From: Nitrospirota bacterium
GTDB lineage: Bacteria; Nitrospirota; Thermodesulfovibrionia; Thermodesulfovibrionales; UBA6898
DNA: 64,000 nt
Assembly: GCA_016235245.1 (NCBI GenBank)
Contig: JACRLO010000004.1
Location: 1 to 64,000 of the forward strand
Direction of reading: 5' to 3'
A model generated the notes under the pieces. It was given only the letters and a program-made list of their open reading frames with translations, made no database searches and was not told the DNA's origin. Shown here one piece after another: positions 1 through 64,000 of the stretch (position 1 is its first letter; every line of letters starts with the position of its first letter). Made by a program: the position numbers and the translations under genes.

Positions 1-75
1 ACGGCATCAATAAACTTCCGGATGGTGGTCCGTGATATATACATAGAAAAATATACGGGACGAGGGGGCCTGGGG

Positions 76-135
76 CAACTCCCCAGCTCGGAAGTTTATG
101 ATGTCCTGCGTCTAAAGTTCCGAGCTGGGGAGTTG
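76..135. repeat. Perfect 18-bp inverted repeat (long hairpin)
   Basis: Bases 76-93 (CAACTCCCCAGCTCGGAA) are exactly the reverse complement of 118-135, around a 24-base loop. There is no T-tract on either side, so this is not a standard intrinsic terminator. The motif ATAAACTTCCG next to the repeat on the minus strand also occurs at about 8-18, so the area may hold repeated binding or recombination sites. I see no convincing gene in bases 1-307. Confidence 0.7.
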
Positions 136-307
136 AACATCATGAGTTCACTCACCAGGTCTCCCTCTGTCCCTATTAAAGTAAGCATTGCCGGGCCGAT
201 TTCATCTGGCCGAGGGCATTATAAAAAATATATGGGTGGTATTACGCACAGGTGCAGATATACCACTATATATAGGAATGTCTCTGTTTTGAAAAAAGAG
301 GGGAAAG

Positions 308-499
308 TCATTGCCTTCCCCTTGAATTATTATAAGTCCTTTCTGTTTGATTTAGTTCCGAAAATCTGTCATCGGCCTTAAGCTCTTCTATAATGGCCTG
401 TCTGCCGATCTCTCTTAATGGCCTTAGTTCATCTCCGAATCGGACGATTGCGAGCCGCTGCAGTTCCTCATTCTTCAGATTATCGTATGGCCAGCCCAT
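308..499 (-). CDS. Small hypothetical protein, 63 aa
   Basis: A 63-residue charged protein of unknown function. The start is well supported: AGGAGGT lies 6-7 bases upstream of the ATG on the minus strand. The sequence is mostly predicted helix (NLKNEELQRLAIVRFGDEL) with no cysteines or membrane segment. It is the last gene of a run of small minus-strand genes that includes a DUF932 protein and a RadC-like JAB protein, a set typical of integrated plasmid or ICE segments. No family is recognised. Confidence 0.6.
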   Translation of the reverse strand: MGWPYDNLKNEELQRLAIVRFGDELRPLREIGRQAIIEELKADDRFSELNQTERTYNNSRGRQ

Positions 500-510
500 A
501 AGATTACCTC

Positions 511-726
511 CTAATACGGGAATGCCCCGCCGTGGAGCCAGTCATTAAAGCGTTCGGCTATCGGCATGGCCACCTTCTTTTCGTCTATTGTTGCGTTATA
601 CTGTTGCCAGCCCTCGTAGCATGGAGCTATCTTGACGACGCCTCCGTTTGAGAGCCATACCTTCACCATTCTCTCGTGCCTTCTTGTCTGCCCTATGAAC
701 TGAAGATATTTGATATACAGATTCAT
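511..726 (-). CDS. Small hypothetical protein, 71 aa
   Basis: A 71-residue protein starting MNLYIKYLQFIGQ. The start at 726 has GAGGTG close upstream; a longer reading to 756 has no ribosome site. The sequence describes a compact alpha/beta protein (VKVWLSNGGVVKIAPCYEGW) with one cysteine and no recognised motif. It overlaps nothing and sits 7 bases after the DUF932 gene, so it is probably co-transcribed with it. Function unknown; it belongs to the mobile-element accessory set. Confidence 0.55.
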   Translation of the reverse strand: MNLYIKYLQFIGQTRRHERMVKVWLSNGGVVKIAPCYEGWQQYNATIDEKKVAMPIAERFNDWLHGGAFPY

Positions 727-733
727 AAGCACC

Positions 734-1447
734 TCAGTTTTCCGTGATTGCGGCATGAAGCGAAATATGCTTCTCCATGATCACCAGTGGCGGACAGGAT
801 TTCAATGCCTCGGTGCAGGCATTGTAAAAGCTCCACATAGTCCGGGGTCTGAAGTCGTCATAAGATGGGGTGAGCCATTCCTTCTTTACGACCGGCAACT
901 GTCTCGGGGTCAAAATACCGTGACCGAACATCAGGCCGATCATCTTGAAAGCCTCGGTATTGTCGATCATCCTTCCCTTCAGTGTCTCTGAATCCTCTAC
1001 GATCTTCCGAAAATTCTGCTGGCTCCGGTACAGCGTCGAGATTGCTGCGTCTTCCAGTCCCTGCCAGACGTTTGCGGTATGTTTTCGCATAATCGTGATG
1101 TCTCCTGTAAGGGCAAGGTTATCGCAGACAAACACCTGTGCGCCGATGGCAATACCGATTGCCATACTCTTGTCATAGGAATTCCTGAACCCTATCGAGA
1201 GCCCAAGCTCTGTATGGTCGTTTCTGAATGCCAGGACTCCGAACATCTGCTGCCCGTCCCTCGCAAGGGCATACTGCTCATTTGAGAGCGTGAATCCCTT
1301 GAGGATATCCCTTCCGATGGTCGAAAGCGTATCCGCAAGGTTGTTGTGAGGCACAGGGATATAGCTATCCGTTGCCTCTGGTACCGGGACGAGTGCAAGG
1401 TCGTCCCTTGTTACGATCTGTCCTCCTCTGTGAACAAGTAATGACAT
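734..1447 (-). CDS. DUF932 family protein (phage/plasmid-like)
   Basis: A 237-residue member of the DUF932 family, found mainly on plasmids, ICEs and prophages; the molecular role is not established. The protein shows the usual layout: a short N-terminal stretch ending TDSYIPVPHNNLADTL, then a beta-rich core (GQQMFGVLAFRN, GLSIGFRNSYDKSMA) with the conserved asparagine/serine-rich turn, and a helical C-terminal third. It is shorter than many members (300-400 aa), but the ends look natural. It lies in a same-strand run with small hypothetical genes and a RadC-like gene, which fits an integrated element. The AGGAGG upstream of the ATG supports the start. Confidence 0.75.
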   Translation of the reverse strand: MSLLVHRGGQIVTRDDLALVPVPEATDSYIPVPHNNLADTLSTIGRDILKGFTLSNEQYALARDGQQMFGVLAFRNDHTELGLSIGFRNSYDKSMAIGIAIGAQVFVCDNLALTGDITIMRKHTANVWQGLEDAAISTLYRSQQNFRKIVEDSETLKGRMIDNTEAFKMIGLMFGHGILTPRQLPVVKKEWLTPSYDDFRPRTMWSFYNACTEALKSCPPLVIMEKHISLHAAITEN

Positions 1448-1459
1448 GTGAACCTCCTA

Positions 1460-1705
1460 TCAGTGGATTTCCAGACAGAAATAGTCTGGGATTAGGGAAA
1501 GCTGGTTTTCATCAATTCTGGGGGCCTCTGTAATAAGAAGCCCCTCTTCCTTTACCTCTACCCGAAACCCTGAGACAGATAGCCTTGAGATGTTGTTTGC
1601 TTCAAGATACGTCGCTATCCTGAACTCAATATCAGGCAGTTCACCGGCAAGCCTTCGCCGGTGGTACAACTTGCGCACCAACCGGGACAGCTCTGTTCGT
1701 GTCAT
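1460..1705 (-). CDS. Hypothetical protein, 81 aa
   Basis: An 81-residue protein (MTRTELSRLVRKLYHRRRLAG...) of unknown function. I chose the ATG at 1705 because GGAGG lies 9 bases upstream; the in-frame ATG at 1714 overlaps that ribosome site. The N-terminal 25 residues are strongly basic and helical, the rest is beta-rich and acidic. It overlaps the 3' end of the preceding gene (1641-1829) by about 65 bases in another frame, which is unusually long, so one of the two ends may be less certain than it looks. Confidence 0.5.
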   Translation of the reverse strand: MTRTELSRLVRKLYHRRRLAGELPDIEFRIATYLEANNISRLSVSGFRVEVKEEGLLITEAPRIDENQLSLIPDYFCLEIH

Positions 1706-1829
1706 CGACTGCATCCTCCAATGCCTTCTGAATGATCTGGTTGACTAACCTGGTCATAGGAATCTTCATTTCCTTAGACCTTCTGTAGAGAACCGGGATG
1801 TACTGCTCGGATATTTTGGGGCTATACAT
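1641..1829 (-). CDS. Putative ribbon-helix-helix-like small protein, 62 aa
   Basis: A 62-residue protein beginning MYSPKISEQYIPVLYRRS. The segment YIPVLYRRSKEMKIPMTRLVNQIIQKALED resembles the strand-helix-helix of small ribbon-helix-helix DNA-binding proteins of plasmids and phages, where a short N-terminal strand contacts the operator. That assignment is from pattern only. The ATG at 1829 has GAGG five bases upstream; the GTG at 1835 overlaps it. It may be an autoregulator of the small accessory operon. The tail after residue 45 overlaps the next gene and looks less constrained. Confidence 0.5.
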   Translation of the reverse strand: MYSPKISEQYIPVLYRRSKEMKIPMTRLVNQIIQKALEDAVDDTNRAVPVGAQVVPPAKACR

Positions 1830-1855
1830 TTTCACCTCGCTTTCTTTTTGGGAAT

Positions 1856-2329
1856 TTATAGATATCCCTTTTCTTTGAGTGATACATATCCATCTCCAAT
1901 GATCACGTGGTCCAATACCGCAATCCCGATAAGCTCTCCAGCCCCTTTAAGCTTTTCAGTTATCGAAATATCGTCACGGCTTGGAGTTGGGTCTCCTGAT
2001 GGGTGGTTGTGGATCAGCAACACTGAGGCTGCTAACGAGAGCAATGCGGTTTTGAATACTTCTCTTGGATGGATAAGAGAGCCGGTCATTGTCCCTGCTG
2101 ATACCCTGTCTATGCAGAGTATTCTGTTTTTAACGTCCAGGTGCAGGGCAATAAAATGCTCCTTTGTCTCCTGTTGCAAAAAGCTGAACATTGCAAAGAC
2201 TGTTTGAGCATCGCTGATGGTTTTTGAAACATAGTGCTCTGTTCCCTCCTGAACTGTCAGCTTCTCATAGACTGCCTTGATTACCTTGAAGCGTGTGGTG
2301 CGGTTATTTTCTAAAAGAACTTTTGGCAT
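1856..2329 (-). CDS. RadC-like JAB domain protein (mobile-element type)
   Basis: A 157-residue protein holding a JAB/MPN metalloprotease-fold domain of the RadC type. The metal-binding signature is intact: HNHPSGDPTPSRDD, that is HxH followed by S and D, with the upstream HPREVF motif. It lacks the N-terminal helix-hairpin-helix part of chromosomal RadC, as is usual for phage and plasmid copies near DUF932 genes. The start at 2329 has AGGAGG just upstream. RadC proteins are abundant in mobile elements and defence islands, but their biochemical activity remains unproven. A second, full-length RadC is encoded at 9894. Confidence 0.85.
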   Translation of the reverse strand: MPKVLLENNRTTRFKVIKAVYEKLTVQEGTEHYVSKTISDAQTVFAMFSFLQQETKEHFIALHLDVKNRILCIDRVSAGTMTGSLIHPREVFKTALLSLAASVLLIHNHPSGDPTPSRDDISITEKLKGAGELIGIAVLDHVIIGDGYVSLKEKGYL

Positions 2330-2337
2330 ACTTCCTC

Positions 2338-2505
2338 CTAATAGCAGCTGTGGCAATAGGTCTGGATTCTTCCTCCGCCTATTGATACGATGATGAGAGT
2401 GTTGGCCAGGTTATGGCCGACAGTACAGAAATGTCCGCAATCGAGCTTTATTCTGTTGCCTGCCAAAATCAGGGCAAGATCACTGGTTGCGATCTCTTTG
2501 CTCAT
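2338..2505 (-). CDS. Small cysteine/histidine protein, 55 aa
   Basis: A 55-residue protein starting MSKEIATSDLALILAG. The start has AAGGAGGTG upstream. It carries the pattern LDCGHFC ... YCHSCY, a probable zinc-binding site made of two Cys/His pairs about 30 residues apart. It ends 8 bases before the RadC-like gene, so the two are probably one unit. Function unknown; the layout suits a small nucleic-acid-binding accessory protein of a mobile element. Confidence 0.6.
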   Translation of the reverse strand: MSKEIATSDLALILAGNRIKLDCGHFCTVGHNLANTLIIVSIGGGRIQTYCHSCY

Positions 2506-2761
2506 GGTTTTCACCTCCTTTTTGGTTTTAATACCCTGATTGCCGGAGACAATATGAAGGAAAGGCGCAAACGTGCGTCGGCGTGGAATCAGACAATGAA
2601 GTTCCCTAAGTGTCAAGAGCAATCAATTGGCTCCGGCAATCAGAGTATTAGAAGGGGGTTATTGAAAAGGGTTTTGAATACGTCTTAGTTCATACTGCAG
2701 AAGAGGGGATTTTATTTCAGTTGGCGCTTGACAGGATTTTAGGCCTTAGTTAAAACGCCGA

Positions 2762-2798
2762 GGGGCGGTTAAAAAGTAAAATACTTTTTAACCGCCCC
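2762..2798. repeat. Perfect 17-bp stem-loop between two minus-strand genes
   Basis: Bases 2762-2778 (GGGGCGGTTAAAAAGTA) and 2782-2798 are perfect reverse complements with a three-base loop. It lies 12 bases past the stop of the minus-strand gene at 2811, in the place expected for a terminator, with GC pairs at the base and AT pairs near the loop. It has no classical T-run after the stem on the minus strand, so termination is likely but not certain. Confidence 0.65.
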
Positions 2799-2810
2799 GT
2801 CAGACGGGTC

Positions 2811-3287
2811 CTATAGAACCTTTAGCCTTGAGAAAAGCCTTTTCTTGATCCTGCATTCAGGGCAGGTCCCGAGGAGACCGCTTTCATCATCCTCTGTCTT
2901 CCGCCAGATGCGTCCGCAATCCTGGCAGACGCCGGTTTTTGCTTTATTAGATCGATTATTGGGTTCTTGGCCCGCTTCACCGGATATTACCAGTGAAAGG
3001 GCCGAGGCTACTGCAGATTCCTCTGCACCCGCTAAAAGGCAGGTTTTTCGGAATATAGCACCAGTTTCCGAGACTGCCGGCGCATGGCCGGTGAAGTATC
3101 TGGCCGGATTGGCAATGTCCGGGGTCACGGTTGCCCGATAAAATGGCCGTCCGAGCATCTCGACCTGTTCGGTCCGGATGCATCCATTGGGGTGCTGCTT
3201 GTTAAAGAACATGAGCCTTTCGGCCACCGGGACTGTTTGTTTTCTTTTTGTTCCTGTTTTTGTCTTAGGGTTGTGTTCCTGAGACAT
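2811..3287 (-). CDS. Hypothetical protein with C-terminal zinc ribbon, 158 aa
   Basis: A 158-residue protein of unknown function. The first 20 residues are basic and probably disordered. The middle (MFFNKQHPNGCIRTEQVEMLGRPFYRATVTPDI) resembles proteins found in integrated plasmid segments, although I cannot name the family. The C-terminus has a probable zinc ribbon, CQDCGRIW ... CPECR. It stands alone ahead of the small-gene run and is transcribed away from the restriction-modification operon, so the 140-base space between 3287 and 3428 must hold divergent promoters. Confidence 0.6.
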   Translation of the reverse strand: MSQEHNPKTKTGTKRKQTVPVAERLMFFNKQHPNGCIRTEQVEMLGRPFYRATVTPDIANPARYFTGHAPAVSETGAIFRKTCLLAGAEESAVASALSLVISGEAGQEPNNRSNKAKTGVCQDCGRIWRKTEDDESGLLGTCPECRIKKRLFSRLKVL

Positions 3288-3427
3288 AACATTTTGGGTT
3301 AATGATTAACTGGCCACAATAGCACATCGGTAATTTTTGTCAAGAGCAGAGGCATCAAAAGGAAGTTATAACATGCTATAATTCAACAATTATTTGTCTT
3401 AGGCGATGGTATTTGGAGGTTTAGGCA

Positions 3428-3580
3428 TTGGTGACGAAGTATGCGAGGAGAGAAACCCCTTTTAAGCAGCCGAAGAAATTATACGGTTCGATAGTTCTGC
3501 CCCTTCCACTTCAAGAAATGAGAAAATTAATTATAGACCCCAATAACGCTAATAGCGGAAAGAGGAATATCACTCTGTGA
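3428..3580 (+). CDS. Small leader ORF translationally coupled to hsdM, 50 aa
   Basis: A 50-codon reading frame starting at TTG 3428 (GGAGG eight bases upstream) or GTG 3431. Its stop TGA shares bases with the GTG start of hsdM in a GTGA overlap, so translation of hsdM is probably coupled to it. The product is basic (TKYARRETPFKQPKKLYG) with no known domain. A TATAAT hexamer lies at 3377-3382, suitably upstream. It may be a real small protein, a remnant of a longer gene, or a leader that sets the level of the methylase. Confidence 0.45.
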   Translation: MVTKYARRETPFKQPKKLYGSIVLPLPLQEMRKLIIDPNNANSGKRNITL

Positions 3581-5643
3581 CAACAGTCCTAAATAAATCC
3601 AAGCTTAACAATCTAACGAATGAAATCTGGAAGTCTGCGGAGCGACTGAGGGGAAAGTTCAAGGCCTATGAGTATCAGAGCGTGATCCTGCCTATTATTG
3701 TAATCCGGCGTCTCGAATGTGTGCTTGTCGAATGGCGAAAAAAGAAGGCTGAGGAAATTCGCCTAAAACGTCCTAAAATCAGCGATAGCGAGCTTGAAGT
3801 GCTGGTAAAAAAACTCGAACTCAATCCGAAAGAAATACCCTTCTCTAACAAGACCAAGTGGACATTACAGGACATCACTAAAGAAGACCCTACTCTTATG
3901 GAGAAGAACTTTCGCGATTACATCAACGGATTCTCTGATAATATTCAAGACATAATTGAGCATTTTGATTATCGTGCGGTTATTGGAAAGATAGTCAAAA
4001 ATTCGCGTCTCTCACCGATTCTCAATCAATATGCAACAGAGAAACTCGGGCCGGAACATCTTTCAAACCTTGAGATGGGATATGTCTATGAAGAACTTCT
4101 GCGGAGGTTTTCAGAGCAGAGTGGCGAAGAGGCTGGAGAGCATTTTACCCCGCGTGAGGTTATCCGTCTTATGGTGGAACTACTTGATATCCCGATGCCA
4201 AAGAAGCATATTTCTTTTTACGATCCTGCCAGCGGCACCGGCGGCATGTTGTCCGTGTCAAAAGAACACATGCTCGACAAGGCGAAAACTGATAAGGAAA
4301 GGGAAGATGTAGAACGCTTCGTAACTCTGCATGGTCATGAGCTGCAACCGGCAAACTATGCCATCTGCAAAGCAGACATGCTGATCAAGGATGACAAACA
4401 GGCTGAAATCTTCTATGGCAATTCGCTGATCCCGCACTCCAAACAGAGCCGGGAACCAGGCGACCAGCTTGCAGGACCAAACCATAAGTTCGACTATATG
4501 CTCAGCAATCCGCCTTTTGGCGTTACCTGGGGCGGCAAAGATGGTTATGAAACTGAGGCAAAGAAATTAAGCACTACACGCTATTCAGCCGGAATGCCGC
4601 GCACAAATGATGGTGCTTTATTATTCCTTCAGACAATGTTGGCAAAAATGAAGTCAAAGGAACAGGGCGGAAGCCGTATTGCCATTATCTTCAACGGCTC
4701 GCCGCTCAGCAATGGCGACTGCGGTTCTGGTGAAAGCGAAATTCGCCGTTGGATTCTGGAGAATGATTGGCTGGATGCCATTGTGATGCTCCCTGATCAG
4801 CTTTTCTACAACACCGGCATTTTTACATACATCTGGCTGTTGACCAATAATAAGCCTGCTTCACACAAGGACAGAGTGATGCTTATCGATGCCCGGCAGC
4901 AGTTTGACAAAGAACCGAAATCCTTTGGCAATAAGCGCAACCGTATTCTTGACGAGCACAGACAATGGATCGAAGAACGGTATCACAATGGCTGGGAAGA
5001 TGGATATAAAGATGAAAACGTGAAGATCTTCAACACAAAAGATTTTGCCTATCATAAAGTTAGCGTAGTGTTCTGGCAGACTGATGAAAATAATAAGCCT
5101 GCTTATATCACCGAACCATATACGAAATCTTTTACACCCGCAAACATTAAGAAAGAACAGGAATTTTATGGAAGTGATCTCGATTTTCGCATTAAGCTAA
5201 AGTCTGATACTGCTGAACAGGAGATTGTCTTTACTCTTGCCCCCAAAGACGATTTCACAAAGCTTTTCGAAAAGAATATAAGAGAAGCCTTCGCAGATGA
5301 AATTAAGGCGTTGACTAAGGACATTAAAGAATCCAGCCATAAGAACAAGGTGATCAAGTCATTTATCAATACTCTGGAAGTTAATGCTGAATACACTCAC
5401 AGGCACTATGTGTCGGACAATGAATACATACAGCATGGAGAAAATATTGAAGAGTTCCTAAAACGCGAAATCGGCAAGCAGATTATCCGCTGGCAGGACA
5501 GCCCACAGCTTGGTTATGAGATTCTGCCGAATAAGTATTTTTATAAGTATAAAGCTCCAGAAAAGGCGGAAATATTGCTCAAAGAATTTTGGGAGCTTGA
5601 GAAGGAAGCGACTCACAAGTTAGCAAGTCTCGGAGGGAAATGA
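3577..5643 (+). CDS. hsdM: Type I restriction-modification DNA methylase, HsdM
   Basis: The modification subunit of a type I system, an N6-adenine methyltransferase that acts with HsdS to protect host DNA. The 688-residue protein has the helical HsdM N-domain (about 10-150), then the SAM-binding motif DPASGTGG near residue 216 and the catalytic NPPFG near residue 310. Its C-terminal region after about residue 450 is longer than in the ~500 aa EcoKI type and is rich in charged helices. The GTG start overlaps the stop of a small upstream ORF. The stop overlaps the hsdS start by 4 bases (ATGA), so the hsd genes form a coupled operon. Confidence 0.93.
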   Translation: MTTVLNKSKLNNLTNEIWKSAERLRGKFKAYEYQSVILPIIVIRRLECVLVEWRKKKAEEIRLKRPKISDSELEVLVKKLELNPKEIPFSNKTKWTLQDITKEDPTLMEKNFRDYINGFSDNIQDIIEHFDYRAVIGKIVKNSRLSPILNQYATEKLGPEHLSNLEMGYVYEELLRRFSEQSGEEAGEHFTPREVIRLMVELLDIPMPKKHISFYDPASGTGGMLSVSKEHMLDKAKTDKEREDVERFVTLHGHELQPANYAICKADMLIKDDKQAEIFYGNSLIPHSKQSREPGDQLAGPNHKFDYMLSNPPFGVTWGGKDGYETEAKKLSTTRYSAGMPRTNDGALLFLQTMLAKMKSKEQGGSRIAIIFNGSPLSNGDCGSGESEIRRWILENDWLDAIVMLPDQLFYNTGIFTYIWLLTNNKPASHKDRVMLIDARQQFDKEPKSFGNKRNRILDEHRQWIEERYHNGWEDGYKDENVKIFNTKDFAYHKVSVVFWQTDENNKPAYITEPYTKSFTPANIKKEQEFYGSDLDFRIKLKSDTAEQEIVFTLAPKDDFTKLFEKNIREAFADEIKALTKDIKESSHKNKVIKSFINTLEVNAEYTHRHYVSDNEYIQHGENIEEFLKREIGKQIIRWQDSPQLGYEILPNKYFYKYKAPEKAEILLKEFWELEKEATHKLASLGGK

Positions 5644-6977
5644 GTATGCAGCAGGCTAATGACTTATGGATCGGTTCCGTTCCAAAGGAGTGGCTGTCTT
5701 TTCGCATTAAAGATGTTACACAGCTTTCACCCGGCCTTTCCAGCAAAGCCCCTCAATTAACTGAGCCCTGCACAGTGGTTCCTATGGAGTCTGTTTCGGA
5801 AAAAGGACAAATTGATACAAGCACAATTGAAGAATATGATTTTATATCAGGAGGCCTCCCTAATTTCGAAGCTGGTGATGTCATTTTTGCAAAGATTACC
5901 CCATGTATGGAGAACGGCAAAGGTGCGTATGTTGAAAGCTTGCCCACAAGATATGCATTTGGCAGCACAGAGTTCCATGTTCTTCGTCCAGGGTATAAGA
6001 TTGATAGTAAATTTCTTTATTACTACACATTTAATTCAGTATTCAGAGAATACGCAGCGGTTAATATGACTGGTGCTGCCGGGCAGAAACGTGTTTCATC
6101 AAGATTCCTTAACTATACAAGAATATTTCTGCCTTCTGTTCCGGAACAGCGACGCATTGCCGCCTATCTCGACAAAACCTGCGTGGCAATTGATACAGCG
6201 ATAGAAAAGAAGCAGAAGCAGCTTGAAACGCTCGATGCGCTACGCAAGTCAATTATTCACAAGGCTGTGACGCGCGGGCTTGATGATTTTGTGGAATTGA
6301 AAGATTCGGGGGTAGAATGGATTGGAAAAGTTCCAAAACATTGGCGAGTTGAAAAATTAAAAAGATTCCTTGAGCGTCCATTGATGTACGGCACTAACGA
6401 AGCGGCGGAATTGGACGACACGGAGTTTCCACGATATATTCGAATAACTGATTTTGATGATTATGGTTCACTGAGAGATGATACTTTTAAGTCATTACCA
6501 CCGGATAAAGCTGAAGGCTATTACTTGTTTGAAGGAGATGTGCTATTTGCTCGAAGCGGAGCAACTGTTGGAAAGACCTTTTTGTTTAAGGGATACAATG
6601 GAAAAGCCTGCTTTGCCGGTTATCTGATTAAGGCACAGACTAACAAACATAAGCTCCTCCCCGAATACCTTTACTACTTCACTAAATCCCCTTCTTATGA
6701 TTCTTGGAAAAGTGTAATTTTCACACAAGCAACCATTCAGAATATCAGCGCAACCAAATATGCTTACTTGCCTATTGCTGTGCCACCAATAACCGAGCAA
6801 CGGCGAATTCTTGATTACCTTGCTGGTAAAATGAACATGCTTCATGTACTGCAAGAAAATCTGAGTGGCCAACTTTCTGCCCTTGAGCAATACCGAAAAT
6901 ACCTTATCCATGAATGCGTTACCGGCAAGCGGCGGATTACTGAGGCTCATCTGAAGGAGATAGAAGCTCATGTTTGA
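5640..6977 (+). CDS. hsdS: Type I restriction-modification specificity subunit, HsdS
   Basis: The DNA-recognition subunit of the type I complex. The 445-residue protein has two target-recognition domains, each followed by the conserved central helix that sets the spacing of the bipartite site. The first TRD ends at PSVPEQRRIAAYLDKT and the second at PPITEQRRILDYLAGK, the usual repeated hallmark. The linker between them reads DSGVEWIGKVPKHW, also typical. Length and architecture are those of a complete, single-polypeptide HsdS. It overlaps hsdM by 4 bases and hsdR by 8 bases. The recognition sequence cannot be predicted from the protein alone. Confidence 0.92.
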   Translation: MSMQQANDLWIGSVPKEWLSFRIKDVTQLSPGLSSKAPQLTEPCTVVPMESVSEKGQIDTSTIEEYDFISGGLPNFEAGDVIFAKITPCMENGKGAYVESLPTRYAFGSTEFHVLRPGYKIDSKFLYYYTFNSVFREYAAVNMTGAAGQKRVSSRFLNYTRIFLPSVPEQRRIAAYLDKTCVAIDTAIEKKQKQLETLDALRKSIIHKAVTRGLDDFVELKDSGVEWIGKVPKHWRVEKLKRFLERPLMYGTNEAAELDDTEFPRYIRITDFDDYGSLRDDTFKSLPPDKAEGYYLFEGDVLFARSGATVGKTFLFKGYNGKACFAGYLIKAQTNKHKLLPEYLYYFTKSPSYDSWKSVIFTQATIQNISATKYAYLPIAVPPITEQRRILDYLAGKMNMLHVLQENLSGQLSALEQYRKYLIHECVTGKRRITEAHLKEIEAHV

Positions 6978-9894
6978 GGGGCCTGAGAAGAAATTTCAGA
7001 GACACATCTTTGAATACCTTGTCCGCAACCATAAATATGCTGTGCTCGAACAGGCTGAAATTACAAACACAGAATACTATTTTGCAGAAGATCACCTGAT
7101 TGCTTTTATAAAGGCAACGCAGAAGGAAACCTTTGAGGCGCTGGAGCGTGACTATGGCACTGACGCACGAGATGAAATATTCAGGGCGCTGAAAGACGAA
7201 CTTAAGGTTACTCCTTTATGGATGATTGTCCGCAATGGACTGAAGGTACGAGAGCTGGAGTTTAAGCTCTACTATCCAAAACCACGATCAAGCGAGAGCG
7301 TTGCAAATCTGCATTATGAACAGAACCGGCTTACAGTTAAGCCCGAACTTATTATCAAAGACGCCAAGCGCCCTGACTTTGTTTTTTTTCTGAACGGCCT
7401 ACCGATAATTACCATGGAGCTCAAGCACGAGAAAAATCAGATCGTGCATGATGCTGTTAAGCAATACAGCGAAAGAGACCATAGCGATAGGATCTTTCAA
7501 CTGCCTTTTCTTCATATCGCTGCTGATACCTCGGATGTCATGGTAGCAACTGATCCTACCAAAGAGAACAATTTTCGCTGGTACAATAGCGGACTTACTA
7601 ACAAGGCGGATAATGAGAAAGAATATCCGATTGAATTCCTATATAAAGATGTGCTGTCAACAGTTTCAATTTTAGAGGCGATATCCTTTTTCCTCGTCTA
7701 TGTACCAAAGCAGGAAGCCGAAGAAGACAAGCCGGAACACGCTTCCTTTACAATATTCCCGCGTTATCATCAATCACGCATGGTTCAGAAGGTGGCGCAG
7801 GATGCGCTTGACCACTTTACAGCAACCGGTGAATTGGGGAAGAAATACCTCATAGATCATTCAGCAGGCTCCGGCAAGACGCTATCTATATGTTGGCTCG
7901 CAGACCGCTTTCACAGCCTTTACAAGCCCGATAGCAACGAAAAAGCTCTTGATATGATCTTCCTCCTCTCTGACCGGAAATCCCTCGACAAGAACATCAG
8001 GGATGATTTCGACAAATTCACCCACTTGAAGGATGTTGTAGGCTATGCAAAGAAGGCAAGGAACCTGAAAGATTTCCTGAAGAAAGGCCAGTCGATAGTT
8101 GTCAGCACGCTTCAGAAATTTGAATGGATTCTCGGCGAAATAGAGAATGACCCCGAACTGAAGAAATTGAGGGTAGCATTCCTTATTGATGAAGCCCATC
8201 GCTCACAGGAGGGGAAGCTTGGCGTTGCAATCAGAGTGCCGTTTAGAAAACCTGATGAGCCTGATGAAGAACCCCCCGAAGCAGAAACTGACCCTGAGGA
8301 AGAAGTGGCACGGATCATCCGGGCACATGAGGGGAACCAGCTTTTTGTTGCCTTTACTGCAACACCATCGGCAGCAACAGTCCAGCTCTTCGGAAATCCT
8401 TTTGACTCCTATTCAGAGGCAGAGGCAATTGCTGAAGGTTATATTGTTGACGTTGCTACCAACATCATATCGTACAAAACACTTTATAACCTTCACTGCG
8501 TGTTTGTTCCTGGCGATGCTGAGGAGAAACTTTATCCCAAAGGCGTGGTTAGTAAGGCGCTCAAGAATGTTGCTTTTCAGGATGAGGGACTTATCCAATA
8601 TAAGGCCGAGGTAATGATGAGGATTTTCGAGGAGAAAGTAAAGGCTCTCATCGGCGGACGGTCGAAGGCTATGATCGTTTCGACATCCCGCATTGCAGGG
8701 CTCCGCTATTTTCAGATCCTTAAGGATAAGCTCAAGGAAAGAAACTGCGACTACAAGGTGTTATATGCTTTTTCTGATTTTGTGCATCCTGAGACAAATG
8801 AGCAGATAACAGAGTATGCCGTAAACGGGCTGCGGCCGGGTGAACTTATAGAAGACAGGTTTAAGGGAGACGACTACCGTCTCATGGTTGTGGCAAGCAA
8901 ATTTCAAACTGGATTTGACGAGCCTCTTCTTGCAGGTATGTTTCTCGATAAGGCGGTTATAGACCGCAATGCAGTTCAGACAGTTTCCCGACTAAACCGC
9001 TGTCATGAGAATAAGGACACGGTTGTCGTGGTCGATTTTACCAATAATGCTCAAGCCATTCTAAAAGCGTTTGCTAAATACCGCAAGGGAACTCCTTTTG
9101 AGAGCAGTGAACCAGATGAAAAGCAGTGTGTGAGGTATTATGAGGAGATTATCGCACAGGGCATTTATAGTCAGGCTGAAGCGGAAAATATTGTCGCACT
9201 CATTGCTGAAAACAATGACCCCCAACTGGCGTTTACGGTTAATGCTCTGCGCATAAAATTTCAGGAGCGCATTCAGGTGATGGACGACCGCAAGAAGTTT
9301 GTCTATCTCCTCGCGCGCTTTGTAAAGAGCTATCATTTCTTGTCCTGCTTTTTTCAATATCCAAAAAATATCGGCGTGTTTTCAGCCTTTGCTGAATACG
9401 TTGGCCCTCAGTTGATAAAACAGGGCTCTGTTTCGGAGTTAATGAAACAGATACGCCGGACAAGTGTTGTCAAAGCGAGCGTTAAGTACAAGGGCGAAGT
9501 ATCAGCGCCCGGAACTGTAAAGCTCATAAAAGGCAAAAAGGGTGGCAGCGGGCCTCCTTTGAAGAAGGTCTCAGTGCAGGACATGATTGATGAGATTCGG
9601 AAAACCTTCACGATCTCGGACGATGAAGCTCTCTACATAAAACAAGTGACCGAAGAGAAGATGCATGATGAAGAAATACAGACAACAATAGCCACGCACC
9701 AGGGAGACGTCTTCTATTTAGAGAATACCTATTCCGGACAGGTAAACCATTCGATTCAGGATTCCTATGAAGAGAAAGGTCGTTATGAGGAACTTGCAGA
9801 CTCGAAATATATTGACCCTGGCGCTATTTTCGATATGATGGCGCTGACGGTAATCTATTATGGTCTTCAACACGCAAAGGCTGCGAGAAGATAA
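6970..9894 (+). CDS. hsdR: Type I restriction endonuclease/translocase, HsdR
   Basis: The motor and nuclease subunit, 974 residues, that translocates unmodified DNA and cuts it. The N-terminal nuclease fold shows PDFVFFLNGLPIITMELK (about 136-153), matching the PD...ExK site. The SF2 helicase part has Walker A SAGSGKT near residue 300, LIDEAHRSQ near 405 and TATPS near 460. The later motif QTGFDEPLL ... QTVSRLNR closes the motor. The C-terminal third is helical and should dock onto HsdM. All motifs look intact, so the restriction system is probably active. The stop TAA overlaps the radC ATG by one base. Confidence 0.93.
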   Translation: MFEGPEKKFQRHIFEYLVRNHKYAVLEQAEITNTEYYFAEDHLIAFIKATQKETFEALERDYGTDARDEIFRALKDELKVTPLWMIVRNGLKVRELEFKLYYPKPRSSESVANLHYEQNRLTVKPELIIKDAKRPDFVFFLNGLPIITMELKHEKNQIVHDAVKQYSERDHSDRIFQLPFLHIAADTSDVMVATDPTKENNFRWYNSGLTNKADNEKEYPIEFLYKDVLSTVSILEAISFFLVYVPKQEAEEDKPEHASFTIFPRYHQSRMVQKVAQDALDHFTATGELGKKYLIDHSAGSGKTLSICWLADRFHSLYKPDSNEKALDMIFLLSDRKSLDKNIRDDFDKFTHLKDVVGYAKKARNLKDFLKKGQSIVVSTLQKFEWILGEIENDPELKKLRVAFLIDEAHRSQEGKLGVAIRVPFRKPDEPDEEPPEAETDPEEEVARIIRAHEGNQLFVAFTATPSAATVQLFGNPFDSYSEAEAIAEGYIVDVATNIISYKTLYNLHCVFVPGDAEEKLYPKGVVSKALKNVAFQDEGLIQYKAEVMMRIFEEKVKALIGGRSKAMIVSTSRIAGLRYFQILKDKLKERNCDYKVLYAFSDFVHPETNEQITEYAVNGLRPGELIEDRFKGDDYRLMVVASKFQTGFDEPLLAGMFLDKAVIDRNAVQTVSRLNRCHENKDTVVVVDFTNNAQAILKAFAKYRKGTPFESSEPDEKQCVRYYEEIIAQGIYSQAEAENIVALIAENNDPQLAFTVNALRIKFQERIQVMDDRKKFVYLLARFVKSYHFLSCFFQYPKNIGVFSAFAEYVGPQLIKQGSVSELMKQIRRTSVVKASVKYKGEVSAPGTVKLIKGKKGGSGPPLKKVSVQDMIDEIRKTFTISDDEALYIKQVTEEKMHDEEIQTTIATHQGDVFYLENTYSGQVNHSIQDSYEEKGRYEELADSKYIDPGAIFDMMALTVIYYGLQHAKAARR

Positions 9895-10559
9895 TGAGCA
9901 AGAATATCAAGCATCTGCCGGAAAAAGAGCGCCCCAGGGAGAAGCTTCAGCAAAAAGGCGCAGAGGCGTTATCTGATGTTGAATTAATGGCTATTCTTTT
10001 GGGCAGCGGGACCAAAGGCCATGATGTAATGAAAGTATCAGGACGCATTTTGAAGGTATTGGATGGCAATCCAAATCAGTTGAGCCTCGAAGAACTACAA
10101 AAAATAGAAGGTGTTGGCCTTGCAAAGGCTACTTTGATCGCTGCCTCTCTTGAATTTGCCCGGCGAAGAATTCGACCGGAAGGATTAAGAATTTCGACGC
10201 CTGCAGACGTACTTCCGCTCATTCAACATTATGCCGACCGAAAGCAGGAACATTTCATCTGTATTTCGATCAATGGCGCTAATGAAGTGATAAAGAGCCG
10301 GATTGTTTCTGTCGGACTTGTAAATAAGACCCAGGTGCATCCAAGAGAGGTATTTGCTGATCCTATTACTGATAGAGCCTCTGCAATCATAGTGGCTCAC
10401 AATCATCCGGCTGGCTCCTTGGAACCAAGCGCTGAAGATAAGGAAATAACCGAGCAATTGAAAGCCGCCGGCGAGACCCTTGGAATCAGACTTCTCGACC
10501 ATATCATTTTCAACCAAAAAGGTTATTACAGTTTCTTGGAGAAAGGGGAATTTAATTAA
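9894..10559 (+). CDS. radC: RadC family protein (UPF0758)
   Basis: A full-length 221-residue RadC with the N-terminal helix-hairpin-helix region (KLQQKGAEALSDVELMAILLGSG, then IEGVGLAKA) and the C-terminal JAB domain with metal ligands AHNHPAGSLEPSAED. RadC was once linked to DNA repair but its activity is unresolved; many copies lie in mobile elements and restriction islands. Here the ATG overlaps the hsdR stop by one base, so it is the fourth gene of the restriction operon and translationally coupled to it. That coupling suggests a role connected with the type I system rather than housekeeping. Confidence 0.88.
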   Translation: MSKNIKHLPEKERPREKLQQKGAEALSDVELMAILLGSGTKGHDVMKVSGRILKVLDGNPNQLSLEELQKIEGVGLAKATLIAASLEFARRRIRPEGLRISTPADVLPLIQHYADRKQEHFICISINGANEVIKSRIVSVGLVNKTQVHPREVFADPITDRASAIIVAHNHPAGSLEPSAEDKEITEQLKAAGETLGIRLLDHIIFNQKGYYSFLEKGEFN

Positions 10560-10686
10560 GGTCTGCCAATTACATTCCATGAATGCATTATGCATCACTG
10601 TGTTAGATAATAACGAATACCTGTACGGAGAACAAATAGCAACTCGATTTGTTCATTTATGAAAACTGAGGCAAGAATTAAGGAAA

Positions 10687-12999
10687 ATGGAAAGCAAAAC
10701 AGGAAAAAGTGATGACAAAATGACGACGCATCCTTTTTCGTCGGACAGGCCAATCTCTTTTAAAAAGGACGACCTGTTAGGCGTCGCCAGTTTCGCTGAA
10801 TCATTGGCATCTGCAATAAAAGGCTGGAAAGGCAAGGATAGTCTTGTCATTGCCCTTTATGGGCCATGGGGCAGTGGGAAATCATCAATAAAGAATATTG
10901 CAATCGATGCACTCAGGGCAGAAAAGAGTGACTGTCCACTGATTGTTGAATTCAATCCCTGGCAATGGGCAGGGCAAGAACAGCTCGCACAGTCTTTTTT
11001 CCATGAAATAGGGGTTGCCCTAAAAAGAACGGGAAAAGGCGACACCGATAAGAAGCGCGCAGCCAACTGGAAGCGCTATGCCGCATATCTTAAAGTGGGC
11101 TCATTTCTTGCCGGCAGTATTAATAAATTCATTATAGGGCTATTGGTTCTAATCGGCATGGTAGGCATCGGCGGCGTTATTTCCAATCTGCCATGGTTGA
11201 ATGCTGTGATTGTCATTGTCAGCTGTGTGGCCTTAGTCTTTGCCGGGCTCCTAAAATGGAGCAGCTCATTTGCGGAAAAAATAGCAGCACTTTTTGATAC
11301 CAGATACGAGGCATCGATGGACGGCCTCTTTGATGTTAAGAAGAAGCTTTCGGCAAGCTTGGCCGAATTGAGAAATCCGGTTGTAGTTGCTATTGATGAT
11401 GTTGACCGTCTTTCTGCGAATGAAATCAAATACCTGTTTCAATTGGTCAAGGCTAACGCTGATTTCCCCAATATGGTCTATTTGCTTTTATTTCAGAGGG
11501 ATATCGTTGAAAAAAGTCTTCAAGATTCACCGATCAGTGGTCGGGAATTTATAGAGAAGATCGTTCAGGTCGGGTTCAATATCCCCCTGATGGAGCGCTC
11601 TCGCATGGAGAAAGTTCTTCTTGGTGGTCTCAATGATCTTCTGAGTGACAACGTGCTTGGACAGCGGTTTGAGCAGCAGCGCTGGGGGAATATCTTTATT
11701 GCCGGCGTGAGACATTACTTTGAGACACTGCGGGATGTGCATCGATTTCTTTCAACGTTGTCATTTCATATATCGCTGTTTCGCAATAAGGGCAGTTTCG
11801 ATGTCAACCCCATTGACTTGATCGCCATAGAAGTGCTCAGAGTTTTTGAGCCTGATCTGTACAAGAAACTCTTTGAGGTTAAACATATCTTGACTGAACA
11901 GCGTGAACGAAGCAGTAGCACTGAAAATGAACATCGGCAGACGATTGAGACGATTATGCAGCTCGTGCCTGAGACCAAACGGCAATATGCACAAGAGATA
12001 ATAAAACAGTTATTTCCACCTGCAGAATGGGTATTTGGAGGGCATGGCTACGGATCTGGCTTCGACGAGCGGTGGTATCGAGATTTAAGGGTTTGTCATC
12101 CGAACGTATTCGATCGGTATTTCCATTTTGCGATACCAGAAGGCGATGTTTCTCAAGCTGAAATTGACAAACTTCTTTCAATCACAGGCAACAAAGGCGA
12201 GCTGCTCACGGAACTGAAATCTCTGAATCAACGCAATCTTCTTGTTATCGCACTTGATAGGTTAGAAGCATATGCAGAAGGCATAACCATAGAGAAGGCA
12301 ATACCATTTATAACAGCCCTGATGGACATTGGCGACGAGCTACCAGAGGAGCAACCCGATTTTTTCTCCTTTACTGCCGATAAACATATAGCACGAATAG
12401 TCTATTGGCATCTGAAACAGGAGAAGGACATCAGGAAGAGAGGAGCGATCTTAAAAGAAGCCTTGAGTCTCTCTGAGGGGCTCTACCTGCCCATAATGAG
12501 GATATCGTTAGAAGAAAGTAAATATGAAAAACAAGATGAGCAGGATTCGTATTTAGTTGATCGCGATGATTTCGAAGAATTGAAGAAAGTCTGCATTGAG
12601 AAGATTCGAAAGGCTGGCAATTCCTCCGTACTGAATAATCATCCTAAACTGTTAAGCATACTTTATCATTGGCTTAAATGGGCCTCTCCGGACGAGCCTA
12701 AGAAATGGGTTGAAGATCTGATTCAAAATGGTGAGGGGCTGTTGTTGTTTCTCACGAGCTTGCTGCATTCATCAGTGTCTCATAGCATGGGAGATCATGT
12801 TTCAAGGACGAACTGGAAAATAAGCATTAAAAACGTTGAAGACTTTGTTTCGCCTGACATGGTTGCTAAACAAATTATGAGACTTAATGTTGATAAGCTC
12901 TCTGAAAAGGAGCAGCGGGCAGTTAATGCGTTTCAGAAGGCTCTGAAGCGAAGGCAAGAAGGCAAACCTGATGATGAGTGGGGTTTTGATGAAGACTGA
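10687..12999 (+). CDS. KAP-family membrane P-loop NTPase
   Basis: A 770-residue STAND-like NTPase of the KAP family, named for Kidins220/ARMS and PifA, the F-plasmid phage-exclusion protein. Seen directly: Walker A ALYGPWGSGKSS near residue 57, two hydrophobic segments inserted after it (about 138-160 and 165-188), and Walker B VVVAIDDVDRLS near residue 235. The insertion of paired membrane spans between Walker A and B is a family hallmark. The remaining 500 residues are helical with no named domain. Bacterial KAP proteins are often found in defence islands, and this one sits between a type I restriction operon and a PIN toxin. An anti-phage role is an inference. Confidence 0.85.
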   Translation: MESKTGKSDDKMTTHPFSSDRPISFKKDDLLGVASFAESLASAIKGWKGKDSLVIALYGPWGSGKSSIKNIAIDALRAEKSDCPLIVEFNPWQWAGQEQLAQSFFHEIGVALKRTGKGDTDKKRAANWKRYAAYLKVGSFLAGSINKFIIGLLVLIGMVGIGGVISNLPWLNAVIVIVSCVALVFAGLLKWSSSFAEKIAALFDTRYEASMDGLFDVKKKLSASLAELRNPVVVAIDDVDRLSANEIKYLFQLVKANADFPNMVYLLLFQRDIVEKSLQDSPISGREFIEKIVQVGFNIPLMERSRMEKVLLGGLNDLLSDNVLGQRFEQQRWGNIFIAGVRHYFETLRDVHRFLSTLSFHISLFRNKGSFDVNPIDLIAIEVLRVFEPDLYKKLFEVKHILTEQRERSSSTENEHRQTIETIMQLVPETKRQYAQEIIKQLFPPAEWVFGGHGYGSGFDERWYRDLRVCHPNVFDRYFHFAIPEGDVSQAEIDKLLSITGNKGELLTELKSLNQRNLLVIALDRLEAYAEGITIEKAIPFITALMDIGDELPEEQPDFFSFTADKHIARIVYWHLKQEKDIRKRGAILKEALSLSEGLYLPIMRISLEESKYEKQDEQDSYLVDRDDFEELKKVCIEKIRKAGNSSVLNNHPKLLSILYHWLKWASPDEPKKWVEDLIQNGEGLLLFLTSLLHSSVSHSMGDHVSRTNWKISIKNVEDFVSPDMVAKQIMRLNVDKLSEKEQRAVNAFQKALKRRQEGKPDDEWGFDED

Positions 13000-13089
13000 T
13001 TCCGGTTGGTCGAATAATGAAGAACATCATTGCGGGCAGACTATCAAGAATAATGATAAAATTAAGATGAAGATATTCGGAGGCAGGGA

Positions 13090-13575
13090 ATGAAAGAAAC
13101 AATATATCTTGAAACTTCTGTCGTAAGCTATTACACAGCTAAGCCAAGTCGCGACATAATAGTACTTGCTCATCAGGAAATCACAAGGGAATGGTGGGAC
13201 AGGGCGCTCAAAAAATATGATGCGGTTATTTCTGAAATTGTTATTGAGGAGGCAAGAGCCGGGGATATTGAAGCTGCGAAGAAACGGTTGGCAATATTAA
13301 AAAGGTTCGAGCATCTTGAACTTAACCCTATGGTAGATAAAATGGCCCAGATCTACTTGGACAAACTTAAACTGCCGATGAAGGCTTTCCGCGATGCTGT
13401 TCATCTTGCTGTTGCCTCGGTTCACAGTGTTGATTATCTTGTAACCTGGAATTGCGCTCATATTGCAAACGGAGAAATTATTAAAAAACTTATGAAGATC
13501 AATACTTCTTATGGCATCAGGACCCCTGTGATATGCACACCTGAGGAATTAATGCCCAAAATGAAAGGAGAATAA
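13090..13575 (+). CDS. PIN-domain toxin-like ribonuclease
   Basis: A 161-residue PIN-domain protein starting MKETIYLETSVVSYYT, with the first acidic residue in YLET, later acidic residues in EIVIEEA, and RDAVHLAVASVHSVDYLVTWN carrying the conserved aspartates. PIN toxins of type II systems cleave RNA and are held in check by a co-expressed antitoxin. The next gene starts 4 bases after the stop and encodes a 55-residue basic helical protein, the right size and place for the antitoxin, although toxin-first order is the less usual one. GGAGG lies upstream of the ATG. Confidence 0.82.
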   Translation: MKETIYLETSVVSYYTAKPSRDIIVLAHQEITREWWDRALKKYDAVISEIVIEEARAGDIEAAKKRLAILKRFEHLELNPMVDKMAQIYLDKLKLPMKAFRDAVHLAVASVHSVDYLVTWNCAHIANGEIIKKLMKINTSYGIRTPVICTPEELMPKMKGE

Positions 13576-13579
13576 TATT

Positions 13580-13747
13580 ATGTGGAAAGATCCAATAGTT
13601 GAAGAGGTTCGCAAAGCCGGTGAAGAACTGGCAAAGAAATCGAACTATAATCTGCAGAGCATGCTTCAAAGCCTGCGGGACAGCGAAAAGAAGAGCAAGG
13701 CTAAAGTGAGACCCATGGTCAAGGCAAAGCTCAAGAAAGCAGGCTAA
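13580..13747 (+). CDS. Small antitoxin-like protein, 55 aa
   Basis: A 55-residue protein starting MWKDPIVEEVRKAGEELA. It follows the PIN toxin gene at four bases, with AAGGAG upstream. The N-terminal motif of the DPIVEEVRKAGE kind is common in small proteins paired with YLETS-type PIN toxins. Most of the chain is predicted helix ending in a lysine-rich tail (KVRPMVKAKLKKAG). It has no evident DNA-binding domain, so the pair may lack classical autorepression. The antitoxin role is inferred from position and pattern. Confidence 0.65.
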   Translation: MWKDPIVEEVRKAGEELAKKSNYNLQSMLQSLRDSEKKSKAKVRPMVKAKLKKAG

Positions 13748-13791
13748 CACGCCAATATAGGGAGCGTGCCCAGCGGGCTTGCCGCTTATTG

Positions 13792-13965
13792 ATGGAGGTA
13801 AAGGTAGCTTTGACGAAACAAATAAATGAGACTATCAAGCTAAACACGGTTCCGTCTTCTGAATCATGGCTCTATAAGAATAAGAAGGCGTTGAAAAGCG
13901 TTAAGCTGGGGCTGAAACAGGCAGCCAAGGGCAAAGTTACAAAATTGGATCTCGACGAGCTTTAA
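13792..13965 (+). CDS. Orphan antitoxin-like protein, 57 aa
   Basis: A 57-residue protein starting MEVKVALTKQINETIKLN. The second half, SWLYKNKKALKSVKLGLKQ followed by AAKGKVTKLDLDEL, matches the C-terminal part of small type II antitoxins of the RelB/ParD/Phd-associated kind, where a short helix and the acidic end bind the toxin. No toxin gene of the RelE or ParE type follows; the next genes are on the opposite strand and converge on its stop. It may be a solitary remnant, or it may act with the PIN pair 45 bases upstream. Start choice: ATG 13792, though TTG 13810 is possible. Confidence 0.5.
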   Translation: MEVKVALTKQINETIKLNTVPSSESWLYKNKKALKSVKLGLKQAAKGKVTKLDLDEL

Positions 13966-14192
13966 ATATTCCGTAGTATTCCCATGAGATACCGGAATGA
14001 CCTGATCTGCTTCCCCCGACAGATATTATAGGCGTCTCGAATCTTCCATTCTTCTTTTTGCTGAAAGATCCAAAAACAATTTTCTCCGAAATATCCGGTC
14101 ATTTCATCGGCCAAGACCTCCCATCCGGCCCGGTATTTTTTTGCGGCTGCCTGAAATTGGAAAGTCGCAATATTTTCTTTGAGCGATTTCAT
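13962..14192 (-). CDS. Hypothetical protein, 76 aa
   Basis: A 76-residue protein of unknown function (MKSLKENIATFQFQAAAKKYRAG). It is coupled to the gene before it by an ATGA overlap at 14189-14192. The sequence has many aromatic residues and three cysteines but no known motif. It converges with the orphan antitoxin-like gene, their ends overlapping by four bases. It and its partner look like a two-gene unit of a mobile element. Confidence 0.5.
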   Translation of the reverse strand: MKSLKENIATFQFQAAAKKYRAGWEVLADEMTGYFGENCFWIFQQKEEWKIRDAYNICRGKQIRSFRYLMGILRNI

Positions 14193-14383
14193 ATGCGTTG
14201 ATCGTTATTGTATTGCTCATCGAGCGGATGATAAGTCAATTCCTGTTCTTCAAATACTTTTTCCCGAAACTTGCAATGCTCATTCCGGCATACATAAACT
14301 ATCCAGATTCCTCCGGGCTCTTCATCCTCGGATAATGCATACATGTAATAGCCGCACTGGGGGCAGATTTTACCTTGAACCAT
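14189..14383 (-). CDS. Small zinc-ribbon protein, 64 aa
   Basis: A 64-residue protein starting MVQGKICPQCGYYMYALSED, with a second cysteine/histidine cluster VCRNEHC. The CPQC ... CRNEHC pattern is a single zinc ribbon. The ATG at 14383 has GGAGG eight bases upstream, which decides against the GTG at 14392. It is the first gene of a two-gene minus-strand unit. The C-terminal tail (YHPLDEQYNNDQRI) is polar. Function unknown, possibly nucleic-acid or protein binding. Confidence 0.55.
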   Translation of the reverse strand: MVQGKICPQCGYYMYALSEDEEPGGIWIVYVCRNEHCKFREKVFEEQELTYHPLDEQYNNDQRI

Positions 14384-14524
14384 AGTTGACACCTCCTTTC
14401 ATTGATGTATTTATGATCAAATTTTCCATTGGTGCGTTTTTCCTCCAATACTTGTTATAAGAAATTGGAAGAATAGATATATTTTTTGGAGCAATACTTT
14501 TTTCAGCTGTTTGGATATACCTAC

Positions 14525-14580
14525 CGGACAGATTGGAGGTCGGGTCGCTCGCCAGCGTTGCCCGATATTTGATCTGTCCG
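14525..14580. repeat. Multi-segment hairpin
   Basis: CGGACAGAT at 14525-14533 pairs with ATCTGTCCG at 14572-14580. Inside it TCGGG pairs with CCCGA and CGC with GCG, with short asymmetric loops between segments. The layered pairing is better than chance for a 56-base stretch and suggests a structured RNA or a recombination/binding site. No T-tract follows. Confidence 0.5.
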
Positions 14581-14716
14581 CTATTGACGCATCCTCAACG
14601 AGAGAGTATCCAACTGAAGGCGTGGGAATCGAAGTTGCAGAGTTTTTGATTGTAGACGGAAGCCCTGAAAACCGACGTTATTGCATTGTAGGCCAAACAA
14701 AAAAACCTTACACACT

Positions 14717-14792
14717 TTACGATGGTGACTGTGCAAATATGGCAATTAGGAGCCACTGCTTGGCGATTAGCTAAGCTGATCACCATCGTAAA
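14717..14792. repeat. 13-bp perfect inverted repeat with ~50-base spacer
   Basis: TTTACGATGGTGA at 14717-14729 and its exact reverse complement at 14780-14792 enclose 50 bases. The spacer contains related half-repeats (GGCAATTAG and GGCGATTAG). It does not show the core sites of an integron attC. It could be the end structure of a small element or an RNA stem. Confidence 0.5.
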
Positions 14793-15127
14793 ATGAATAA
14801 AGTTTTGTCCTAATTATTTCACTTGCACTATGGTCATTGTTTGAACTGTCTTAAATATAACAGGCCTTCAGAATCTGTCAAGAGGGGTTATCCACAGTGT
14901 CAACAGTGATAGGCTTAGAGTCAGTGCTATTTATGGACGGATGTTTTTAACTCTAATCCTAATTTTCCTTCATTTGTTTATTGGTAATTATGGTATATTT
15001 ATTCATATATTCAGTGAAACTGATAATCGCATGATCATTAAATATGCCTGTAGCAAAAGCTCATACTGAAAGGAATACATGGCTATTTTGACCGTCGTGG
15101 TAAATACGACTCGTAAGCGGGAGAGTC

Positions 15128-16372
15128 ATGCCTGACCCTTTGATATCAACTCCTGATACGGTTCTTGCGACCGGTGATCCGGGAGACGAAACTGCCCGCC
15201 GTTATTACTATCAATGGACTTACGCGGCTATCATTTGCTGCATGCTACTAGATGAGACACAAGAAGTTACAGAAGTTTTCTGTGAACACCATGAAGATGT
15301 GCTAATTAAGCATATGGATGGAATGTTTTCAGGTTTGCAAATAAAGACCCGTAGGTCAGATCAAGAAGTATGGAAAACTAGCGATGAGGCTGTGAGGGAC
15401 TCCTGTGTTCGTTTCTCAAAGCTCGAAGCCGAGTTTCCCGGTCAGTTTCGTGCATACCACTTCCTTACGAATCATCCTCTGTACTCTTCTAAGAATGGTC
15501 AGGATCTCCGTCACCTTCTTCAATCAATCAAGGTAACAGCTTCTGTGAATGATCTTTCCGGGCCAGCCGCAAAATTTCTGAATCGTGTATCCAGCGAAGC
15601 TGGTTGCTCCGCTGAATTAGCATTTATCGCATTATCTAAAACTGAAGCCTCTGACGATTTGCCGAAGCTCTCTGATATAGAGACCCGCCTTGTGAGTACA
15701 CTTGCGGGAGTGTGGGCTCGTGCGCGGGATTGTTCTCACACTGCTGTTGTGCAGGCAGCACGAAATCTAATATCGGAGTGCGGACGGGCATCATCCCTTG
15801 CCCATCAGGATATTCTGCCAGCCTATCTTCCTGCTACAGCCGATTATGTGACGGCTGAACTTACTGCACGCCTCGCTGCCAAGAGAATTAGTCGTTTGCA
15901 CATTATAGAAATTCTTGATTCTGGCTTGAATGAGACTGCCACCTTGGTCGGCGATCCCGAAGCCTACGTATTACCAGGCACTGGAACGTCAGATCTTCTT
16001 CTCAAGAAGCTCGACGCAGGCGGCTTTTCCGCTGTCTCTCGCAACTCGGCGTTGGATCTTCGGGACAAAGCTGACTATTTAGGGATTGTCTGGACCAAAA
16101 AACATGGACGTGAATCGGGGCTTCAGAGATACGGACACGTGAGGTCAATTGTGCTTAATGATGCGGCAAGAGCCTTTGAGGTAGCTAAGAGCGAGGAGCG
16201 CAAGTTTGGACTCGAAATGCTTTCCGAAATTCGCTCCCGATTTCAACAACGACGGACAGACAGAAGTCAGTTATACGAATGCAGCAATGAGCATCTTGAA
16301 GGATTCGCATACTCCTTGACTTCAGAGTGCAAGGTTCAATGGAGCCTCGACCGCCCATGGGAGGACGAGTGA
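15128..16372 (+). CDS. DUF4297-type dsDNA nuclease, ABC-3C effector component
   Basis: A 414-residue protein whose N-terminal domain matches the DUF4297/Cap4-type PD-(D/E)xK nuclease: GDETARRYYYQWTYA near residue 18, then E56-D57 in CEHHEDVLI, and LQIKT with the QxK at residues 71-73. DUF4297 nucleases cut double-stranded DNA in several conflict systems. Its C-terminal 200 residues are helical and unnamed. It is the first gene of a three-gene unit: the next gene starts inside its stop (GTGA) and the third encodes a Rad50-like ATPase. That order is the ABC three-component architecture described by Aravind and colleagues. The nuclease is presumably the effector, released or directed by the ATPase after infection is sensed. 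Confidence 0.8.
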   Translation: MPDPLISTPDTVLATGDPGDETARRYYYQWTYAAIICCMLLDETQEVTEVFCEHHEDVLIKHMDGMFSGLQIKTRRSDQEVWKTSDEAVRDSCVRFSKLEAEFPGQFRAYHFLTNHPLYSSKNGQDLRHLLQSIKVTASVNDLSGPAAKFLNRVSSEAGCSAELAFIALSKTEASDDLPKLSDIETRLVSTLAGVWARARDCSHTAVVQAARNLISECGRASSLAHQDILPAYLPATADYVTAELTARLAAKRISRLHIIEILDSGLNETATLVGDPEAYVLPGTGTSDLLLKKLDAGGFSAVSRNSALDLRDKADYLGIVWTKKHGRESGLQRYGHVRSIVLNDAARAFEVAKSEERKFGLEMLSEIRSRFQQRRTDRSQLYECSNEHLEGFAYSLTSECKVQWSLDRPWEDE

Positions 16373-16920
16373 CAGATTTCGTACAGGTGCTCGCCGACCT
16401 CGATCAGTCACCCAAGTTGCATGTGGCGCGAATCCTCATTCTTCTGGCTGCATTTGTGGAAGATGGCCAAGATGGGGCTATCGAAGGGCTGACGAAACTT
16501 GCCAAGTTGGATTTTCTGCTTCGCTATCCGATAATGCTTGAACGAGCACTTGAAGCTAAGAAGCGGTCTATCCGAGAGGTCCAGATAGAGGATCATGAAC
16601 TCCATAGTGTGGAGTCTGAGATGGTGCGATACCGCTTCGGTCCTTGGGATCACCGATATCGTGAATTTCTGAACATTTTAGTAGCAAAAGGACTTGTATC
16701 TATTAGCATGGAAGGTCGAAAGGTCGTCATAACGACCACCGAGCAGGGCCGCATTCGAGCTCAGGAACTCGCTAATGATGAAGTGTTCAAGCCTTATGTC
16801 CGACGATCAAAGATTTTGAAGAGACACTTTGATATAAACGCAACTACCCTCATGCGCTTTATTTATGACACGTTTCCCGAAATTATTTCTTTGCGGGCCA
16901 ATGCCCACATAACGATATGA
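16369..16920 (+). CDS. ABC-3C middle component-like protein
   Basis: A 183-residue protein starting at GTG 16369, within the stop of the nuclease gene (GTGA), which implies coupled translation; an ATG at 16327 would give a longer overlap. The sequence looks like a winged-helix protein: helical N-half (LHVARILILLAAFVEDG), then YRFGPWDHRYREFLNILVAKGLVSI and a beta wing (RKVVITTTEQGRIRAQEL). Middle components in ABC-3C systems bridge ATPase and effector. The specific subtype (MC2-like) is my inference. Its ATGA overlap with the next gene locks the three genes together. Confidence 0.72.
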   Translation: MTDFVQVLADLDQSPKLHVARILILLAAFVEDGQDGAIEGLTKLAKLDFLLRYPIMLERALEAKKRSIREVQIEDHELHSVESEMVRYRFGPWDHRYREFLNILVAKGLVSISMEGRKVVITTTEQGRIRAQELANDEVFKPYVRRSKILKRHFDINATTLMRFIYDTFPEIISLRANAHITI

Positions 16921-18854
16921 AGATTTGCCTTCGACAGCTGGTCGTTCGCACCAGGAGGACCACTGAGCAGATCAACTTCTCTGAGGTCGTGACGTTCCTG
17001 CATGGTCCAGTGAGCACAGGCAAATCGACTGTCGCGCGTCTTGTGGATTATTGTCTGGGAGGGGATCTTGAACGCACCCCTGCTATCCAGCAAGAATTTA
17101 TTGCAGCAGAGCTATCGCTGATCCTTGGAAGCTACAATTGTTTGATCGAGCGATCAGCCAATGACAACCAAAGCGTTCGGGTGACGTGGTCTGGACTGGA
17201 AGATGATACTGGATCAATCAATGCTCCACTCAGTGCTCAATCTGCGCCACTAATTAATGCAGAAGTTTATAGCCTGAGCGACTTGATCTTTTACCTCTGT
17301 GGAGTTAGCCCGATTAAGGTGCGGCAACGAAGCCGTGACCCAGAATCTCCGCTGATTCGTTTGAGCATTCGCGATATCTGGTGGTACTGCTATCTCGATC
17401 AAATGCACTTGGATTCTTCTTTTTTCCGCCTTGAGGACCCATTTCGAGGGAGGAAAAGTCAGGATGCTATGCGATTCTTTACGGGATTGCATTCCGAGCA
17501 GCTTAGCCAGCTCGAAGACGAACTGATGCGGATCATTGATGAGCAAAAATCAAAACGTGACGCAGTGCAGCAGATTCGTTCTTTTATGGCTCGCTTCGAG
17601 CTTGAGTCAGAAATAGATATGGTTGCTCAACTTCAGGCGGCGGAAGCTGAACTTGCCAATGCTGAGCAAAGACGAGCCGAACTTGAACGCACTCGTTCTG
17701 CAGAAACCCATCCGTCAGATACTCTCCGCATGGAGTTGCGACGATTAAGCTCAGATATTGAGAGCATAAGCCAAGCGATTGCCGATGAAAATGAGTCAAT
17801 AGGGGAACAGAAGGCTCTTCGAGCTGAGTTTATTACCGCTAAAACAAAGGCTGGACGAGTTGAGCAAGCTGGGAGAATTCTTGAAGGGGTTAGCTATCAG
17901 CGCTGTCCTGAGTGTGGGTCTGATATATCAAACCGTCCTTCTACTGGAGATCGATGCCGTCTGTGTTGTAATGCTCAGATTGAAGTTTCAATTACGACTC
18001 CGATTGAACTGGAAGCATTTCGCCTGGATCTCAATGAGCGAATCGATCAGATTGCTGATTCCATAATACGCCGCGAACGTGAATTAAGCCGCATGGAACG
18101 TCAGTTGCTGCAGACTCAGAAGCAAAAAGCATCTCTTGATAGACAGTTACAAGAAGAACTTGATAGATACGATTCGGCTTTTGTAGAGAGTATCAGGGGA
18201 TCTGAGAGGGACATCGCTACGCTGGTTGAACGAATTAGATCTCTGCGACGACTGCAACAAATGCCGATAGCGATTGATGCTCTTGAAGAGGAAGCAGGAG
18301 CATTGCAAGGTCAAATCGACCGCCTGCGAACAGATGTTACTGAGGAGAGACATCGGCTGCGCGCTGCCGATGCTAACATAGCTGCAATTGCTGCTGAGTT
18401 TAAACGTATTATGATAGCGGTTTCCTTTCCAGGTGTCTCCAATAATGACGAAGTTGTCATCGACCCTCGGAATTGGAAGCCGACTGTCCTCCATGGTGAT
18501 CAGGAGTGGACCTTCTGGGATACCGGGAGCGGCGGGAAGAAAACGCTGTTCAATGTGTGCTATGCACTCGCCATTCACTCGGTTGCACTGGAACGAGAGA
18601 TGCCTATCCCTGACATATTAATCATCGATAGTCCGACTAAGAATATTAGTGAGGACGAGAATCCAGAGCTTGTGCGATCGCTCTATGCGGAAATCTATAG
18701 GCTCGCTATGGGGCAAAATGGTCGCAGGCTACAATTTATATTGATCGACTCAGATCTTGTTGGGCCGAGTAGTGAACTGCGAAGCTTTTCAGAACGCCGA
18801 ATGGCGGGAGTGCCTGATGCTCCCAGCTTGATACCGTACTACACAGGCCCATAA
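16917..18854 (+). CDS. DUF3732-like ABC ATPase with zinc hook, ABC-3C sensor/motor
   Basis: A 645-residue SMC/Rad50-like ABC ATPase. Seen directly: Walker A HGPVSTGKST near residue 30, long coiled coils on either side of a zinc-hook motif CPECGSD ... CRLCC near residues 329-350, the ABC signature region TGSGGKKTLFN near 536, and Walker B ILIIDSPTKNIS near 568. Like Rad50, such proteins dimerise through the hook and head domains and probably sense DNA structures or phage DNA. It ends the ABC-3C operon. No terminator hairpin is evident in the 228 bases before the next gene. Confidence 0.82.
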   Translation: MKICLRQLVVRTRRTTEQINFSEVVTFLHGPVSTGKSTVARLVDYCLGGDLERTPAIQQEFIAAELSLILGSYNCLIERSANDNQSVRVTWSGLEDDTGSINAPLSAQSAPLINAEVYSLSDLIFYLCGVSPIKVRQRSRDPESPLIRLSIRDIWWYCYLDQMHLDSSFFRLEDPFRGRKSQDAMRFFTGLHSEQLSQLEDELMRIIDEQKSKRDAVQQIRSFMARFELESEIDMVAQLQAAEAELANAEQRRAELERTRSAETHPSDTLRMELRRLSSDIESISQAIADENESIGEQKALRAEFITAKTKAGRVEQAGRILEGVSYQRCPECGSDISNRPSTGDRCRLCCNAQIEVSITTPIELEAFRLDLNERIDQIADSIIRRERELSRMERQLLQTQKQKASLDRQLQEELDRYDSAFVESIRGSERDIATLVERIRSLRRLQQMPIAIDALEEEAGALQGQIDRLRTDVTEERHRLRAADANIAAIAAEFKRIMIAVSFPGVSNNDEVVIDPRNWKPTVLHGDQEWTFWDTGSGGKKTLFNVCYALAIHSVALEREMPIPDILIIDSPTKNISEDENPELVRSLYAEIYRLAMGQNGRRLQFILIDSDLVGPSSELRSFSERRMAGVPDAPSLIPYYTGP

Positions 18855-19082
18855 CCTGATATCGGAACTAAAAGCCGCACGCTCTTGCCTTTTGTGGAGC
18901 CTATTTATTTCGGTGTATGGAAATAAAAAAGAACAGCCCATTTGAGAATGTACTTTTGATTTTACTTCTTCATTGCCATGATGAATCTCTAACGGTTGCC
19001 ATTTAAGCGTGTCCTATAAAATTCCACCAACAAAGAAAATATCTGCTATACTTTTGCTGATTCTCTTATACTTAAGTACAAC

Positions 19083-20045
19083 ATGGGCATTAAGAATATA
19101 TATGAACGTTTCATCTGGTTTGATGATCGGGTAAGACGGAAAAAATACCCGAATACGACAAGCCTTGCTCACGAATTCGAGATATCGGTAAAGACCGCCC
19201 AGCGGGACATCGAGTTTATGAGGGACAGGCTGAACTGCCCTCTGATTTATGATGAGAGTCTTAAGGGCTACCATTACGAGGACGAAACATTCTCTCTGCC
19301 ACTCATGTATCTATCATCTGCTGAACTGTCCTCCCTTGTTGTTGCCCGTAAACTGCTTCAGGACATCAGCGGAAGCTATATTGCCGATGAGATAACCACG
19401 GCTGTCGATAAGATTACCTCAATCATAAAGAAACATGCCGTAAGCCCGGACAGCATGGATGATGTGATGTCATTTCATCTTATTGAGTATTCGCCGGCTC
19501 CTGAGGATATTTTCAGGACTGTGCTTGAGGCTTGCCTTAAGAAGAAAAGACTGTCATTCAATTACAGCTCTCCTGCAAGGAAAGAGGATACCACCCGTTG
19601 CATTGATCCCTATCACTTATTCAACTACATGGGCGCCTGGCATCTTATAGGCTACTGTCATTTGAGAAAAAACATGAGAGACTTCAAGCTCAACCGGATC
19701 AGGACACCCCAAATGCTTGATGAAGGCTTTAGCATTCCACGGGACTTCAGCGCCAAGCACTATTTTCAGTCATCCTTCGGCATATATAAGGGCAAAGACA
19801 AAAAGCAGGTTGTACTCCGCTTTACTCCGGATACGGCAAAATGGATCAGCGATCAGATATGGCACAGAGAGCAGCAGACAAAGACTCTCAAAGATGGTTC
19901 GCTGGAGCTGAGCTTTCCAGTCGCTGATTTCTCCGAGATAGCCCGTGAGATCCTCAAATATGGCTCAGGTGTTGAAGTGCTCAAGCCTGAAGTCCTCCGT
20001 CAGTTCATCAAAGCTGAAATAGATAAAGCCGCCAAGATTTATTAA
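19083..20045 (+). CDS. WYL-domain transcriptional regulator
   Basis: A 320-residue regulator: N-terminal DeoR/HTH_11-type winged helix (LAHEFEISVKTAQRDIEFMRDRLNCPL), a central WYL domain (KKRLSFNYSSPARK ... HLFNYMGAWHLIGYCHLR ... FKLNRIR), and the C-terminal WCX extension (VVLRFTPDTAKWISDQIWH). WYL regulators such as BrxR and CapW repress defence systems and are thought to sense nucleic-acid ligands. It is the first gene after the ABC-3C operon and stands just ahead of the Hsp70/GrpE/phosphatase cluster. The direct repeats TATACTTTTGCTGATT / TATACTTAAGT just upstream may be its own operator. Its likely targets are the two 39-bp elements at 20061 and 21600. Confidence 0.85.
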   Translation: MGIKNIYERFIWFDDRVRRKKYPNTTSLAHEFEISVKTAQRDIEFMRDRLNCPLIYDESLKGYHYEDETFSLPLMYLSSAELSSLVVARKLLQDISGSYIADEITTAVDKITSIIKKHAVSPDSMDDVMSFHLIEYSPAPEDIFRTVLEACLKKKRLSFNYSSPARKEDTTRCIDPYHLFNYMGAWHLIGYCHLRKNMRDFKLNRIRTPQMLDEGFSIPRDFSAKHYFQSSFGIYKGKDKKQVVLRFTPDTAKWISDQIWHREQQTKTLKDGSLELSFPVADFSEIAREILKYGSGVEVLKPEVLRQFIKAEIDKAAKIY

Positions 20046-20060
20046 AGCCATTCCAGACCC

Positions 20061-20099
20061 CGGTCACTCCATGGGGGAGGTCCCACTCTATAATGGAAT
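20061..20099 (+). promoter_or_regulatory. 39-bp promoter-like element, copy 1
   Basis: The element reads CGGTCAC, four bases, TGGGGGAGGTC, six bases, TATAATGGAAT. A second copy with 30 of 39 identical bases and no gaps lies at 21600-21638. TATAAT (20089-20094) is a perfect -10 hexamer, but no TTGACA-like -35 stands 17 bases upstream; the conserved G-rich block occupies that place. This suggests an activator- or repressor-bound promoter. The RNA start would fall just before the GGGAGG ribosome site of the gene at 20116. Confidence 0.65.
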
Positions 20100-20115
20100 A
20101 TAGGGAGGAACTTCA

Positions 20116-20760
20116 ATGTCGATGACTTTTGGCGTAATTCGTTGCGACGCGTGTGATTTCGGAACAAATACCATGAACAACTGGGGCGGATTCTTTTACG
20201 TGTTCTCTGACAAATATGAGCTATGGGTCAGAAGAGAATTGGGCTGGTGCTATACCTGCAACACTATCCAACCGATTGAATATCTGACGGATATTAATAA
20301 ACTGATTGATGTCATCCCTTATCTGCGGAAGGAACTTGTCAAATTAACAGGACATGGCATCCTGAGATTTCTGAGACGGTACTTTGGAAAGAATAGGATA
20401 GAGATAGAGCTTCTCCAGGAAGAGATCATAAAAGCAGAGCGGTTTATTGCTCTTCTAAAAGCCAGACAAAGTCCTCCTAAATGCCTCAAATGTTCCGGCA
20501 GCAAGATTGCGCACTTTGATATTCCGGAGTTTTATGAAAAAAAGGAGCCACAACAAATATCATTTAGGCATCCGGGCTGCAATGGCCAGCTCTGGGTTGA
20601 AGAAAGTGGGTTGCGCATCGCGGCACAGATGAACAGTCGCTACTACACATTAGAGGGAGATTTCATATCCGAGGGTGATAATCAGTCCCCTCAAAGTTAT
20701 TACAGTAAGAGACCAAAGGACCACCCGTTAGACACGATAAAAAGACTCTATTTTGGGTAG
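20116..20760 (+). CDS. Unknown cysteine-rich protein with zinc-binding motifs, 214 aa
   Basis: Unrecognised protein. It begins MSMTFGVIRCDACDFGTN, with a CxxC, then GWCYTCN with another; these four cysteines probably bind one zinc. The middle (about 55-120) is helical and basic, including RFLRRYFGKNRIEIELLQEEIIKAERF, and could form a coiled coil. A third CxxC occurs in KCLKCSGSK near residue 123, with H and C (FRHPGCNGQ) further on, a possible second zinc site. It is first behind the copy-1 39-bp element, and the next gene starts 8 bases downstream. Its tie to Hsp70 is by position and by the shared promoter element. Confidence 0.65.
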   Translation: MSMTFGVIRCDACDFGTNTMNNWGGFFYVFSDKYELWVRRELGWCYTCNTIQPIEYLTDINKLIDVIPYLRKELVKLTGHGILRFLRRYFGKNRIEIELLQEEIIKAERFIALLKARQSPPKCLKCSGSKIAHFDIPEFYEKKEPQQISFRHPGCNGQLWVEESGLRIAAQMNSRYYTLEGDFISEGDNQSPQSYYSKRPKDHPLDTIKRLYFG

Positions 20761-20768
20761 GAGAAAAA

Positions 20769-21590
20769 ATGGACGAACAAACCAGATTTAAGCTGCTGTA
20801 CGGCGGCATTTATGATGTCAATATCACCCTGACGAAATGCTACAGTTATGGCTGCCTCTATTTCCGGGTTTCTGTCGGGAATCAAAGTGTAGATGTAAAA
20901 GCCTGTAATACTACTGACTATTTCCCGGGCTTTATCCGTTGGATAGAGGCTATTGCTGTCGGAGTTGAAGAATGTGCGTTTGTGGCTGACGAAGAAGGAG
21001 GAATTGATAAGAAATTTGTTTATGAAAGAGGAAGAGATGGCATATTCATAATTATGAACTATGGGGATAAAGATGAATTATTGGTGGCGCCGGTAAATAC
21101 CAAACAAATGGTAAAAGCCTTTTACGAAGGGCTAAGAGCATTTGCCACATCATCGATATATGATAGAAGGAGTTGGGAAGGGGACAGAATTGCAGATCGT
21201 CTTCTTGACGCAAAATTCCTTCCGGATAGCGCAGCCGAAATACTCGATCACATGCTGACTCTCAGTGTACAGGAGTTAAAAGAGCTTATTCATAAAGTAG
21301 CACCTATCTGCCTTCCATTTCCTGATCCTGGTCCCTGCAATCCGCCCGCTGAGTTTCATGAAGTCCTGTTTTCAAACCCTGATCAAGATAATCCCGGCAA
21401 AACAATTGATTATCTCGGAAGCTTTTGGTACTGGGATGTTCCAGGTGAGTATGACAGTTGGGATGTTGAAGCCAAACGAAAATATTTGATCGATACAATG
21501 AATGAGAAAGCGCCTTGGGAAGATGAAGGAACTATATTTGCCAACATCCACTCTGACATTATCGAACAATGGATAGATAAAGAAGAATAA
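20769..21590 (+). CDS. Unknown protein, 273 aa, in the Hsp70-TPR cluster
   Basis: An acidic protein of unknown function, with AGGAG upstream of the ATG and 8 bases after the previous stop. The first 120 residues are beta-rich (KLLYGGIYDVNITLTKCYSYG, YFRVSVGNQ). The rest is mostly helical and includes a pattern LLDAKFLPDSAAEILDHMLTLS. No membrane segment or signal peptide. It is the last gene of the first transcription unit of the cluster and is followed by the copy-2 promoter element. I see no catalytic signature, so it could be an adaptor or substrate-binding part. Confidence 0.62.
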   Translation: MDEQTRFKLLYGGIYDVNITLTKCYSYGCLYFRVSVGNQSVDVKACNTTDYFPGFIRWIEAIAVGVEECAFVADEEGGIDKKFVYERGRDGIFIIMNYGDKDELLVAPVNTKQMVKAFYEGLRAFATSSIYDRRSWEGDRIADRLLDAKFLPDSAAEILDHMLTLSVQELKELIHKVAPICLPFPDPGPCNPPAEFHEVLFSNPDQDNPGKTIDYLGSFWYWDVPGEYDSWDVEAKRKYLIDTMNEKAPWEDEGTIFANIHSDIIEQWIDKEE

Positions 21591-21599
21591 TTTAAACCT

Positions 21600-21638
21600 C
21601 GGACACGCTTTGGGGGAGGTCGTCCTTTATACTGGAAT
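21600..21638 (+). promoter_or_regulatory. 39-bp promoter-like element, copy 2
   Basis: Second copy of the element at 20061: CGGACAC, four bases, TGGGGGAGGTC, six bases, TATACTGGAAT, with identical spacing throughout. The -10-like TATACT is at 21628-21633. It lies 32 bases before the ATG of the Hsp70-TPR gene, which has its own AGGAGG. Matching control elements before both transcription units imply that the unit at 20116-21590 and the unit at 21671-26750 respond to the same factor. Confidence 0.65.
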
Positions 21639-21670
21639 CAGGAAACAAAAAAGGTATTCAGGAGGGCGAC

Positions 21671-24052
21671 ATGAGCAAGGTATATTTTGGTATCGATCTC
21701 GGGACAAGCAGGTCATCTATAAGCTATGTAGTCGATAATCCCCGCGCAGGACAGGGTGTCTATCTGGAACCCGAAACAGTCAAGTTCAGTCCGCCTCCAG
21801 GCGCAACAGCATACCATCATCTGCAACGTTACCCGTCGGTAATTTATCTCGAAAGAAAACAGAAGAAGCTGAAAATCATCTCGGGGTTTGAGGCCGATGC
21901 TGCAGCCAGCGGGAAACTGGCAAAGCCTTTCGAGAGTCTCTTCGCATCCGCAAAGTCCGATATGGGCACGTTGAGAATATATGAGGATTCAATATCGCCT
22001 GATATATCTACCCCGAAGGAGGTCTCGGCTGAGATAATCAGGCAGCTTATAAGGGCAGCAGAAAAAGAGACCGGCATTTCGCCAAAGAACTGTAACGTTG
22101 TAATAACCGTTCCGGCTTCTTTCATGCATAACCAGCGAAAGGACACATTGGAGGCAGCTAAAATGGCTGGCCTTAATATCGATGAGGGAGACCTCCTTGA
22201 CGAACCGATTGCAGCATTCATCCACATGGCCTGTCACCAGAAGCTTGATGCAAGACTCGACATGAAGACCTCGAAGAAGATACTTATGTTTGATCTGGGT
22301 GCCGGCACCTGTGACATATCACTTTTTGAGGCTGCCTATGATATAGAGCAGTTACAATCCGGCGTGGGCCTTCAGATAAAAAACAGAGCAATCAGCAACT
22401 ACAAAAAGCTGGGCGGCGACAACATTGATCTTCACATAGTTGAAGAGGAGCTTTTACCAGCCTTCTGTGAAAAAAACGGTATAGACTTCAAGACACTCAA
22501 GGAGAAGACAAAGCGTGAAGTGCGGTTCAGGCTGAAGGCTGTGGCAAAACTTCTGAAGGAATCTCTCTGCAGGCAGCTCGACACTCATCGGACGACAAAA
22601 GAGGTGCGGCAGTCATGGGCAATAGATTCAATGGTCATTTCATCGTTTGACGAAAGGACAAAGAAAGTCCATGGCAATATGTCTTTGAAAAGGTTTATGG
22701 AATTAATGGAGCCTTTTGTGACAGATGATCTCGAAAGCTCTTATAAGGTTGCCGATGACTATTACACCTTTTCCTTCTTTGGGCCAGTCGTCAATGCCCT
22801 AAGGAAAGCAGGCTTGCGCATGGCTGATATTGACGGCTTCATATTTAACGGTGGCAGCTGCCATAACCCTGTTATAAAAAAGGCTTTTTCCGGATACTAT
22901 CAGCTCTCGCATGCAAATTTCTTCGAAACCCCTGATCTCGATAGGTCGGTATCCCAGGGCGCAGCCATACACTGCTACCATCGCCATAAGAATGAAAGAA
23001 TAATTGTTGCGCCTATCGTTAACACTGAAATAGGGATCTATACCTATGGCCTGAAAAGAGAGGCGTTGGTAAAGGCCGGAGCAGAACTCCCCTTCCCGCA
23101 TGAGGGATATTTTATCAATGATAATTTCTGTGTGCCGAAGGACAATCTGGACAGTGTCGGCATATCCATATATGCGGATGATGGCAGGGTCATAAGCAAC
23201 CTCAGACTCGCATTGCCTCCCCACACGGCAAAAGGGGAACCGATCAGTATTGGCATCAGCATAGACCGCAATAAAGTCATGAGTTTCACCGCTGCCCTGA
23301 AAAATGCACCTGATTCAAAAATGAAGGTGGAGATTAGTCATCCCTGGACCCATAATGTAAATACCCCTGAGGATATGGACGTCGGAAGGTGCTGGGAGCA
23401 GATTGCTGAAATGAGGATGAAGGGCTCGTCTGTCCCACATGATAAGCTGATCGATCTGTCAATTAAGGAACGCCTCAGGGGAAACTCAACAGCTGCCCTC
23501 GAAATACTTCAGCGGCTTGAGGATAAAGGTATTCAGACGGCGAGGATTAACAATGCGATTGCTCTTGCCTATGGTGATCTTGATGAAGAGGAAAAAGCCC
23601 TGGAATATTTTAAAAGGGCAGTCGAGCTGGAGCCACGGAATGCTGTTATGCTGGCGAACTATGGCAGTCAACTTGTGATGTGCGGTCAGGTCACTGAAGC
23701 AATCCCTAAATTAAGAGAGTCAATTGATATCGATCCGGATGAATATATTGCCTATAACTGGCTTGGACATGCTTATCGGCATATCGGAGAAGAAGATAAT
23801 GCCCGCCAGGAGTTCAAAAAGGCCCAACAACTCCTGAGGGCAGTAAGTTCAAGGTATCCTGACAATGATTGGTATTTGAAATATATGGAGGGGGTGCACA
23901 GAGCTCTTGGTGAGTATGATGAGGCCGACAGGGCCAGAAAGCAACAGCAGAATGCGCGCAACACCAGGCTACTGAACGGAAGTCCCGAAGCCCTTGTTGC
24001 AGGGCCTGATTCAGGGATATGGGAGGAGGCTGATCTTTTTGAAAACAAATAA
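21671..24052 (+). CDS. Hsp70/DnaK-like ATPase with C-terminal TPR repeats
   Basis: A 793-residue Hsp70-family protein of unusual shape. Its ATPase domain shows phosphate motif 1 (YFGIDLGTSRSSIS, residues 4-17), phosphate motif 2 (ILMFDLGAGTCDISLF near 205) and the adenosine motif (GFIFNGGSC near 390). A beta-rich stretch from about 440 to 580 stands where the substrate-binding domain should be, but I cannot match it to the DnaK domain. Residues about 593-725 form at least three TPR units, for example ALAYGDLDEEEKALEYFKRA and YNWLGHAYRHIGEEDNARQE. The C-terminal lid of true DnaK is absent. The next gene encodes a GrpE-like protein, which fits an Hsp70 that needs nucleotide exchange. Substrate recognition by the TPRs is inferred. 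Confidence 0.85.
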   Translation: MSKVYFGIDLGTSRSSISYVVDNPRAGQGVYLEPETVKFSPPPGATAYHHLQRYPSVIYLERKQKKLKIISGFEADAAASGKLAKPFESLFASAKSDMGTLRIYEDSISPDISTPKEVSAEIIRQLIRAAEKETGISPKNCNVVITVPASFMHNQRKDTLEAAKMAGLNIDEGDLLDEPIAAFIHMACHQKLDARLDMKTSKKILMFDLGAGTCDISLFEAAYDIEQLQSGVGLQIKNRAISNYKKLGGDNIDLHIVEEELLPAFCEKNGIDFKTLKEKTKREVRFRLKAVAKLLKESLCRQLDTHRTTKEVRQSWAIDSMVISSFDERTKKVHGNMSLKRFMELMEPFVTDDLESSYKVADDYYTFSFFGPVVNALRKAGLRMADIDGFIFNGGSCHNPVIKKAFSGYYQLSHANFFETPDLDRSVSQGAAIHCYHRHKNERIIVAPIVNTEIGIYTYGLKREALVKAGAELPFPHEGYFINDNFCVPKDNLDSVGISIYADDGRVISNLRLALPPHTAKGEPISIGISIDRNKVMSFTAALKNAPDSKMKVEISHPWTHNVNTPEDMDVGRCWEQIAEMRMKGSSVPHDKLIDLSIKERLRGNSTAALEILQRLEDKGIQTARINNAIALAYGDLDEEEKALEYFKRAVELEPRNAVMLANYGSQLVMCGQVTEAIPKLRESIDIDPDEYIAYNWLGHAYRHIGEEDNARQEFKKAQQLLRAVSSRYPDNDWYLKYMEGVHRALGEYDEADRARKQQQNARNTRLLNGSPEALVAGPDSGIWEEADLFENK

Positions 24053-24635
24053 GAAGTCTCTCAAAAGAAAACCAAAAAATGTCTGGAACTCTGTCAGAAA
24101 GCTCGAAGGGTATCTCAAGAAGGCTGATATTCAGGCAAATGTCTTTATGGATTCGTTGCAGGAATTGAGAGATGAAATTACCCTTGAGGTTAAAGGCTGC
24201 ATTGTCCGAGACCTCTGCAAGTCGGTCAATGGTGATATTCTGCATGAACTGTCGGAACATAAAAGGCGCAGGGAAGCAGGACGCCTTGGAAACAGCATTG
24301 AGCAGAATGCTGTGCTGGGCAGCATATTCGATACTCTTACAGACGTGCTTCAGCTCGCCCCTGTGAGAAATGTCGGAGAGCGCTTCAGTCTCAGCAGGAC
24401 AACAGCGAAGGATTATGAGTTTGATGAACACCCCCAGGCGCTTGATGATGAGAAAGTGGAGCATTTTGAAGTTGAGGTATTGCGCTGCGGATGGAAGGTC
24501 GGGAGCAGACTGATAGTTAGGCCGATAGTATTTGAGGCAGGTCTCAAAAAGCCGTTCCGCTATGAAGAACCTGATCCTTTGGCAAATCTAATGTTTGTGA
24601 CGAGTGAAGGAGACGGCAATGATCCCGGAAATTGA
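24039..24635 (+). CDS. Divergent GrpE-like protein, probable nucleotide exchange factor
   Basis: A 198-residue protein, start TTG 24039 with GGAGGAGG nine bases upstream, overlapping the end of the Hsp70 gene by 14 bases. The N-terminal third is basic then helical (VWNSVRKLEGYLKKADIQANVFMDSLQEL). The C-terminal 70 residues carry the GrpE beta-domain pattern in order: FDEHPQALDDEKVEHFEVEV, then RCGWKVGSRLIVRPIVFEAG, compared with the HEAV ... GYxxxxRVIRPAxV of GrpE. Similarity is weak, so I call it GrpE-like rather than grpE. Position directly after an Hsp70 supports the role. It would release ADP from the TPR-Hsp70. Confidence 0.65.
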   Translation: MKTNKKSLKRKPKNVWNSVRKLEGYLKKADIQANVFMDSLQELRDEITLEVKGCIVRDLCKSVNGDILHELSEHKRRREAGRLGNSIEQNAVLGSIFDTLTDVLQLAPVRNVGERFSLSRTTAKDYEFDEHPQALDDEKVEHFEVEVLRCGWKVGSRLIVRPIVFEAGLKKPFRYEEPDPLANLMFVTSEGDGNDPGN

Positions 24636-25227
24636 TATCAAGATAAAAGAATGCAGCGAATTAGGTTATGACCTTTCAAGGCAGAGCAACTGGATTATTG
24701 GACAGGCTTATTGTTACGAATGGGATGCAACAAAGGAAGCGGCACTAAAGCAGGGTATCAATCTTGATAGTTTTCTGACTTTCCAGATCGGCTACCACTT
24801 AGCCATTAAGAACCCTAAAGGCAAATTTCTGGTATGGTATGTGCCTTTTGGCGAGATGTTTTTTTTGACCGTAACGCGAAAGGGCAAGACAATTCCAACC
24901 TGGATGGCTGACATAGCAGGATACCGAGAACAGGGCCAAGATTATCTCAAGGAGAATTCCAGACCATTCCTCTATTATGATGGCCTAAATGTAACGCGGG
25001 TTCATTTCGTGTCTGAAACTATTGAGCAGGACGCATACTATATATCTGATCTCGGCAATATGTTCGGACTGAACGTTGCGCGTACAGAAAAGGATAACTA
25101 CGAAGACATCAGAGATAATGCCTCTAAATATTATGACTGCGCTGTAGTGTCATCTGAAGCCATACAGATCGCGGAATGGATGGGCAAAAAGATCGTGATT
25201 AATCATGCGTTCTGTAGGCTTGTATGA
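24619..25227 (+). CDS. Unknown protein, 202 aa, in the Hsp70-TPR cluster
   Basis: An unrecognised protein. Start ATG 24619 is preceded by AAGGAGA seven bases upstream; an in-frame GTG at 24604 is the alternative. It overlaps the GrpE-like gene by 17 bases. The sequence is rich in aromatic residues and looks like an alpha/beta fold: GYHLAIKNPKGKFLVWYVPFG, FFLTVTRKGKTIPTWMADIAGY. No membrane span or motif. The close overlaps on both sides indicate one coupled unit from 21671 to 25990. Confidence 0.6.
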   Translation: MIPEIDIKIKECSELGYDLSRQSNWIIGQAYCYEWDATKEAALKQGINLDSFLTFQIGYHLAIKNPKGKFLVWYVPFGEMFFLTVTRKGKTIPTWMADIAGYREQGQDYLKENSRPFLYYDGLNVTRVHFVSETIEQDAYYISDLGNMFGLNVARTEKDNYEDIRDNASKYYDCAVVSSEAIQIAEWMGKKIVINHAFCRLV

Positions 25228-25267
25228 GCTCATGGCAAACGTGCTTGAACGAGGACAAGGTGTCAAA

Positions 25268-25990
25268 ATGACTAACAGCCGGCTTTTGGTAATGGGTGAT
25301 ATTCATGGAATGTATGATGAATTGATGCTGTTACTCAATTCCAGCGGTTATGAGCCGAAAACGGATGAGCTAGTGGTTCTCGGTGATTATATTGACAGGG
25401 GTCCCCAGTCCAGAAGTGTTATTGAGTTCTTTATGGATCTCAAGGCCAGACATGGCTCAAGAGTAACGCTTCTCATGGGAAATCATGAAGAAATGTGCCT
25501 GAAGGCTCACAAGGGGAATAGGGACGCTCGCATTGCGGCAAAGTTTCACTGGCTGGCAAACGGCGGAGAGGCAACGCTGCAGAGCTTTGGTGGCGAGCTC
25601 CCTGCCGGTGTCATTTCCTTTATGAAAAAGCTGCTACTGTATGCAGAGACCGAACAGTACATCTTTGTTCATGCCGGAGCAGATCATTCATTGCCTTTGT
25701 CTGAAGCTGATCCTGAAGATCTTCTCTGGAGCAGTTCACCCCTGCCTCATTACAGCGGCAAGATGGTGATCGTTGGCCATGCCATTCGTGATGAGGTAAG
25801 TTTTCATGCCAGATCAAATACCCTTTATATCGACACGGGCGCATTCCAAAGTGTTTGGGGCAGAACAGGAAGATTAAGCATGGTAGACCTTGTATACAGG
25901 AAAGTCCACTGGATAAACACAGGTGGCCCCGATCATGGAACATACAGCGTGAATGAACTGATTATTGAGCCGTTGCGTTTGCATAGATAA
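25268..25990 (+). CDS. PPP-type serine/threonine phosphatase
   Basis: A metallophosphatase of the bacterial PrpA/PrpB type. All metal-binding motifs are visible: GDIHGMYDEL, GDYIDRGPQS and GNHEEM in order, then HAGADH and GHAIRDE. I chose ATG 25268 (AAGGTG upstream), which puts GDIHG 12 residues from the start as usual; an in-frame ATG at 25205 would overlap the gene before it by 23 bases. Such enzymes remove phosphate from Ser/Thr or Tyr, or hydrolyse dinucleotide polyphosphates (Ap4A). In this cluster the substrate could be the Hsp70, one of the unknown proteins, or a nucleotide alarm signal. Confidence 0.85.
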   Translation: MTNSRLLVMGDIHGMYDELMLLLNSSGYEPKTDELVVLGDYIDRGPQSRSVIEFFMDLKARHGSRVTLLMGNHEEMCLKAHKGNRDARIAAKFHWLANGGEATLQSFGGELPAGVISFMKKLLLYAETEQYIFVHAGADHSLPLSEADPEDLLWSSSPLPHYSGKMVIVGHAIRDEVSFHARSNTLYIDTGAFQSVWGRTGRLSMVDLVYRKVHWINTGGPDHGTYSVNELIIEPLRLHR

Positions 25991-26027
25991 GCAGAACGTC
26001 TGAAAATACTTCTTAGGAGAAATCAGC

Positions 26028-26750
26028 ATGACCCCAATGAAAACAGTGTCAACATCCAAAGGAGAAGTTAAACTCTTTCCCCCCACAGTGGAGCTTCTTG
26101 AGTCCATCCGTTCTTTTTTACCTTTCGGAATAGCCCGCTATACTTCGACGTATCAAGGCGCTGACTTCGGGTTAGTCATAAAGCGCGGCGAGGACGAGCT
26201 CTTCGCTGTCAAGCAACAGCCCATTGATTACGATGAGGCGCAGAGCAACATCACACGCCAGGCCAATGCTATCCTTGTTGCGGAAAGTCTGCAGAGCTAC
26301 CTCAGTCACGGCTTCTCTGGCCTGTTTATGCCATTCGCTTATCGCCGCACTAAAGACGCTGGGCGCTTTGAGACAGGGATTGCATATTTTGGAGCTCCAT
26401 CCAAGCAAGGCCGTGAGTGCCTTGAGTATCCCTTTGACGCGGCTTACGACAGACAGTTCGGTCACGGTTTTACAACCATGATGGGCACCTTTATCCGAGC
26501 TCTTCAGCAGAGTTCGCGTGATACCGGCATCAGTCTTGACAGAATAATTGGTCTCGATGTGAGGTCTTTGCTTCAGCTTGGCTCATTCTCCTTCGGCTAC
26601 ATGCTTGTCGGCCCACACGTTATATGCCTTAAGACAGAGGTATCAGAGCGGGACCCAACATGGACAATTCTTAGATCCACGGGTATCTCGGAAGTATTTC
26701 ATATTCCGAGTATGGCCGCAGTGCTTAAATCATCGGCGAGTACAAACTGA
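26028..26750 (+). CDS. Unknown protein, 240 aa, last gene of the Hsp70-TPR cluster
   Basis: Unrecognised soluble protein. GGAGA lies seven bases before the ATG and 37 bases separate it from the phosphatase. The sequence is alpha/beta with motifs such as LFAVKQQPIDYDEAQSNITRQ and IIGLDVRSLLQLGSFSF, but no catalytic signature that I can name. It ends before a bidirectional terminator hairpin at 26815-26846, which closes the cluster. Confidence 0.6.
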   Translation: MTPMKTVSTSKGEVKLFPPTVELLESIRSFLPFGIARYTSTYQGADFGLVIKRGEDELFAVKQQPIDYDEAQSNITRQANAILVAESLQSYLSHGFSGLFMPFAYRRTKDAGRFETGIAYFGAPSKQGRECLEYPFDAAYDRQFGHGFTTMMGTFIRALQQSSRDTGISLDRIIGLDVRSLLQLGSFSFGYMLVGPHVICLKTEVSERDPTWTILRSTGISEVFHIPSMAAVLKSSASTN

Positions 26751-26814
26751 ACATAGTAAAACGATGTGCTGAATGAAAACATCAAATCTTTAAGGGTGAG
26801 CGGTCTTCAATAGA

Positions 26815-26846
26815 AAAAAGGACACTCCATTTGGAATGTCCTTTTT
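26815..26846. terminator. Bidirectional intrinsic terminator
   Basis: AAAAAGGACA and TGTCCTTTTT flank an imperfect stem (ACTCCA / TGGAAT, one mismatch) with a four-base loop. A-runs on one side and T-runs on the other make it work in both directions. It lies between the last gene of the Hsp70 cluster and the converging primase-like gene. Confidence 0.8.
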
Positions 26847-26901
26847 GATTGTATCGTCTCACCATCCTGATGTAGCCCTGCAGGATGCAACAGGTTTTTT
26901 G

Positions 26902-27672
26902 CTATACTGTTCTGAGAGTCCTGAAAAAAACATTGTGAACATTCTTTATGACCTGTGTAATTGCTTCGTTTCCGTTAGTCATTAAGTTCACAAGTTTCAG
27001 ATCGCTCAAGAGCCTCATCTGTTCCTGGGAAATGTACCGCAATCCGAAATTGCAGATTGCCTGTTTCCCTTCGCCTATAAGTTTCAGGCACTGAAGCATG
27101 TCAGTCGTGAAATAGACTTCCTGAGAAGGATCTACCCGATGGTAATTATACAAATAGAATTCTGGGTTGAAAGAGTGATGAAAAGCAGGTTTGGAGTCTT
27201 TCAGTTTCATTCCCCAGTAAGCGATTTTCTTTCCGCTTTCGTTATGAACCGTGAAAGCGATACAACCGCTCATCATAGTCTTGCCTTTTGGCTTTCCCAC
27301 TCCGAGTTCCTTCGCTATCTCTGGAGAGATCACTCCTTCGAGCTGTTTCAGGTAATCAAGCTCGTAGTTAAGCGTTAACTCATTGGTTATTTTGGAAGTG
27401 GCTGTAGTTATTGCCTTTTCCTCAAGGAGCTTGGACGCTTCTTCCCACGAAAGTTTCTTAACTTCCATGGTTAAGGTTACAATCTGCCCGCTGATTTTGC
27501 ATTCAGGACAGTAAAGAACATTCTTCTTTTCCCCGAATGATTTGATAACTGCCTGTTTGTCGCACTTGTGGCAAGGGTACTTTACGTATGCTCCCGACGG
27601 CTCTCCTTCTATTCCCAGTAAAGAAAGAGCTTTTACCGTGTCTACGGCGGTTATAAGGTCGGAATATTTCAT
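26902..27672 (-). CDS. Primase-like protein with CHC2-type zinc finger
   Basis: A 256-residue protein with an N-terminal zinc finger KYPCHKCDKQAVIKSFGEKK ... LYCPECK of the DNA-primase CHC2 kind, followed by a region resembling the Toprim-linked part of phage/plasmid primase-helicases (GCIAFTVHNESGKKIAYWGMKL, then YNYHRVDPSQEVYFTTDMLQCLKL). Toprim acidic residues are not clear, so activity is doubtful. It is much shorter than a full primase, and no helicase follows. The ATG at 27672 has AGGAGG upstream. It lies at the island edge beside the tRNA cluster, where replication genes of integrative elements often sit. Confidence 0.65.
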   Translation of the reverse strand: MKYSDLITAVDTVKALSLLGIEGEPSGAYVKYPCHKCDKQAVIKSFGEKKNVLYCPECKISGQIVTLTMEVKKLSWEEASKLLEEKAITTATSKITNELTLNYELDYLKQLEGVISPEIAKELGVGKPKGKTMMSGCIAFTVHNESGKKIAYWGMKLKDSKPAFHHSFNPEFYLYNYHRVDPSQEVYFTTDMLQCLKLIGEGKQAICNFGLRYISQEQMRLLSDLKLVNLMTNGNEAITQVIKNVHNVFFRTLRTV

Positions 27673-27818
27673 TTAAATTTCCTCCTGTGGTAATATAATC
27701 AGTCTGTTTTCATTGGTGGTGGGTAGTGGTGGTGGAAAGGCAACAAAATCCCTCTTTCAGTCCAATCTATCCAATGTATCCATCAGACAGAATTGAATTA
27801 AATCAAGCAATTACGTAT

Positions 27819-27895
<77 letters not shown>

Positions 27896-28022
27896 TTTTA
27901 TTGCTGAGATCAGTGAAACGATACGTAATTGGTGATAAGGTCCGGAGATGCTATGCTTTTCCCGGTTTTTTCGTTTATACTATTCACTGGTCACCAGCTT
28001 CAACATTAACGGTTTTTATTAT

Positions 28023-28100
28023 GGTGGGTGTAGCTCAGTTGGTTAGAGCACCAGGTTGTGGCCCTGGTGGTCGGGGGTTCGAGCCCCCTCACTCACCCCA
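28023..28100 (+). tRNA. tRNA-His (anticodon GTG)
   Basis: 78 bases including the extra G at position -1 that identifies tRNA-His, paired with C73, and encoded CCA. Anticodon loop TTGTGGC gives GTG. The acceptor has one G-U pair. Confidence 0.94.
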
Positions 28101-28201
28101 TTTAACACTTGCCCGTATAAGGTGCGGGGTCATCAATCGGGTATTTGGTTTTGGCGTCTCATACGGTCTTATTCCTGATTGAATTTATAACGTTTTTTCA
28201 T

Positions 28202-28278
28202 GCGCCTGTAGCTCAGATGGATAGAGCATCAGCCTCCGGAGCTGAGGGCCGGAGGTTCGAATCCTCTCAGGCGCGCCA
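28202..28278 (+). tRNA. tRNA-Arg (anticodon CCG)
   Basis: 77 bases with encoded CCA and loop CTCCGGA, anticodon CCG, reading CGG. The acceptor and D-arm are almost the same as those of the Arg-TCT gene at 27819, suggesting duplication with a changed anticodon arm. Confidence 0.95.
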
Positions 28279-28407
28279 CCCAAATCCTGCTCTTGAAGAA
28301 GTAAAGAAAAGTTTTTCTTTAACCGGGCAGTTTTGGTTGACTCTGAAATTTATTTTGATTAATATATCGTTTCACTGGTTATTGATTACCAATCACTGTT
28401 TTTCAAT

Positions 28408-28483
<76 letters not shown>

Positions 28484-28493
28484 TTATAGACAA

Positions 28494-28525
28494 GGGTTTG
28501 CGGGTTTTCCTGCAAACCCTTTTTT
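28494..28525 (+). terminator. Intrinsic terminator after the tRNA cluster
   Basis: GGGTTTGC pairs with GCAAACCC around a ten-base loop, followed by six T. A strong rho-independent terminator ten bases after tRNA-Lys. Confidence 0.9.
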
Positions 28526-28786
28526 CTTGCTTTGATCACTACCAAATCACTACATCCCTAAATAGTCTCTTGGTATGCTGAACTCAGGAAGTGTGTCAGA
28601 AAATCAGGAAGAAAGTTCCAAAAAAGACAGTTTTTCCCGCTCAGTCAATTAAATAACGCTGTCCATTCCTGTGATTATATTGATGCAACCAACTGATAAT
28701 AAAGCAATTAAAAATAGATTTCGCTCTGCGCTTTATTTTTAAGCCAGTGGCATATATTATGCAATTATAATTCAGAGGATAAAAAT

Positions 28787-28918
28787 ATGGACAAGGGAAA
28801 AATGAGAATGCTGGTAACTATCCTGATGGACTCTTCTCTGTATGAGACAATGACGCATGAGGAGAAGATGGCTCTTCTGTTCAGATTGATAAAGGATTAC
28901 CCTGCACTTATCAGTTAA
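28787..28918 (+). CDS. Small ORF, 43 aa
   Basis: A 43-residue frame with AGAGGA before the ATG. The product (MDKGKMRMLVTILMDSSLYE ... HEEKMALLFRLIKDYPALIS) has the regular helical pattern of a genuine small protein. No family is recognised. It lies alone between the tRNA terminator and the structured-RNA region. The downstream bases 28917-29015, read in another frame, give a cysteine-rich sequence broken by one stop codon, which may be the remnant of another small gene. Confidence 0.4.
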   Translation: MDKGKMRMLVTILMDSSLYETMTHEEKMALLFRLIKDYPALIS

Positions 28919-29025
28919 GCCCGATTGTAAGCCAGAGTGGTATGGAAAAACTGGACAGTGTCGTAAGTGTTAACGCTGCGCTAAAGTAGGAAACCGTGGG
29001 GCTGTCAGAGGTCGAGACATCACAT

Positions 29026-29075
29026 GATCACCCCCTGGGATAAGCGGCTCACCATTTGCCCTATAGGGGGTGATC
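29026..29075. repeat. 11-bp perfect inverted repeat (GATCACCCCCT)
   Basis: GATCACCCCCT at 29026-29036 and AGGGGGTGATC at 29065-29075 enclose 28 bases. It lies just upstream of a promoter that appears to drive the structured RNA. A very similar string (ATCCCGGGGGTGATC) occurs at 40113-40127, against ATCCCAGGGGGTGATC on the minus strand here. Possible end of a small element, a terminator-like stem or a binding site. Confidence 0.55.
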
Positions 29076-29088
29076 CCGATTATTTAAG

Positions 29089-29117
29089 TTGACAACCATT
29101 TATAAGGGGAGTAGATT
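29089..29117 (+). promoter_or_regulatory. Sigma70-type promoter before the candidate RNA
   Basis: TTGACA at 29089-29094 and TAGATT at 29112-29117 are separated by 17 bases. No open reading frame follows within 700 bases on this strand, so it probably serves the noncoding transcript. Confidence 0.6.
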
Positions 29118-29455
29118 GGAATCAGAAGAGGCACACCAAGTGGTTGTTTTGCTCGCCTCAACTCAGCAGAAAGGTTTTAAATTCGTAGGACGTAAAGTAC
29201 AGACGTAAAACTCTTATGCTGTATGTCTCAAGATGTTCAAACCGCTGAGCACTGAGGATGAGCAGAACACCACTTTTAGAGACAGAAGAAGTAAATACCT
29301 TGGAATGGGTTAAGTCTTAGAACTAAGTAATGTGGTCAGGAAGCGGGAGCAAGATGTGGTGAGCAGGCCCCCAGCATCGAGGGGGAAGCCTAAAGCATCT
29401 GCCAAAGCCTCCAAATAGAAAAATCTAAGCTTGCCCAAGACCCAAGGTGTTTCAC
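29118..29455 (+). ncRNA. Candidate structured noncoding RNA, about 340 nt
   Basis: No reading frame, but many consistent helices. GAGGC 29128 pairs with GCCTC 29155. CTCAGC 29162 and GGTTT 29173 pair with AAACC 29239 and GCTGAG 29244, enclosing TACAG 29198 / CTGTA 29219. ACCAC 29269 pairs with GTGGT 29332, enclosing GAGAC 29279 / GTCTT 29314 and a CTTA-GAAC-TAAG hairpin. AGATG 29352 pairs with CATCT 29396, enclosing GGC-CCCC / GGGG-AA-GCC. A T-run follows at 29459-29465. I tested it by eye against RNase P, tmRNA, SRP and 6S patterns and found no match. No IscB/TnpB-type gene is adjacent. Ends are approximate. Confidence 0.5.
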
Positions 29456-29836
29456 TTCTTTTTTTATGAGTGATATCGAATAAACATACAAGTGTAGCCC
29501 CCTAAGCCTGCAGTTCTCCCGGAATTGACCCTCACATTCTTGATTGAGACTGCGTTTTAAGCTGATATCTGTACATGGGTCTTATTTTAGATCTGCGTTT
29601 ATTGACACAGATACAAAAGAAAGGCACTCTTATCTCGTACTGTCCCCTGAGTATCAGGATATCAGGGCTTGTGATTTTCACAATTTCTTCAATAATCTGT
29701 GATATGTTTCACACATGACGGCTGTTTCGTTGCAGGTTATTTTGCATCCGCAAAATGGCCCGAATAATGGATAGAGAGAAGAGTGATTGCAAAAATATGG
29801 AACTGCATAGCATAGGGTGGGGCGGGTAACGACATA

Positions 29837-30445
29837 ATGAATTTATTTGGGAAGATCTCCGAGTATCTAGGTCATAAGCCGAAGTCTTTTATCCTTGCAA
29901 TCAATGCTGCCTTACTTCTTTGTACCGGTCTTGCTGATTATTTAACCGGCTATGAAATAGGAATATCGCTCTTTTATCTTATTCCTATAAGCCTTGCGGC
30001 ATGGTTCGGAGGCAGAACTCTGGGCCTCTTATTTTCACTTATGAGTGCCCTGATAACCGCTGCCGTTGATTTTATGGCAGGAGAAGAATACTCAAATATT
30101 GTTATTGAGGGATGGAATCTTCTGATGCGTTTCGGCTTCTTCAGTATCTATACCGTTGTGCTTTCCACGGTAAAAATAGATTTGGATGAACGCAGGAAGC
30201 TGGTTGAAGAGCTTCAGCAGGCATTGAGTGAAGTGAAGCGATTAAGCGGTTTGCTCCCCACCTGTGCGTCCTGCAAAAAAATCCGGGATGATAAAGGCTT
30301 CTGGAATCGGATGGAAGACTATATTAGTGATCATTCCGAAGCAGAGTTCTCACATGGCATATGTCCTGAATGCGCCCAAAGACTGTATCCCAAGGAATAT
30401 GCTTTTTTGTTAAGCAAACAGGGAGACAAAACGGATAAGGTTTAG
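29837..30445 (+). CDS. Membrane protein with C-terminal CASCKKIRD cysteine motif
   Basis: A 202-residue inner-membrane protein. Residues about 15-110 hold three to four membrane spans (LAINAALLLCTGLADYLTG, ISLFYLIPISLAAWFGG, LGLLFSLMSALITAA). A coiled coil (LDERRKLVEELQQALSEVKRL) links them to a C-terminal domain LPTCASCKKIRDDKGFWNRM ... SHGICPECAQRLYP. This four-cysteine domain is common at the end of sensor and membrane proteins in Nitrospirota and deltaproteobacteria and may bind metal or respond to redox state. It is preceded by 380 bases with no gene. No kinase or cyclase domain is attached. Confidence 0.72.
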   Translation: MNLFGKISEYLGHKPKSFILAINAALLLCTGLADYLTGYEIGISLFYLIPISLAAWFGGRTLGLLFSLMSALITAAVDFMAGEEYSNIVIEGWNLLMRFGFFSIYTVVLSTVKIDLDERRKLVEELQQALSEVKRLSGLLPTCASCKKIRDDKGFWNRMEDYISDHSEAEFSHGICPECAQRLYPKEYAFLLSKQGDKTDKV

Positions 30446-30644
30446 CAAATGCAGTGCTTAATGATTACAACAGCATAGAGCAGATAAATGGTTTACCGCA
30501 TATTCATGTGGCATTGGTGCAGCCCTGTCCGGTATGTCAACGTCTTTAAGAGTCTTCTGTATATCTCGATTGACGTTGATTCACAAATGTGTCCATAATA
30601 CAAAACAATGACATGTTTAACGCACTAATAGTGAAGGAGATGCG

Positions 30645-31292
30645 ATGGGCGATATAAAGTTTAGCGACAATTACAATGATCTTTGTCAGCAGCATGGTGT
30701 CAGCGCCGGCTTTCAGTTCGAATTCTACTGTGAACGCTGCAGTGACACCTGGCGGACCGAATTTGTTCCATACCGGGGAGGTCAGGCCTCAGGATGGCTT
30801 GGCAAGGCTGCCGGAATGCTTGGCGGCGTGCTCGGCAATGTCGGAGATGCCGTGGAGGGGCTGGCTCAGTCAGGCTGGGGAACGGCCAGGGACGATGCCT
30901 TTAAGAATGCCGTGGACCAGGCCAGGAAACACTTTCACCGCTGTGCAAAATGTTTTCAGTATAGCTGCGACGTATGTTGGAATAAAGATAAGGGCCTCTG
31001 CCTCAACTGCGCGCCTGATGCGGAAGTGGAGATCGATTCTGCCATAGCGGAGGGTGAGATCGCCGCCGTCCGCGAGAAGGCGGTGGAAGAAGGTATGAAG
31101 CGCGGCAAACAGAGGGATGTTACCAGGAGCCGGCAGCTTGTCTGTCCTGACTGCAATACGGAGACACACGGAGCAAAATTCTGTCCGAATTGCGGAAAAC
31201 AGCTGGCAACTTCGGTAACCTGCCCGGGCTGTTCTTATGAGGCGTCGCCAGGCACAAAATTTTGTCCGGAATGCGGGAAGAAGATGGCATAA
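30645..31292 (+). CDS. Zinc-ribbon protein with C-terminal double zinc ribbon, 215 aa
   Basis: A cytoplasmic protein with at least four CxxC pairs. The N-terminal part (FYCERCSDTW) and the middle (HRCAKCFQYSCDVCWNKDK) hold cysteine clusters, separated by a glycine-rich loop (GWLGKAAGMLGGVLGNVGD). A helical linker (residues about 130-160) leads to a double zinc ribbon: LVCPDCNTETHGAKFCPNCG and CPGCSYEASPGTKFCPECG. Such proteins usually act as protein or nucleic-acid adaptors. GGAGA stands before the ATG. Neighbouring genes give no functional link. Confidence 0.7.
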   Translation: MGDIKFSDNYNDLCQQHGVSAGFQFEFYCERCSDTWRTEFVPYRGGQASGWLGKAAGMLGGVLGNVGDAVEGLAQSGWGTARDDAFKNAVDQARKHFHRCAKCFQYSCDVCWNKDKGLCLNCAPDAEVEIDSAIAEGEIAAVREKAVEEGMKRGKQRDVTRSRQLVCPDCNTETHGAKFCPNCGKQLATSVTCPGCSYEASPGTKFCPECGKKMA

Positions 31293-31314
31293 TAATCGGA
31301 TTTTGCGATTGAGT

Positions 31315-32706
31315 TTATTTACGCAGGTCGCGTAACAACCGCTGGAATTCCCTGGATTCCGTAAGTATCCGGCCTGCTGCAGCCCGCAGATTATCTACAT
31401 CCTCAGGTGCCAGGGCGAAAGAAGTAGAAAGCCGCTTGAAATACCCGCGTTCTATTTCGTCCTGCAGCGCATCAAACTTGACCTCTACGATATAGAACTG
31501 CATATCTCCGCAGGAACCCGGATCTGTCGAGGCTGTTTTCCCGATGCAGCGCTGTGCGCGGACCTGCTCGGCCCATTCCTTCAGATTCTCCTTCAGAAGC
31601 GCTATGGTCTCGACATTGTACCGCTCTATGGCAATTGTCGAATAGGATTCAAGCATTGCGGCTAATGCCGGAGGACTCTCCATCCTATCCAATTTGGAAT
31701 CAGGCTGGGTTTCGGCGTTGACCACAATGAAGATAACCTTGTGGACATTTTCATGATGCGTATTTCGTATCGTTTTCCAGAAGTCCCCTCTGAAGATTAT
31801 CCTGTCAACAATTGCCCTGAGGCCCAGGTTGTCTGCAACGCCGCCGTCGATAAGATGGAGATAGGGTTTTCTTTCGGGATCAAGATAGGGCTTAATGCTA
31901 TTGACGAGGTGGATCTGCCGGTCTGTTACATCGTGTTCCCTCAGAACGCGATCGACGGGTTCAGGGATTGTATAATTACAGCTCCCTGCATAATTCCGCA
32001 CGGTCACGGGACTCAGGATAACGGGCACTGCCGAGGAGGCGGCAACAGCCCGTGCCACAGGAAAATTCGTAAGATCCGAGCAGATCATGTCGAACATGTC
32101 CTGGGTAAATCCGACCCTCACGCCGTATGTCATGTCGGTGGCATTAATGATAATCATCGGACCTTTCCGGGCCGCGATATCGCCGATGGTGCCTCCGTCG
32201 AAGATATACCTGTCGTAATACTCGGCGGCCAAATCACTGCGGTCGAAATAGGGTGAAAGAAGACGCGCCACGTTTACCGGGTTGAAAATTTTTGAGAGGA
32301 TTTCTCCCTGAATATTTTTTTTCAGGAAACTGCCTTCAAAATCCTGGAAGATTCGATCGCCAAAAAGACCGTAATAACCGGCAGTGAAACTCCCACCGGA
32401 AACGCTCGATATGGTGTCAACTTCATCCAGGAGTCTTCGTTCTTTTCCCTCTGTCACGATTACGGTATTGGCAAGCACTTCAAGCACTCCGTATGAAAAT
32501 GCGGCTGCCCTGGTTCCGCCCCCTGATAGGGTCAGAAAAATAAGCATGTCATCGGATTTTCCGGGCATTCTCATGCTTTTGGCCCGGTACCCGGCTGCCG
32601 GGTTATATTCCTTGAGAGGCTGATTTGCAGGATAATGTGCACATCCGGGGATGAGAATCGAGGCCAGAAGAGCGACAGCAAGGAAGTATATTACTCTCCC
32701 CTGCAT
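31315..32706 (-). CDS. Patatin-like phospholipase lipoprotein
   Basis: A 463-residue lipoprotein. The N-terminus is a signal peptide ending in the lipobox IPGC (Cys22), so it is anchored to a membrane. The patatin domain has the oxyanion loop SGGGTRAAAFSYG, the nucleophile motif SSVSGGS and the catalytic aspartate in LIDGGVADNLGL. Patatins hydrolyse acyl esters of phospholipids. The insertion between 140 and 300 contains the usual FPVARAVAASSAVPVILSPV helix. It is transcribed toward the zinc-ribbon gene and away from the SYLF gene, which lies 108 bases upstream on the same strand. Role in outer-membrane lipid turnover is likely. Confidence 0.88.
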   Translation of the reverse strand: MQGRVIYFLAVALLASILIPGCAHYPANQPLKEYNPAAGYRAKSMRMPGKSDDMLIFLTLSGGGTRAAAFSYGVLEVLANTVIVTEGKERRLLDEVDTISSVSGGSFTAGYYGLFGDRIFQDFEGSFLKKNIQGEILSKIFNPVNVARLLSPYFDRSDLAAEYYDRYIFDGGTIGDIAARKGPMIIINATDMTYGVRVGFTQDMFDMICSDLTNFPVARAVAASSAVPVILSPVTVRNYAGSCNYTIPEPVDRVLREHDVTDRQIHLVNSIKPYLDPERKPYLHLIDGGVADNLGLRAIVDRIIFRGDFWKTIRNTHHENVHKVIFIVVNAETQPDSKLDRMESPPALAAMLESYSTIAIERYNVETIALLKENLKEWAEQVRAQRCIGKTASTDPGSCGDMQFYIVEVKFDALQDEIERGYFKRLSTSFALAPEDVDNLRAAAGRILTESREFQRLLRDLRK

Positions 32707-32814
32707 AAACGCTCCCTGAGGAAAAACGCCGGTCTGTTCAAGGTGTTCTGTTCCGCCCGCTTTTCTGCATGGTACGGTTTTTTGCTTACGGTAAAGGCTG
32801 CTGCGGTATCGACC

Positions 32815-33354
32815 TCAGAAGGGCTCAAAACCAAACCGCTGGCCGCTTACGCTTGCCTCTGCCATGAATCCGGCGGTTGGAAGTATAAAGACCGCCACAC
32901 CGTCCGTGTAGGTTCCTGCTTTCCCTACGCCTTCGGTTACGACTATGGCGGACAGTTGAGCTCCCATCTCGAAACGGCCATTTTTAAAGTCCTCAGCGCG
33001 GTCTTTGTCACGAAAAAAAACGATCTCCCGGTATGCCTGTCCGCCGATCTGGGCACCGGCGCTCAGCTGAGTAATGCTCACTTTTCCTATTGCTTTTCCG
33101 TTTTCAAAGAACCATCCCCTCCCATATCCTACGCCCCCTATGAAAGCGCCCTTGCCGACTGTCGGTAATACCGCATAGGCGTACGCCTTGTCAAAATATA
33201 TTTGCAGGCTTGGATCGATCGACAGGAGCCGGCTTATCGTATCTTTTACGGCACGCTCTTCTTCCTCCCTGTCCCGAGGATCCCAACCGCCGTATGCGGA
33301 CGAAAGAAGAAGAATTAAAACAAAAGCCATGCTTGACATGATGATTCTTTTCAT
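32815..33354 (-). CDS. SYLF/Ysc84-domain secreted lipid-binding protein
   Basis: A 179-residue exported protein: signal peptide MKRIIMSSMAFVLILLLSSAYG, then a SYLF domain with AYAYAVLPTVGKGAFIGGVGYGRGWFFENG, the ITQLSAGAQIGGQAY motif and a C-terminal FMAEASVSGQRFGFEPF strand. SYLF domains bind phosphoinositide-type lipids in eukaryotes; in bacteria they are periplasmic or outer-membrane proteins of unclear role. It is in the same orientation as the patatin lipoprotein gene and 108 bases from it, so the two may be co-transcribed for envelope lipid handling. Confidence 0.85.
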   Translation of the reverse strand: MKRIIMSSMAFVLILLLSSAYGGWDPRDREEEERAVKDTISRLLSIDPSLQIYFDKAYAYAVLPTVGKGAFIGGVGYGRGWFFENGKAIGKVSITQLSAGAQIGGQAYREIVFFRDKDRAEDFKNGRFEMGAQLSAIVVTEGVGKAGTYTDGVAVFILPTAGFMAEASVSGQRFGFEPF

Positions 33355-33660
33355 TTTCCACCTCGTTATGAGAAATAAGTCTGCGTGACAGTCTGCACGT
33401 CACCTGCTTTTCATTATATGCTGGCGGCGGTGCGGTGTCAAAGCCGGCCTGCCAAAAAGTCTGGCATTCAGCTGCCCCTTTTCAGGTTCAGACGGCATAA
33501 CAGCCTTAATTTCCCCTTACGGATAAGGGAAACGATGGCAGGTCCTGTTTAATGCTCTCTTGCTATTGAAACAATGCGTGATACAATGTGTTTAATAACC
33601 GAGTGAGGATGCTCCCTTGGTAATGTTACCAAGAGACGTTTTAGACGCCGGGGAGGTAGT
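33355..33660 (+). promoter_or_regulatory. Intergenic control region before the DUF3300 gene
   Basis: No gene here. A promoter for the plus strand fits TTGCTA 33560-33565 and TACAAT 33582-33587 with a 16-base spacer. In the leader, CTTGGTAA-TG-TTACCAAG at 33616-33633 is an 18-base palindrome, likely an operator or a small hairpin. GGGGAGG at 33650 is the ribosome site. The opposite end should hold the promoter of the SYLF gene. Confidence 0.5.
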
Positions 33661-34908
33661 ATGAAGATACGCAGAGTCATAAATCGGTCAGTCTGTCTCC
33701 TTGTCATATTAATTCTTACACTGCCGCTGCAGTCATTGGCGCAGGATGCGGGGGGAGGAGCTCAATACGGGTCGTTCAGCAGGGAGCAGCTTGCGCAGAT
33801 GCTGGCACCCGTTGCCCTGTTCCCCGATGCACTTTTGTCTCAGATACTGATGGCCGCCACATATCCACTCGAGGTGGTAGAGGCTGACCGGTGGGTGAAG
33901 AAGAATGCAGGTCTTGAGGGCGATGAGCTGGATCAAGCCCTTGTGGACAAAGAGTGGGATCCGAGTGTTAAGTCTCTCTGCCATTTCCCTTCTATTGTCA
34001 GTTCAATGAGCGATAAGATAGCACAGACAACCAGACTTGGCGATGCCTTTCTCGGACAACAGGCTGATGTTATGGCCATGATCCAGGAATTGAGGGAGAA
34101 GGCCCGCGAGACAGGGAACCTCACTTCCACGAAAGAGCAGAAGGTGACCGTCGAAAGAGAGACGATCATCATCGAACCGTCTACCCCCGAAGTGGTTTAT
34201 GTCCCGTCATATGACCCTTATTATGTCTACGGACCCTGGTGGTATCCTGCCTATCCTCCCTATTATTGGTGGCCAGGACCTGCGGTCATAGGCGCCGGCC
34301 TGGTTTTCTGGCCCGGCATCTATGTCGGCATTTCTGCGAGTTCCTGGTGCTATTTTGATTGGTATAACCATATTATCGTACTTGACTGGGGCAGAACTCA
34401 CAGGTTTCATCGTCACCGCGGCGATAGAGATGGTAGTGACAGGTGGCATCATGATTCAGAGCACCGCAGAGGCGTTGCATACCGGGACAGGGAGACGGCC
34501 AGAAAATTTGGCCAGGCTGCTGAACGATCCCGTGAGTCGAGACGTGAACTTCGCGGTTTTCCTGAACGCCGGATCATGGACAGTCAGACACGGGAGACGA
34601 CCCGGAGGGATACGGAAAGAACTCCTTTGAGAAGCGGCGGGACAGTCCGCCCGGAAAAGGGCAGAGTCCGTGAACAAATTGACCGCGGAGTGAGGCCGGT
34701 AATCCCGAAGCGGGAAAATGTCTTTGATGGTGGCGGTGACGCAAGGAGAGAAAGTATGGAGAGCGAACGCGGCCGGAGCAGTCGTGAAGGCGCTGGTCAG
34801 AGCACGGGCGAAAGCAGGGGTAATGATGGCGGCAGAAGTCAGGGGCGCAGCAAGGGCCTGAACTCGGGGCAGGATGGCCGCGGAGAACTCAGGAGGATGG
34901 GAAGATGA
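33661..34908 (+). CDS. DUF3300 secreted protein
   Basis: A 415-residue exported protein. After a signal peptide ending SLAQDA comes the DUF3300 domain: REQLAQMLAPVALFPDALLSQILMAATYP and DPSVKSLCHFPSIVSSMSDK. A proline/tyrosine/tryptophan-rich middle (YDPYYVYGPWWYPAYPPYYW and FWPGIYVGISASS) is typical of the family. The last 150 residues are low-complexity and rich in Arg, Ser, Gly and Glu, with no structure. Function unknown. Its stop overlaps the start of the DUF2950 gene by four bases; this DUF3300-DUF2950 pair is often conserved, implying joint action in the envelope. Confidence 0.85.
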   Translation: MKIRRVINRSVCLLVILILTLPLQSLAQDAGGGAQYGSFSREQLAQMLAPVALFPDALLSQILMAATYPLEVVEADRWVKKNAGLEGDELDQALVDKEWDPSVKSLCHFPSIVSSMSDKIAQTTRLGDAFLGQQADVMAMIQELREKARETGNLTSTKEQKVTVERETIIIEPSTPEVVYVPSYDPYYVYGPWWYPAYPPYYWWPGPAVIGAGLVFWPGIYVGISASSWCYFDWYNHIIVLDWGRTHRFHRHRGDRDGSDRWHHDSEHRRGVAYRDRETARKFGQAAERSRESRRELRGFPERRIMDSQTRETTRRDTERTPLRSGGTVRPEKGRVREQIDRGVRPVIPKRENVFDGGGDARRESMESERGRSSREGAGQSTGESRGNDGGRSQGRSKGLNSGQDGRGELRRMGR

Positions 34909-35930
34909 CGATATGCTCCAAACAGATACAGAACTCTGACACCTTTGCCTCAAATACCGCGATGATGCAGAGGCGAATGCGGTCATCTGCATCTGCATGG
35001 GCAGGTGTTCTGGTAATGGTATGTATTGCCTTTTTTGCAGGTTCTGCTTTTGCAAAGGCCGGTGTTGGCGCAAAACAGAGGACATTTGCATCACCCGATG
35101 AGGCAGCCAAAGCCCTGGCGGTTGCAGTCAAAAATAATAATAGCAAAGAATTGGTTGCTATTCTCGGACCCGGATCAGGAGATCTTATTTTTTCAGGTGA
35201 TGAGGTTGATGACAGGATGAGAAAAGAGCGATTTATGAAAGCCTATGAAGAAAAAAACAACACAGAGCTGAGGGGAGCTGATAAAGCCCTGCTCCGTATC
35301 GGCAGCCAGGATCGTCTTTTTCCTATCCCTGTCATCAGGAAAAGAGACAGGTGGTTTTTTGATACAAAGGCAGGCAGGGAAGAACTCCTCTGCAGAAGGG
35401 TCGGCAGAAACGAACTGAATGTTATAAACGTGCTCCAGGCTTACACTGACGCACAGCGCGAATACGCTGTAAAAGATCGGGACAATGACGGTGTTTTTGA
35501 ATTTGCCCAGCGCCTGATCAGCACAGAAGGCAAGCGGGACGGCCTGTATTGGGATGCAAAAGAAGGCGAAGAGGAGAGTCCTCTGGGGCCGTTGATCGCA
35601 AAGGCTTCAGGGGAGGGTTATAATAAGGCCCGCTCAAAAATGGAACCTTTTCATGGCTACTACTTTAGGATCATCAAGGCCCAGGGCCCCAGCGCAAAAG
35701 GCGGTGCCTTTGATTATATTGCCAAGGGACATATGGTTCTTGGTTTCGGTCTCCTTGCCTATCCTGCCAAATATAGCTCGTCAGGGATCATGACCTTTAT
35801 GGTGAATCAGGAGGGCGTGATCTATCAGAAGGACCTTGGGGAACAAACAGCCAGGGCATCGAAAATAACCAGGTATGATCCTGATAAGACCTGGGAAAAG
35901 GTCGAGGAAGCGTCAAAACAGCAGAATTGA
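34905..35930 (+). CDS. DUF2950 secreted protein
   Basis: A 341-residue protein of the DUF2950 family. The N-terminus has a hydrophobic segment (WAGVLVMVCIAFFAGSAFAK) acting as a signal peptide, followed by FASPDEAAKALAVAVKNNNSKELVAILGPGS and the family pattern LLCRRVGRNELNVINVLQAYTDAQREYA. The middle motif GLYWDAKEGEEESPLGPLIAKA and the C-terminal FDYIAKGHMVLGFGLLAYPAKY are also typical. The ATG overlaps the DUF3300 stop; the in-frame ATG at 34962 is an alternative start. Role unknown; periplasmic. A terminator lies 17 bases beyond the stop. Confidence 0.85.
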   Translation: MTICSKQIQNSDTFASNTAMMQRRMRSSASAWAGVLVMVCIAFFAGSAFAKAGVGAKQRTFASPDEAAKALAVAVKNNNSKELVAILGPGSGDLIFSGDEVDDRMRKERFMKAYEEKNNTELRGADKALLRIGSQDRLFPIPVIRKRDRWFFDTKAGREELLCRRVGRNELNVINVLQAYTDAQREYAVKDRDNDGVFEFAQRLISTEGKRDGLYWDAKEGEEESPLGPLIAKASGEGYNKARSKMEPFHGYYFRIIKAQGPSAKGGAFDYIAKGHMVLGFGLLAYPAKYSSSGIMTFMVNQEGVIYQKDLGEQTARASKITRYDPDKTWEKVEEASKQQN

Positions 35931-35946
35931 TTTTTTATGCCGACAA

Positions 35947-35979
35947 GGGCATGACGGTGTTCTGGTCGTGCCCTTTTTG
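35947..35979 (+). terminator. Intrinsic terminator after the DUF2950 gene
   Basis: GGGCATGAC pairs with GTCGTGCCC (one G-U) and five T follow. It ends the DUF3300-DUF2950 unit. Confidence 0.8.
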
Positions 35980-36011
35980 TCCGGGAAATTGCTTCAGGAG
36001 AGATCTTGCGT

Positions 36012-36341
36012 TCAGTACACAGACCGTATCCTGCCGGTCTTTCTGTCGAAGATGACCTTGTCAACCTGTCTGCTTTCCCGAAGCACCTGGGCCTCAATGA
36101 ACCTGCCTTTATGAGAAATATGGCCCAGACGGTAGCCCCGCTCTTCGTAGTATTTGCTGAGCGACTGTATGGCTTCCCTGAGAGGAATAGACTCCCTGCA
36201 TGCGCCATACACTGCGCAGTCCTTGCAATAAGCGCCATAGGGCGTAATCGGTCCCTCCCCTCCGGAAGAGAACGAAACGGCAGCCAGCACAATGAATGCC
36301 GCCAGCGCTGATCTGATGATACTGCGCAGAATTTTCATCAT
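36012..36341 (-). CDS. Small secreted protein, 109 aa
   Basis: A 109-residue exported protein. The N-terminus (SIIRSALAAFIVLAAVSFSSGG) is a signal peptide. The mature part has three cysteines in YCKDCAVYGACRES, then a helix and a small beta unit (RFIEAQVLRESRQVDKVIFD) of the PepSY-like size. No family is named. It is convergent with the DUF2950 gene. GAGGAT is upstream of the ATG. It lies upstream of nothing else on its strand, so probably monocistronic. Confidence 0.6.
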   Translation of the reverse strand: MMKILRSIIRSALAAFIVLAAVSFSSGGEGPITPYGAYCKDCAVYGACRESIPLREAIQSLSKYYEERGYRLGHISHKGRFIEAQVLRESRQVDKVIFDRKTGRIRSVY

Positions 36342-36394
36342 ATCCTCTTTCTTATCCTATGCCGCGGTGATGAAGAAATTATGAAGAATTCTCT

Positions 36395-36670
36395 TCATGA
36401 GATATCCTCAACCCCGCTGATCTGCACCACTTTCCTTTTTGATGTATGCCCCCTGATGACCTTTATTTGTGATTTTTTTAGCTTCAATCCCTCAGCGAGC
36501 ACCTCGATCAGCTGTTCGTTTGCAGCCCCTTCTACGGGCGGTGAGGTGAGTTTTACTTTCAGGACATTGTTGTCCATAACGCCTGCGATGCCTTTTTGCG
36601 AAGACCTTGGCTCAACCTTAATCTCGATCGTTATGCCGTTTTTTATCTTTTTAAACGGTATTTCCTTCAT
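36395..36670 (-). CDS. DUF167 (YggU-type) protein
   Basis: A 91-residue DUF167 protein of unknown function, with the family core ITIEIKVEPRSSQKGIAGV, LKVKLTSPPVEGAANEQLIEVLAEGLKL and IKVIRGHTSKRKVVQI. It is the last gene of a five-gene minus-strand operon, starting 3 bases after the histidine-kinase stop. Family members are often near yggT or cell-division genes; here the link is to a two-component system. Confidence 0.85.
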   Translation of the reverse strand: MKEIPFKKIKNGITIEIKVEPRSSQKGIAGVMDNNVLKVKLTSPPVEGAANEQLIEVLAEGLKLKKSQIKVIRGHTSKRKVVQISGVEDIS

Positions 36671-36673
36671 CTC

Positions 36674-38026
36674 TTATCCCTCGCGGTTTTCCGGAAGCCA
36701 TATCCGGAACAGTGATCCCTTGCCCGCCGCACTTTTCACTTCTACGGTCCCCGCCATGGCTTCGACCAGCTCTTTGACAATGGCAAGTCCGAGGCCGATG
36801 CCATTGGACTCTTCCCCCCGGTAAAACCTCTTGAAGATGTCTTGCAGCCGGTCCTGCGCAATTCCCTTTCCCGAGTCAGCGACTTCAATATAAATTCCCT
36901 TGCCATCTTTGCCAAAATCGATCCGGATAGAGCCCCTATCCGTATATTTGAGCGCATTGGAAAGGATATTCTGCATGATCCTCTCCAGTTTTTCAGGGTC
37001 AGAAAATACGGGCAGGTCCTCTCTGTCCGATATCGTCATCTGAAGCCCTTTTTCCGCAGCGAGAGGAAGCATTCTATCCCGGATGCGCAAAAGAAATTCC
37101 TTAAGGTTAACCATCACAAAATTCTTTTTTGTAAAAAAGCTTGCTTCAGCCTTGGTGACGTCTTCTATGCCTTCCACGAGTCTTATAAGATTTTCTGTCT
37201 CTGCCCGGATATTCTCAAGCCCCTGTACCTGATCAGTGATGATGCCATCGTTTATAGCCTCAATATTTGCCTTCATGACCGCAAGCGGGGTGCGAAGCTC
37301 ATGGGCGATATTGGATGTCAAATGCCTGCGCAGGGCCTCCTCACGCTGCAGGGCCTCAGCCATGTAGTTAAAGCTGCGGCTTAATTGACCGAGTTCATCC
37401 CCGGAGTATATCGGGACACGTACACTGAAGTCGCTCTCGGCAAGAGATTCTACGGCACCTTTCATCTTTTTCAGGGGCCGAGAAAGGAAGAGACTGAAAA
37501 ACAGGGAAAGAAGGACAGCCCCGCCGCCTGCAATAGAGAAGGCTACGACTAGAAAATAGAGCCCCCTTTTTTTGAAGAGGGTTTCCTTCTCTTCAATGCC
37601 TGGCCTGCTGAGCTGCCTCACTTTCATCGTGCCGATCTCTCTTCCTTCCTGATACAGGGGATAGGGTTCATAGGCTCCTTTTGCAGAGCTCAGATCAGTG
37701 ATTGCGAGCATCCGCTTTTGCATGGAGGGTGAGAGCATGGTAATGGCAGCCGCAGAACTCATCACTTCGTGGCCTTCCGCGTCCTCAATGGTCAGATCGA
37801 AGCCGAGCATGACAGCCCAGTGCAGGGCCTCATGCAGCGCAGCATGATCCCAGCGGCCAGCCTCATAACTGCCTTCAATGGACGCCATGATCCAGTAAAG
37901 CCTGTCTTCCCTTGCGCCGCTTACATATTCCTCAAAATCTCTCGTAATAAGGCGTTCATAGATGAGCCCCGAGATGAGCGAAAGGAGGACGACCGCAAGA
38001 AAAGAGAGAAAAAGCTTATTCCTCAT
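36674..38026 (-). CDS. Sensor histidine kinase
   Basis: A 450-residue membrane kinase. I chose ATG 38026 (MRNKLFLSFLAVVLLS), which overlaps the response-regulator stop by 11 bases; longer frames extend into the regulator gene without a ribosome site. It has two membrane spans (about 8-28 and 170-195), a periplasmic loop, a HAMP linker (RPLKKMKGAVESLAESDF), the H-box NIAHELRTPLAVMK with the phospho-accepting His, and ATPase motifs NALKYT, DSGKGI and GIGLGLAIVKELVE. The signal sensed is not evident. Standard class I kinase, paired with the regulator before it. Confidence 0.92.
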   Translation of the reverse strand: MRNKLFLSFLAVVLLSLISGLIYERLITRDFEEYVSGAREDRLYWIMASIEGSYEAGRWDHAALHEALHWAVMLGFDLTIEDAEGHEVMSSAAAITMLSPSMQKRMLAITDLSSAKGAYEPYPLYQEGREIGTMKVRQLSRPGIEEKETLFKKRGLYFLVVAFSIAGGGAVLLSLFFSLFLSRPLKKMKGAVESLAESDFSVRVPIYSGDELGQLSRSFNYMAEALQREEALRRHLTSNIAHELRTPLAVMKANIEAINDGIITDQVQGLENIRAETENLIRLVEGIEDVTKAEASFFTKKNFVMVNLKEFLLRIRDRMLPLAAEKGLQMTISDREDLPVFSDPEKLERIMQNILSNALKYTDRGSIRIDFGKDGKGIYIEVADSGKGIAQDRLQDIFKRFYRGEESNGIGLGLAIVKELVEAMAGTVEVKSAAGKGSLFRIWLPENREG

Positions 38027-38720
38027 CAGGTATGCCGATAAATTTATACCCGACACCATACACGGTCTGTATGAATTCGGGCGACTTCGAGTCTTCCTCG
38101 ACTTTGTGACGCAGGTTTTTGACATGTGCGTCAATGGTCCTGTCATAGCCCTCAAAATCGAAGCCCTGAACAATATTCACGATCTGGTTGCGTGAGAGTA
38201 TTCTGCCATTGTTTTCGGCAAGGGAGGTGAGGATCTTGAACTCCGTGAGCGTAAGCTGCAATGATTTGCCGCCCAACGTTATCTCATGGCGGTCGAGGTC
38301 AATCGTAAGCTTGCCCCTGTTGTAGCTGAGATGGTTCTTCTTTTTCTTTCCGGCCCGTCTCAAATGCGCCTTTATGCGCGCAACGAGCTCCTTGGGGCTG
38401 AAGGGCTTGACTACATAATCGTCTGCACCGATACCGAAGCCCCTGACCCGGTCTTCCTCGCCGCTTTTTGCGGTAAGCATGATGATCGGGACCTCTGAGG
38501 CTTCCCTGATTATGGAGCAGAGTTCTTCCCCTGCCATATCCGGAAGCATGAGGTCCAATATGATCAGATCCGGATTCTCCTTCAAAATGCCGAGCGCGGC
38601 AGACCCGTTTTCAGCCACCTTTATCCTGAAGCCTTCTTTCTCAAGGTATGCCCTGACAATATCAGAGATCTTCTTTTCGTCCTCAACGATCAGGATGAAT
38701 TCTTTTCTGCCAATATCCAT
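38016..38720 (-). CDS. OmpR-family response regulator
   Basis: A 234-residue regulator with an N-terminal receiver (FILIVEDEKKISDIVRAYLEK, phospho-accepting Asp in LIILDLMLPDMAG, switch Lys in YVVKPFSP) and a C-terminal OmpR/PhoB winged helix (LTEFKILTSLAENNGRILSR ... VKNLRHKVEE ... VYGVGYKF). The ATG at 38720 has GGAGG eight bases upstream; the GTG at 38729 lies on the ribosome site. It overlaps the kinase gene (11 bases) and the PAP2 gene (38 bases), so all are translated from one message. Confidence 0.92.
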   Translation of the reverse strand: MDIGRKEFILIVEDEKKISDIVRAYLEKEGFRIKVAENGSAALGILKENPDLIILDLMLPDMAGEELCSIIREASEVPIIMLTAKSGEEDRVRGFGIGADDYVVKPFSPKELVARIKAHLRRAGKKKKNHLSYNRGKLTIDLDRHEITLGGKSLQLTLTEFKILTSLAENNGRILSRNQIVNIVQGFDFEGYDRTIDAHVKNLRHKVEEDSKSPEFIQTVYGVGYKFIGIPDEE

Positions 38721-39567
38721 AATATGCACCTCCGAAAAACAGGGTTAAGACGGTCAGGATAATCCCAGCCAGTACATCTACCACATAATGATATCTGAGG
38801 TAAACCGTAGAAAAAATAAGTGCTGCAACGAAGGGCAGAAATGTCCAAAAGAGCCTCTTCTCAAATCTGAAGGCAAGGAAAAGTACGGTAAGTGCGATGC
38901 CGGTATGGCCGCTCGGAAATGCATCACGCTTTATGCCTTCAAGGCGGTTCAGCAGTTCCTGTATCGGCGCCGCAAGGATGAAGCCACGGAGTTCACTATT
39001 CTGCAGATGGTTTAGGGTGAAGCGCGGCCCGATTGCTGGGAAGAGCAGATACCCGGCGTATGAAAGATAAAAACAGAGCATGATCATAAAGAGAGCAGAG
39101 TCGAACTCCTTTTCACGTCTTTGTGCCAGAAGAACAATGCCGAGGGTGAACGGCAGAAGATAGTAGCTCGTATAGGCGATCTGGAGAGCATCGGTAAGCA
39201 GGGGGTGCATGATCCTCTCCATCATGACGGTCGGATGTCCGCCAAAGAGAAGGAAATCGAGCTTTATCAGAAACGGGTCTATGTCCACAGGATTTACGGC
39301 ATGCACGACATATTCGAGGCTGTCGAAAATGGCGAGAATCGATATGGTCGGGAATATCAGATGATAGGACCAGTGCATGAACCGTCCTTTGTCCCGGAGC
39401 AGAAGCAAGAGCGCCTGAACAAGGAACAGACCGCAATAAAGCAGGATGAGAAATGCCGCATGGTCAATCTTATGGCTGAATATGACCGTGATAACGGTCA
39501 GTATGGTCAGCGAGAAAAAATTGAGGGTGTCCGCAGGTCTGAGCAGCACGAGAATGTTTCTGCTCAT
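38683..39567 (-). CDS. PAP2-superfamily membrane phosphatase (Aur1/inositol phosphotransferase-like)
   Basis: A 294-residue protein with about six membrane spans and a C-terminal PAP2 phosphatase site: KRDAFPSGHTG and later RYHYVVDVLAG. The first residue set of the PAP2 signature (KxxxxxxRP) is not clear, as in the Aur1-like subgroup. Such enzymes dephosphorylate lipid phosphates or transfer polar heads. It overlaps the NYN gene start by four bases at one end and the response regulator by 38 bases at the other. Confidence 0.82.
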   Translation of the reverse strand: MSRNILVLLRPADTLNFFSLTILTVITVIFSHKIDHAAFLILLYCGLFLVQALLLLLRDKGRFMHWSYHLIFPTISILAIFDSLEYVVHAVNPVDIDPFLIKLDFLLFGGHPTVMMERIMHPLLTDALQIAYTSYYLLPFTLGIVLLAQRREKEFDSALFMIMLCFYLSYAGYLLFPAIGPRFTLNHLQNSELRGFILAAPIQELLNRLEGIKRDAFPSGHTGIALTVLFLAFRFEKRLFWTFLPFVAALIFSTVYLRYHYVVDVLAGIILTVLTLFFGGAYYGYWQKRIHPDR

Positions 39568-40052
39568 AGCCTATTGAGAACCCGTATGAGAGCTTTTTCT
39601 TTTCTTGACCGTTGTCTCGGGCTGCCTTTCAGTTTTTGTTCGAAGTCTTCTTCCTGCTCGTTATCATTGCTGCTGAAATTATTGCCGGCATGCTCAAGCA
39701 GGCTTGAGAACTGATCAGAAGGGACAGGCACTGAACCGCTTCTCCATGCATGGTCCGCAATCTCCCTGTCAGAACTGATCACGATCCACTCTTTTCCGCC
39801 CTGCCCCATTATGTCTTTGATCACCTCGTCTGCCTTGTCGCCGAGGCGGGAGTAGATAACACAAACCCCTCCGGTAATGGTCTGTTCCTGGTTATGGCCC
39901 CCTGATTTCCAGCCGTCAAATACGACGGTGATGTCATGGCCTTTCCGTTTTTTATATGCAGCAAGCTGCAGAATAAGTCTCTCCCGCTGCTTCTGGAGAT
40001 CCCGGTGCTGTATGCCGATGAGATTGTAGCCGTCTATGATGAGCGAAGAAAT
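39564..40052 (-). CDS. NYN-domain (YacP-like) predicted ribonuclease
   Basis: A NYN/PIN-like nuclease: LIIDGYNLIGIQ, ITVVFDGWKSGG, DKADEVIKDIMGQGG and VISSDREIADHA give the four acidic groups of the active site. YacP (Rae1) cleaves mRNA at the ribosome. The frame stays open to 40139, but the best ribosome site (AGGAG) stands 8 bases before an ATT codon at 40052, which would begin the protein just ahead of the core strand (SSLIIDGYN), as in YacP homologues. ATT is a rare start, so this choice is tentative. First gene of the operon ending with DUF167. Confidence 0.8.
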   Translation of the reverse strand: MSSLIIDGYNLIGIQHRDLQKQRERLILQLAAYKKRKGHDITVVFDGWKSGGHNQEQTITGGVCVIYSRLGDKADEVIKDIMGQGGKEWIVISSDREIADHAWRSGSVPVPSDQFSSLLEHAGNNFSSNDNEQEEDFEQKLKGSPRQRSRKEKALIRVLNRL

Positions 40053-40217
40053 TGCCGTCTCTCCTGATGTCGTTTTGCTGAGATAGTATAGCAGGTATTT
40101 TGGAGAGGATGAATCCCGGGGGTGATCACCTGGCGCCACAAAAGAGAGCGGCCGCCTCTTTTCCCGGAAGATCAGAGGCGACCGCTATGATTTTCGACCT
40201 ATGCAGACAGGGTGATT

Positions 40218-40793
40218 CTATTCAGAAAGCGCAAAATGATCTCTTCGGTTTTTTGCCCAGCAGGATTCGCTGCTTTCTGTGCAGGCCGGTTTTTCTTCTC
40301 CATAGCTGATAAGTTCAATTTTTCCTGCCGGGATACCCAGTGTAACGAGATATTCTTTTGCGACCTTTGCCCTTCTGTCGCCCAGGGCAAGATTGTATTC
40401 GTTGGTCCCGCGCTCATCGGAATGGCCCTCGATGGTGACTTTTACTTTCTTGTTTTTCATGAGGATGTCGCCCAGAACCTTCGTCGATTGTTTTGCCTCG
40501 TCAGAAAGATCATATTTATCATATGCAAAATAGATGTCCTGCAGTTTTGCCTGCAATTCTCTGACATAAGCCGGTATCGTATCCTTCTTGTCCTTGTCGA
40601 GCGATGTCACGGACTCTGTCGGAATTTTCTTGGAATCGGCTGCAGTCTGTTTGTCAGAAGGGTTGCCTTGTGTTGCTGCCGGTGCCGAAGTTTGATCTAC
40701 GGTCGACACTTTTTTCTGGGAACAGCCGGAAAATACAATAATACTTACGAGCGCCAGAACTGCCACTAAACCATTTTTCATGAATTCGTTCAC
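40218..40793 (-). CDS. pal: Pal-like OmpA-family lipoprotein
   Basis: A 191-residue peptidoglycan-associated lipoprotein: signal peptide with lipobox VFSGC, a Gln/Thr-rich linker (about 25-75), then an OmpA-C domain with YFAYDKYDLSDEAKQ, KVTIEGHSDERGTNEYNLALG and RRAKVAKEYLVTLG. The aspartate and arginine of the mDAP-binding site (HSDERG, DRR) are present. It tethers the outer membrane to the wall. No tolA, tolB or tolQR genes are near, so it stands alone here. It is divergent from the Ehr operon, 187 bases away. Confidence 0.88.
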   Translation of the reverse strand: MNEFMKNGLVAVLALVSIIVFSGCSQKKVSTVDQTSAPAATQGNPSDKQTAADSKKIPTESVTSLDKDKKDTIPAYVRELQAKLQDIYFAYDKYDLSDEAKQSTKVLGDILMKNKKVKVTIEGHSDERGTNEYNLALGDRRAKVAKEYLVTLGIPAGKIELISYGEEKPACTESSESCWAKNRRDHFALSE

Positions 40794-40980
40794 CTTCCTC
40801 TAATGGATTGATTGTCCTGATTTGTCTATTTTTGGATCAACGTGTCTTCATTATAGTAATCATGTCATTTTGTGTCAAGAATTGTTACGACAAGTCCGAT
40901 AAAATTGACAAGAGCAGCCTCTTCTATTAACATACAAACGCGTAACATATCAAATCAAATATCGGGTAATAACCGCCAAA

Positions 40981-41673
40981 ATGAATCTCAGCGTAAAAAA
41001 TGTCGCGGAACTTCTGAATGTCTCGGATAAGACCATTTATCGGATGATAAAGGACGAGACAATTCCCTGTTTCAGGGTTGGCGGTCAGTGGAGGTTTGAC
41101 AGAAGAGAAATCGCTTCCTGGGTTGAGGATACCCGCGAATTTCACTATCATGCTTCGGACAAAAGTGCTCCGTCTGACGGAGAGTTCATCTCGGTCACGG
41201 AGATGTTGAGGAGGGGCGGTATTTACTATAATGTTGCCGGCAATGCGAAAGATGCTGCGATCATGTCGTGCCTCCGCAGCATCAAGACGGCGATTCCCCA
41301 GATTGACCTGAAAAGACTTTTCGACGCCATTATAGAAAGAGAGAACCTCTGTTCCACGGCAATCGGCAACGGCATAGCCTTCCCCCATCCTCGTCCTTTC
41401 AGGGAATTCACCGCTGCGCTGTCCTCTATAGCACTCTGCAGACTTGAGCGCCCGATACCGTTTGGCGCGCTGGACAATGAGAACGTGGACACGCTTTTTT
41501 ACATTTTCCCAAAGAGCGAAAAGAGGTTTCTGAGGATTCAGGCCAAGCTTTCGAGACTCCTCAAGGACGATCAGGTTATTTCGGCAGTGCAGAGGAATAT
41601 CCCGGCCGATCAGCTCTATGATATATTTCTTTCAAAAGAGACCGAGATATTCGGTTCAGGAAATGCGGAATGA
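40981..41673 (+). CDS. Excisionase-type HTH fused to PTS EIIA domain, regulator of the Ehr operon
   Basis: A 230-residue fusion. Residues 1-55 are an excisionase/MerR-like HTH (LSVKNVAELLNVSDKTIYRM ... CFRVGGQWRFDRREIASWV). Residues about 80-225 are a PTS IIA (fructose/nitrogen type) domain with the active-site His in IGNGIAFPHPRPF. In PTS-Ntr systems this His is phosphorylated by NPr and reports nitrogen and carbon state. Here the domain has no transport partner. Its stop overlaps the start of the first Ehr gene by four bases (ATGA), so the regulator and the complex are made together. It probably binds DNA ahead of the operon; the phosphorylation state would tune it. No HPr or enzyme I gene is in the window. 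Confidence 0.82.
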   Translation: MNLSVKNVAELLNVSDKTIYRMIKDETIPCFRVGGQWRFDRREIASWVEDTREFHYHASDKSAPSDGEFISVTEMLRRGGIYYNVAGNAKDAAIMSCLRSIKTAIPQIDLKRLFDAIIERENLCSTAIGNGIAFPHPRPFREFTAALSSIALCRLERPIPFGALDNENVDTLFYIFPKSEKRFLRIQAKLSRLLKDDQVISAVQRNIPADQLYDIFLSKETEIFGSGNAE

Positions 41674-43715
41674 ATATTAATCCTATCGAGCTTGCTGGCG
41701 CCGCTGTCATTCTGCTTTTGGGATCAGCCGTTCTGTCGATGTTTCTGGACAGGGTTCAGCGCCTGCTTGTGGCCGTCAGCTTTTCCCTCGCATCGGTGGC
41801 ATCCCTTTTTGCCCTTGTCGCCGGGGTATGGACAGTCAACGATAACATTACCAATCAGGCGGTCATGGCGATCGGCCTGCCTGACCTGCCGTTTCATCTG
41901 CGGCTCGATCCGCTTGCAGGATTTTTTCTCACGATCGTGGGTGCTCTCTCTTTCTTTGTTTCGATCTATTCGCTCGGTTATGTAAAAGGCATCATCGCTC
42001 AGCGGCCGGTCACAAGACTGGCTGTTTTTTATGCACTCTTTCTTGCCGGCATGTTCATGGTCATCCTGGCAGATGATGCCCTCTTCTTCCTTATCGCCTG
42101 GGAGGTGATGGCTGCAGCCTCATACTTCCTGGTGCTTTTCGAGGACGAACGCATGGAAAACCGGCGTGCTGCATTTCTCTATATTGTCGTTGCCCATGTA
42201 GGAGCAATTGCAATACTCCTCTCCTTTGGTGTTATGGCAGGCCTAGTGACGGGATTTGAAGGGTTTCATGGCTATACCTTTGATGCCATGCGGCAGGCAG
42301 AGTTTACGCCCGCATGGGCGACTGCTGCATTTCTGCTGGCGTTTTTCGGATTTGCGGCCAAGGCCGGAGTGATCCCGCTGCACGTCTGGCTTCCTGAGGC
42401 TCACCCTGTTGCGCCGTCAAATGTATCCGCCCTGATGAGCGGTGTTATGCTCAAGACCGCCATATACGGCATTGTCCGGGTGACCTTCGACCTCATACAT
42501 TCTTTTCCCTGGTGGTGGGGAGCGCTGGTATTGATGCTGGGTCTGATCTCTGCGGTGATTGGGGTGCTGTTTGCGCTGATGCAGAATGACCTCAAAAGAC
42601 TCTTAGCCTATTCTTCGGTAGAAAATATCGGGATCGTGCTGATCGGCATCGGTCTTGCCATGATATTTACGTCGTTTCAGCTTCCCCTGCTCGCAGCCCT
42701 TGCGCTTACCGCAGGCCTCTATCACGCCCTGAACCATGCCATGTTCAAAGGGCTTCTCTTTATGGGAGCAGGAGGTGTGCTGCATGCCGCACATGAGAGG
42801 AACATGGAAAAAATGGGAGGTCTCATCCATATGCTCCCCTGGACATCTGCACTTTTTTTGGTCGGCTGCGTCTCTATCTCAGGCCTGCCGCCCTTTAACG
42901 GCTTTGTGTCCGAGTGGCTCACCTTTCAGGCCTTTCTTCTTTCTCCTTCTCTGCCAAGCCCGTTGATGAAACTGCTGATCCCGATGGGTGCTGCGCTCCT
43001 TGCACTTACTGCCGCGTTATCCGCTGCCTGCTTTGTGAAGGCTTTTGGTGTTACCTTTCTCGGCCAGTGGCGCGGCCAGCGCGCTCCTCATATCCAGGAG
43101 GTGAACTGGCCGATGAAATTGGGAATGATCATGGCTGCGGTCTGCTGCCTTTTCCTGGGCATTCTGCCGACCCTTATAATCGACTGGATGGATACCGTGC
43201 CCGGGTATCTTGTTGGCTCGAAGATCAGCACCTCAGCAGGTGCGTTCGGCTGGATGTGGCTGACTCCGGTGGCTCGCGAACGGGCCTCATACTCGGGTCC
43301 GATGGTTTTCTTCGTGATACTTGCTGTCATCGTTATCGCCTATCTTCTGCTGCATGTCAGATCAGGTTCTATCAAGAGGGTTCCTCTCTGGGACTGCGGC
43401 TTTGAGAAGGTGACGCAGCGTATGCAGTATACCTCGACGTCTTTTGCGATGCCGATACGGAGGATCTTCGACTTTTTCTTCAGCATCAGAGAGCGGGTGA
43501 AGCTGGATCCCCAGGCAGCCCATAGGGCATTCCCCGGGAAGCTGTATCATTATCTCCGCATACGGGACCGTTTTTGGGGCTGGCTCTATAAGCCGCTTAT
43601 TGATGTCAGTTTCTGGATATCGCGCAGGGTTGGCCTGCTGCAACAGGGCCGTATACAGACCTATCTTATCTATTCATTTGTGACTATTATATTTTTGCTG
43701 ATGGTTACGCGGTAA
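41670..43715 (+). CDS. Ehr complex antiporter-like subunit (HyfB/NuoL-like)
   Basis: A 681-residue membrane protein of the NuoL/M/N - MrpA family, with about 16 spans. The core helix GVIPLHVWLPEAHPVAPSNVSALMSG carries the conserved lysine and histidine residues of the proton channel, and FALMQNDLKRLLAYSSVENIG is the second signature. The C-terminal amphipathic extension (from about 560) resembles HyfB of hydrogenase-4. It should pump protons or sodium, driven by the peripheral NuoCD/NuoB-like arm encoded downstream. Starts by ATGA overlap with the regulator gene and ends 2 bases before the next gene. Confidence 0.88.
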   Translation: MNINPIELAGAAVILLLGSAVLSMFLDRVQRLLVAVSFSLASVASLFALVAGVWTVNDNITNQAVMAIGLPDLPFHLRLDPLAGFFLTIVGALSFFVSIYSLGYVKGIIAQRPVTRLAVFYALFLAGMFMVILADDALFFLIAWEVMAAASYFLVLFEDERMENRRAAFLYIVVAHVGAIAILLSFGVMAGLVTGFEGFHGYTFDAMRQAEFTPAWATAAFLLAFFGFAAKAGVIPLHVWLPEAHPVAPSNVSALMSGVMLKTAIYGIVRVTFDLIHSFPWWWGALVLMLGLISAVIGVLFALMQNDLKRLLAYSSVENIGIVLIGIGLAMIFTSFQLPLLAALALTAGLYHALNHAMFKGLLFMGAGGVLHAAHERNMEKMGGLIHMLPWTSALFLVGCVSISGLPPFNGFVSEWLTFQAFLLSPSLPSPLMKLLIPMGAALLALTAALSAACFVKAFGVTFLGQWRGQRAPHIQEVNWPMKLGMIMAAVCCLFLGILPTLIIDWMDTVPGYLVGSKISTSAGAFGWMWLTPVARERASYSGPMVFFVILAVIVIAYLLLHVRSGSIKRVPLWDCGFEKVTQRMQYTSTSFAMPIRRIFDFFFSIRERVKLDPQAAHRAFPGKLYHYLRIRDRFWGWLYKPLIDVSFWISRRVGLLQQGRIQTYLIYSFVTIIFLLMVTR

Positions 43716-43717
43716 CC

Positions 43718-44656
43718 ATGTACCCCTTTATAACCGAGATGCTCCAGATCCTGATCATTCTGGCCATAGCCCCAGCCTATGTCGGATGGGTCAGAACGCT
43801 TAAGTGCTGGCTCCAGGGCCGGACCACTCCTGGACTGCTTCAGCCCTATCGGGACATCATGAAACTCTTTGCAAAGGACGTGATCCTGGCTGAGAATGCT
43901 TCCTGGATATTCCGGTTCACCCCGTATATCGTCTTTGGCACGGCAACCCTTGCAGGAGGGATTATCCCGATGCTGTCGATCGATCTGCCTCTTGCTGCGT
44001 CTGCTGATGTTATTGTGCTGGTGGCCCTTTTTGCGATTGCCCGGTTCTTTACAGCCTTGGCAGGCATGGATATCGGCACCGCGTTTGGCGGCATGGGCTC
44101 AAGCAGAGAGATGACCATAGCTTCTCTGGCTGAGCCTGCCATGCTTATGGCCATATTCACGGTCTCCCTCGCAGCCAGGTCAACTTCGCTTTCGCAGATT
44201 GTTCAGGTTGTCTATAATGGCCAGTCTCTGCTACGGCCGTCACTTGCCTTTGCGTTTCTCGCCTTTGTGCTGGTGAGTCTCGCAGAGACCGGCAGGATAC
44301 CGGTGGATAATCCTTCCACACATCTGGAGCTGACCATGATTCATGAGGCGATGATCCTCGAATATTCAGGCAGGCACCTGGCGCTTCTTGAATGGGCAGG
44401 TATGATGAAGCTTATGGTGTTTATGGCTCTTGGGTCGGTACTCTTCTTCCCCTGGGGCATTGATGCGTCAGGCAGTGTACCTGCTTCGGCAATGGCATTG
44501 CTCTATCTGCTGCTTAAGCTCGCTGCCTCCGGCGTTGTGCTCGTTCTGATAGAGACCGGTCTGGCAAAGATGAGACTATTCCGCCTGACCGAATTTTTAG
44601 GATCCGCATTCCTGATGGCAACCCTGGGCATGTTGTCATTTTTTATTCTGGAGTGA
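43718..44656 (+). CDS. Ehr complex NuoH-like membrane subunit (HyfC-like)
   Basis: A 312-residue protein of the NuoH/HyfC family (complex I subunit 1), with eight spans. Signatures: GRTTPGLLQPYRDIMKLFAKD, and the quinone-site region SLAETGRIPVDNPSTHLELTMIHEAMILEYSG. This subunit connects the redox arm to the antiporters. The acidic residues in the AETGRIPVD loop are retained. It follows the HyfB-like gene with a 2-base gap. Confidence 0.9.
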   Translation: MYPFITEMLQILIILAIAPAYVGWVRTLKCWLQGRTTPGLLQPYRDIMKLFAKDVILAENASWIFRFTPYIVFGTATLAGGIIPMLSIDLPLAASADVIVLVALFAIARFFTALAGMDIGTAFGGMGSSREMTIASLAEPAMLMAIFTVSLAARSTSLSQIVQVVYNGQSLLRPSLAFAFLAFVLVSLAETGRIPVDNPSTHLELTMIHEAMILEYSGRHLALLEWAGMMKLMVFMALGSVLFFPWGIDASGSVPASAMALLYLLLKLAASGVVLVLIETGLAKMRLFRLTEFLGSAFLMATLGMLSFFILE

Positions 44657-44686
44657 AATGGGGAAGAAGGGATTAGAGATTAGGAC

Positions 44687-45352
44687 ATGAACCTGCACCT
44701 TGCGGCACAGATTAACAGCTTTCTTGCAGCCCTGGTCCTCCTTACGGCATTCGGTATGCTGGTGCAGAAGAGGGTGTATGGCCTTATTCATCTTTTTGCC
44801 TGGCAGGGTTTCTTTCTTTCGCTCAATACCGCTATTGTCGGTTTTGTTGCGGACAAACATCATCTTTATATATCGTCCGTTCTGACCCTCTCTCTGAAGG
44901 TCTTCCTGCTTCCCTACATCCTCCATGTGCTTATCCATCGATTGAAGATCCGCAAAGAGGTCGAAACGATCGTGAATATTCCGATGACCATGATGATCGG
45001 CATTGCGCTGGTGATATTTTCCTATCATCTGACCGCGCCTGTCAGGGAGCTCTCCAATCTCATTACCCGTTCAACCATTGCGGTTGCCCTTGCAACTGTT
45101 ATGTTAGGGCTCCTGATGATGATCACCAGGAAGCACGCAGTCACCCAGATCATAGGGTTTCTGGCGCTTGAAAACGGGCTCTTCTTCGCTGCAACAAGCG
45201 CAACCTATGGCATGCCCCTTGTTGTTGAGCTCGGCGTTGCCCTTGATGTCCTGATCGCGGCATTCATCTTCGGCATATTCTTCTTCCATATCAACAAGAC
45301 CTTTGACAGCCTGGATGTTGAACAGATGGCGCGGCTGAAGGAGGGGGATTAG
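44687..45352 (+). CDS. Ehr complex membrane subunit (HyfE/NuoK-like)
   Basis: A 221-residue protein resembling HyfE of hydrogenase-4, whose C-terminal half is related to NuoK. It has about seven spans. The NuoK-like part reads IIGFLALENGLFFAATSATYG, including the glutamate conserved in the proton path. The last residues (FHINKTFDSLDVEQMARLKEG) match the typical HyfE end. It starts 30 bases after the HyfC-like gene, and the next gene starts directly at its stop. Confidence 0.87.
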   Translation: MNLHLAAQINSFLAALVLLTAFGMLVQKRVYGLIHLFAWQGFFLSLNTAIVGFVADKHHLYISSVLTLSLKVFLLPYILHVLIHRLKIRKEVETIVNIPMTMMIGIALVIFSYHLTAPVRELSNLITRSTIAVALATVMLGLLMMITRKHAVTQIIGFLALENGLFFAATSATYGMPLVVELGVALDVLIAAFIFGIFFFHINKTFDSLDVEQMARLKEGD

Positions 45353-46819
45353 GTGGCCATGAACAGCAGCACAATGCTTCTGATCCTGCTGGGCGTTCCC
45401 CTCTGTGCGGCTGCGGTATTGGCCTTTGTCGGTGACAGGAAATTCGCTCCCGAGATCAACATCCTCGGTTCTGCTGCGACGCTTGCGGCTGGTGTCGGTC
45501 TTGCGCTTGAGGTATATATGCAGGGCCCTATGCTTGCAGGAGGGAAGTTCTTTTTTGTCGATGCCTTTAATATTTACCTTTCGGTGCTCACCTCGTTTGT
45601 CTCGATGACCACTGCCATGTTCAGCAGGGGGTACATGCGGAGAGAGCGGGAGCATGGCCGCGTCGGCCATGTTGGCATGCGGTTTTACCACGCCATGTTC
45701 CAGCTTTTCATTTTCGCCATGCTCCTCTGCCTTCTGACCAACAATGTCGGCGTGCTCTGGATAGCCATGGAACTGGCGACCCTTTCAACGGTCCTGCTTG
45801 TCTCTCTGTACCGCACACCCACAGCGATCGAAGCTGCCTGGAAATACTTTATCCTCTGCGGCGTCGGCATTGCACAGGCCCTGTTTGGGACCGTGCTGCT
45901 CTACTTTGCAGCGGAGAAGGTGCTGGGGGAAGGGGGCGAAGCCCTTCTCTGGACTAACCTGAGCCGGGTGAGCGGCAGCCTTGAACCGACCGTGCTCTCC
46001 CTTGCCTTTGTCTTTTTGATGGTGGGGTATGGGACCAAGGTCGGTCTAGTGCCGCTCCATAATTGGCTGCCGGATGCGCATAGCGAAGGACCTACGCCGA
46101 TATCTGCAGTGCTCTCAGGACTTCTGCTCAATATCGCGCTGTATGCGCTTGTGCGCTGTAAGGTGCTTGTTGACGGATCAACCCATACGCACCAGGCTGG
46201 CAACATCATGATGGGTTTTGGCCTTCTTTCTATCCTTGTTGCGGCATTTTCGCTGCTTCGGCAGAAGGATATCAAACGCATGTTCTCCTATTCCTCCATA
46301 GAACATATGGGCATAGCGACCTTTGCCTTTGGCCTTGGCGGCCCTATTGCCACCTTTGGCGCACTCCTGCATATGCTCGTGCACAGTCTTGCGAAGTCGG
46401 CCATATTCTTTACGGTCGGTCATGCCTCGCAGATGCACCGGACCCAGGAGATGGACAGGATCAGGGGGCTTTTTAAAGGCAATCCCCTTGTCGGCTGGGG
46501 TCTTATGATCGGCGTAATGGCAATTGTCGGAATGCCGCCCTTCGGGATCTTTGCGTCCGAATTTCTTATACTGACGGCAACCATGAAGGATGCTCCCTAT
46601 TTGACACCCTTTCTCCTTCTCGGCCTTGGTGTCACCTTTGCGGCGCTTTTCAGAAAAGTTCAGCCCATGGTCTCAGGAGATGTTCCCTCATATCAAAAGC
46701 CGGTTAAGGCAGCGCATCTGCCGGTGCTGCTGCATCTGGCGCTGGTCCTGATCATCGGTATTTACATGCCTGCCTTTTTGAATACATGGTTTCATACTGC
46801 GGTGGAGTTATTGAAATAA
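45353..46819 (+). CDS. Ehr complex antiporter-like subunit (HyfF/NuoN-like)
   Basis: A 488-residue NuoM/N-type protein with about 14 spans. It carries VGYGTKVGLVPLHNWLPDAH followed by SEGPTPISAVLSG, and LRQKDIKRMFSYSSIEHMGI; the lysines of the proton path are present. This is the second antiporter-like subunit, so the complex has two such channels, fewer than hydrogenase-4 with its HyfB, D and F. The GTG start lies 8 bases after AGGAGG and directly at the stop of the preceding gene; the ATG at 45359 is the alternative. Confidence 0.88.
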   Translation: MAMNSSTMLLILLGVPLCAAAVLAFVGDRKFAPEINILGSAATLAAGVGLALEVYMQGPMLAGGKFFFVDAFNIYLSVLTSFVSMTTAMFSRGYMRREREHGRVGHVGMRFYHAMFQLFIFAMLLCLLTNNVGVLWIAMELATLSTVLLVSLYRTPTAIEAAWKYFILCGVGIAQALFGTVLLYFAAEKVLGEGGEALLWTNLSRVSGSLEPTVLSLAFVFLMVGYGTKVGLVPLHNWLPDAHSEGPTPISAVLSGLLLNIALYALVRCKVLVDGSTHTHQAGNIMMGFGLLSILVAAFSLLRQKDIKRMFSYSSIEHMGIATFAFGLGGPIATFGALLHMLVHSLAKSAIFFTVGHASQMHRTQEMDRIRGLFKGNPLVGWGLMIGVMAIVGMPPFGIFASEFLILTATMKDAPYLTPFLLLGLGVTFAALFRKVQPMVSGDVPSYQKPVKAAHLPVLLHLALVLIIGIYMPAFLNTWFHTAVELLK

Positions 46820-46821
46820 TC

Positions 46822-48396
46822 ATGCTGAAGGAAGCCATTATATCAGTTTTTGGAGAGGACGCACGGTTTGACCAGGGTCAGTATCCTGTTTCTGTTTCAA
46901 CTTGTGTTGTACGGCGGGACAGATTTGCAGAGGCCGCCAAGGTGATGAAAAAGGCCTATGCGCTTTTGGCTGCAGAATGGGCGGCAGATGAGACCGCCTT
47001 TGAGAGGGGTTTTGGCATTTATGCCTGTTACCGGTGGGGGGCTGAATACCTGATTGTGAAGACGGAAGTGCCGTCAGACGATCTCTGGTTTCCGAGTCTT
47101 GCAAAAAAGTTCGTTCCTGCCTTCCGTTTCGAGCGGCAGATACAGAGCCTTATGGGTATCACGCCGATAGGGCATCCTGATATGCGGCCATGGATCAAAT
47201 TCGAGGACTGGCCTGCCGATACCTGGCCCCTGAGGAAGACCTTTGATGCATCAAAACCGATGGCAAGAGTGCCGGGAGAATACGCCTGGGTGAGGGCAGA
47301 GGGAGAAGGAGTCTATGAAATACCGGTCGGCCCGGTCCATGCCGGTATCATAGAGCCTGGCCATTTCCGCTTCCAGGCCCTTGGGGAAGATGTGATCAAC
47401 CTTGAAGCGCGTCTCGGTTATGTGCATAAAGGCATTGAGAAAAAATTCGAGTCTCTTTCCTGGAAAGACGGCGCTTTGCTTGCAGGCAGGGTTTCGGGCG
47501 ATACCACGGTTGCTCACAGTATTGCATACTGCATGGCGCTTGAGTCCATGGCCGGCTGCAATCCGCCCCAACGTGCCCATTGGCTTCGGGCCCTGTTTCT
47601 TGAACGGGAGAGGATTGCAAACCACCTCGGCGATATCGGTGCCATCTGCAATGACGCTGCCTTTGCCTTCATGATCTTTCAGCTGTCACGGTTGCGGGAA
47701 ATGATCGTCAGCACGAATATGAAGCTTTTTGGCCATCGGTTCATCATGGACCGGGTAATCCCCGGTGGCGTAACCGTGGATATCGATGCCGCCGGCAAGG
47801 AAGCGATATTGACTGAAATGGATATCCTCTCAAAAGATTTCGAAAAACTTGTTGTCATTTACGATGAGCATTCGTCCCTTGAAGACAGGGTGAGGGATAC
47901 GGGGATACTCACCCCGGAGAGAGCACGGGAGCTTTGTGTTGTCGGAATCGTTGCGAGGGCCAGCGGCCTGAACCTTGACTGCCGTATATTCAATCCCTTC
48001 CCTCCCTTTGACCAGCACCACTACCTTGAGCTTGATGTGCCGGTGCTTATTTCGGGAGACGTGCATGCACGCGCCTGGGTCAGGATACAGGAGATACGGG
48101 AGTCGATCAGGATCATCCGGAAATTTCTCGAAGACATGCCTGAGGGAGAACTTTCAGCTCCGGTGGCGTTGCCGCGTCCTGATATGTCAGGCTTTGCTGC
48201 TGTGGAGGGCTGGCGCGGCGAGATCATATACTGGCTTCAGTCCGGACCTCACAGTGAAGTGAACCGCTGCATGGTCAGAGACCCTTCCAGCGTCAACTGG
48301 CTTGCTCTTGAACTGGCAGTGTTAGGCAACATTGTGCCTGATTTTCCGCTCTGCAATAAGAGCTTCAATCAATCTTACTCGGGGCATGACCTGTAA
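46822..48396 (+). CDS. Ehr complex NuoC-NuoD-like fusion lacking NiFe ligands (HyfG-like)
   Basis: A 524-residue peripheral subunit. The N-terminal 150 residues resemble NuoC (30 kDa subunit) and the rest NuoD / hydrogenase large subunit (AGIIEPGHFRFQALGEDVINLEARLGYVHKGIEKKFE). The two CxxC pairs that hold NiFe in hydrogenases are absent: the RICGxC place reads RVSGDTT and the DPCxxC place reads DPSSVNW. The protein therefore cannot carry a NiFe site, the mark of the Ehr (energy-converting hydrogenase-related) group. Quinone or another acceptor may bind instead. It starts 2 bases after the HyfF-like gene and its stop overlaps the next start by one base. Confidence 0.88.
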   Translation: MLKEAIISVFGEDARFDQGQYPVSVSTCVVRRDRFAEAAKVMKKAYALLAAEWAADETAFERGFGIYACYRWGAEYLIVKTEVPSDDLWFPSLAKKFVPAFRFERQIQSLMGITPIGHPDMRPWIKFEDWPADTWPLRKTFDASKPMARVPGEYAWVRAEGEGVYEIPVGPVHAGIIEPGHFRFQALGEDVINLEARLGYVHKGIEKKFESLSWKDGALLAGRVSGDTTVAHSIAYCMALESMAGCNPPQRAHWLRALFLERERIANHLGDIGAICNDAAFAFMIFQLSRLREMIVSTNMKLFGHRFIMDRVIPGGVTVDIDAAGKEAILTEMDILSKDFEKLVVIYDEHSSLEDRVRDTGILTPERARELCVVGIVARASGLNLDCRIFNPFPPFDQHHYLELDVPVLISGDVHARAWVRIQEIRESIRIIRKFLEDMPEGELSAPVALPRPDMSGFAAVEGWRGEIIYWLQSGPHSEVNRCMVRDPSSVNWLALELAVLGNIVPDFPLCNKSFNQSYSGHDL

Positions 48397-48902
48397 TGAT
48401 ACGGATACTGCGGCAGATATTTCGGACCGGCATTGTGACCGAACCGCTCCAGCTGGATCTCGATGCTGAGATCCAGGAGGTCGGGACAAGGCTCGAAGAG
48501 GCTATCAGGAAAAGATTCAGAAGGAGCCTTTCGATCAGGCAGGTGGATGCCGGTTCCTGCAATGGCTGCGAACTGGAGATCCATGCCATGAACAACCCGA
48601 TTTATAACTGTGAGCGGTTTGGTATGCACTTTACCGCATCCCCTCGTTTTGCAGACCTTCTGCTTGTTACCGGGCCGGTGACGCAGAATATGGAGATAGC
48701 GCTCCGGAGGACCTATGATGCAACGCCCTCGCCAAAGCTGGTCATAGCAGTTGGCGATTGCGGATGCAATGGAGGTATTTTCGGCCAGAGCTATGCTTCC
48801 CTGGGAGGTGTTGACAAGGTCCTCCCTGTGGATGCCTATATCCCTGGCTGCCCGCCCACCCCGACTGCACTCCTAAACGGCATATTGAAGGCGATTAGCT
48901 GA
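48396..48902 (+). CDS. Ehr complex NuoB-like iron-sulfur subunit (HyfI-like)
   Basis: A 168-residue NuoB / hydrogenase small-subunit homologue with all cluster ligands: GSCNGCELEIHA, GDCGCNGG and PGCPPTP, binding one 4Fe-4S of the N2 type. The order C-x2-C ... C ... C is as in NuoB. It ends the Ehr operon. No NuoI/HyfH-type ferredoxin subunit or NADH module is encoded nearby, so the electron donor is unknown. A truncated copy of the C-terminal third lies at 50320-50476. A weak stem CTTGAAT/ATTCAAG lies 7 bases past the stop. Confidence 0.9.
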   Translation: MIRILRQIFRTGIVTEPLQLDLDAEIQEVGTRLEEAIRKRFRRSLSIRQVDAGSCNGCELEIHAMNNPIYNCERFGMHFTASPRFADLLLVTGPVTQNMEIALRRTYDATPSPKLVIAVGDCGCNGGIFGQSYASLGGVDKVLPVDAYIPGCPPTPTALLNGILKAIS

Positions 48903-49058
48903 GATTATCTTGAATTCGATAGATTCAAGAAAGACTTCGGAATCCGGAAAAATAATCACACGGCCTTTTTTTTACTTGCGCCTATTGAGTTTTTTTGGCA
49001 AAATGAAGATAATAATCAACCCTCTGCTATATAAAATGTGGAAGAAGGAGGTAGCATT

Positions 49059-49238
49059 ATGAGCAAACATTTAAAAAACATATTGGATGGAATGCGGCAG
49101 GCTCTTGTAATAAGCCCGTCCACCGGCTATGAACGACCGACCCGTGAAGGGTTCCATAAGGATAATAGAGCGTTGAAGAATGATTCTAAAAACGTCATCC
49201 GTGATCTACGTAGGGTGACGGAGAATCATGGCAAATAA
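49059..49238 (+). CDS. Small hypothetical protein, 59 aa, paired with DUF2335
   Basis: A 59-residue basic protein (MSKHLKNILDGMRQALVISP...) with AAGGAGG seven bases before the ATG. It overlaps the next gene by 11 bases. This type of small basic protein often sits before DUF2335-like membrane proteins in accessory regions; I know no function. It begins a short foreign patch after the Ehr operon. Confidence 0.6.
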   Translation: MSKHLKNILDGMRQALVISPSTGYERPTREGFHKDNRALKNDSKNVIRDLRRVTENHGK

Positions 49239-49611
49239 GTCTACAACTGCAAGAGTAAACCGTCATAACGAGCTCACCCTTCAGCAGCATGAGACTGATA
49301 GTCCTATTATTCCTATCGCGCATCTTGAAAGACTGCAAGCTTTTAAACCGGAAGCAGTTGACTGGATAATCAGTCAGACTCAGATTGAAGCTGAACACAG
49401 AAGGAAAGAAGGTAAAAGAGTAAATTCTTTTGTATTTATTGAACGATTATTAGGGCAAATTTTCGCACTGATAATCGGTCTTGCTGGTATTGGTGTCGGT
49501 GGGTATGTCGCACTGAATGGTCAGCCTGCTGCAGGTGGAACTATTGCCAGCCTCGCCATAACGGGTTTAGCTGTCGTTTTTCTTACCGGAAGAAATAAAA
49601 AATCTTCGTAG
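49228..49611 (+). CDS. DUF2335-like membrane protein
   Basis: A 127-residue protein. The first 70 residues are soluble (LERLQAFKPEAVDWIISQTQIEAEHRRKEGKR) and end in two membrane spans (IFALIIGLAGIGVGGYVAL and IASLAITGLAVVFLT). The AEHRRK segment before the first span is the family pattern. DUF2335 proteins are small bacterial membrane proteins of unknown role, common in mobile regions. A terminator follows 39 bases after the stop. Confidence 0.7.
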   Translation: MANKSTTARVNRHNELTLQQHETDSPIIPIAHLERLQAFKPEAVDWIISQTQIEAEHRRKEGKRVNSFVFIERLLGQIFALIIGLAGIGVGGYVALNGQPAAGGTIASLAITGLAVVFLTGRNKKSS

Positions 49612-49650
49612 CTTTTTGTGTCCTTTCCCCCATGTTTTCTAAAATAGAAA

Positions 49651-49679
49651 GGCCGGGATTGCTCCCGGCCTTCTTTGTT
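49651..49679 (+). terminator. Intrinsic terminator
   Basis: GGCCGGGA pairs with TCCCGGCC across a four-base loop, followed by TTCTTTGTT. Ends the two-gene unit 49059-49611. Confidence 0.8.
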
Positions 49680-49924
49680 AAGGAGGCTTCATCATGGTAC
49701 CACGCTCCTTAGGCAGTTGACAATATGCCGCAGCTCGTGGTAATTTTTGAGCTAACAGAGTAACATATTGCGGCCCCAATACTGCCTTATATTTGGGACC
49801 CAAAGATAAAGCCCGAGCCCTCGTAAAGTTTGGGCTTTTTCTTTGTGCTGAATTATCGTATCCTAAGATGTGATATGAGTCAAGGTAACAGTATAATACC
49901 TGTGAGTAATTCGTAAGAATCATC

Positions 49925-50300
49925 ATGAGTAGTTTTACTAATGTTATCGACAACCTGATCACCACGCTTGAAAACGATGCCGCGCTTGCTGTATTCCGGA
50001 TAAATGGCGAAAGAGCCTCTCCGTAAAAAAGGTTTTCAAGCCCAGTGCCGAGATAAACTTGTATGACCTGCTTCTTATTCTCATCACTATGCCCAACCTC
50101 AAGAAAGCCTTTCAATCCGGTGCCAGAGACGCCCACACTGTTCCCGTCTGTATTGCGGCTTCCATAAGCCGGACAGACGCAAAGCCTTGAACGAATTCGT
50201 AGAATTTGAAGAACTGATCGACGACGCGCTTGTAATATCAGAACCGGAAACGCCGGGAGCAGTGAATATACAACCCCTTGAATCGGCAAATGGGTGGACA
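49925..50300 (+). pseudogene. Frameshifted phage-like gene remnant
   Basis: Three pieces in different frames read as one protein. 49925 gives MSSFTNVIDNLITTLENDAA and stops early. About 50,026 onward in the next frame gives KKVFKPSAEINLYDLLLILI then TMPNLKKAFQSGARDA. From about 50,187 a further frame gives LNEFVEFEELIDDALVISEP. The size and start resemble a small phage tail-type protein, but I infer that from pattern only. At least two frameshifts make it inactive. It runs into the duplicated NuoB-like fragment. Confidence 0.55.
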
Positions 50301-50319
50301 TCCTATCGTTCCTCATGTC

Positions 50320-50476
50320 AGCAGTGGGCGACTGTGGCTGTGACGGAGGTGCTTTCGATCAGAACTATGCTTCATTGGGAGGGATCGATCAAGTCATCCC
50401 TGTGGATGCCTGTATCCCCGGCTGTTCAGCCACCCCGACCGCACTCCTGACTGGGATATTGAAGGCAATCAGCTGA
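50320..50476 (+). pseudogene. Truncated duplicate of the NuoB/HyfI-like gene
   Basis: The frame reads VGDCGCDGGAFDQNYASLGG and on to PGCSATPTALLTGILKAIS, matching the C-terminal third of the gene at 48396 (VGDCGCNGG ... PGCPPTPTALLNGILKAIS). DNA identity looks near 77 percent by eye. The N-terminal two thirds, with the first two cluster cysteines, are missing, so it cannot be functional. The divergence suggests an old duplication or a relic of a second, lost Ehr or hydrogenase locus. Confidence 0.75.
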
Positions 50477-50536
50477 GTAAGTGAAAGTCGATTTCAGTAT
50501 TGATAACGAAGCAAAACGGAAATGGGAGCTATGAAA

Positions 50537-51742
50537 TCAGCCGATCCACTCCATTGTATGCTGCATAGTGTCAAAAAAATTCTTAGATGAAGATGGATAA
50601 GAGGCAATAAATTCCGTTACTTCATCGAGCAGGAGGAACTTGGCAATCCGCTCTGATGCGTTACCGTCGCCAAAAAGTGAGTACTTTCCAGTGGTAGATT
50701 GGGACAAGTAATTGGCTTGATAAAACCGTGCAAATTCTTTAATGATGTTTTCCTGATTGGCGCCTGTAAGCACCCCATAGTTAGTCTCAATGATCTCTGG
50801 CCTCTCGGTAGTGTCTCTCAGAATGAGCAATGGCTTCCCGAACAAAGGGGCTTCTTCCTGAATGCCGCCGGAGTCCGTTAAAAGAATTCTGACTCTTTTC
50901 ATAAGATATAACATGGTTTGATAAGAAAGGGGGTTGGTCAGAATAATGTTGCTATAATCATTGCCGATTTCCTCAAACACAATATCCCTCACCTCTGGAT
51001 TTAAATGCACCGGCCAGATAAACGTCATATTCTTATAATGCTGAGAGAGATGCATAATCGCACGACAAATTTGCCTTAACGGTTCACCGATATTTTCCCT
51101 TCTATGAACAGTGATTAATGCAAAGCCATCCTTGCTTTCCAGTTGTTCTTTATGAAGACGGCACTTCAACAGTTCCTGCAGAACTTCATTTTCATCAATA
51201 AGACGTTCTGCCAGTGCAACCGCATCAACAACAGTATTGCCAGTAATCAAAATCCTGTTACGTCTGAAACCTTCTGCCAGAAGATTCGCGCATGCTGTTT
51301 GAGTTGGCGCAAAATGCATCTCTGCAAAACAACTGACACCGCGTCTGATACCTTCCTCTGGAAAAGGGGAGAACATATTGTGAGTCCTCAACCCAGCTTC
51401 AATATGGAAGACAGGTTTTTTAGTTAAAAAACCGACAAATGCCACCGCATATGTCGTGAGTGTGTCCCCTTGCACCATAATTAGATCAGGAGCTTCTTTT
51501 TCAATAATCAGCCTTGCTTTATTTACAATGCATTCATAAAGATGAGGCAAATCAGGTATACCGGTCATGCAGTCAAAACTGAAGTCTGGCCTTATCCGAA
51601 AAAAGTCTAATACCTGTTGAACAAGTTCCATGTGTTGCCCGGTAGACATTATCCTAAGCACATGATTATCTTTCAGAGCATAGATGACAGGTGCAAGCTT
51701 GATCAGTTCAGGGCGCGTGCCGTAGACAATAAGTATCTTCAT
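50537..51742 (-). CDS. wecB: UDP-N-acetylglucosamine 2-epimerase, non-hydrolysing
   Basis: A 401-residue enzyme that interconverts UDP-GlcNAc and UDP-ManNAc for surface polysaccharides. Start ATG 51742 (MKILIVYGTRPELIKLAPVI); upstream in-frame codons lack a ribosome site. Motifs: GTRPE near the start, GDTLTTYAVAF, HIEAGLRT, TVHRRENIG and LTDSGGIQEEAP. The active-site acidic residues and His are present. Slightly longer than the usual 370-380 residues because of the C-terminal tail. It is divergent from the kinase-like/AAA gene. Confidence 0.9.
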   Translation of the reverse strand: MKILIVYGTRPELIKLAPVIYALKDNHVLRIMSTGQHMELVQQVLDFFRIRPDFSFDCMTGIPDLPHLYECIVNKARLIIEKEAPDLIMVQGDTLTTYAVAFVGFLTKKPVFHIEAGLRTHNMFSPFPEEGIRRGVSCFAEMHFAPTQTACANLLAEGFRRNRILITGNTVVDAVALAERLIDENEVLQELLKCRLHKEQLESKDGFALITVHRRENIGEPLRQICRAIMHLSQHYKNMTFIWPVHLNPEVRDIVFEEIGNDYSNIILTNPLSYQTMLYLMKRVRILLTDSGGIQEEAPLFGKPLLILRDTTERPEIIETNYGVLTGANQENIIKEFARFYQANYLSQSTTGKYSLFGDGNASERIAKFLLLDEVTEFIASYPSSSKNFFDTMQHTMEWIG

Positions 51743-51858
51743 AATGACAAAACCTGTGCGATATTGATATTGTTCAGCATGTAACATTATGATATATTTC
51801 AACTAATTAATCCTGAATGTTTTTAATTATTGGTTGTTGTAAATATGGTGGGGGTAAG

Positions 51859-54054
51859 ATGACCGAACCAAAAAAAATATGTGTTGTTGGAGATGTAACG
51901 AGGGATATCAATATCTATCATAAGCGCGGATTCAACCCGGGGATGAAAACATGGAACTGGGATCCCATAGAAGATGTTAAGGAAAGCTATGGTGGTGCCG
52001 CTTTTCTTCGTGAACTATTAAATGAAGTAAGCCCAAATATTGCAGAGAACCTGACTACTGACACTCAAAGCATGTCAACGTCTTATTCACTTTGGGTGCC
52101 CTATCCCAGTAAATCCTCAAAAAAGAAAGACACCAAGCAGGTTTGGCGAATGAAGGAGTTTTTTGGGCAGTGGGAACATAAACAAAACAGCTATAGTGCC
52201 CAAGGTTCAAAGCCGAATAGCAATCACAGCACTATGATTAATCCGAAACGTCTCCTTGTAATAGATGACGGGAGTATAACATTTCGAAATAGTGGATTTA
52301 CACTTCCAGATAAGTTTTCGAAGCAAATTTTATTTAAAACGGTTTCACCATTTAAAGAAAATCGTCTTTTCAGCATCTTAGAGAAACATGCAACGCGGAC
52401 GATAATCATTGTCCCTGCTGATCACTTGCGCAGAGCGAATGTCCAGATTAGCAGATCACTCTGCTGGGAAGATACTGTGCGGGATATCGTAAATTTGCTG
52501 ACCAAGAATAGAGTGTCATCTTTTTTTGCTAAATGTAAGGCAGTTGTCGTAACGTTTGAAACTGCTGGTGCATTGATCTATTCGAATAAATGCATAAAAT
52601 TGATTATTGACCCAGAACATATAGAAGGAACATGGGTGATACAATATCCAGGCAAAGTAATTTCCTATGCTTCTTGTTTTACAGTAGCAATTGCTACCTT
52701 GTTAACAAGTAGCTCTGGCAATAATTTTCATAATAACCTTGAATGTGGAGTAAGGGTTGGTATAGCTGCAGCCCGAAAACTGCACGAGATTGGCCATGGA
52801 GAAGTCAGACAAGCTGTCGATAATAAGCACCCACAATTCCCTATGAGTGAAGTTGCCGACCATATGAAGCTTTGCATGAAGGATTATAATGCCCGCACAC
52901 TGGAAGAGAGAAAAAAGGTTTCTTTCCTTGCAGACATGGAAATTAATAATCCAATGGGCAATAAATGGAGCATTAAATCTCAAATATATAATAAAAAAAA
53001 GGAAATGATTATTGCTCGCAACATTGTTAAATTCGGGGTTAAGGCTGCAATACCCCGTTTGCCGCTTGGACAATTTGGGAAGATTATAGCACTTGATCCA
53101 CAGGAGATTTCTCAATTCAGAGCTCTAAGAAAGCTCTTTATTGAGTACATAGATCAGGATGATCGGGAGTCGCCTCTTTCAATTGCTGTCTTCGGGCCGC
53201 CTGGTTCTGGAAAATCATTCGCAGTTAAAGAGATTGCAGCCTCTGCTGATCCCGATGGGAAAATTGAACATTTGCCAGCGTTCAATCTGTCCCAACTCAA
53301 TAAACCTGAGGAGATGTTTCAAGCTCTTCATCTTGTTCGGGACTCAGCCTTAAAGGGAAAGATTCCTCTCGTGTTTTGGGATGAGTTTGATACCTCTCTC
53401 GGTGGCAAGAATGAGCTTGGTTGGCTTAGATATTTTCTTGCTCCTATGCAGGATGGCCAATTCCAACAGGGAGAAACGACGCATTCAATCGGAAGGGCTA
53501 TTTTTGTTTTTGCAGGAGGGACAAAAGATAATTATTTGAAGTTCAGTAAGAATAAAAAAACTCAGAACGCAAAGGATTCAAAAGTCCCTGATTTTTTGAG
53601 CAGATTACGGGGCAAAATAGATATATTTGGGGTAGGTAACGGGCCCAATTCACCAAATGGCTTCTATCTCTTACGCCGGGCTATACTTCTGAGAGCGCTT
53701 TTAGAAAAGAAGGCTGCTGATCTATTCGATGAACTACTTCTTGATGATAAAGAATGGAATGCAGACTGGATGGGAAAATGGGAGTTAAACAAAATTGTCG
53801 ATCGGGATATGATCTGTCACCGTTTGGGCGATTTTGAGGGACCAACGCTCAAAACAATTAATATTGAAGTTGGTATAGTCGATGCCTTCTTATCAGCCCC
53901 CAAATTCGAGTATGGAGCCCGTTCAATGGAAGCTATTATTGAGATGAGTCAGCTCGCGGGTCGAAGAGGCTTCGAGCGCTCCTCACTGCCATCTAAAGAG
54001 CAATTGAGTCTCCATGTTGACGCTGACGCATTCATTGATGCGCTTAATTCCTGA
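51859..54054 (+). CDS. Two-domain protein: carbohydrate-kinase-like N-domain and AAA+ ATPase
   Basis: A 731-residue protein I do not recognise as a whole. The N-terminal 300 residues start KICVVGDVTRDINIYHKRGF, resembling a PfkB/ribokinase Rossmann core, with CKAVVVTFETAGALIYSN later. The C-terminal 320 residues are an AAA+ domain: IAVFGPPGSGKSFAVKEIAA (Walker A, about residue 455), LVFWDEFDTSL (Walker B) and FLSRLRGKIDIFG. Start ATG 51859 has GGGGG upstream. No known enzyme joins these two folds. It is 10 bases from the next gene, a toroid-nucleotidyltransferase fusion, so it may regulate or remodel sugar-processing partners. AT-rich relative to the flanks, suggesting transfer. Confidence 0.65.
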   Translation: MTEPKKICVVGDVTRDINIYHKRGFNPGMKTWNWDPIEDVKESYGGAAFLRELLNEVSPNIAENLTTDTQSMSTSYSLWVPYPSKSSKKKDTKQVWRMKEFFGQWEHKQNSYSAQGSKPNSNHSTMINPKRLLVIDDGSITFRNSGFTLPDKFSKQILFKTVSPFKENRLFSILEKHATRTIIIVPADHLRRANVQISRSLCWEDTVRDIVNLLTKNRVSSFFAKCKAVVVTFETAGALIYSNKCIKLIIDPEHIEGTWVIQYPGKVISYASCFTVAIATLLTSSSGNNFHNNLECGVRVGIAAARKLHEIGHGEVRQAVDNKHPQFPMSEVADHMKLCMKDYNARTLEERKKVSFLADMEINNPMGNKWSIKSQIYNKKKEMIIARNIVKFGVKAAIPRLPLGQFGKIIALDPQEISQFRALRKLFIEYIDQDDRESPLSIAVFGPPGSGKSFAVKEIAASADPDGKIEHLPAFNLSQLNKPEEMFQALHLVRDSALKGKIPLVFWDEFDTSLGGKNELGWLRYFLAPMQDGQFQQGETTHSIGRAIFVFAGGTKDNYLKFSKNKKTQNAKDSKVPDFLSRLRGKIDIFGVGNGPNSPNGFYLLRRAILLRALLEKKAADLFDELLLDDKEWNADWMGKWELNKIVDRDMICHRLGDFEGPTLKTINIEVGIVDAFLSAPKFEYGARSMEAIIEMSQLAGRRGFERSSLPSKEQLSLHVDADAFIDALNS

Positions 54055-54064
54055 CTCATAATCA

Positions 54065-56437
54065 ATGAAAACATCGGAGTTTGTATCAGTTCAGCGAAAC
54101 ATCCATTGGCATCATCTGATAGCAGATGGCAGTCCAAGTTCAAACTATTTAGCTGAGCTTCTTGCTGATTATGAACGTAATATTCATCTTTTCTTTGATA
54201 GCAAGACGGGTGCTATTTGTGAAGCAGGCCGCGACGACGGTACTCCAGCCTTTCTCTATTCTGAATTAACCGGCCTTGCCATTCCAGACATGCTCGATCT
54301 TTTTGCACTCACAGGAAATCGTTCATATCTGTCAGCCTCTGAGCGAGCCGCAACGTGGCTCATTCAGCATTCTTTTTGTCAAGGATGGTTCAGGACGCGG
54401 TATTATTTCGAGGTGGATAAAGACCCTTCCCTTTCGCTTTATTCTTTCTTCGGAGGCAAATTCTTCAGCTTTGATAATGCCGTCTGTCTTATGGGAATAA
54501 CAGCACTGTATGAGATTAATCAATCAGAAGAGCTTTATAACGTCGGTGCCCAAGTGGCTGAAGGACTTGTAAATCTTGTTCGTGAGGATGGTTCTGTTCC
54601 GGCTGTTTTTATGTCAGATGGTCAGGAGATCAAACTGGCTAATCCCCGGTGGTCACAACAGAGCGGTTGTGTTCATGCAAAAATCGCAGAGGCATTGGCA
54701 GAATGGATGAGGGTTACTGAAAACTATTGCTATGAGCTCATCTGTCGTCGTATTTGTACCTTTGCACTGGAATTTCAGCAGATGGATGGGCGGTTTATCA
54801 CTGATAGAATTGCCGGCACTACTCAACTTCACCCTCATTGTTATGCCGCAGAGGGGCTTCTGCGCACTGGTCAAATATTAAGAGAACCAAAATATGAAGA
54901 GGCGGCGCTGAAGGCTACTTTGTGGGCTCTTCAGCATTCAAATAACGGCAGAATTTCGCAAGAATTCATTAACAATACCCCCCGATTAACTGCATGCCGT
55001 AATGATGCTCTTGCCCAAATACTTATCTTGGCTGCTCGGTTGACGAGCATGGGACGTTTGCCTATTGATGCGTGGGCTACTGTTACTGAAGTGGCTGAAG
55101 CACTTCTGATAAGTAAAGATTCAGAACAAGGATTCTTTAAGTATGGAGAATACGAAGACGGTACCGTATCAACTACCTTAAGTTATTGGACCAACGCTTT
55201 TGCCTTTCGGGCTCTGCGTCAATATGCCGCAGCTTGGCTTGCCCGCAACAGCATTGTCGTTATCCTTGCCGGTGGAGCAGGAAGAAGGGCTTGGCCAATT
55301 GCTGGAAGTAACCGACCAAAGGCCATAGTTAGAGGATTTCTCAGAGAAGGGAGTCTGCTCGAATCAACAGTGAACCGTTTCATCGATAGCGGCTGCGCTC
55401 AGCCTGAATCCATCATAGTGGTGACCTCGCAGACCGGATTGAAGATAGCTAATAAACAGCTAATTTCCTTTGGCGTAAAAAGTGAAAGCACATTGGCAGA
55501 GCCCGCACCAGAAGGGCCTGTGGCGGCATTAAAATGCGCTGACCAACAGATTGAGCAAAGCAAACGCTCATTCCTTATAGTGTCGATGGCCGATGACCTG
55601 ATTGAACCAGTTTCTACTTTTGGTGATGCTTTGGTTCGCGGGGCGTTAACTGCCTTGCATTATCCTTCGACAATTATTACGCTTGGAGTAAAAACTGCAG
55701 GTTGGAATGAGCATTTCGGACATTCTTTTTATGGTGATTCCCTGAGTCCCGGTGTTCACAAGATTGAGGAGTTTATCGAGAAACCTGCTAAAGATGAATT
55801 CTGCTCTCGAAAAGACCTGCCGCATGCATGGGAGAGTGGTTGCGTTATATCTCGGACGGAAACTATTACAAATATCCTCATTCGGGGCACTACGAAGCAA
55901 AAAGATATTGCAAGGTCAATACTTGAACCTGCAGAGTTATCGCGGGCAGTATCTTTGTACTCGTCTGCTGTTAGCTTTGCGGATTTCGGAGCTTTGGGTG
56001 ACTATATTCTCGATTTTTTCAAGGACACTTTCTTTGATCAGTCTGGGAACCGATGCTTTAGCGATGCCCCGGGTCGAATAGTGCTAGAAAGCGCTGAACG
56101 AAACGTAGTGCTTTCAGACCGCCTCCCAGTCAACGTCGTCGGAGTGAGCGATCACCTTATTATTGACAGCAGTGAATGTAACACTGCTTTGGTTTTGCCG
56201 TTGTCGGAGCATTCTCGTTGGACAGATTTATTTAAGAAATTGAGCAGAAGTTGTGAATTGCAGCCATATCTGCAGGGCGGTATCTCAGCAACGTCTGCCC
56301 TTCCTCTATGTCTGAATCTTGAATCTATGGGCGAATGTCGAGTTCAATCTCTGATGGGGTTCGTTGTGACTTTCCGTTGTGCAAATGTAAGCGTGGAACG
56401 TAACGCCTCAGGCCTGACAGTAGCACAGTTCTGTTAA
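54065..56437 (+). CDS. Fusion of (alpha/alpha)6-toroid domain with mannose-1-phosphate guanylyltransferase-like domain
   Basis: A 790-residue fusion. Residues 1-395 look like an (alpha/alpha)6 barrel of the glycoside-hydrolase / AGE-epimerase type (repeated units such as CLMGITALYEINQSEELYNV and RISQEFINN). Residues about 397-790 are a sugar nucleotidyltransferase: VVILAGGAGRRAWPIAGSNRPKAI, then EPAPEGPVAALKCA, IVSMADDLIEP and FIEKPAKDEF. The pyrophosphorylase signature GGAGRR...RPKA departs from the usual GGxGTRLWP...PKQF, so the sugar is uncertain. It follows the AAA+ gene by 10 bases. With WecB nearby, the cluster seems to process an unusual surface sugar. Confidence 0.72.
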   Translation: MKTSEFVSVQRNIHWHHLIADGSPSSNYLAELLADYERNIHLFFDSKTGAICEAGRDDGTPAFLYSELTGLAIPDMLDLFALTGNRSYLSASERAATWLIQHSFCQGWFRTRYYFEVDKDPSLSLYSFFGGKFFSFDNAVCLMGITALYEINQSEELYNVGAQVAEGLVNLVREDGSVPAVFMSDGQEIKLANPRWSQQSGCVHAKIAEALAEWMRVTENYCYELICRRICTFALEFQQMDGRFITDRIAGTTQLHPHCYAAEGLLRTGQILREPKYEEAALKATLWALQHSNNGRISQEFINNTPRLTACRNDALAQILILAARLTSMGRLPIDAWATVTEVAEALLISKDSEQGFFKYGEYEDGTVSTTLSYWTNAFAFRALRQYAAAWLARNSIVVILAGGAGRRAWPIAGSNRPKAIVRGFLREGSLLESTVNRFIDSGCAQPESIIVVTSQTGLKIANKQLISFGVKSESTLAEPAPEGPVAALKCADQQIEQSKRSFLIVSMADDLIEPVSTFGDALVRGALTALHYPSTIITLGVKTAGWNEHFGHSFYGDSLSPGVHKIEEFIEKPAKDEFCSRKDLPHAWESGCVISRTETITNILIRGTTKQKDIARSILEPAELSRAVSLYSSAVSFADFGALGDYILDFFKDTFFDQSGNRCFSDAPGRIVLESAERNVVLSDRLPVNVVGVSDHLIIDSSECNTALVLPLSEHSRWTDLFKKLSRSCELQPYLQGGISATSALPLCLNLESMGECRVQSLMGFVVTFRCANVSVERNASGLTVAQFC

Positions 56438-56493
56438 ACGGTATATTTGAAGATGATAAGCTGATGTTTATAAATTTAGACTTGCAATTCCTA

Positions 56494-56522
56494 TTGACTT
56501 CACCGGCTATTTTTCGTACTTT
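56494..56522 (+). promoter_or_regulatory. Putative sigma70 promoter before the FadL-like gene
   Basis: TTGACT at 56494-56499 and TACTTT at 56517-56522 with a 17-base spacer. It lies 80 bases before the ATG, after the sugar cluster. Confidence 0.45.
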
Positions 56523-56602
56523 ATATCACAGCTTTCCGATAAATGAATCTTAAGATATTGTATGCAGCAGGCGCAGTTATTTATAAATACAAGGGGGGTC
56601 TT

Positions 56603-57970
56603 ATGAAAAAAGTCATCTTTTCTGTCCAGTATGCAGTTCCCGTGATGCTCTTGTTCGTGCTTGTTCTTGCCGGTTCTGCCATGGGGGCGGGTTTTGCCCT
56701 GATCGAACAGAGTGTTTCCGGTCTCGGCAATGCGTTTGCCGGGGGATCGGCAGGTGCAGAGGATGCCTCAACGATCTTTTTCAATCCTGCAGGGCTGACC
56801 AGACTGTCTGGCACCCAGACTGTTGGCGGTGCCCACCTGGTTATGCCGTCGGCAAAGTTTCAAAATGAAGGATCTACGCATGCACTTCAGGGCATTACCG
56901 GCGTCCCTCTCCGCGGCGATAACGGCGGAGAAGGCGGTGTCAACGGCGTTGTACCCAACCTTTATTTCAGCACGAAGGTCAATAATAAGCTCTGGCTTGG
57001 CCTCGGTATCAACGCTCCCTTCGGTCTTTCAACTGACTATGACAATAACTGGGTCGGACGTTATCACGCCATCACTTCCGAGGTGATGACGCTTAATATC
57101 AACCCTTCCTTTGCCCTGAAAGTAAGCGACAGGCTCAGTGTTGGCGCAGGGTTCAATGCCCAGTATCTGAAGGCAAAGCTGAGCAATGCCATAGATTACG
57201 GCACCCTCTGCTTCAGCCTGGCAGGGCCGTCAGTATGTGCGCCTCAGGGTTTGATGCCCCAGGCCGCTGACGGGACTGTCGAGTTGAAAGGTGACAGCTG
57301 GGGCTTTGGATACAACCTCGGACTGTTGTATGAATTCAGCCCTGCAACGAGAATGGGCATTGCATACCGCTCTCATGTCCATCACAAGGTCGAAGGGGAT
57401 GCAGATTTTTCGAACACCCCGGCTTTTATTGTCGGCGCGACAAGAGGCTGGTTTACCGATACTGATGTGAATGCTTCGGTAGATCTTCCTGCTTCTGCAT
57501 CGATCAGCCTTGTTCATCAGATCAATCCGCAGTGGGAGATTATGGCTGATGTCACCTGGACGCAGTGGAGTATATTTGATGAATTGCGGTTCAAATTTGA
57601 GAGCGGCCAGCCTGATGGAGTTACAACCGAGAAGTGGAGGGACAATTACCGGTATTCAGGAGGTATTACCTACAAACCGGGAAACTGGAAATTCAGGGCC
57701 GGTATTGCCTATGACACAACCCCTGTGCGTGGCGCCGAGTACCGCACACCGCGTATTCCGGATGGAAACCGCCTTTGGCTTGCAGGAGGCCTGGGGTATA
57801 AGATTTCTGACCGTATCCAGGTGGATCTGGGATATGCCCATCTGTTTGTTGATGACCCTGAGATCCGCAAATCGGTTACAACCGCTGAGGATACTCTGCG
57901 CGGGGGTCTCAGGGGAACGTATGATGCCAGTGTGGATATCATCAGCGCCCAGCTACGGTTCGCCTTTTAG
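56603..57970 (+). CDS. FadL/OmpP1-family outer-membrane transporter
   Basis: A 455-residue outer-membrane beta-barrel. Start ATG 56603 (AAGGGGGG upstream) gives a signal peptide ending at MGAG. The mature protein begins GFALIEQSVSGLGNAFAGGSAGAEDASTIFFNPAGLTRL, the family N-terminal hatch with the NPAGL motif. The remaining strands end in aromatic residues and the last residue is Phe (AQLRFAF), the barrel assembly signal. FadL-type channels pass long-chain fatty acids and other hydrophobic compounds. The next gene encodes an acyl-CoA ligase, the expected metabolic partner. Confidence 0.92.
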   Translation: MKKVIFSVQYAVPVMLLFVLVLAGSAMGAGFALIEQSVSGLGNAFAGGSAGAEDASTIFFNPAGLTRLSGTQTVGGAHLVMPSAKFQNEGSTHALQGITGVPLRGDNGGEGGVNGVVPNLYFSTKVNNKLWLGLGINAPFGLSTDYDNNWVGRYHAITSEVMTLNINPSFALKVSDRLSVGAGFNAQYLKAKLSNAIDYGTLCFSLAGPSVCAPQGLMPQAADGTVELKGDSWGFGYNLGLLYEFSPATRMGIAYRSHVHHKVEGDADFSNTPAFIVGATRGWFTDTDVNASVDLPASASISLVHQINPQWEIMADVTWTQWSIFDELRFKFESGQPDGVTTEKWRDNYRYSGGITYKPGNWKFRAGIAYDTTPVRGAEYRTPRIPDGNRLWLAGGLGYKISDRIQVDLGYAHLFVDDPEIRKSVTTAEDTLRGGLRGTYDASVDIISAQLRFAF

Positions 57971-58002
57971 CCGGCTGATATGCGCATTATTTATTTCAAG
58001 TG

Positions 58003-58036
58003 CACCCTGCGGTCTCTGCCGCAGGGTGTTTTTTTT
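58003..58036 (+). terminator. Intrinsic terminator after the FadL-like gene
   Basis: CACCCTGCGG and CCGCAGGGTG form a perfect ten-pair stem with a six-base loop, followed by eight T. It separates the porin from the acyl-CoA ligase, so the ligase has its own start or depends on read-through. Confidence 0.93.
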
Positions 58037-58059
58037 GAAGCATTCCTGGGGGTACGGTA

Positions 58060-59589
58060 ATGCTTCTTCATCACCATTTTGTCAAAATGGCAAAACAGCA
58101 GGGGAACAAGTTGGCGTTTATCGACCGGTCTGCTGACAGGAAGATCAGCTACGCAAAGGCGCTTATTGTCTCTCTTATCCTTGCGGATAAACTGAAGACG
58201 TATGACAAGGGTTTCCTTGGTATTATGCTGCCGACCTCTGCCGGCTGTTCCCTTGCAATACTGGGCGCCATGATGAGCGGAAGGACTCCGGTCATGATCA
58301 ACTATTCGACCGGTGCTGAAAAAAATGTCAGGTATGCCCAGAAAAAATGTGACTTCAAAACCGTGATAACGTCCAGGGCGCTTATCGAAAAGATAGGCTG
58401 CCCTGAGGTTGAGGGTATGGTGTTTCTCGAAGACATTATGCAGGGCATTTCGATGGCTGAAAAGCTGAAGGCAGCGGTCAAGGCCAAACTGCCTGCAGCC
58501 CTGATCACCGGTACGCTGATACACCGTGGCGACGAAAACGATACTATTGTAATTCTTTTTACGAGCGGCAGCGAAAAGGACCCCAAGGCTGTTCAGCTTA
58601 CCCACAGGAGTATTGCCTCGAATATTGCCAGTTTCAGCCGCGTCTATACGCTGTCTGACAGGGATTGCATGTTTGCGAACCTCCCGTTTTTCCATGTTTT
58701 TGGACTGACCGTCAACTTCTGGACTCCGCTGTACCACGGCATGTCCATGGTCACCTATGCGAACCCGCTTGATTACAGTGCAGTATGTGACGTCATACGG
58801 CAGGAAAAACCGACGATGATGGTTGGAACGCCCAGTTTCTTCTGGGGATATCTCAGAAAGTCTGCCCCCGGTGATTTTGCAAGTTTGAAGTATATGGTGA
58901 GCGGAGCAGATAAGTGCCCTGATGCGCTCAGAGATGCCTTCCTTTCGAAACAGGGGATAATCCTGTATGAAGGATACGGTGCAACCGAAACATCCCCTGT
59001 CATCTCGGTAAATTGTCCTGCTGCAAACAGGCCTGGCAGTGTCGGCTTGCCCCTGCCGGACGTCAGGGTAAGAATCGAAAATTACGAGACCGGAGAAAAC
59101 TGTGGTGTCAGAGAGGTCGGCCGGATCATGGTAGCGGGTGATCTGGTGATGAAGGGGTACCTCGACGATTTTGAGGAGACGTCAATGCGTATACGTCATG
59201 GCTGGTATGACACCGGTGATATGGGATATCTCGACGAAGACGGCTATCTCTGGCATGCGGGCAGGCTTAAGCGGTTTGTCAAGATCGGCGGGGAGATGGT
59301 TTCTCTTGTCAAGACCGAAACCGTTTTGGAAAGTCTTCTGCCTGAGGAGGCGCACTGCTGCATCGTAGATGTGCCTGACGCGTACAAGGGCGCCAGGATT
59401 ATTGCCGCCGTTACGGAACAGATAGACGAAAAAGCTGTCATAAAGAAGATGGCAGAGGAACTTCCCAATATCGCGCTGCCGAAGCAGTTTATCGTGATCA
59501 GAGAACTGCCCAAAATGGGAAGCGGGAAAATAGATTTCAGAACTGCAGCGGCCATGGTAATTGAAATGCTGCATGCGAAAAATATCTGA
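58060..59589 (+). CDS. Acyl-CoA ligase / AMP-dependent synthetase
   Basis: A 509-residue member of the adenylate-forming family that activates a carboxylic acid, probably a fatty acid, with ATP. Motifs: ILFTSGSEKDPKAVQLTHRS (P-loop), LYEGYGATETSPVIS (A5), YDTGDMGYLDEDGYLWHAGR (A7) and the catalytic lysine in PKMGSGKIDF near the C-terminus. It is complete for the family. Position beside a FadL-like porin suggests long-chain fatty-acid import and activation. It converges with the PilZ gene, 15 bases apart. Confidence 0.9.
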   Translation: MLLHHHFVKMAKQQGNKLAFIDRSADRKISYAKALIVSLILADKLKTYDKGFLGIMLPTSAGCSLAILGAMMSGRTPVMINYSTGAEKNVRYAQKKCDFKTVITSRALIEKIGCPEVEGMVFLEDIMQGISMAEKLKAAVKAKLPAALITGTLIHRGDENDTIVILFTSGSEKDPKAVQLTHRSIASNIASFSRVYTLSDRDCMFANLPFFHVFGLTVNFWTPLYHGMSMVTYANPLDYSAVCDVIRQEKPTMMVGTPSFFWGYLRKSAPGDFASLKYMVSGADKCPDALRDAFLSKQGIILYEGYGATETSPVISVNCPAANRPGSVGLPLPDVRVRIENYETGENCGVREVGRIMVAGDLVMKGYLDDFEETSMRIRHGWYDTGDMGYLDEDGYLWHAGRLKRFVKIGGEMVSLVKTETVLESLLPEEAHCCIVDVPDAYKGARIIAAVTEQIDEKAVIKKMAEELPNIALPKQFIVIRELPKMGSGKIDFRTAAAMVIEMLHAKNI

Positions 59590-59604
59590 CGGGAATCCGG
59601 GGTC

Positions 59605-60273
59605 CTAACCCCCTCCACTGATAAAATTGGAAAGGTCCCGCATATCCCCGTCTGTTAAGCTGCGGAATGTTACGCCGTAGAAGACCGAACTGCCGGTCGG
59701 CGTCGATGTCCTTCTTACGACCTCAGACCGAAGCGCAAACCTGCTGCGATTTTTAGGGTTCACAAAGCTGAGCAGAAGCTTTTCTCCAAGAGGGAAATCG
59801 GAGACACACTCAAAGGCCATGCCGCTTTCACTGAAATCCATGGATATTCCGGAATAGCGAAGATTGCTCCCGTCCTGCTGAATGCTGACCAGAATGCGGA
59901 ATACGCGGCGTGGTGATCTCAGGAGGAACCTGGACAGGGCATTCTGGAACTTAAGTTTTTCGACCGGGATGGAAAAGCATTCCTGCAGATCAAGGTTTCT
60001 GCATTCTGCCACGGTTATGGCCGAGTTAAAGGGAAGGATCAGAATCTTCGGGATCTTCACAAACGCCGGGTTGTTTTTGAGTTCGGCAATGTCCTGCCTG
60101 ATATCCTGAAAACTGTTATTACAGAAAAGGATGATGAGGGCAGGCAGGTCCGGAGACGTGAGGGCCTCTGAGACGCCCTGAAAGGACAGATAATCGAGCT
60201 TATCTTCTTTTAGATAGTGTTTTACAGTATTAAAGACATCCGCTGATCGTTCTATTACAAATACTTTCTTCAT
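59605..60273 (-). CDS. PilZ-domain protein with N-terminal pseudo-receiver
   Basis: A 222-residue cyclic-di-GMP receptor. The N-terminal 110 residues look like a receiver fold (VFVIERSADVFNTVKHYLKE) but lack the phospho-accepting aspartate, since the place reads LIILFCNN. The C-terminal 100 residues are PilZ, with RRVFR at the RxxxR c-di-GMP motif and the following DFSESGMAFE corresponding to the D/NxSxxG motif. It should bind c-di-GMP and act on an unknown partner. A diguanylate cyclase gene lies divergently 172 bases away, so producer and receptor are adjacent. Confidence 0.83.
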   Translation of the reverse strand: MKKVFVIERSADVFNTVKHYLKEDKLDYLSFQGVSEALTSPDLPALIILFCNNSFQDIRQDIAELKNNPAFVKIPKILILPFNSAITVAECRNLDLQECFSIPVEKLKFQNALSRFLLRSPRRVFRILVSIQQDGSNLRYSGISMDFSESGMAFECVSDFPLGEKLLLSFVNPKNRSRFALRSEVVRRTSTPTGSSVFYGVTFRSLTDGDMRDLSNFISGGG

Positions 60274-60444
60274 GGTGGCGCATATTTTAGCATGGTGCTG
60301 TCATGTTTTTGTTGTCTTCCGCTTAAATTATCTTCTGACTCCTGTTTCAGGTTTCGATGTCTGTCACTGAACAAAGCCGATCATGATGATTGGCATCTCC
60401 TTTGCAAATCTACGTGTGAATACCGAAGAAGGAGGGATTGGGAG

Positions 60445-61515
60445 ATGATGAACAGAATAAGGCAGATGATCGGCACGGCGGCGACTGTAATGGACCTTGC
60501 CTACAAGCTCTCTCAGGGCCTCGACTATAAGATCCTCAATAAATATATATTAAAAATCAACAGGTTAAGTAATGTTGAGGAGATACTTTGCGAGGCCTCC
60601 CAGTGCCTCAACGACATCCTTAATTACGAGATCTTTGCATTTGGTCTTAAGCATAACGACAGGTTGGATGTCTGGATCGATCCTAAAATTGATGACAAAA
60701 GGCTGATTCAGCGAATTCAGACAGATCTTGCATGTCAATCTTATGACGTAAGAATGAACTATTTTAGGGATGATTTTCCGGTGTCGAGTCATTTGATTGA
60801 CAGTCGTGATCTCGAAAATCTATTGACGTTTGATATACATAGCGATAAATATGCCGCAAGGCTCTATATCCTTCCCGGCAGAAAAATGTTCAGGTATCAT
60901 GCCGAGATCATTGACTCCGTAATGAATGCAGTCAGTAGTGCACTTGAAAATTCCCTGAATATTCAGCAGCTTGAGAGTGCAGCATTCATCGATATTCTTA
61001 CCGGATGCTATAACAGAAGGGCCCTGAACTCATATATCGATCATGATATTGCTGATGCCCAGAGGTATGGCAGAGATTTATCCGTCATTATGATTGATAT
61101 AGATTATTTCAAGAGGGTTAATGATACCTATGGTCATGAAGCCGGAGATAGCGTGCTTTCGGTGGTTTCCAAAATGGTGTCGTCAACGGTCAGAAAAAGT
61201 GATTATCTCGCACGGTATGGCGGTGAGGAGTTTGTGCTGGTTCTCCCTAATACGGGTCTTTTAAATGCTGCTGACCTTGCAGAGCGGCTCAGAAAAAAGG
61301 TCGAAGCCTGCGTAATTGATATCAGCGGACAGGCTGTCTCTGTTACCGCAAGTTTTGGCGTTGCAACCCTGAAGGAGGGTCATGACAGGACGCAGCTTTT
61401 GCTTGACGCTGATCGGATGCTCTACAGAGCAAAGGGACGAGGCAGAAACAGGGTAATGCACGAGAAGTTCAGTTTTATGGAAAAGGGTCTCTTCCTCAAG
61501 CAGGCTGTATGCTGA
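60445..61515 (+). CDS. Diguanylate cyclase (GGDEF)
   Basis: A 356-residue GGDEF protein. Start ATG 60445 has AGGAGG upstream; the frame stays open to 60292 without a ribosome site. The N-terminal 170 residues are a GAF-like sensor (VEEILCEASQCLNDILNYEI). The catalytic domain has LTGCYNRRALNSYI, the DIDYFKRVNDTYGHEAGD core and GGEEF. The inhibitory I-site RKSD stands 5 residues before GGEEF, so product feedback should work. It makes c-di-GMP for receivers such as the neighbouring PilZ protein. Confidence 0.9.
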   Translation: MMNRIRQMIGTAATVMDLAYKLSQGLDYKILNKYILKINRLSNVEEILCEASQCLNDILNYEIFAFGLKHNDRLDVWIDPKIDDKRLIQRIQTDLACQSYDVRMNYFRDDFPVSSHLIDSRDLENLLTFDIHSDKYAARLYILPGRKMFRYHAEIIDSVMNAVSSALENSLNIQQLESAAFIDILTGCYNRRALNSYIDHDIADAQRYGRDLSVIMIDIDYFKRVNDTYGHEAGDSVLSVVSKMVSSTVRKSDYLARYGGEEFVLVLPNTGLLNAADLAERLRKKVEACVIDISGQAVSVTASFGVATLKEGHDRTQLLLDADRMLYRAKGRGRNRVMHEKFSFMEKGLFLKQAVC

Positions 61516-61693
61516 AATAGCCCTGTATTTCATTAGCGTATGGTCGTTTTTCGGTAATCGTTCGCAATTTCCTCTTGTAACGTTCAAGCCTGTTTTATCT
61601 ATAAATTCATAAAATTCATAAGTAATAGCTCGTCGAAATACTGCCCTTTGATTGCAAATCATGAATTTCATCTTTATGGATTAATTTACTTGA

Positions 61694-61708
61694 CAATAAT
61701 AATTATCG
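61694..61708 (+). promoter_or_regulatory. Fur-type 7-1-7 operator over the promoter of the Fur-family gene
   Basis: CAATAAT-A-ATTATCG is a 7-1-7 inverted repeat close to the Fur/PerR consensus TGATAATnATTATCA (12 of 14 arm bases). It directly overlaps the -35 element TTGACA (61690-61695) and the spacer to a weak -10 near 61712-61717. This predicts repression of the regulator gene, and probably of the oxidative-stress genes after it, by the Fur-family protein itself. Confidence 0.6.
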
Positions 61709-61749
61709 TATGATACTATTTATCAAATAATAACTGTTATAAATACAAT

Positions 61750-62148
61750 ATGCATAAATTTAAAGACATAGGTTTGAAACTCACGCCGCAGAGGATTGCG
61801 ATACTCGATTTTCTCGAGGGCAATACAGACCATCCATCAGCGGACGATATCTATAAAGCGGTTTCCGTTTTGCATCCTACCATGTCTTTTGCCACGGTAT
61901 ATAACACGCTGGACACCCTAAGGGGAAAAGGTCATATCCTTGAGTTGACGATCGATCCCGACAAAAAGCGCTTTGATCCCTGTACGGATCCTCACCACCA
62001 CCTTATCTGTATGTCATGCAAGAGGGTCCAGGATATCAAAATGACATTTAATCTTGACCTGCCTGAAAATGTGAGCGGAGATTTTAAAATAACCGGCAAC
62101 CATATCGAGTTCTATGGCCTCTGTCCTGCCTGCAGAAACCATAACTGA
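61750..62148 (+). CDS. Fur-family regulator (PerR-like)
   Basis: A 132-residue metalloregulator: winged helix (LKLTPQRIAILDFLEGN ... SFATVYNTLDTLRGKGHI), then DPHHHLICMSCKRVQDI and GLCPAC, with two CxxC pairs that bind structural zinc. Neighbours (rubredoxin, superoxide reductase, desulforedoxin, rubrerythrin) make a PerR-type peroxide sensor more likely than Fur. The ATG at 61750 has no ribosome site, and the predicted RNA start lies only about 25 bases upstream, so translation may use a nearly leaderless message. A Fur-type operator overlaps the promoter. Confidence 0.85.
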   Translation: MHKFKDIGLKLTPQRIAILDFLEGNTDHPSADDIYKAVSVLHPTMSFATVYNTLDTLRGKGHILELTIDPDKKRFDPCTDPHHHLICMSCKRVQDIKMTFNLDLPENVSGDFKITGNHIEFYGLCPACRNHN

Positions 62149-62174
62149 ATTCAGAACAAGTAACGGAGGAACCA

Positions 62175-62612
62175 ATGTGTATTGATCACAAGATGATGTG
62201 CAAATGCAGCACCCATACGGCAAGTTTCAATTTCCGTGATGAAATCATGCCTGTGGAGGTTGTAAACAGACTGTATTGTCCCCAGTGCTCCTCAGATGTC
62301 GCCTTTACCTCAGAGTCCATGCTGAAGGACAACGGCTGGATCATTGAATATGACATGGACGTTGCCAGATTCATGTCGCATAAACTCCCCGGCGCAGATG
62401 TTACCCCATCCTTTCTTTTTGATCAGGGCTACTGCACCTGGAGAGGGATATATCCGACGGATCATATTGATTCGGTAAAGGAGCGCCAGGACCTGGTGAC
62501 GCTCTCAAAAATAAACCCAAAGAAATACCTAGATGAGATTAAGCGCTGGGGCATAGAGAGGATGAACAGACTCAAGCAGGAAGGGTGGAGGAAGGCAGAT
62601 GCCGAACAGTAA
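62175..62612 (+). CDS. Cysteine-rich hypothetical protein, 145 aa
   Basis: Unknown protein with GGAGG before the ATG. The N-terminal third has clustered cysteines and histidines (MCIDHKMMCKCSTHTASFNF, then LYCPQCSSD), which could bind one or two metals, leading to a soluble alpha/beta part (GWIIEYDMDVARFMSHKLPG). It follows the PerR-like gene by 26 bases and overlaps the next gene by 14 bases. Its place in an oxidative-stress operon suggests a redox or metal-handling role. Confidence 0.65.
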   Translation: MCIDHKMMCKCSTHTASFNFRDEIMPVEVVNRLYCPQCSSDVAFTSESMLKDNGWIIEYDMDVARFMSHKLPGADVTPSFLFDQGYCTWRGIYPTDHIDSVKERQDLVTLSKINPKKYLDEIKRWGIERMNRLKQEGWRKADAEQ

Positions 62613-62781
62613 TATCAGAGAGAAGCAAAAAAGCCACTGCAGCACAAAAAGCGTTCCTGTGCCTGAATTTATTGCCTGCATAAAATGCGGTAATGAGATA
62701 GAGATATGGACAGACGAGGATGAGACTGTTTGTCATTCCTGCGGCCATAAGGTTTTCAAGAAAGAAACAACAATTCACTGA
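62599..62781 (+). CDS. Small zinc-ribbon protein, 60 aa
   Basis: A 60-residue protein with ACIKCGNEIEIWTDEDETVC followed by HSCG, a single zinc ribbon of the CxxC...CxxC kind. The first 20 residues are basic. It starts within the end of the preceding gene. Possible zinc- or iron-binding accessory of the following rubredoxin-like gene. No ribosome site of its own is obvious, so it may rely on coupling. Confidence 0.6.
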   Translation: MPNSNIREKQKSHCSTKSVPVPEFIACIKCGNEIEIWTDEDETVCHSCGHKVFKKETTIH

Positions 62782-62823
62782 CTGCCTCATCCGAAGCAGA
62801 ATCCCTTAGCACTGGAGCAGAGA

Positions 62824-63303
62824 ATGGATATAGTAGTCGAAAAGATACCGGGCGGCTTGCGAGTAGATGGACTTGACCTGAAGAACGGCAAATGTGGTTG
62901 CACATCTGTGCTGCCCTGCTGTTACAGCTGGACAAAGGTAAAGAGGAGCGGCAACACATTTACCTTTGCAGGCAAAGCAACTGGGCCCGAGTCTGTTGAA
63001 CTGTTTGACTGGGGCTACACGGTAAGGAAAGGCGATTTGACAATAGAAGTATCTATGGAGGATACGCGCGATAAAACAATATTTTCAGGATACTATCCGC
63101 CCCGCATTGAGGAATGGATAGACAAAGGATGGGAGGTTGTATCAAAAACAGGCGAGCGGGAGGACTTTGGCCTCTGGCGATGTGCCACCTGCAAATGGCT
63201 CTATAAGGAAAAAGACCAGACGGCAAAATTCGAGGACCTGCCTGAGGACTGGAAATGCCCTGTCTGTAAAATCGGCAGGAATGCATTTGAAAAAATAGGA
63301 TAA
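62824..63303 (+). CDS. Protein with C-terminal rubredoxin domain
   Basis: A 159-residue protein. The first 100 residues are a beta-rich unknown domain (LRVDGLDLKNGKCGCTSVLP). The last 50 carry a rubredoxin-type iron site: LWRCATCKWLYKEKDQTAKF and DWKCPVCKIGRNAF, with four cysteines. Rubredoxins pass electrons to superoxide reductase and rubrerythrin in anaerobes. The next gene is the superoxide reductase, 13 bases away, so this protein is its likely electron donor. Confidence 0.8.
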   Translation: MDIVVEKIPGGLRVDGLDLKNGKCGCTSVLPCCYSWTKVKRSGNTFTFAGKATGPESVELFDWGYTVRKGDLTIEVSMEDTRDKTIFSGYYPPRIEEWIDKGWEVVSKTGEREDFGLWRCATCKWLYKEKDQTAKFEDLPEDWKCPVCKIGRNAFEKIG

Positions 63304-63316
63304 AAAGGAGAAGTCA

Positions 63317-63694
63317 ATGACAGAGAAAGGTTATTTTTGTGGTATCAACAAGCCAAAGGATTTGGCAGCAATGACAGATTTTGAGAAGAAGCATACACCG
63401 CTCATCGACTGTCCAGATACGGTAGTGGCCGATCAGCCCTTTACGGTGAAATTGAAGGTCGGCGAGCTTCCCCATGTAACGGAAGAGGGCCATTTCATTC
63501 AGTGGGCAGAGGTCAAGTTCGGAGAGAACCTTTATGCAAGAATCGAGTTCAGCCCTGTTCTGTCCGTGCCGGAAGCGACCGTAACGTTGAAGAAGAGCTC
63601 GAAGCACAGCAAGGGAACGCTGAGAGTTCTGTCGAAATGCAATCTGCATGGACTTTGGGAAGCCTCCAAGGAAATTACCATCACTGCAGGATAA
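63317..63694 (+). CDS. Superoxide reductase, class II (neelaredoxin-like)
   Basis: A 125-residue superoxide reductase. The catalytic iron ligands are visible: EKKHTPLID, HVTEEGHFIQW and CNLHGLWE, giving four His and one Cys. The glutamate next to the first His is the usual sixth-site residue. No N-terminal desulforedoxin domain, so class II. It reduces superoxide to peroxide with rubredoxin as donor. GGAG precedes the ATG. Confidence 0.9.
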   Translation: MTEKGYFCGINKPKDLAAMTDFEKKHTPLIDCPDTVVADQPFTVKLKVGELPHVTEEGHFIQWAEVKFGENLYARIEFSPVLSVPEATVTLKKSSKHSKGTLRVLSKCNLHGLWEASKEITITAG

Positions 63695-63756
63695 GAACGG
63701 GGAAGTTGATCCCAGCAGGATTGCGTTACCAATAAATCATATCAGGAGGAAAGCAA

Positions 63757-63873
63757 ATGACAAAAAAAGGTGAAAACTACAAGTGTGTGACCTGCACGAA
63801 TGAAGTTAATGTTACAACCGGCGGTGGTGGCACTCTTTTTTGCTGCGGTAAGCCGATGGAGAAGATTGGATAG
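63757..63873 (+). CDS. Desulforedoxin-like small iron protein, 38 aa
   Basis: A 38-residue protein, KGENYKCVTCTNEVNVTTGG then LFCCGKPMEKIG, with the CxxC and CC ligand pattern of desulforedoxin, the N-terminal module of class I superoxide reductases. Here it is a free-standing gene after the class II enzyme. AGGAGG precedes the ATG. It probably carries one Fe(Cys)4 centre as a dimer. Confidence 0.85.
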   Translation: MTKKGENYKCVTCTNEVNVTTGGGGTLFCCGKPMEKIG

Positions 63874-63969
63874 ATATCGGGCCCATCAGGAATATTCCAT
63901 AGTATAATGGCATATACATTCCGTGAAACGCTGTTAGGCAAGCTAATCAATACATAAGGAGGCACCAGC

Positions 63970-64000
63970 ATGGCATCAAAATCGGACAAGAATCTTAAAG
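63970..64000 (+). CDS. Start of a gene cut by the window end, probably rubrerythrin
   Basis: Only ten codons are visible, MASKSDKNLK, with AGGAGG before the ATG. The wording matches the start of rubrerythrins (K-NLKEAFAGESQA...), and the neighbours are rubredoxin, superoxide reductase and desulforedoxin. The call is an inference from those ten residues and the context. Confidence 0.45.
   Translation, partial: MASKSDKNLK

Follow-up and report, generated by a model that had tools for sequence, protein, structure and literature searches.

The window, a stretch of 64,000 nucleotides from a Nitrospirota bacterium, carries a cluster of eight genes on its forward strand, and a check of its open reading frames found every one of them in place. 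The first gene (19083..20045) encodes a WYL regulator, the likely activator of the cluster, in which HTH, WYL and WCX domains were all found, the last two with significant Pfam matches (2.4e-22 and 5.1e-16) and the first with a weak match to HTH_11 (0.0089). An operator, O1 (GGTCACTCCATGGGGGAGGT, 20062..20081), follows with a -10 box TATAAT at 20089-20094, and precedes gene A (20116..20760), which encodes a CxxC-rich, zinc-ribbon-like protein, and gene B (20769..21590). A second and exact operator, O2 (GGACACGCTTTGGGGGAGGT, 21601..21620; -10 box TATACT at 21628-21633), lies 50 bp upstream of the start of a gene for an Hsp70 with TPRs (21671..24052). A GrpE-like protein, a candidate nucleotide-exchange factor, is encoded at 24039..24635 from a TTG start within the Hsp70 gene, with the Shine-Dalgarno sequence GGGAGGAGG, and is overlapped by gene C (24619..25227; an alternative GTG start is possible at 24604). 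Next come a PPP-family phosphatase (25268..25990; Metallophos 1.2e-18; motifs GDIHG, GDYIDRG and GNHE), for which the nearest phage family is the NinI-like Ser/Thr phosphatase, and gene D (26028..26750). Genes A, B, C and D are locus-specific and matched no significant Pfam family. An intrinsic terminator at 26815..26846 (fold -16.4 kcal/mol, z = -4.2) closes the cluster on the same strand.

The original prediction had described this gene content and the terminator at its end, and the reading-frame positions, the Pfam matches and the fold energy bear it out. It had also treated the cluster as a single unit. The genes and their spacing stand, but the WYL-A gap and the B-Hsp70 gap each hold a promoter, and the two promoters share one operator, so that the cluster need not be a single transcript. 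In the surrounding island, the type I RM, the KAP (PifA-like) and the PIN genes were confirmed, while the unit taken for ABC-3C scores as Lamassu LmuA/LmuB. The core proteins had no significant match to a known system in PADLOC-DB, where WYL models and weak TPR/Hsp70 matches were the only returns.

The Hsp70-TPR protein consists of a nucleotide-binding domain (NBD) and a beta substrate-binding domain (SBD) followed by TPRs. The Pfam HSP70 match (3.2e-29) covers residues 112-562 and profile positions 107-503 of 599; the alpha-helical lid was not found with Pfam, and the TPRs at 624-753 occupy its position. Alignment with the DnaK of the same genome showed an actin-like NBD with its catalytic residues, D9, K95, E178, D208 and T213, which are invariant in five family members (D8, K70, E171, D194 and T199 in E. 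coli DnaK). Loss of the catalytic lysine was considered and ruled out, as K70 of DnaK aligns with the invariant K95. The beta-SBD is present, given that the profile match extends to 503 of 599 and that Foldseek matches include lid-less DnaK structures, and is a part modelled with low confidence. No J-domain partner was recognised among the cluster proteins.

The GrpE-like protein gave no match to PF01025 (GrpE) even at E 1, an hhalign comparison with the housekeeping GrpE of the same genome was not significant, though the C-terminal wing aligned, and a profile built from the GrpE-like alignment returned nothing but chance matches among PDB sequences. Fold prediction was therefore used. Structure prediction had been proposed for both proteins, and it was informative for the GrpE-like one, while the Hsp70-TPR model (pLDDT 61.6) is too weak for detail. 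The AF2 model of the GrpE-like protein (pLDDT 76.5) has a long helix, short helices and a beta wing, and its top seven PDB matches in Foldseek were all GrpE or GrpEL1 chains (best E 6.2e-4), with low TM-scores of 0.25-0.37. This predicted fold, together with conserved adjacency in five genomes, upholds the idea of a dedicated GrpE-like partner, and the protein is a candidate exchange factor that may serve the adjacent Hsp70-TPR.

The two genes recur, always adjacent, in five Thermodesulfovibrionia genomes from five genera, and are missing from most relatives, including nearly all members of the family. A WYL gene lies near the pair at four of the five loci and is broken at one of these; genome G023 has the pair and an exact operator, yet holds a WYL gene only as a broken fragment elsewhere. 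The four other Hsp70-TPR proteins are 57-59% identical to the copy in the window, compared with 83-88% for housekeeping DnaK, which points to an accessory protein that is fast-evolving or transferred. Housekeeping DnaK and GrpE are encoded elsewhere in the same genome, in keeping with an accessory role for the pair.

The operators O1 and O2 are instances of a 20-bp element, GGACAC-N4-TGGGGGAGGT, which precedes both gene A and Hsp70 in the cluster and is found at the head of the Hsp70 operon wherever the pair occurs, in five genomes out of five. It is not clearly palindromic, is found at many loci and is tied to a -10 box, which lies exactly 7 bp downstream at 54 of 61 sites. In the 3.2-Mb genome of origin, three sites were found with up to two mismatches, two in the cluster and one beside a second WYL copy; as the reversed-pattern control also yielded three, their placement and not their count is telling. 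Across the genomes of the class, 62 sites were found at no more than one mismatch against about 15 for the control. Viral contigs contained no exact match to the operator plus its -10 box. A scan for consensus sigma-70 promoters gave no more matches than shuffled sequence, which is what promoters lacking a -35 box should give. With the element near -26, a fixed distance to the -10 box and no -35 consensus, these promoters resemble those of PafBC in their layout, and the WYL protein is their candidate binder.

In relatives, the element stands in front of type I-E and type I-C CRISPR-Cas genes and of AddAB-like, restriction and YhcG genes. Downstream of it are Cse1, Cas3, Csd1, Cas6, an AddAB-like pair, an N6/N4 methylase, a ResIII protein, GmrSD and YhcG, and a SprT-like protein is also part of the regulon. 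That the cluster belongs to the regulon defined by this element is well supported. Since the operator is shared with CRISPR-Cas and restriction operons, the defence setting that had been proposed now has support beyond the neighbourhood alone, and the Hsp70-TPR/GrpE-like cluster is probably part of a defence programme. It could be that the regulon is instead a WYL-controlled response to DNA damage or general stress, extending to CRISPR and repair, in which the pair shields damaged cell proteins and does not act against phages. The nearest functional models of the regulator are PafBC and DriD, which do run DNA damage responses, and the AddAB-like nuclease pair and the SprT-like protein would fit. 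However, CRISPR-Cas or restriction genes make up most of the targets identified, and the pair differs from a core stress gene in being patchily distributed and in lying amid defence genes such as DrmD, GmrSD and Lamassu, so that we regard this explanation as possible but on the unlikely side.

The element was found in 15 of 17 genomes with a WYL protein of this clade versus 20 of 213 others (p = 3e-12), which bears out the prediction of a WYL-linked cluster and suggests that the WYL protein is the likely binder. Another alternative, about as unlikely as a stress response, is that another factor, such as an alternative sigma factor or a different regulator, recognises the operator and the WYL genes are co-located passengers. 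The rigid -10 spacing would suit a sigma factor too. Twenty operator-positive genomes have no WYL of the clade, and in 15 of these, several of them near-complete, even a cut-off of E 1e-8 revealed no WYL relative, which leaves room for another binder or for relic sites. Against this, operators adjoin WYL genes in most genomes of the WYL clade, the element is missing from all 22 genomes whose WYLs are all more distant, and four WYL-negative genomes hold broken WYL pieces with 45-54% identity. Downstream of many WYL genes in relatives there is nothing that can be recognised as defensive. A repressor of the BrxR/CapW kind, the analogy first drawn, fits less well than activators of the PafBC/DriD type: a search for perfect inverted repeats with arms of at least 8 bases found none upstream of 19 WYL homologues, one lone 8-bp case in the window and no BrxR-like operator.

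The search for co-occurrence of the cluster proteins separated the pair, which recurs, from genes A-D and the PPP phosphatase, which have no counterpart at the four other loci, where the neighbours differ each time. The eight genes are therefore not one fixed system, and a reading of them as one conserved system found no support. A concatenated cargo search of 230 genomes of the class found nothing of note for genes A, B and D among the candidates scored; it scored part of the candidates and missed gene C in the very genome that carries it, so its silence on gene C counts less than the four-locus comparison. Plasmid searches for A, B, C, D and the GrpE-like protein, and viral-contig scans for Hsp70 and A-D, found nothing. 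Close spacing, operators in common and a single terminator might still speak for the eight genes as a single dedicated defence system that needs A-D and the phosphatase as subunits, but given the four other loci we consider this improbable. A housekeeping or secretion operon, suggested by the Hsp70 and GrpE families themselves, is very improbable indeed given the separate dnaK and grpE, the absence of the pair from nearly all family members checked and a decayed second copy in a relative.

The best interpretation of these data, which we hold with moderate confidence, is that the cluster centres on an accessory chaperone/exchange-factor module within a WYL-linked, lineage-wide defence regulon under a PafBC/DriD-like activator. 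The core would be two genes, Hsp70-TPR and its own GrpE-fold exchange factor. The WYL protein, whose signal is probably a nucleic acid (for example ssDNA) present during infection or DNA damage, would bind GGACAC-N4-TGGGGGAGGT at about -39 to -20 and recruit RNA polymerase to promoters without a normal -35 box, activating the A-B and the Hsp70-GrpE-C-PPP-D units in this genome and, in relatives, operons for CRISPR-Cas, restriction and repair. Hsp70-TPR, originally proposed as a sensor or disaggregase, may then bind clients with its beta-SBD and TPR surface, after which the GrpE-like protein would reset it; the likeliest clients would be partners specific to each locus (A-D in the window, different cargo at other loci), or else phage or misfolded proteins. 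More tentatively, the pair may itself be an immune module with antiviral action, in which Hsp70-TPR, cycled by its own GrpE, would activate or disarm the phage or effector proteins it recognises while a PafBC-like WYL regulon switches on CRISPR, restriction and chaperone modules together from a single composite promoter element.

One short promoter element links CRISPR-Cas, restriction, repair and a chaperone module across a mostly uncultured class, and offers a handle on how several kinds of immunity are coordinated in one bacterium. If confirmed, the element could serve to search for defence genes not yet known, and the Hsp70-GrpE pair would exemplify a chaperone cycle made for immunity and not for protein housekeeping.

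Searches of the open-access literature turned up neither this gene set nor this operator, in agreement with the original prediction that no published system matches. GAP1-N2 GTPase conflict systems, in which the HSP70-GrpE theme occurs mostly in Actinobacteria and Firmicutes, likewise encode HSP70 and GrpE together in predicted conflict neighbourhoods, with TPRs in some components (PMC7159879). They are, however, built on TRAFAC GTPase, GAP1 and FNIII proteins, whereas here the TPRs are fused to Hsp70 and neither a GTPase nor an FNIII family was found among the cluster proteins. CnuD of type III CoCoNuTs and NxD McrB-Hsp70 fusions share the Hsp70 NBD/SBD unit, often extended by helical repeats, and the defence setting, but they go with McrBC GTPases and their ATP sites are degenerate (PMC11090510); here the ATPase residues are intact and the cluster proteins include no McrB/McrC homologues. 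The same architecture is seen in Hsp70-TPR proteins paired with a UvrD-like SF1 helicase in place of a GrpE-like protein (loci L084, L085, L004 and L005), several with WYL or defence neighbours; these Hsp70s are distant, at 160-253 bits versus about 1,540 within the family. A precedent for Hsp70/J-protein machinery in phage sensing is bNACHT25 with host DnaJ, but that J-protein is a housekeeping one, while here Hsp70 and its exchange factor are dedicated (PMC12169576).

As for the regulator, BrxR and CapW are likewise WYL regulators of defence islands, and BrxR represses through inverted repeats (PMC9122601, PMC9122588), unlike the operator described here, which is no clear palindrome, occurs at many loci and is fixed to the -10 box. 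PafBC is a WYL activator that uses a -26 motif without a normal -35 box (PMC11804915), and the WYL protein of the cluster resembles PafBC and DriD (PMC11804915, PMC12340889) as a WYL transcription factor, and PafBC also in its putative promoter element at about -26 and in promoters lacking a normal -35. It differs from both in its putative operator sequence and in a regulon made up largely of CRISPR and restriction genes, which it is proposed to activate.

All eight genes of the cluster at 19083-26750 (a WYL regulator, A, B, an Hsp70 with TPRs, a GrpE-like gene, C, a PPP phosphatase and D) were present at the positions predicted, and the terminator at the cluster end proved to be real. Profile searches identified WYL and WCX domains in the regulator, an HSP70 match that stops where the beta substrate-binding domain ends, with the TPRs after it, and a full set of PPP motifs in the phosphatase; for A, B, C, D and the GrpE-like product, neither Pfam nor NCBIfam nor PADLOC gave a significant family. 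The GrpE-like gene starts with TTG at 24039, preceded by a strong ribosome-binding site. The upstream neighbours of the cluster are a type I RM system, a KAP NTPase that scores as PifA, the T7-exclusion family of the F plasmid (10687-12999; 285 bits), a PIN protein and, immediately ahead of the WYL gene, a Lamassu-like trio (15128-18854) comprising an LmuA Cap4-nuclease, a middle protein and an SMC-like LmuB (PADLOC, 296 bits). On the other side (26902-27672, minus strand, and 27819-28483), a CHC2/DnaG-like primase-type protein adjoins a four-tRNA gene cluster and gave weak matches to RT-associated DnaG-like proteins.

The Hsp70-TPR/GrpE-like pair is accessory, not housekeeping. Another contig of the 3.25-Mb genome carries both a dnaK and a grpE, and a search of 230 Thermodesulfovibrionia genomes found the pair in just 5, from five genera, the other carriers being Nitrospirae metagenome genomes. 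The two genes were adjacent and overlapping in each of the five. The four other Hsp70-TPR proteins shared 57-59% identity with the window copy independently of kinship, compared with 83-88% for the housekeeping DnaK, and one relative (G016) retained broken remnants of a decayed second pair (L024, 1-518). This patchy spread, uniform identity and decayed copy fit either fast divergence or horizontal movement of the pair.

The original prediction had read the eight genes as one chaperone-based conflict or stress-response module; the cluster itself stood up to analysis, but its reading as a single system did not, as A, B, C, D and the phosphatase lacked counterparts at the pair's four other loci. 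A concatenated A-D search of the 230 genomes, which scored part of the candidates and whose listed matches lacked C even for the own genome, gave among those matches one marginal hit outside that genome (B, E 3e-4). A tblastn search with A, B, C, D and the phosphatase against all fetched loci, including those four, returned only the same weak match to B, in an unrelated locus. The pair's neighbours were different in every locus, being TPR proteins, an HD protein, GmrSD and a small gene at L010, and a DrmD-like SNF2 protein, an actin-like protein and an SprT-like gene at L023; at L011 the WYL gene leads to Hsp70 with no gene between.

An alignment of the Hsp70-TPR family with this genome's housekeeping DnaK showed the catalytic residues D9, K95 (E. 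coli K70), E178, D208 and T213 to be invariant, and a Foldseek search with a low-confidence Hsp70-TPR model returned Hsp70 structures, some without lid, as top matches. The GrpE-like protein had no sequence-level match to GrpE. Its predicted fold (pLDDT 76.5) comprises a long helix, two short helices and a beta wing, and its seven best PDB matches were GrpE or GrpEL1 chains; because the TM-scores were modest, this lends fold-level support to a GrpE fold rather than proof. In two further Nitrospirota genomes, and on plasmids from Persicobacter (Bacteroidota; WYL gene upstream) and Antarctobacter (Alphaproteobacteria), more distant Hsp70-TPR proteins have a UvrD-like SF1 helicase as neighbour where the GrpE-like protein would be (loci L084, L085, L004 and L005). 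The Nitrospirota surroundings include type IIG RM, HKD-SNF2 and ZacC-like genes, and together this suggests that the lidless Hsp70-TPR is a recurrent defence-island component with exchangeable partners.

Reading of the intergenic gaps of the cluster revealed a 20-bp operator, a GGACAC half and a second half separated by 4 bp, at 20062 before gene A (GGTCACTCCATGGGGGAGGT) and at 21601 before Hsp70 (GGACACGCTTTGGGGGAGGT), each followed by a -10 box. It precedes the Hsp70 operon at all five loci: Hsp70 is the next gene after it in the window and at L011 and L012, while at L010 (two mismatches) and L023 (one mismatch) a small gene comes first in the operon. The 61 distinct sites in the fetched loci showed a tight consensus, with a TANNNT box exactly 7 bp downstream in 54 (other offsets, 0 to 6). 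With the -10 box set at -12 to -7, TGGGGGAGGT spans roughly -29 to -20, and GGACAC roughly -39 to -34. No description of the element was found in the literature searched. A reverse operator half, GTGTCCTATA, lies upstream of the WYL gene at 19009-19018, and WYL autoregulation is possible.

Across the class, 35 of 230 genomes contained operator sites with at most one mismatch; these sites numbered 62, and the reversed pattern yielded about 15. Sites were present in 15 of 17 genomes that encode a WYL protein of this clade (identity of 55% or more, counting fragments), in none of 22 with only more distant WYL proteins and in 20 of the remaining 191 (clade versus rest, Fisher p = 3e-12, uncorrected for kinship except by a family split: p = 0.01 within the window's family, 3e-6 outside). 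Downstream genes included, in several genomes, the type I CRISPR-Cas components Cse1, Cas3, Csd1 and Cas6; further ones encode an AddAB-like pair, GmrSD and YhcG nucleases, a RecB-type nuclease, a ResIII-type helicase, an N6/N4 methylase, ARPP-1 and TPR proteins. Some one-mismatch sites (e.g. L139, L148) have no -10 box at the expected spot and look like chance matches. These data support placing the conserved Hsp70-TPR/GrpE-fold pair in a defence regulon defined by a shared promoter element; the pair itself is a candidate for an antiviral role. A second WYL copy, 56% identical, lies on contig C41 of the window's own genome (44993-45949; also L070); an operator follows some 140 bp further on (46088-46107), and no gene after it obviously belongs to defence. 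Proteins with an ARPP-1 domain and small SprT-like genes repeatedly adjoin WYL genes or operators (L071, L072, L079, L085, L140). In several metagenome genomes (L060, L062, L074, L078) the contig stops just past the WYL gene, which would be expected were the following region variable between strains.

Speaking against a WYL protein as the operator's binder, the operator-positive genomes without a clade WYL comprised 15 without a detectable WYL relative, four with only fragments of a similar one and one with divergent WYLs only. Such genomes may have lost the regulator after transfer of its cargo, or a different factor may bind the operator. The promoter layout points to a regulator of the PafBC kind, and a PafBC-like WYL activator probably also defines the regulon. 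Activated by ssDNA, the WYL activator PafBC engages sigma domain 4 as it makes contact with a -26 motif (PMC11804915), and the likeness rests on the operator's rigid spacing to the -10 box, the absence of a -35 box and the non-palindromic sequence. The last feature sets the operator apart from the sites of the WYL repressor BrxR, which are inverted repeats (PMC9122601).
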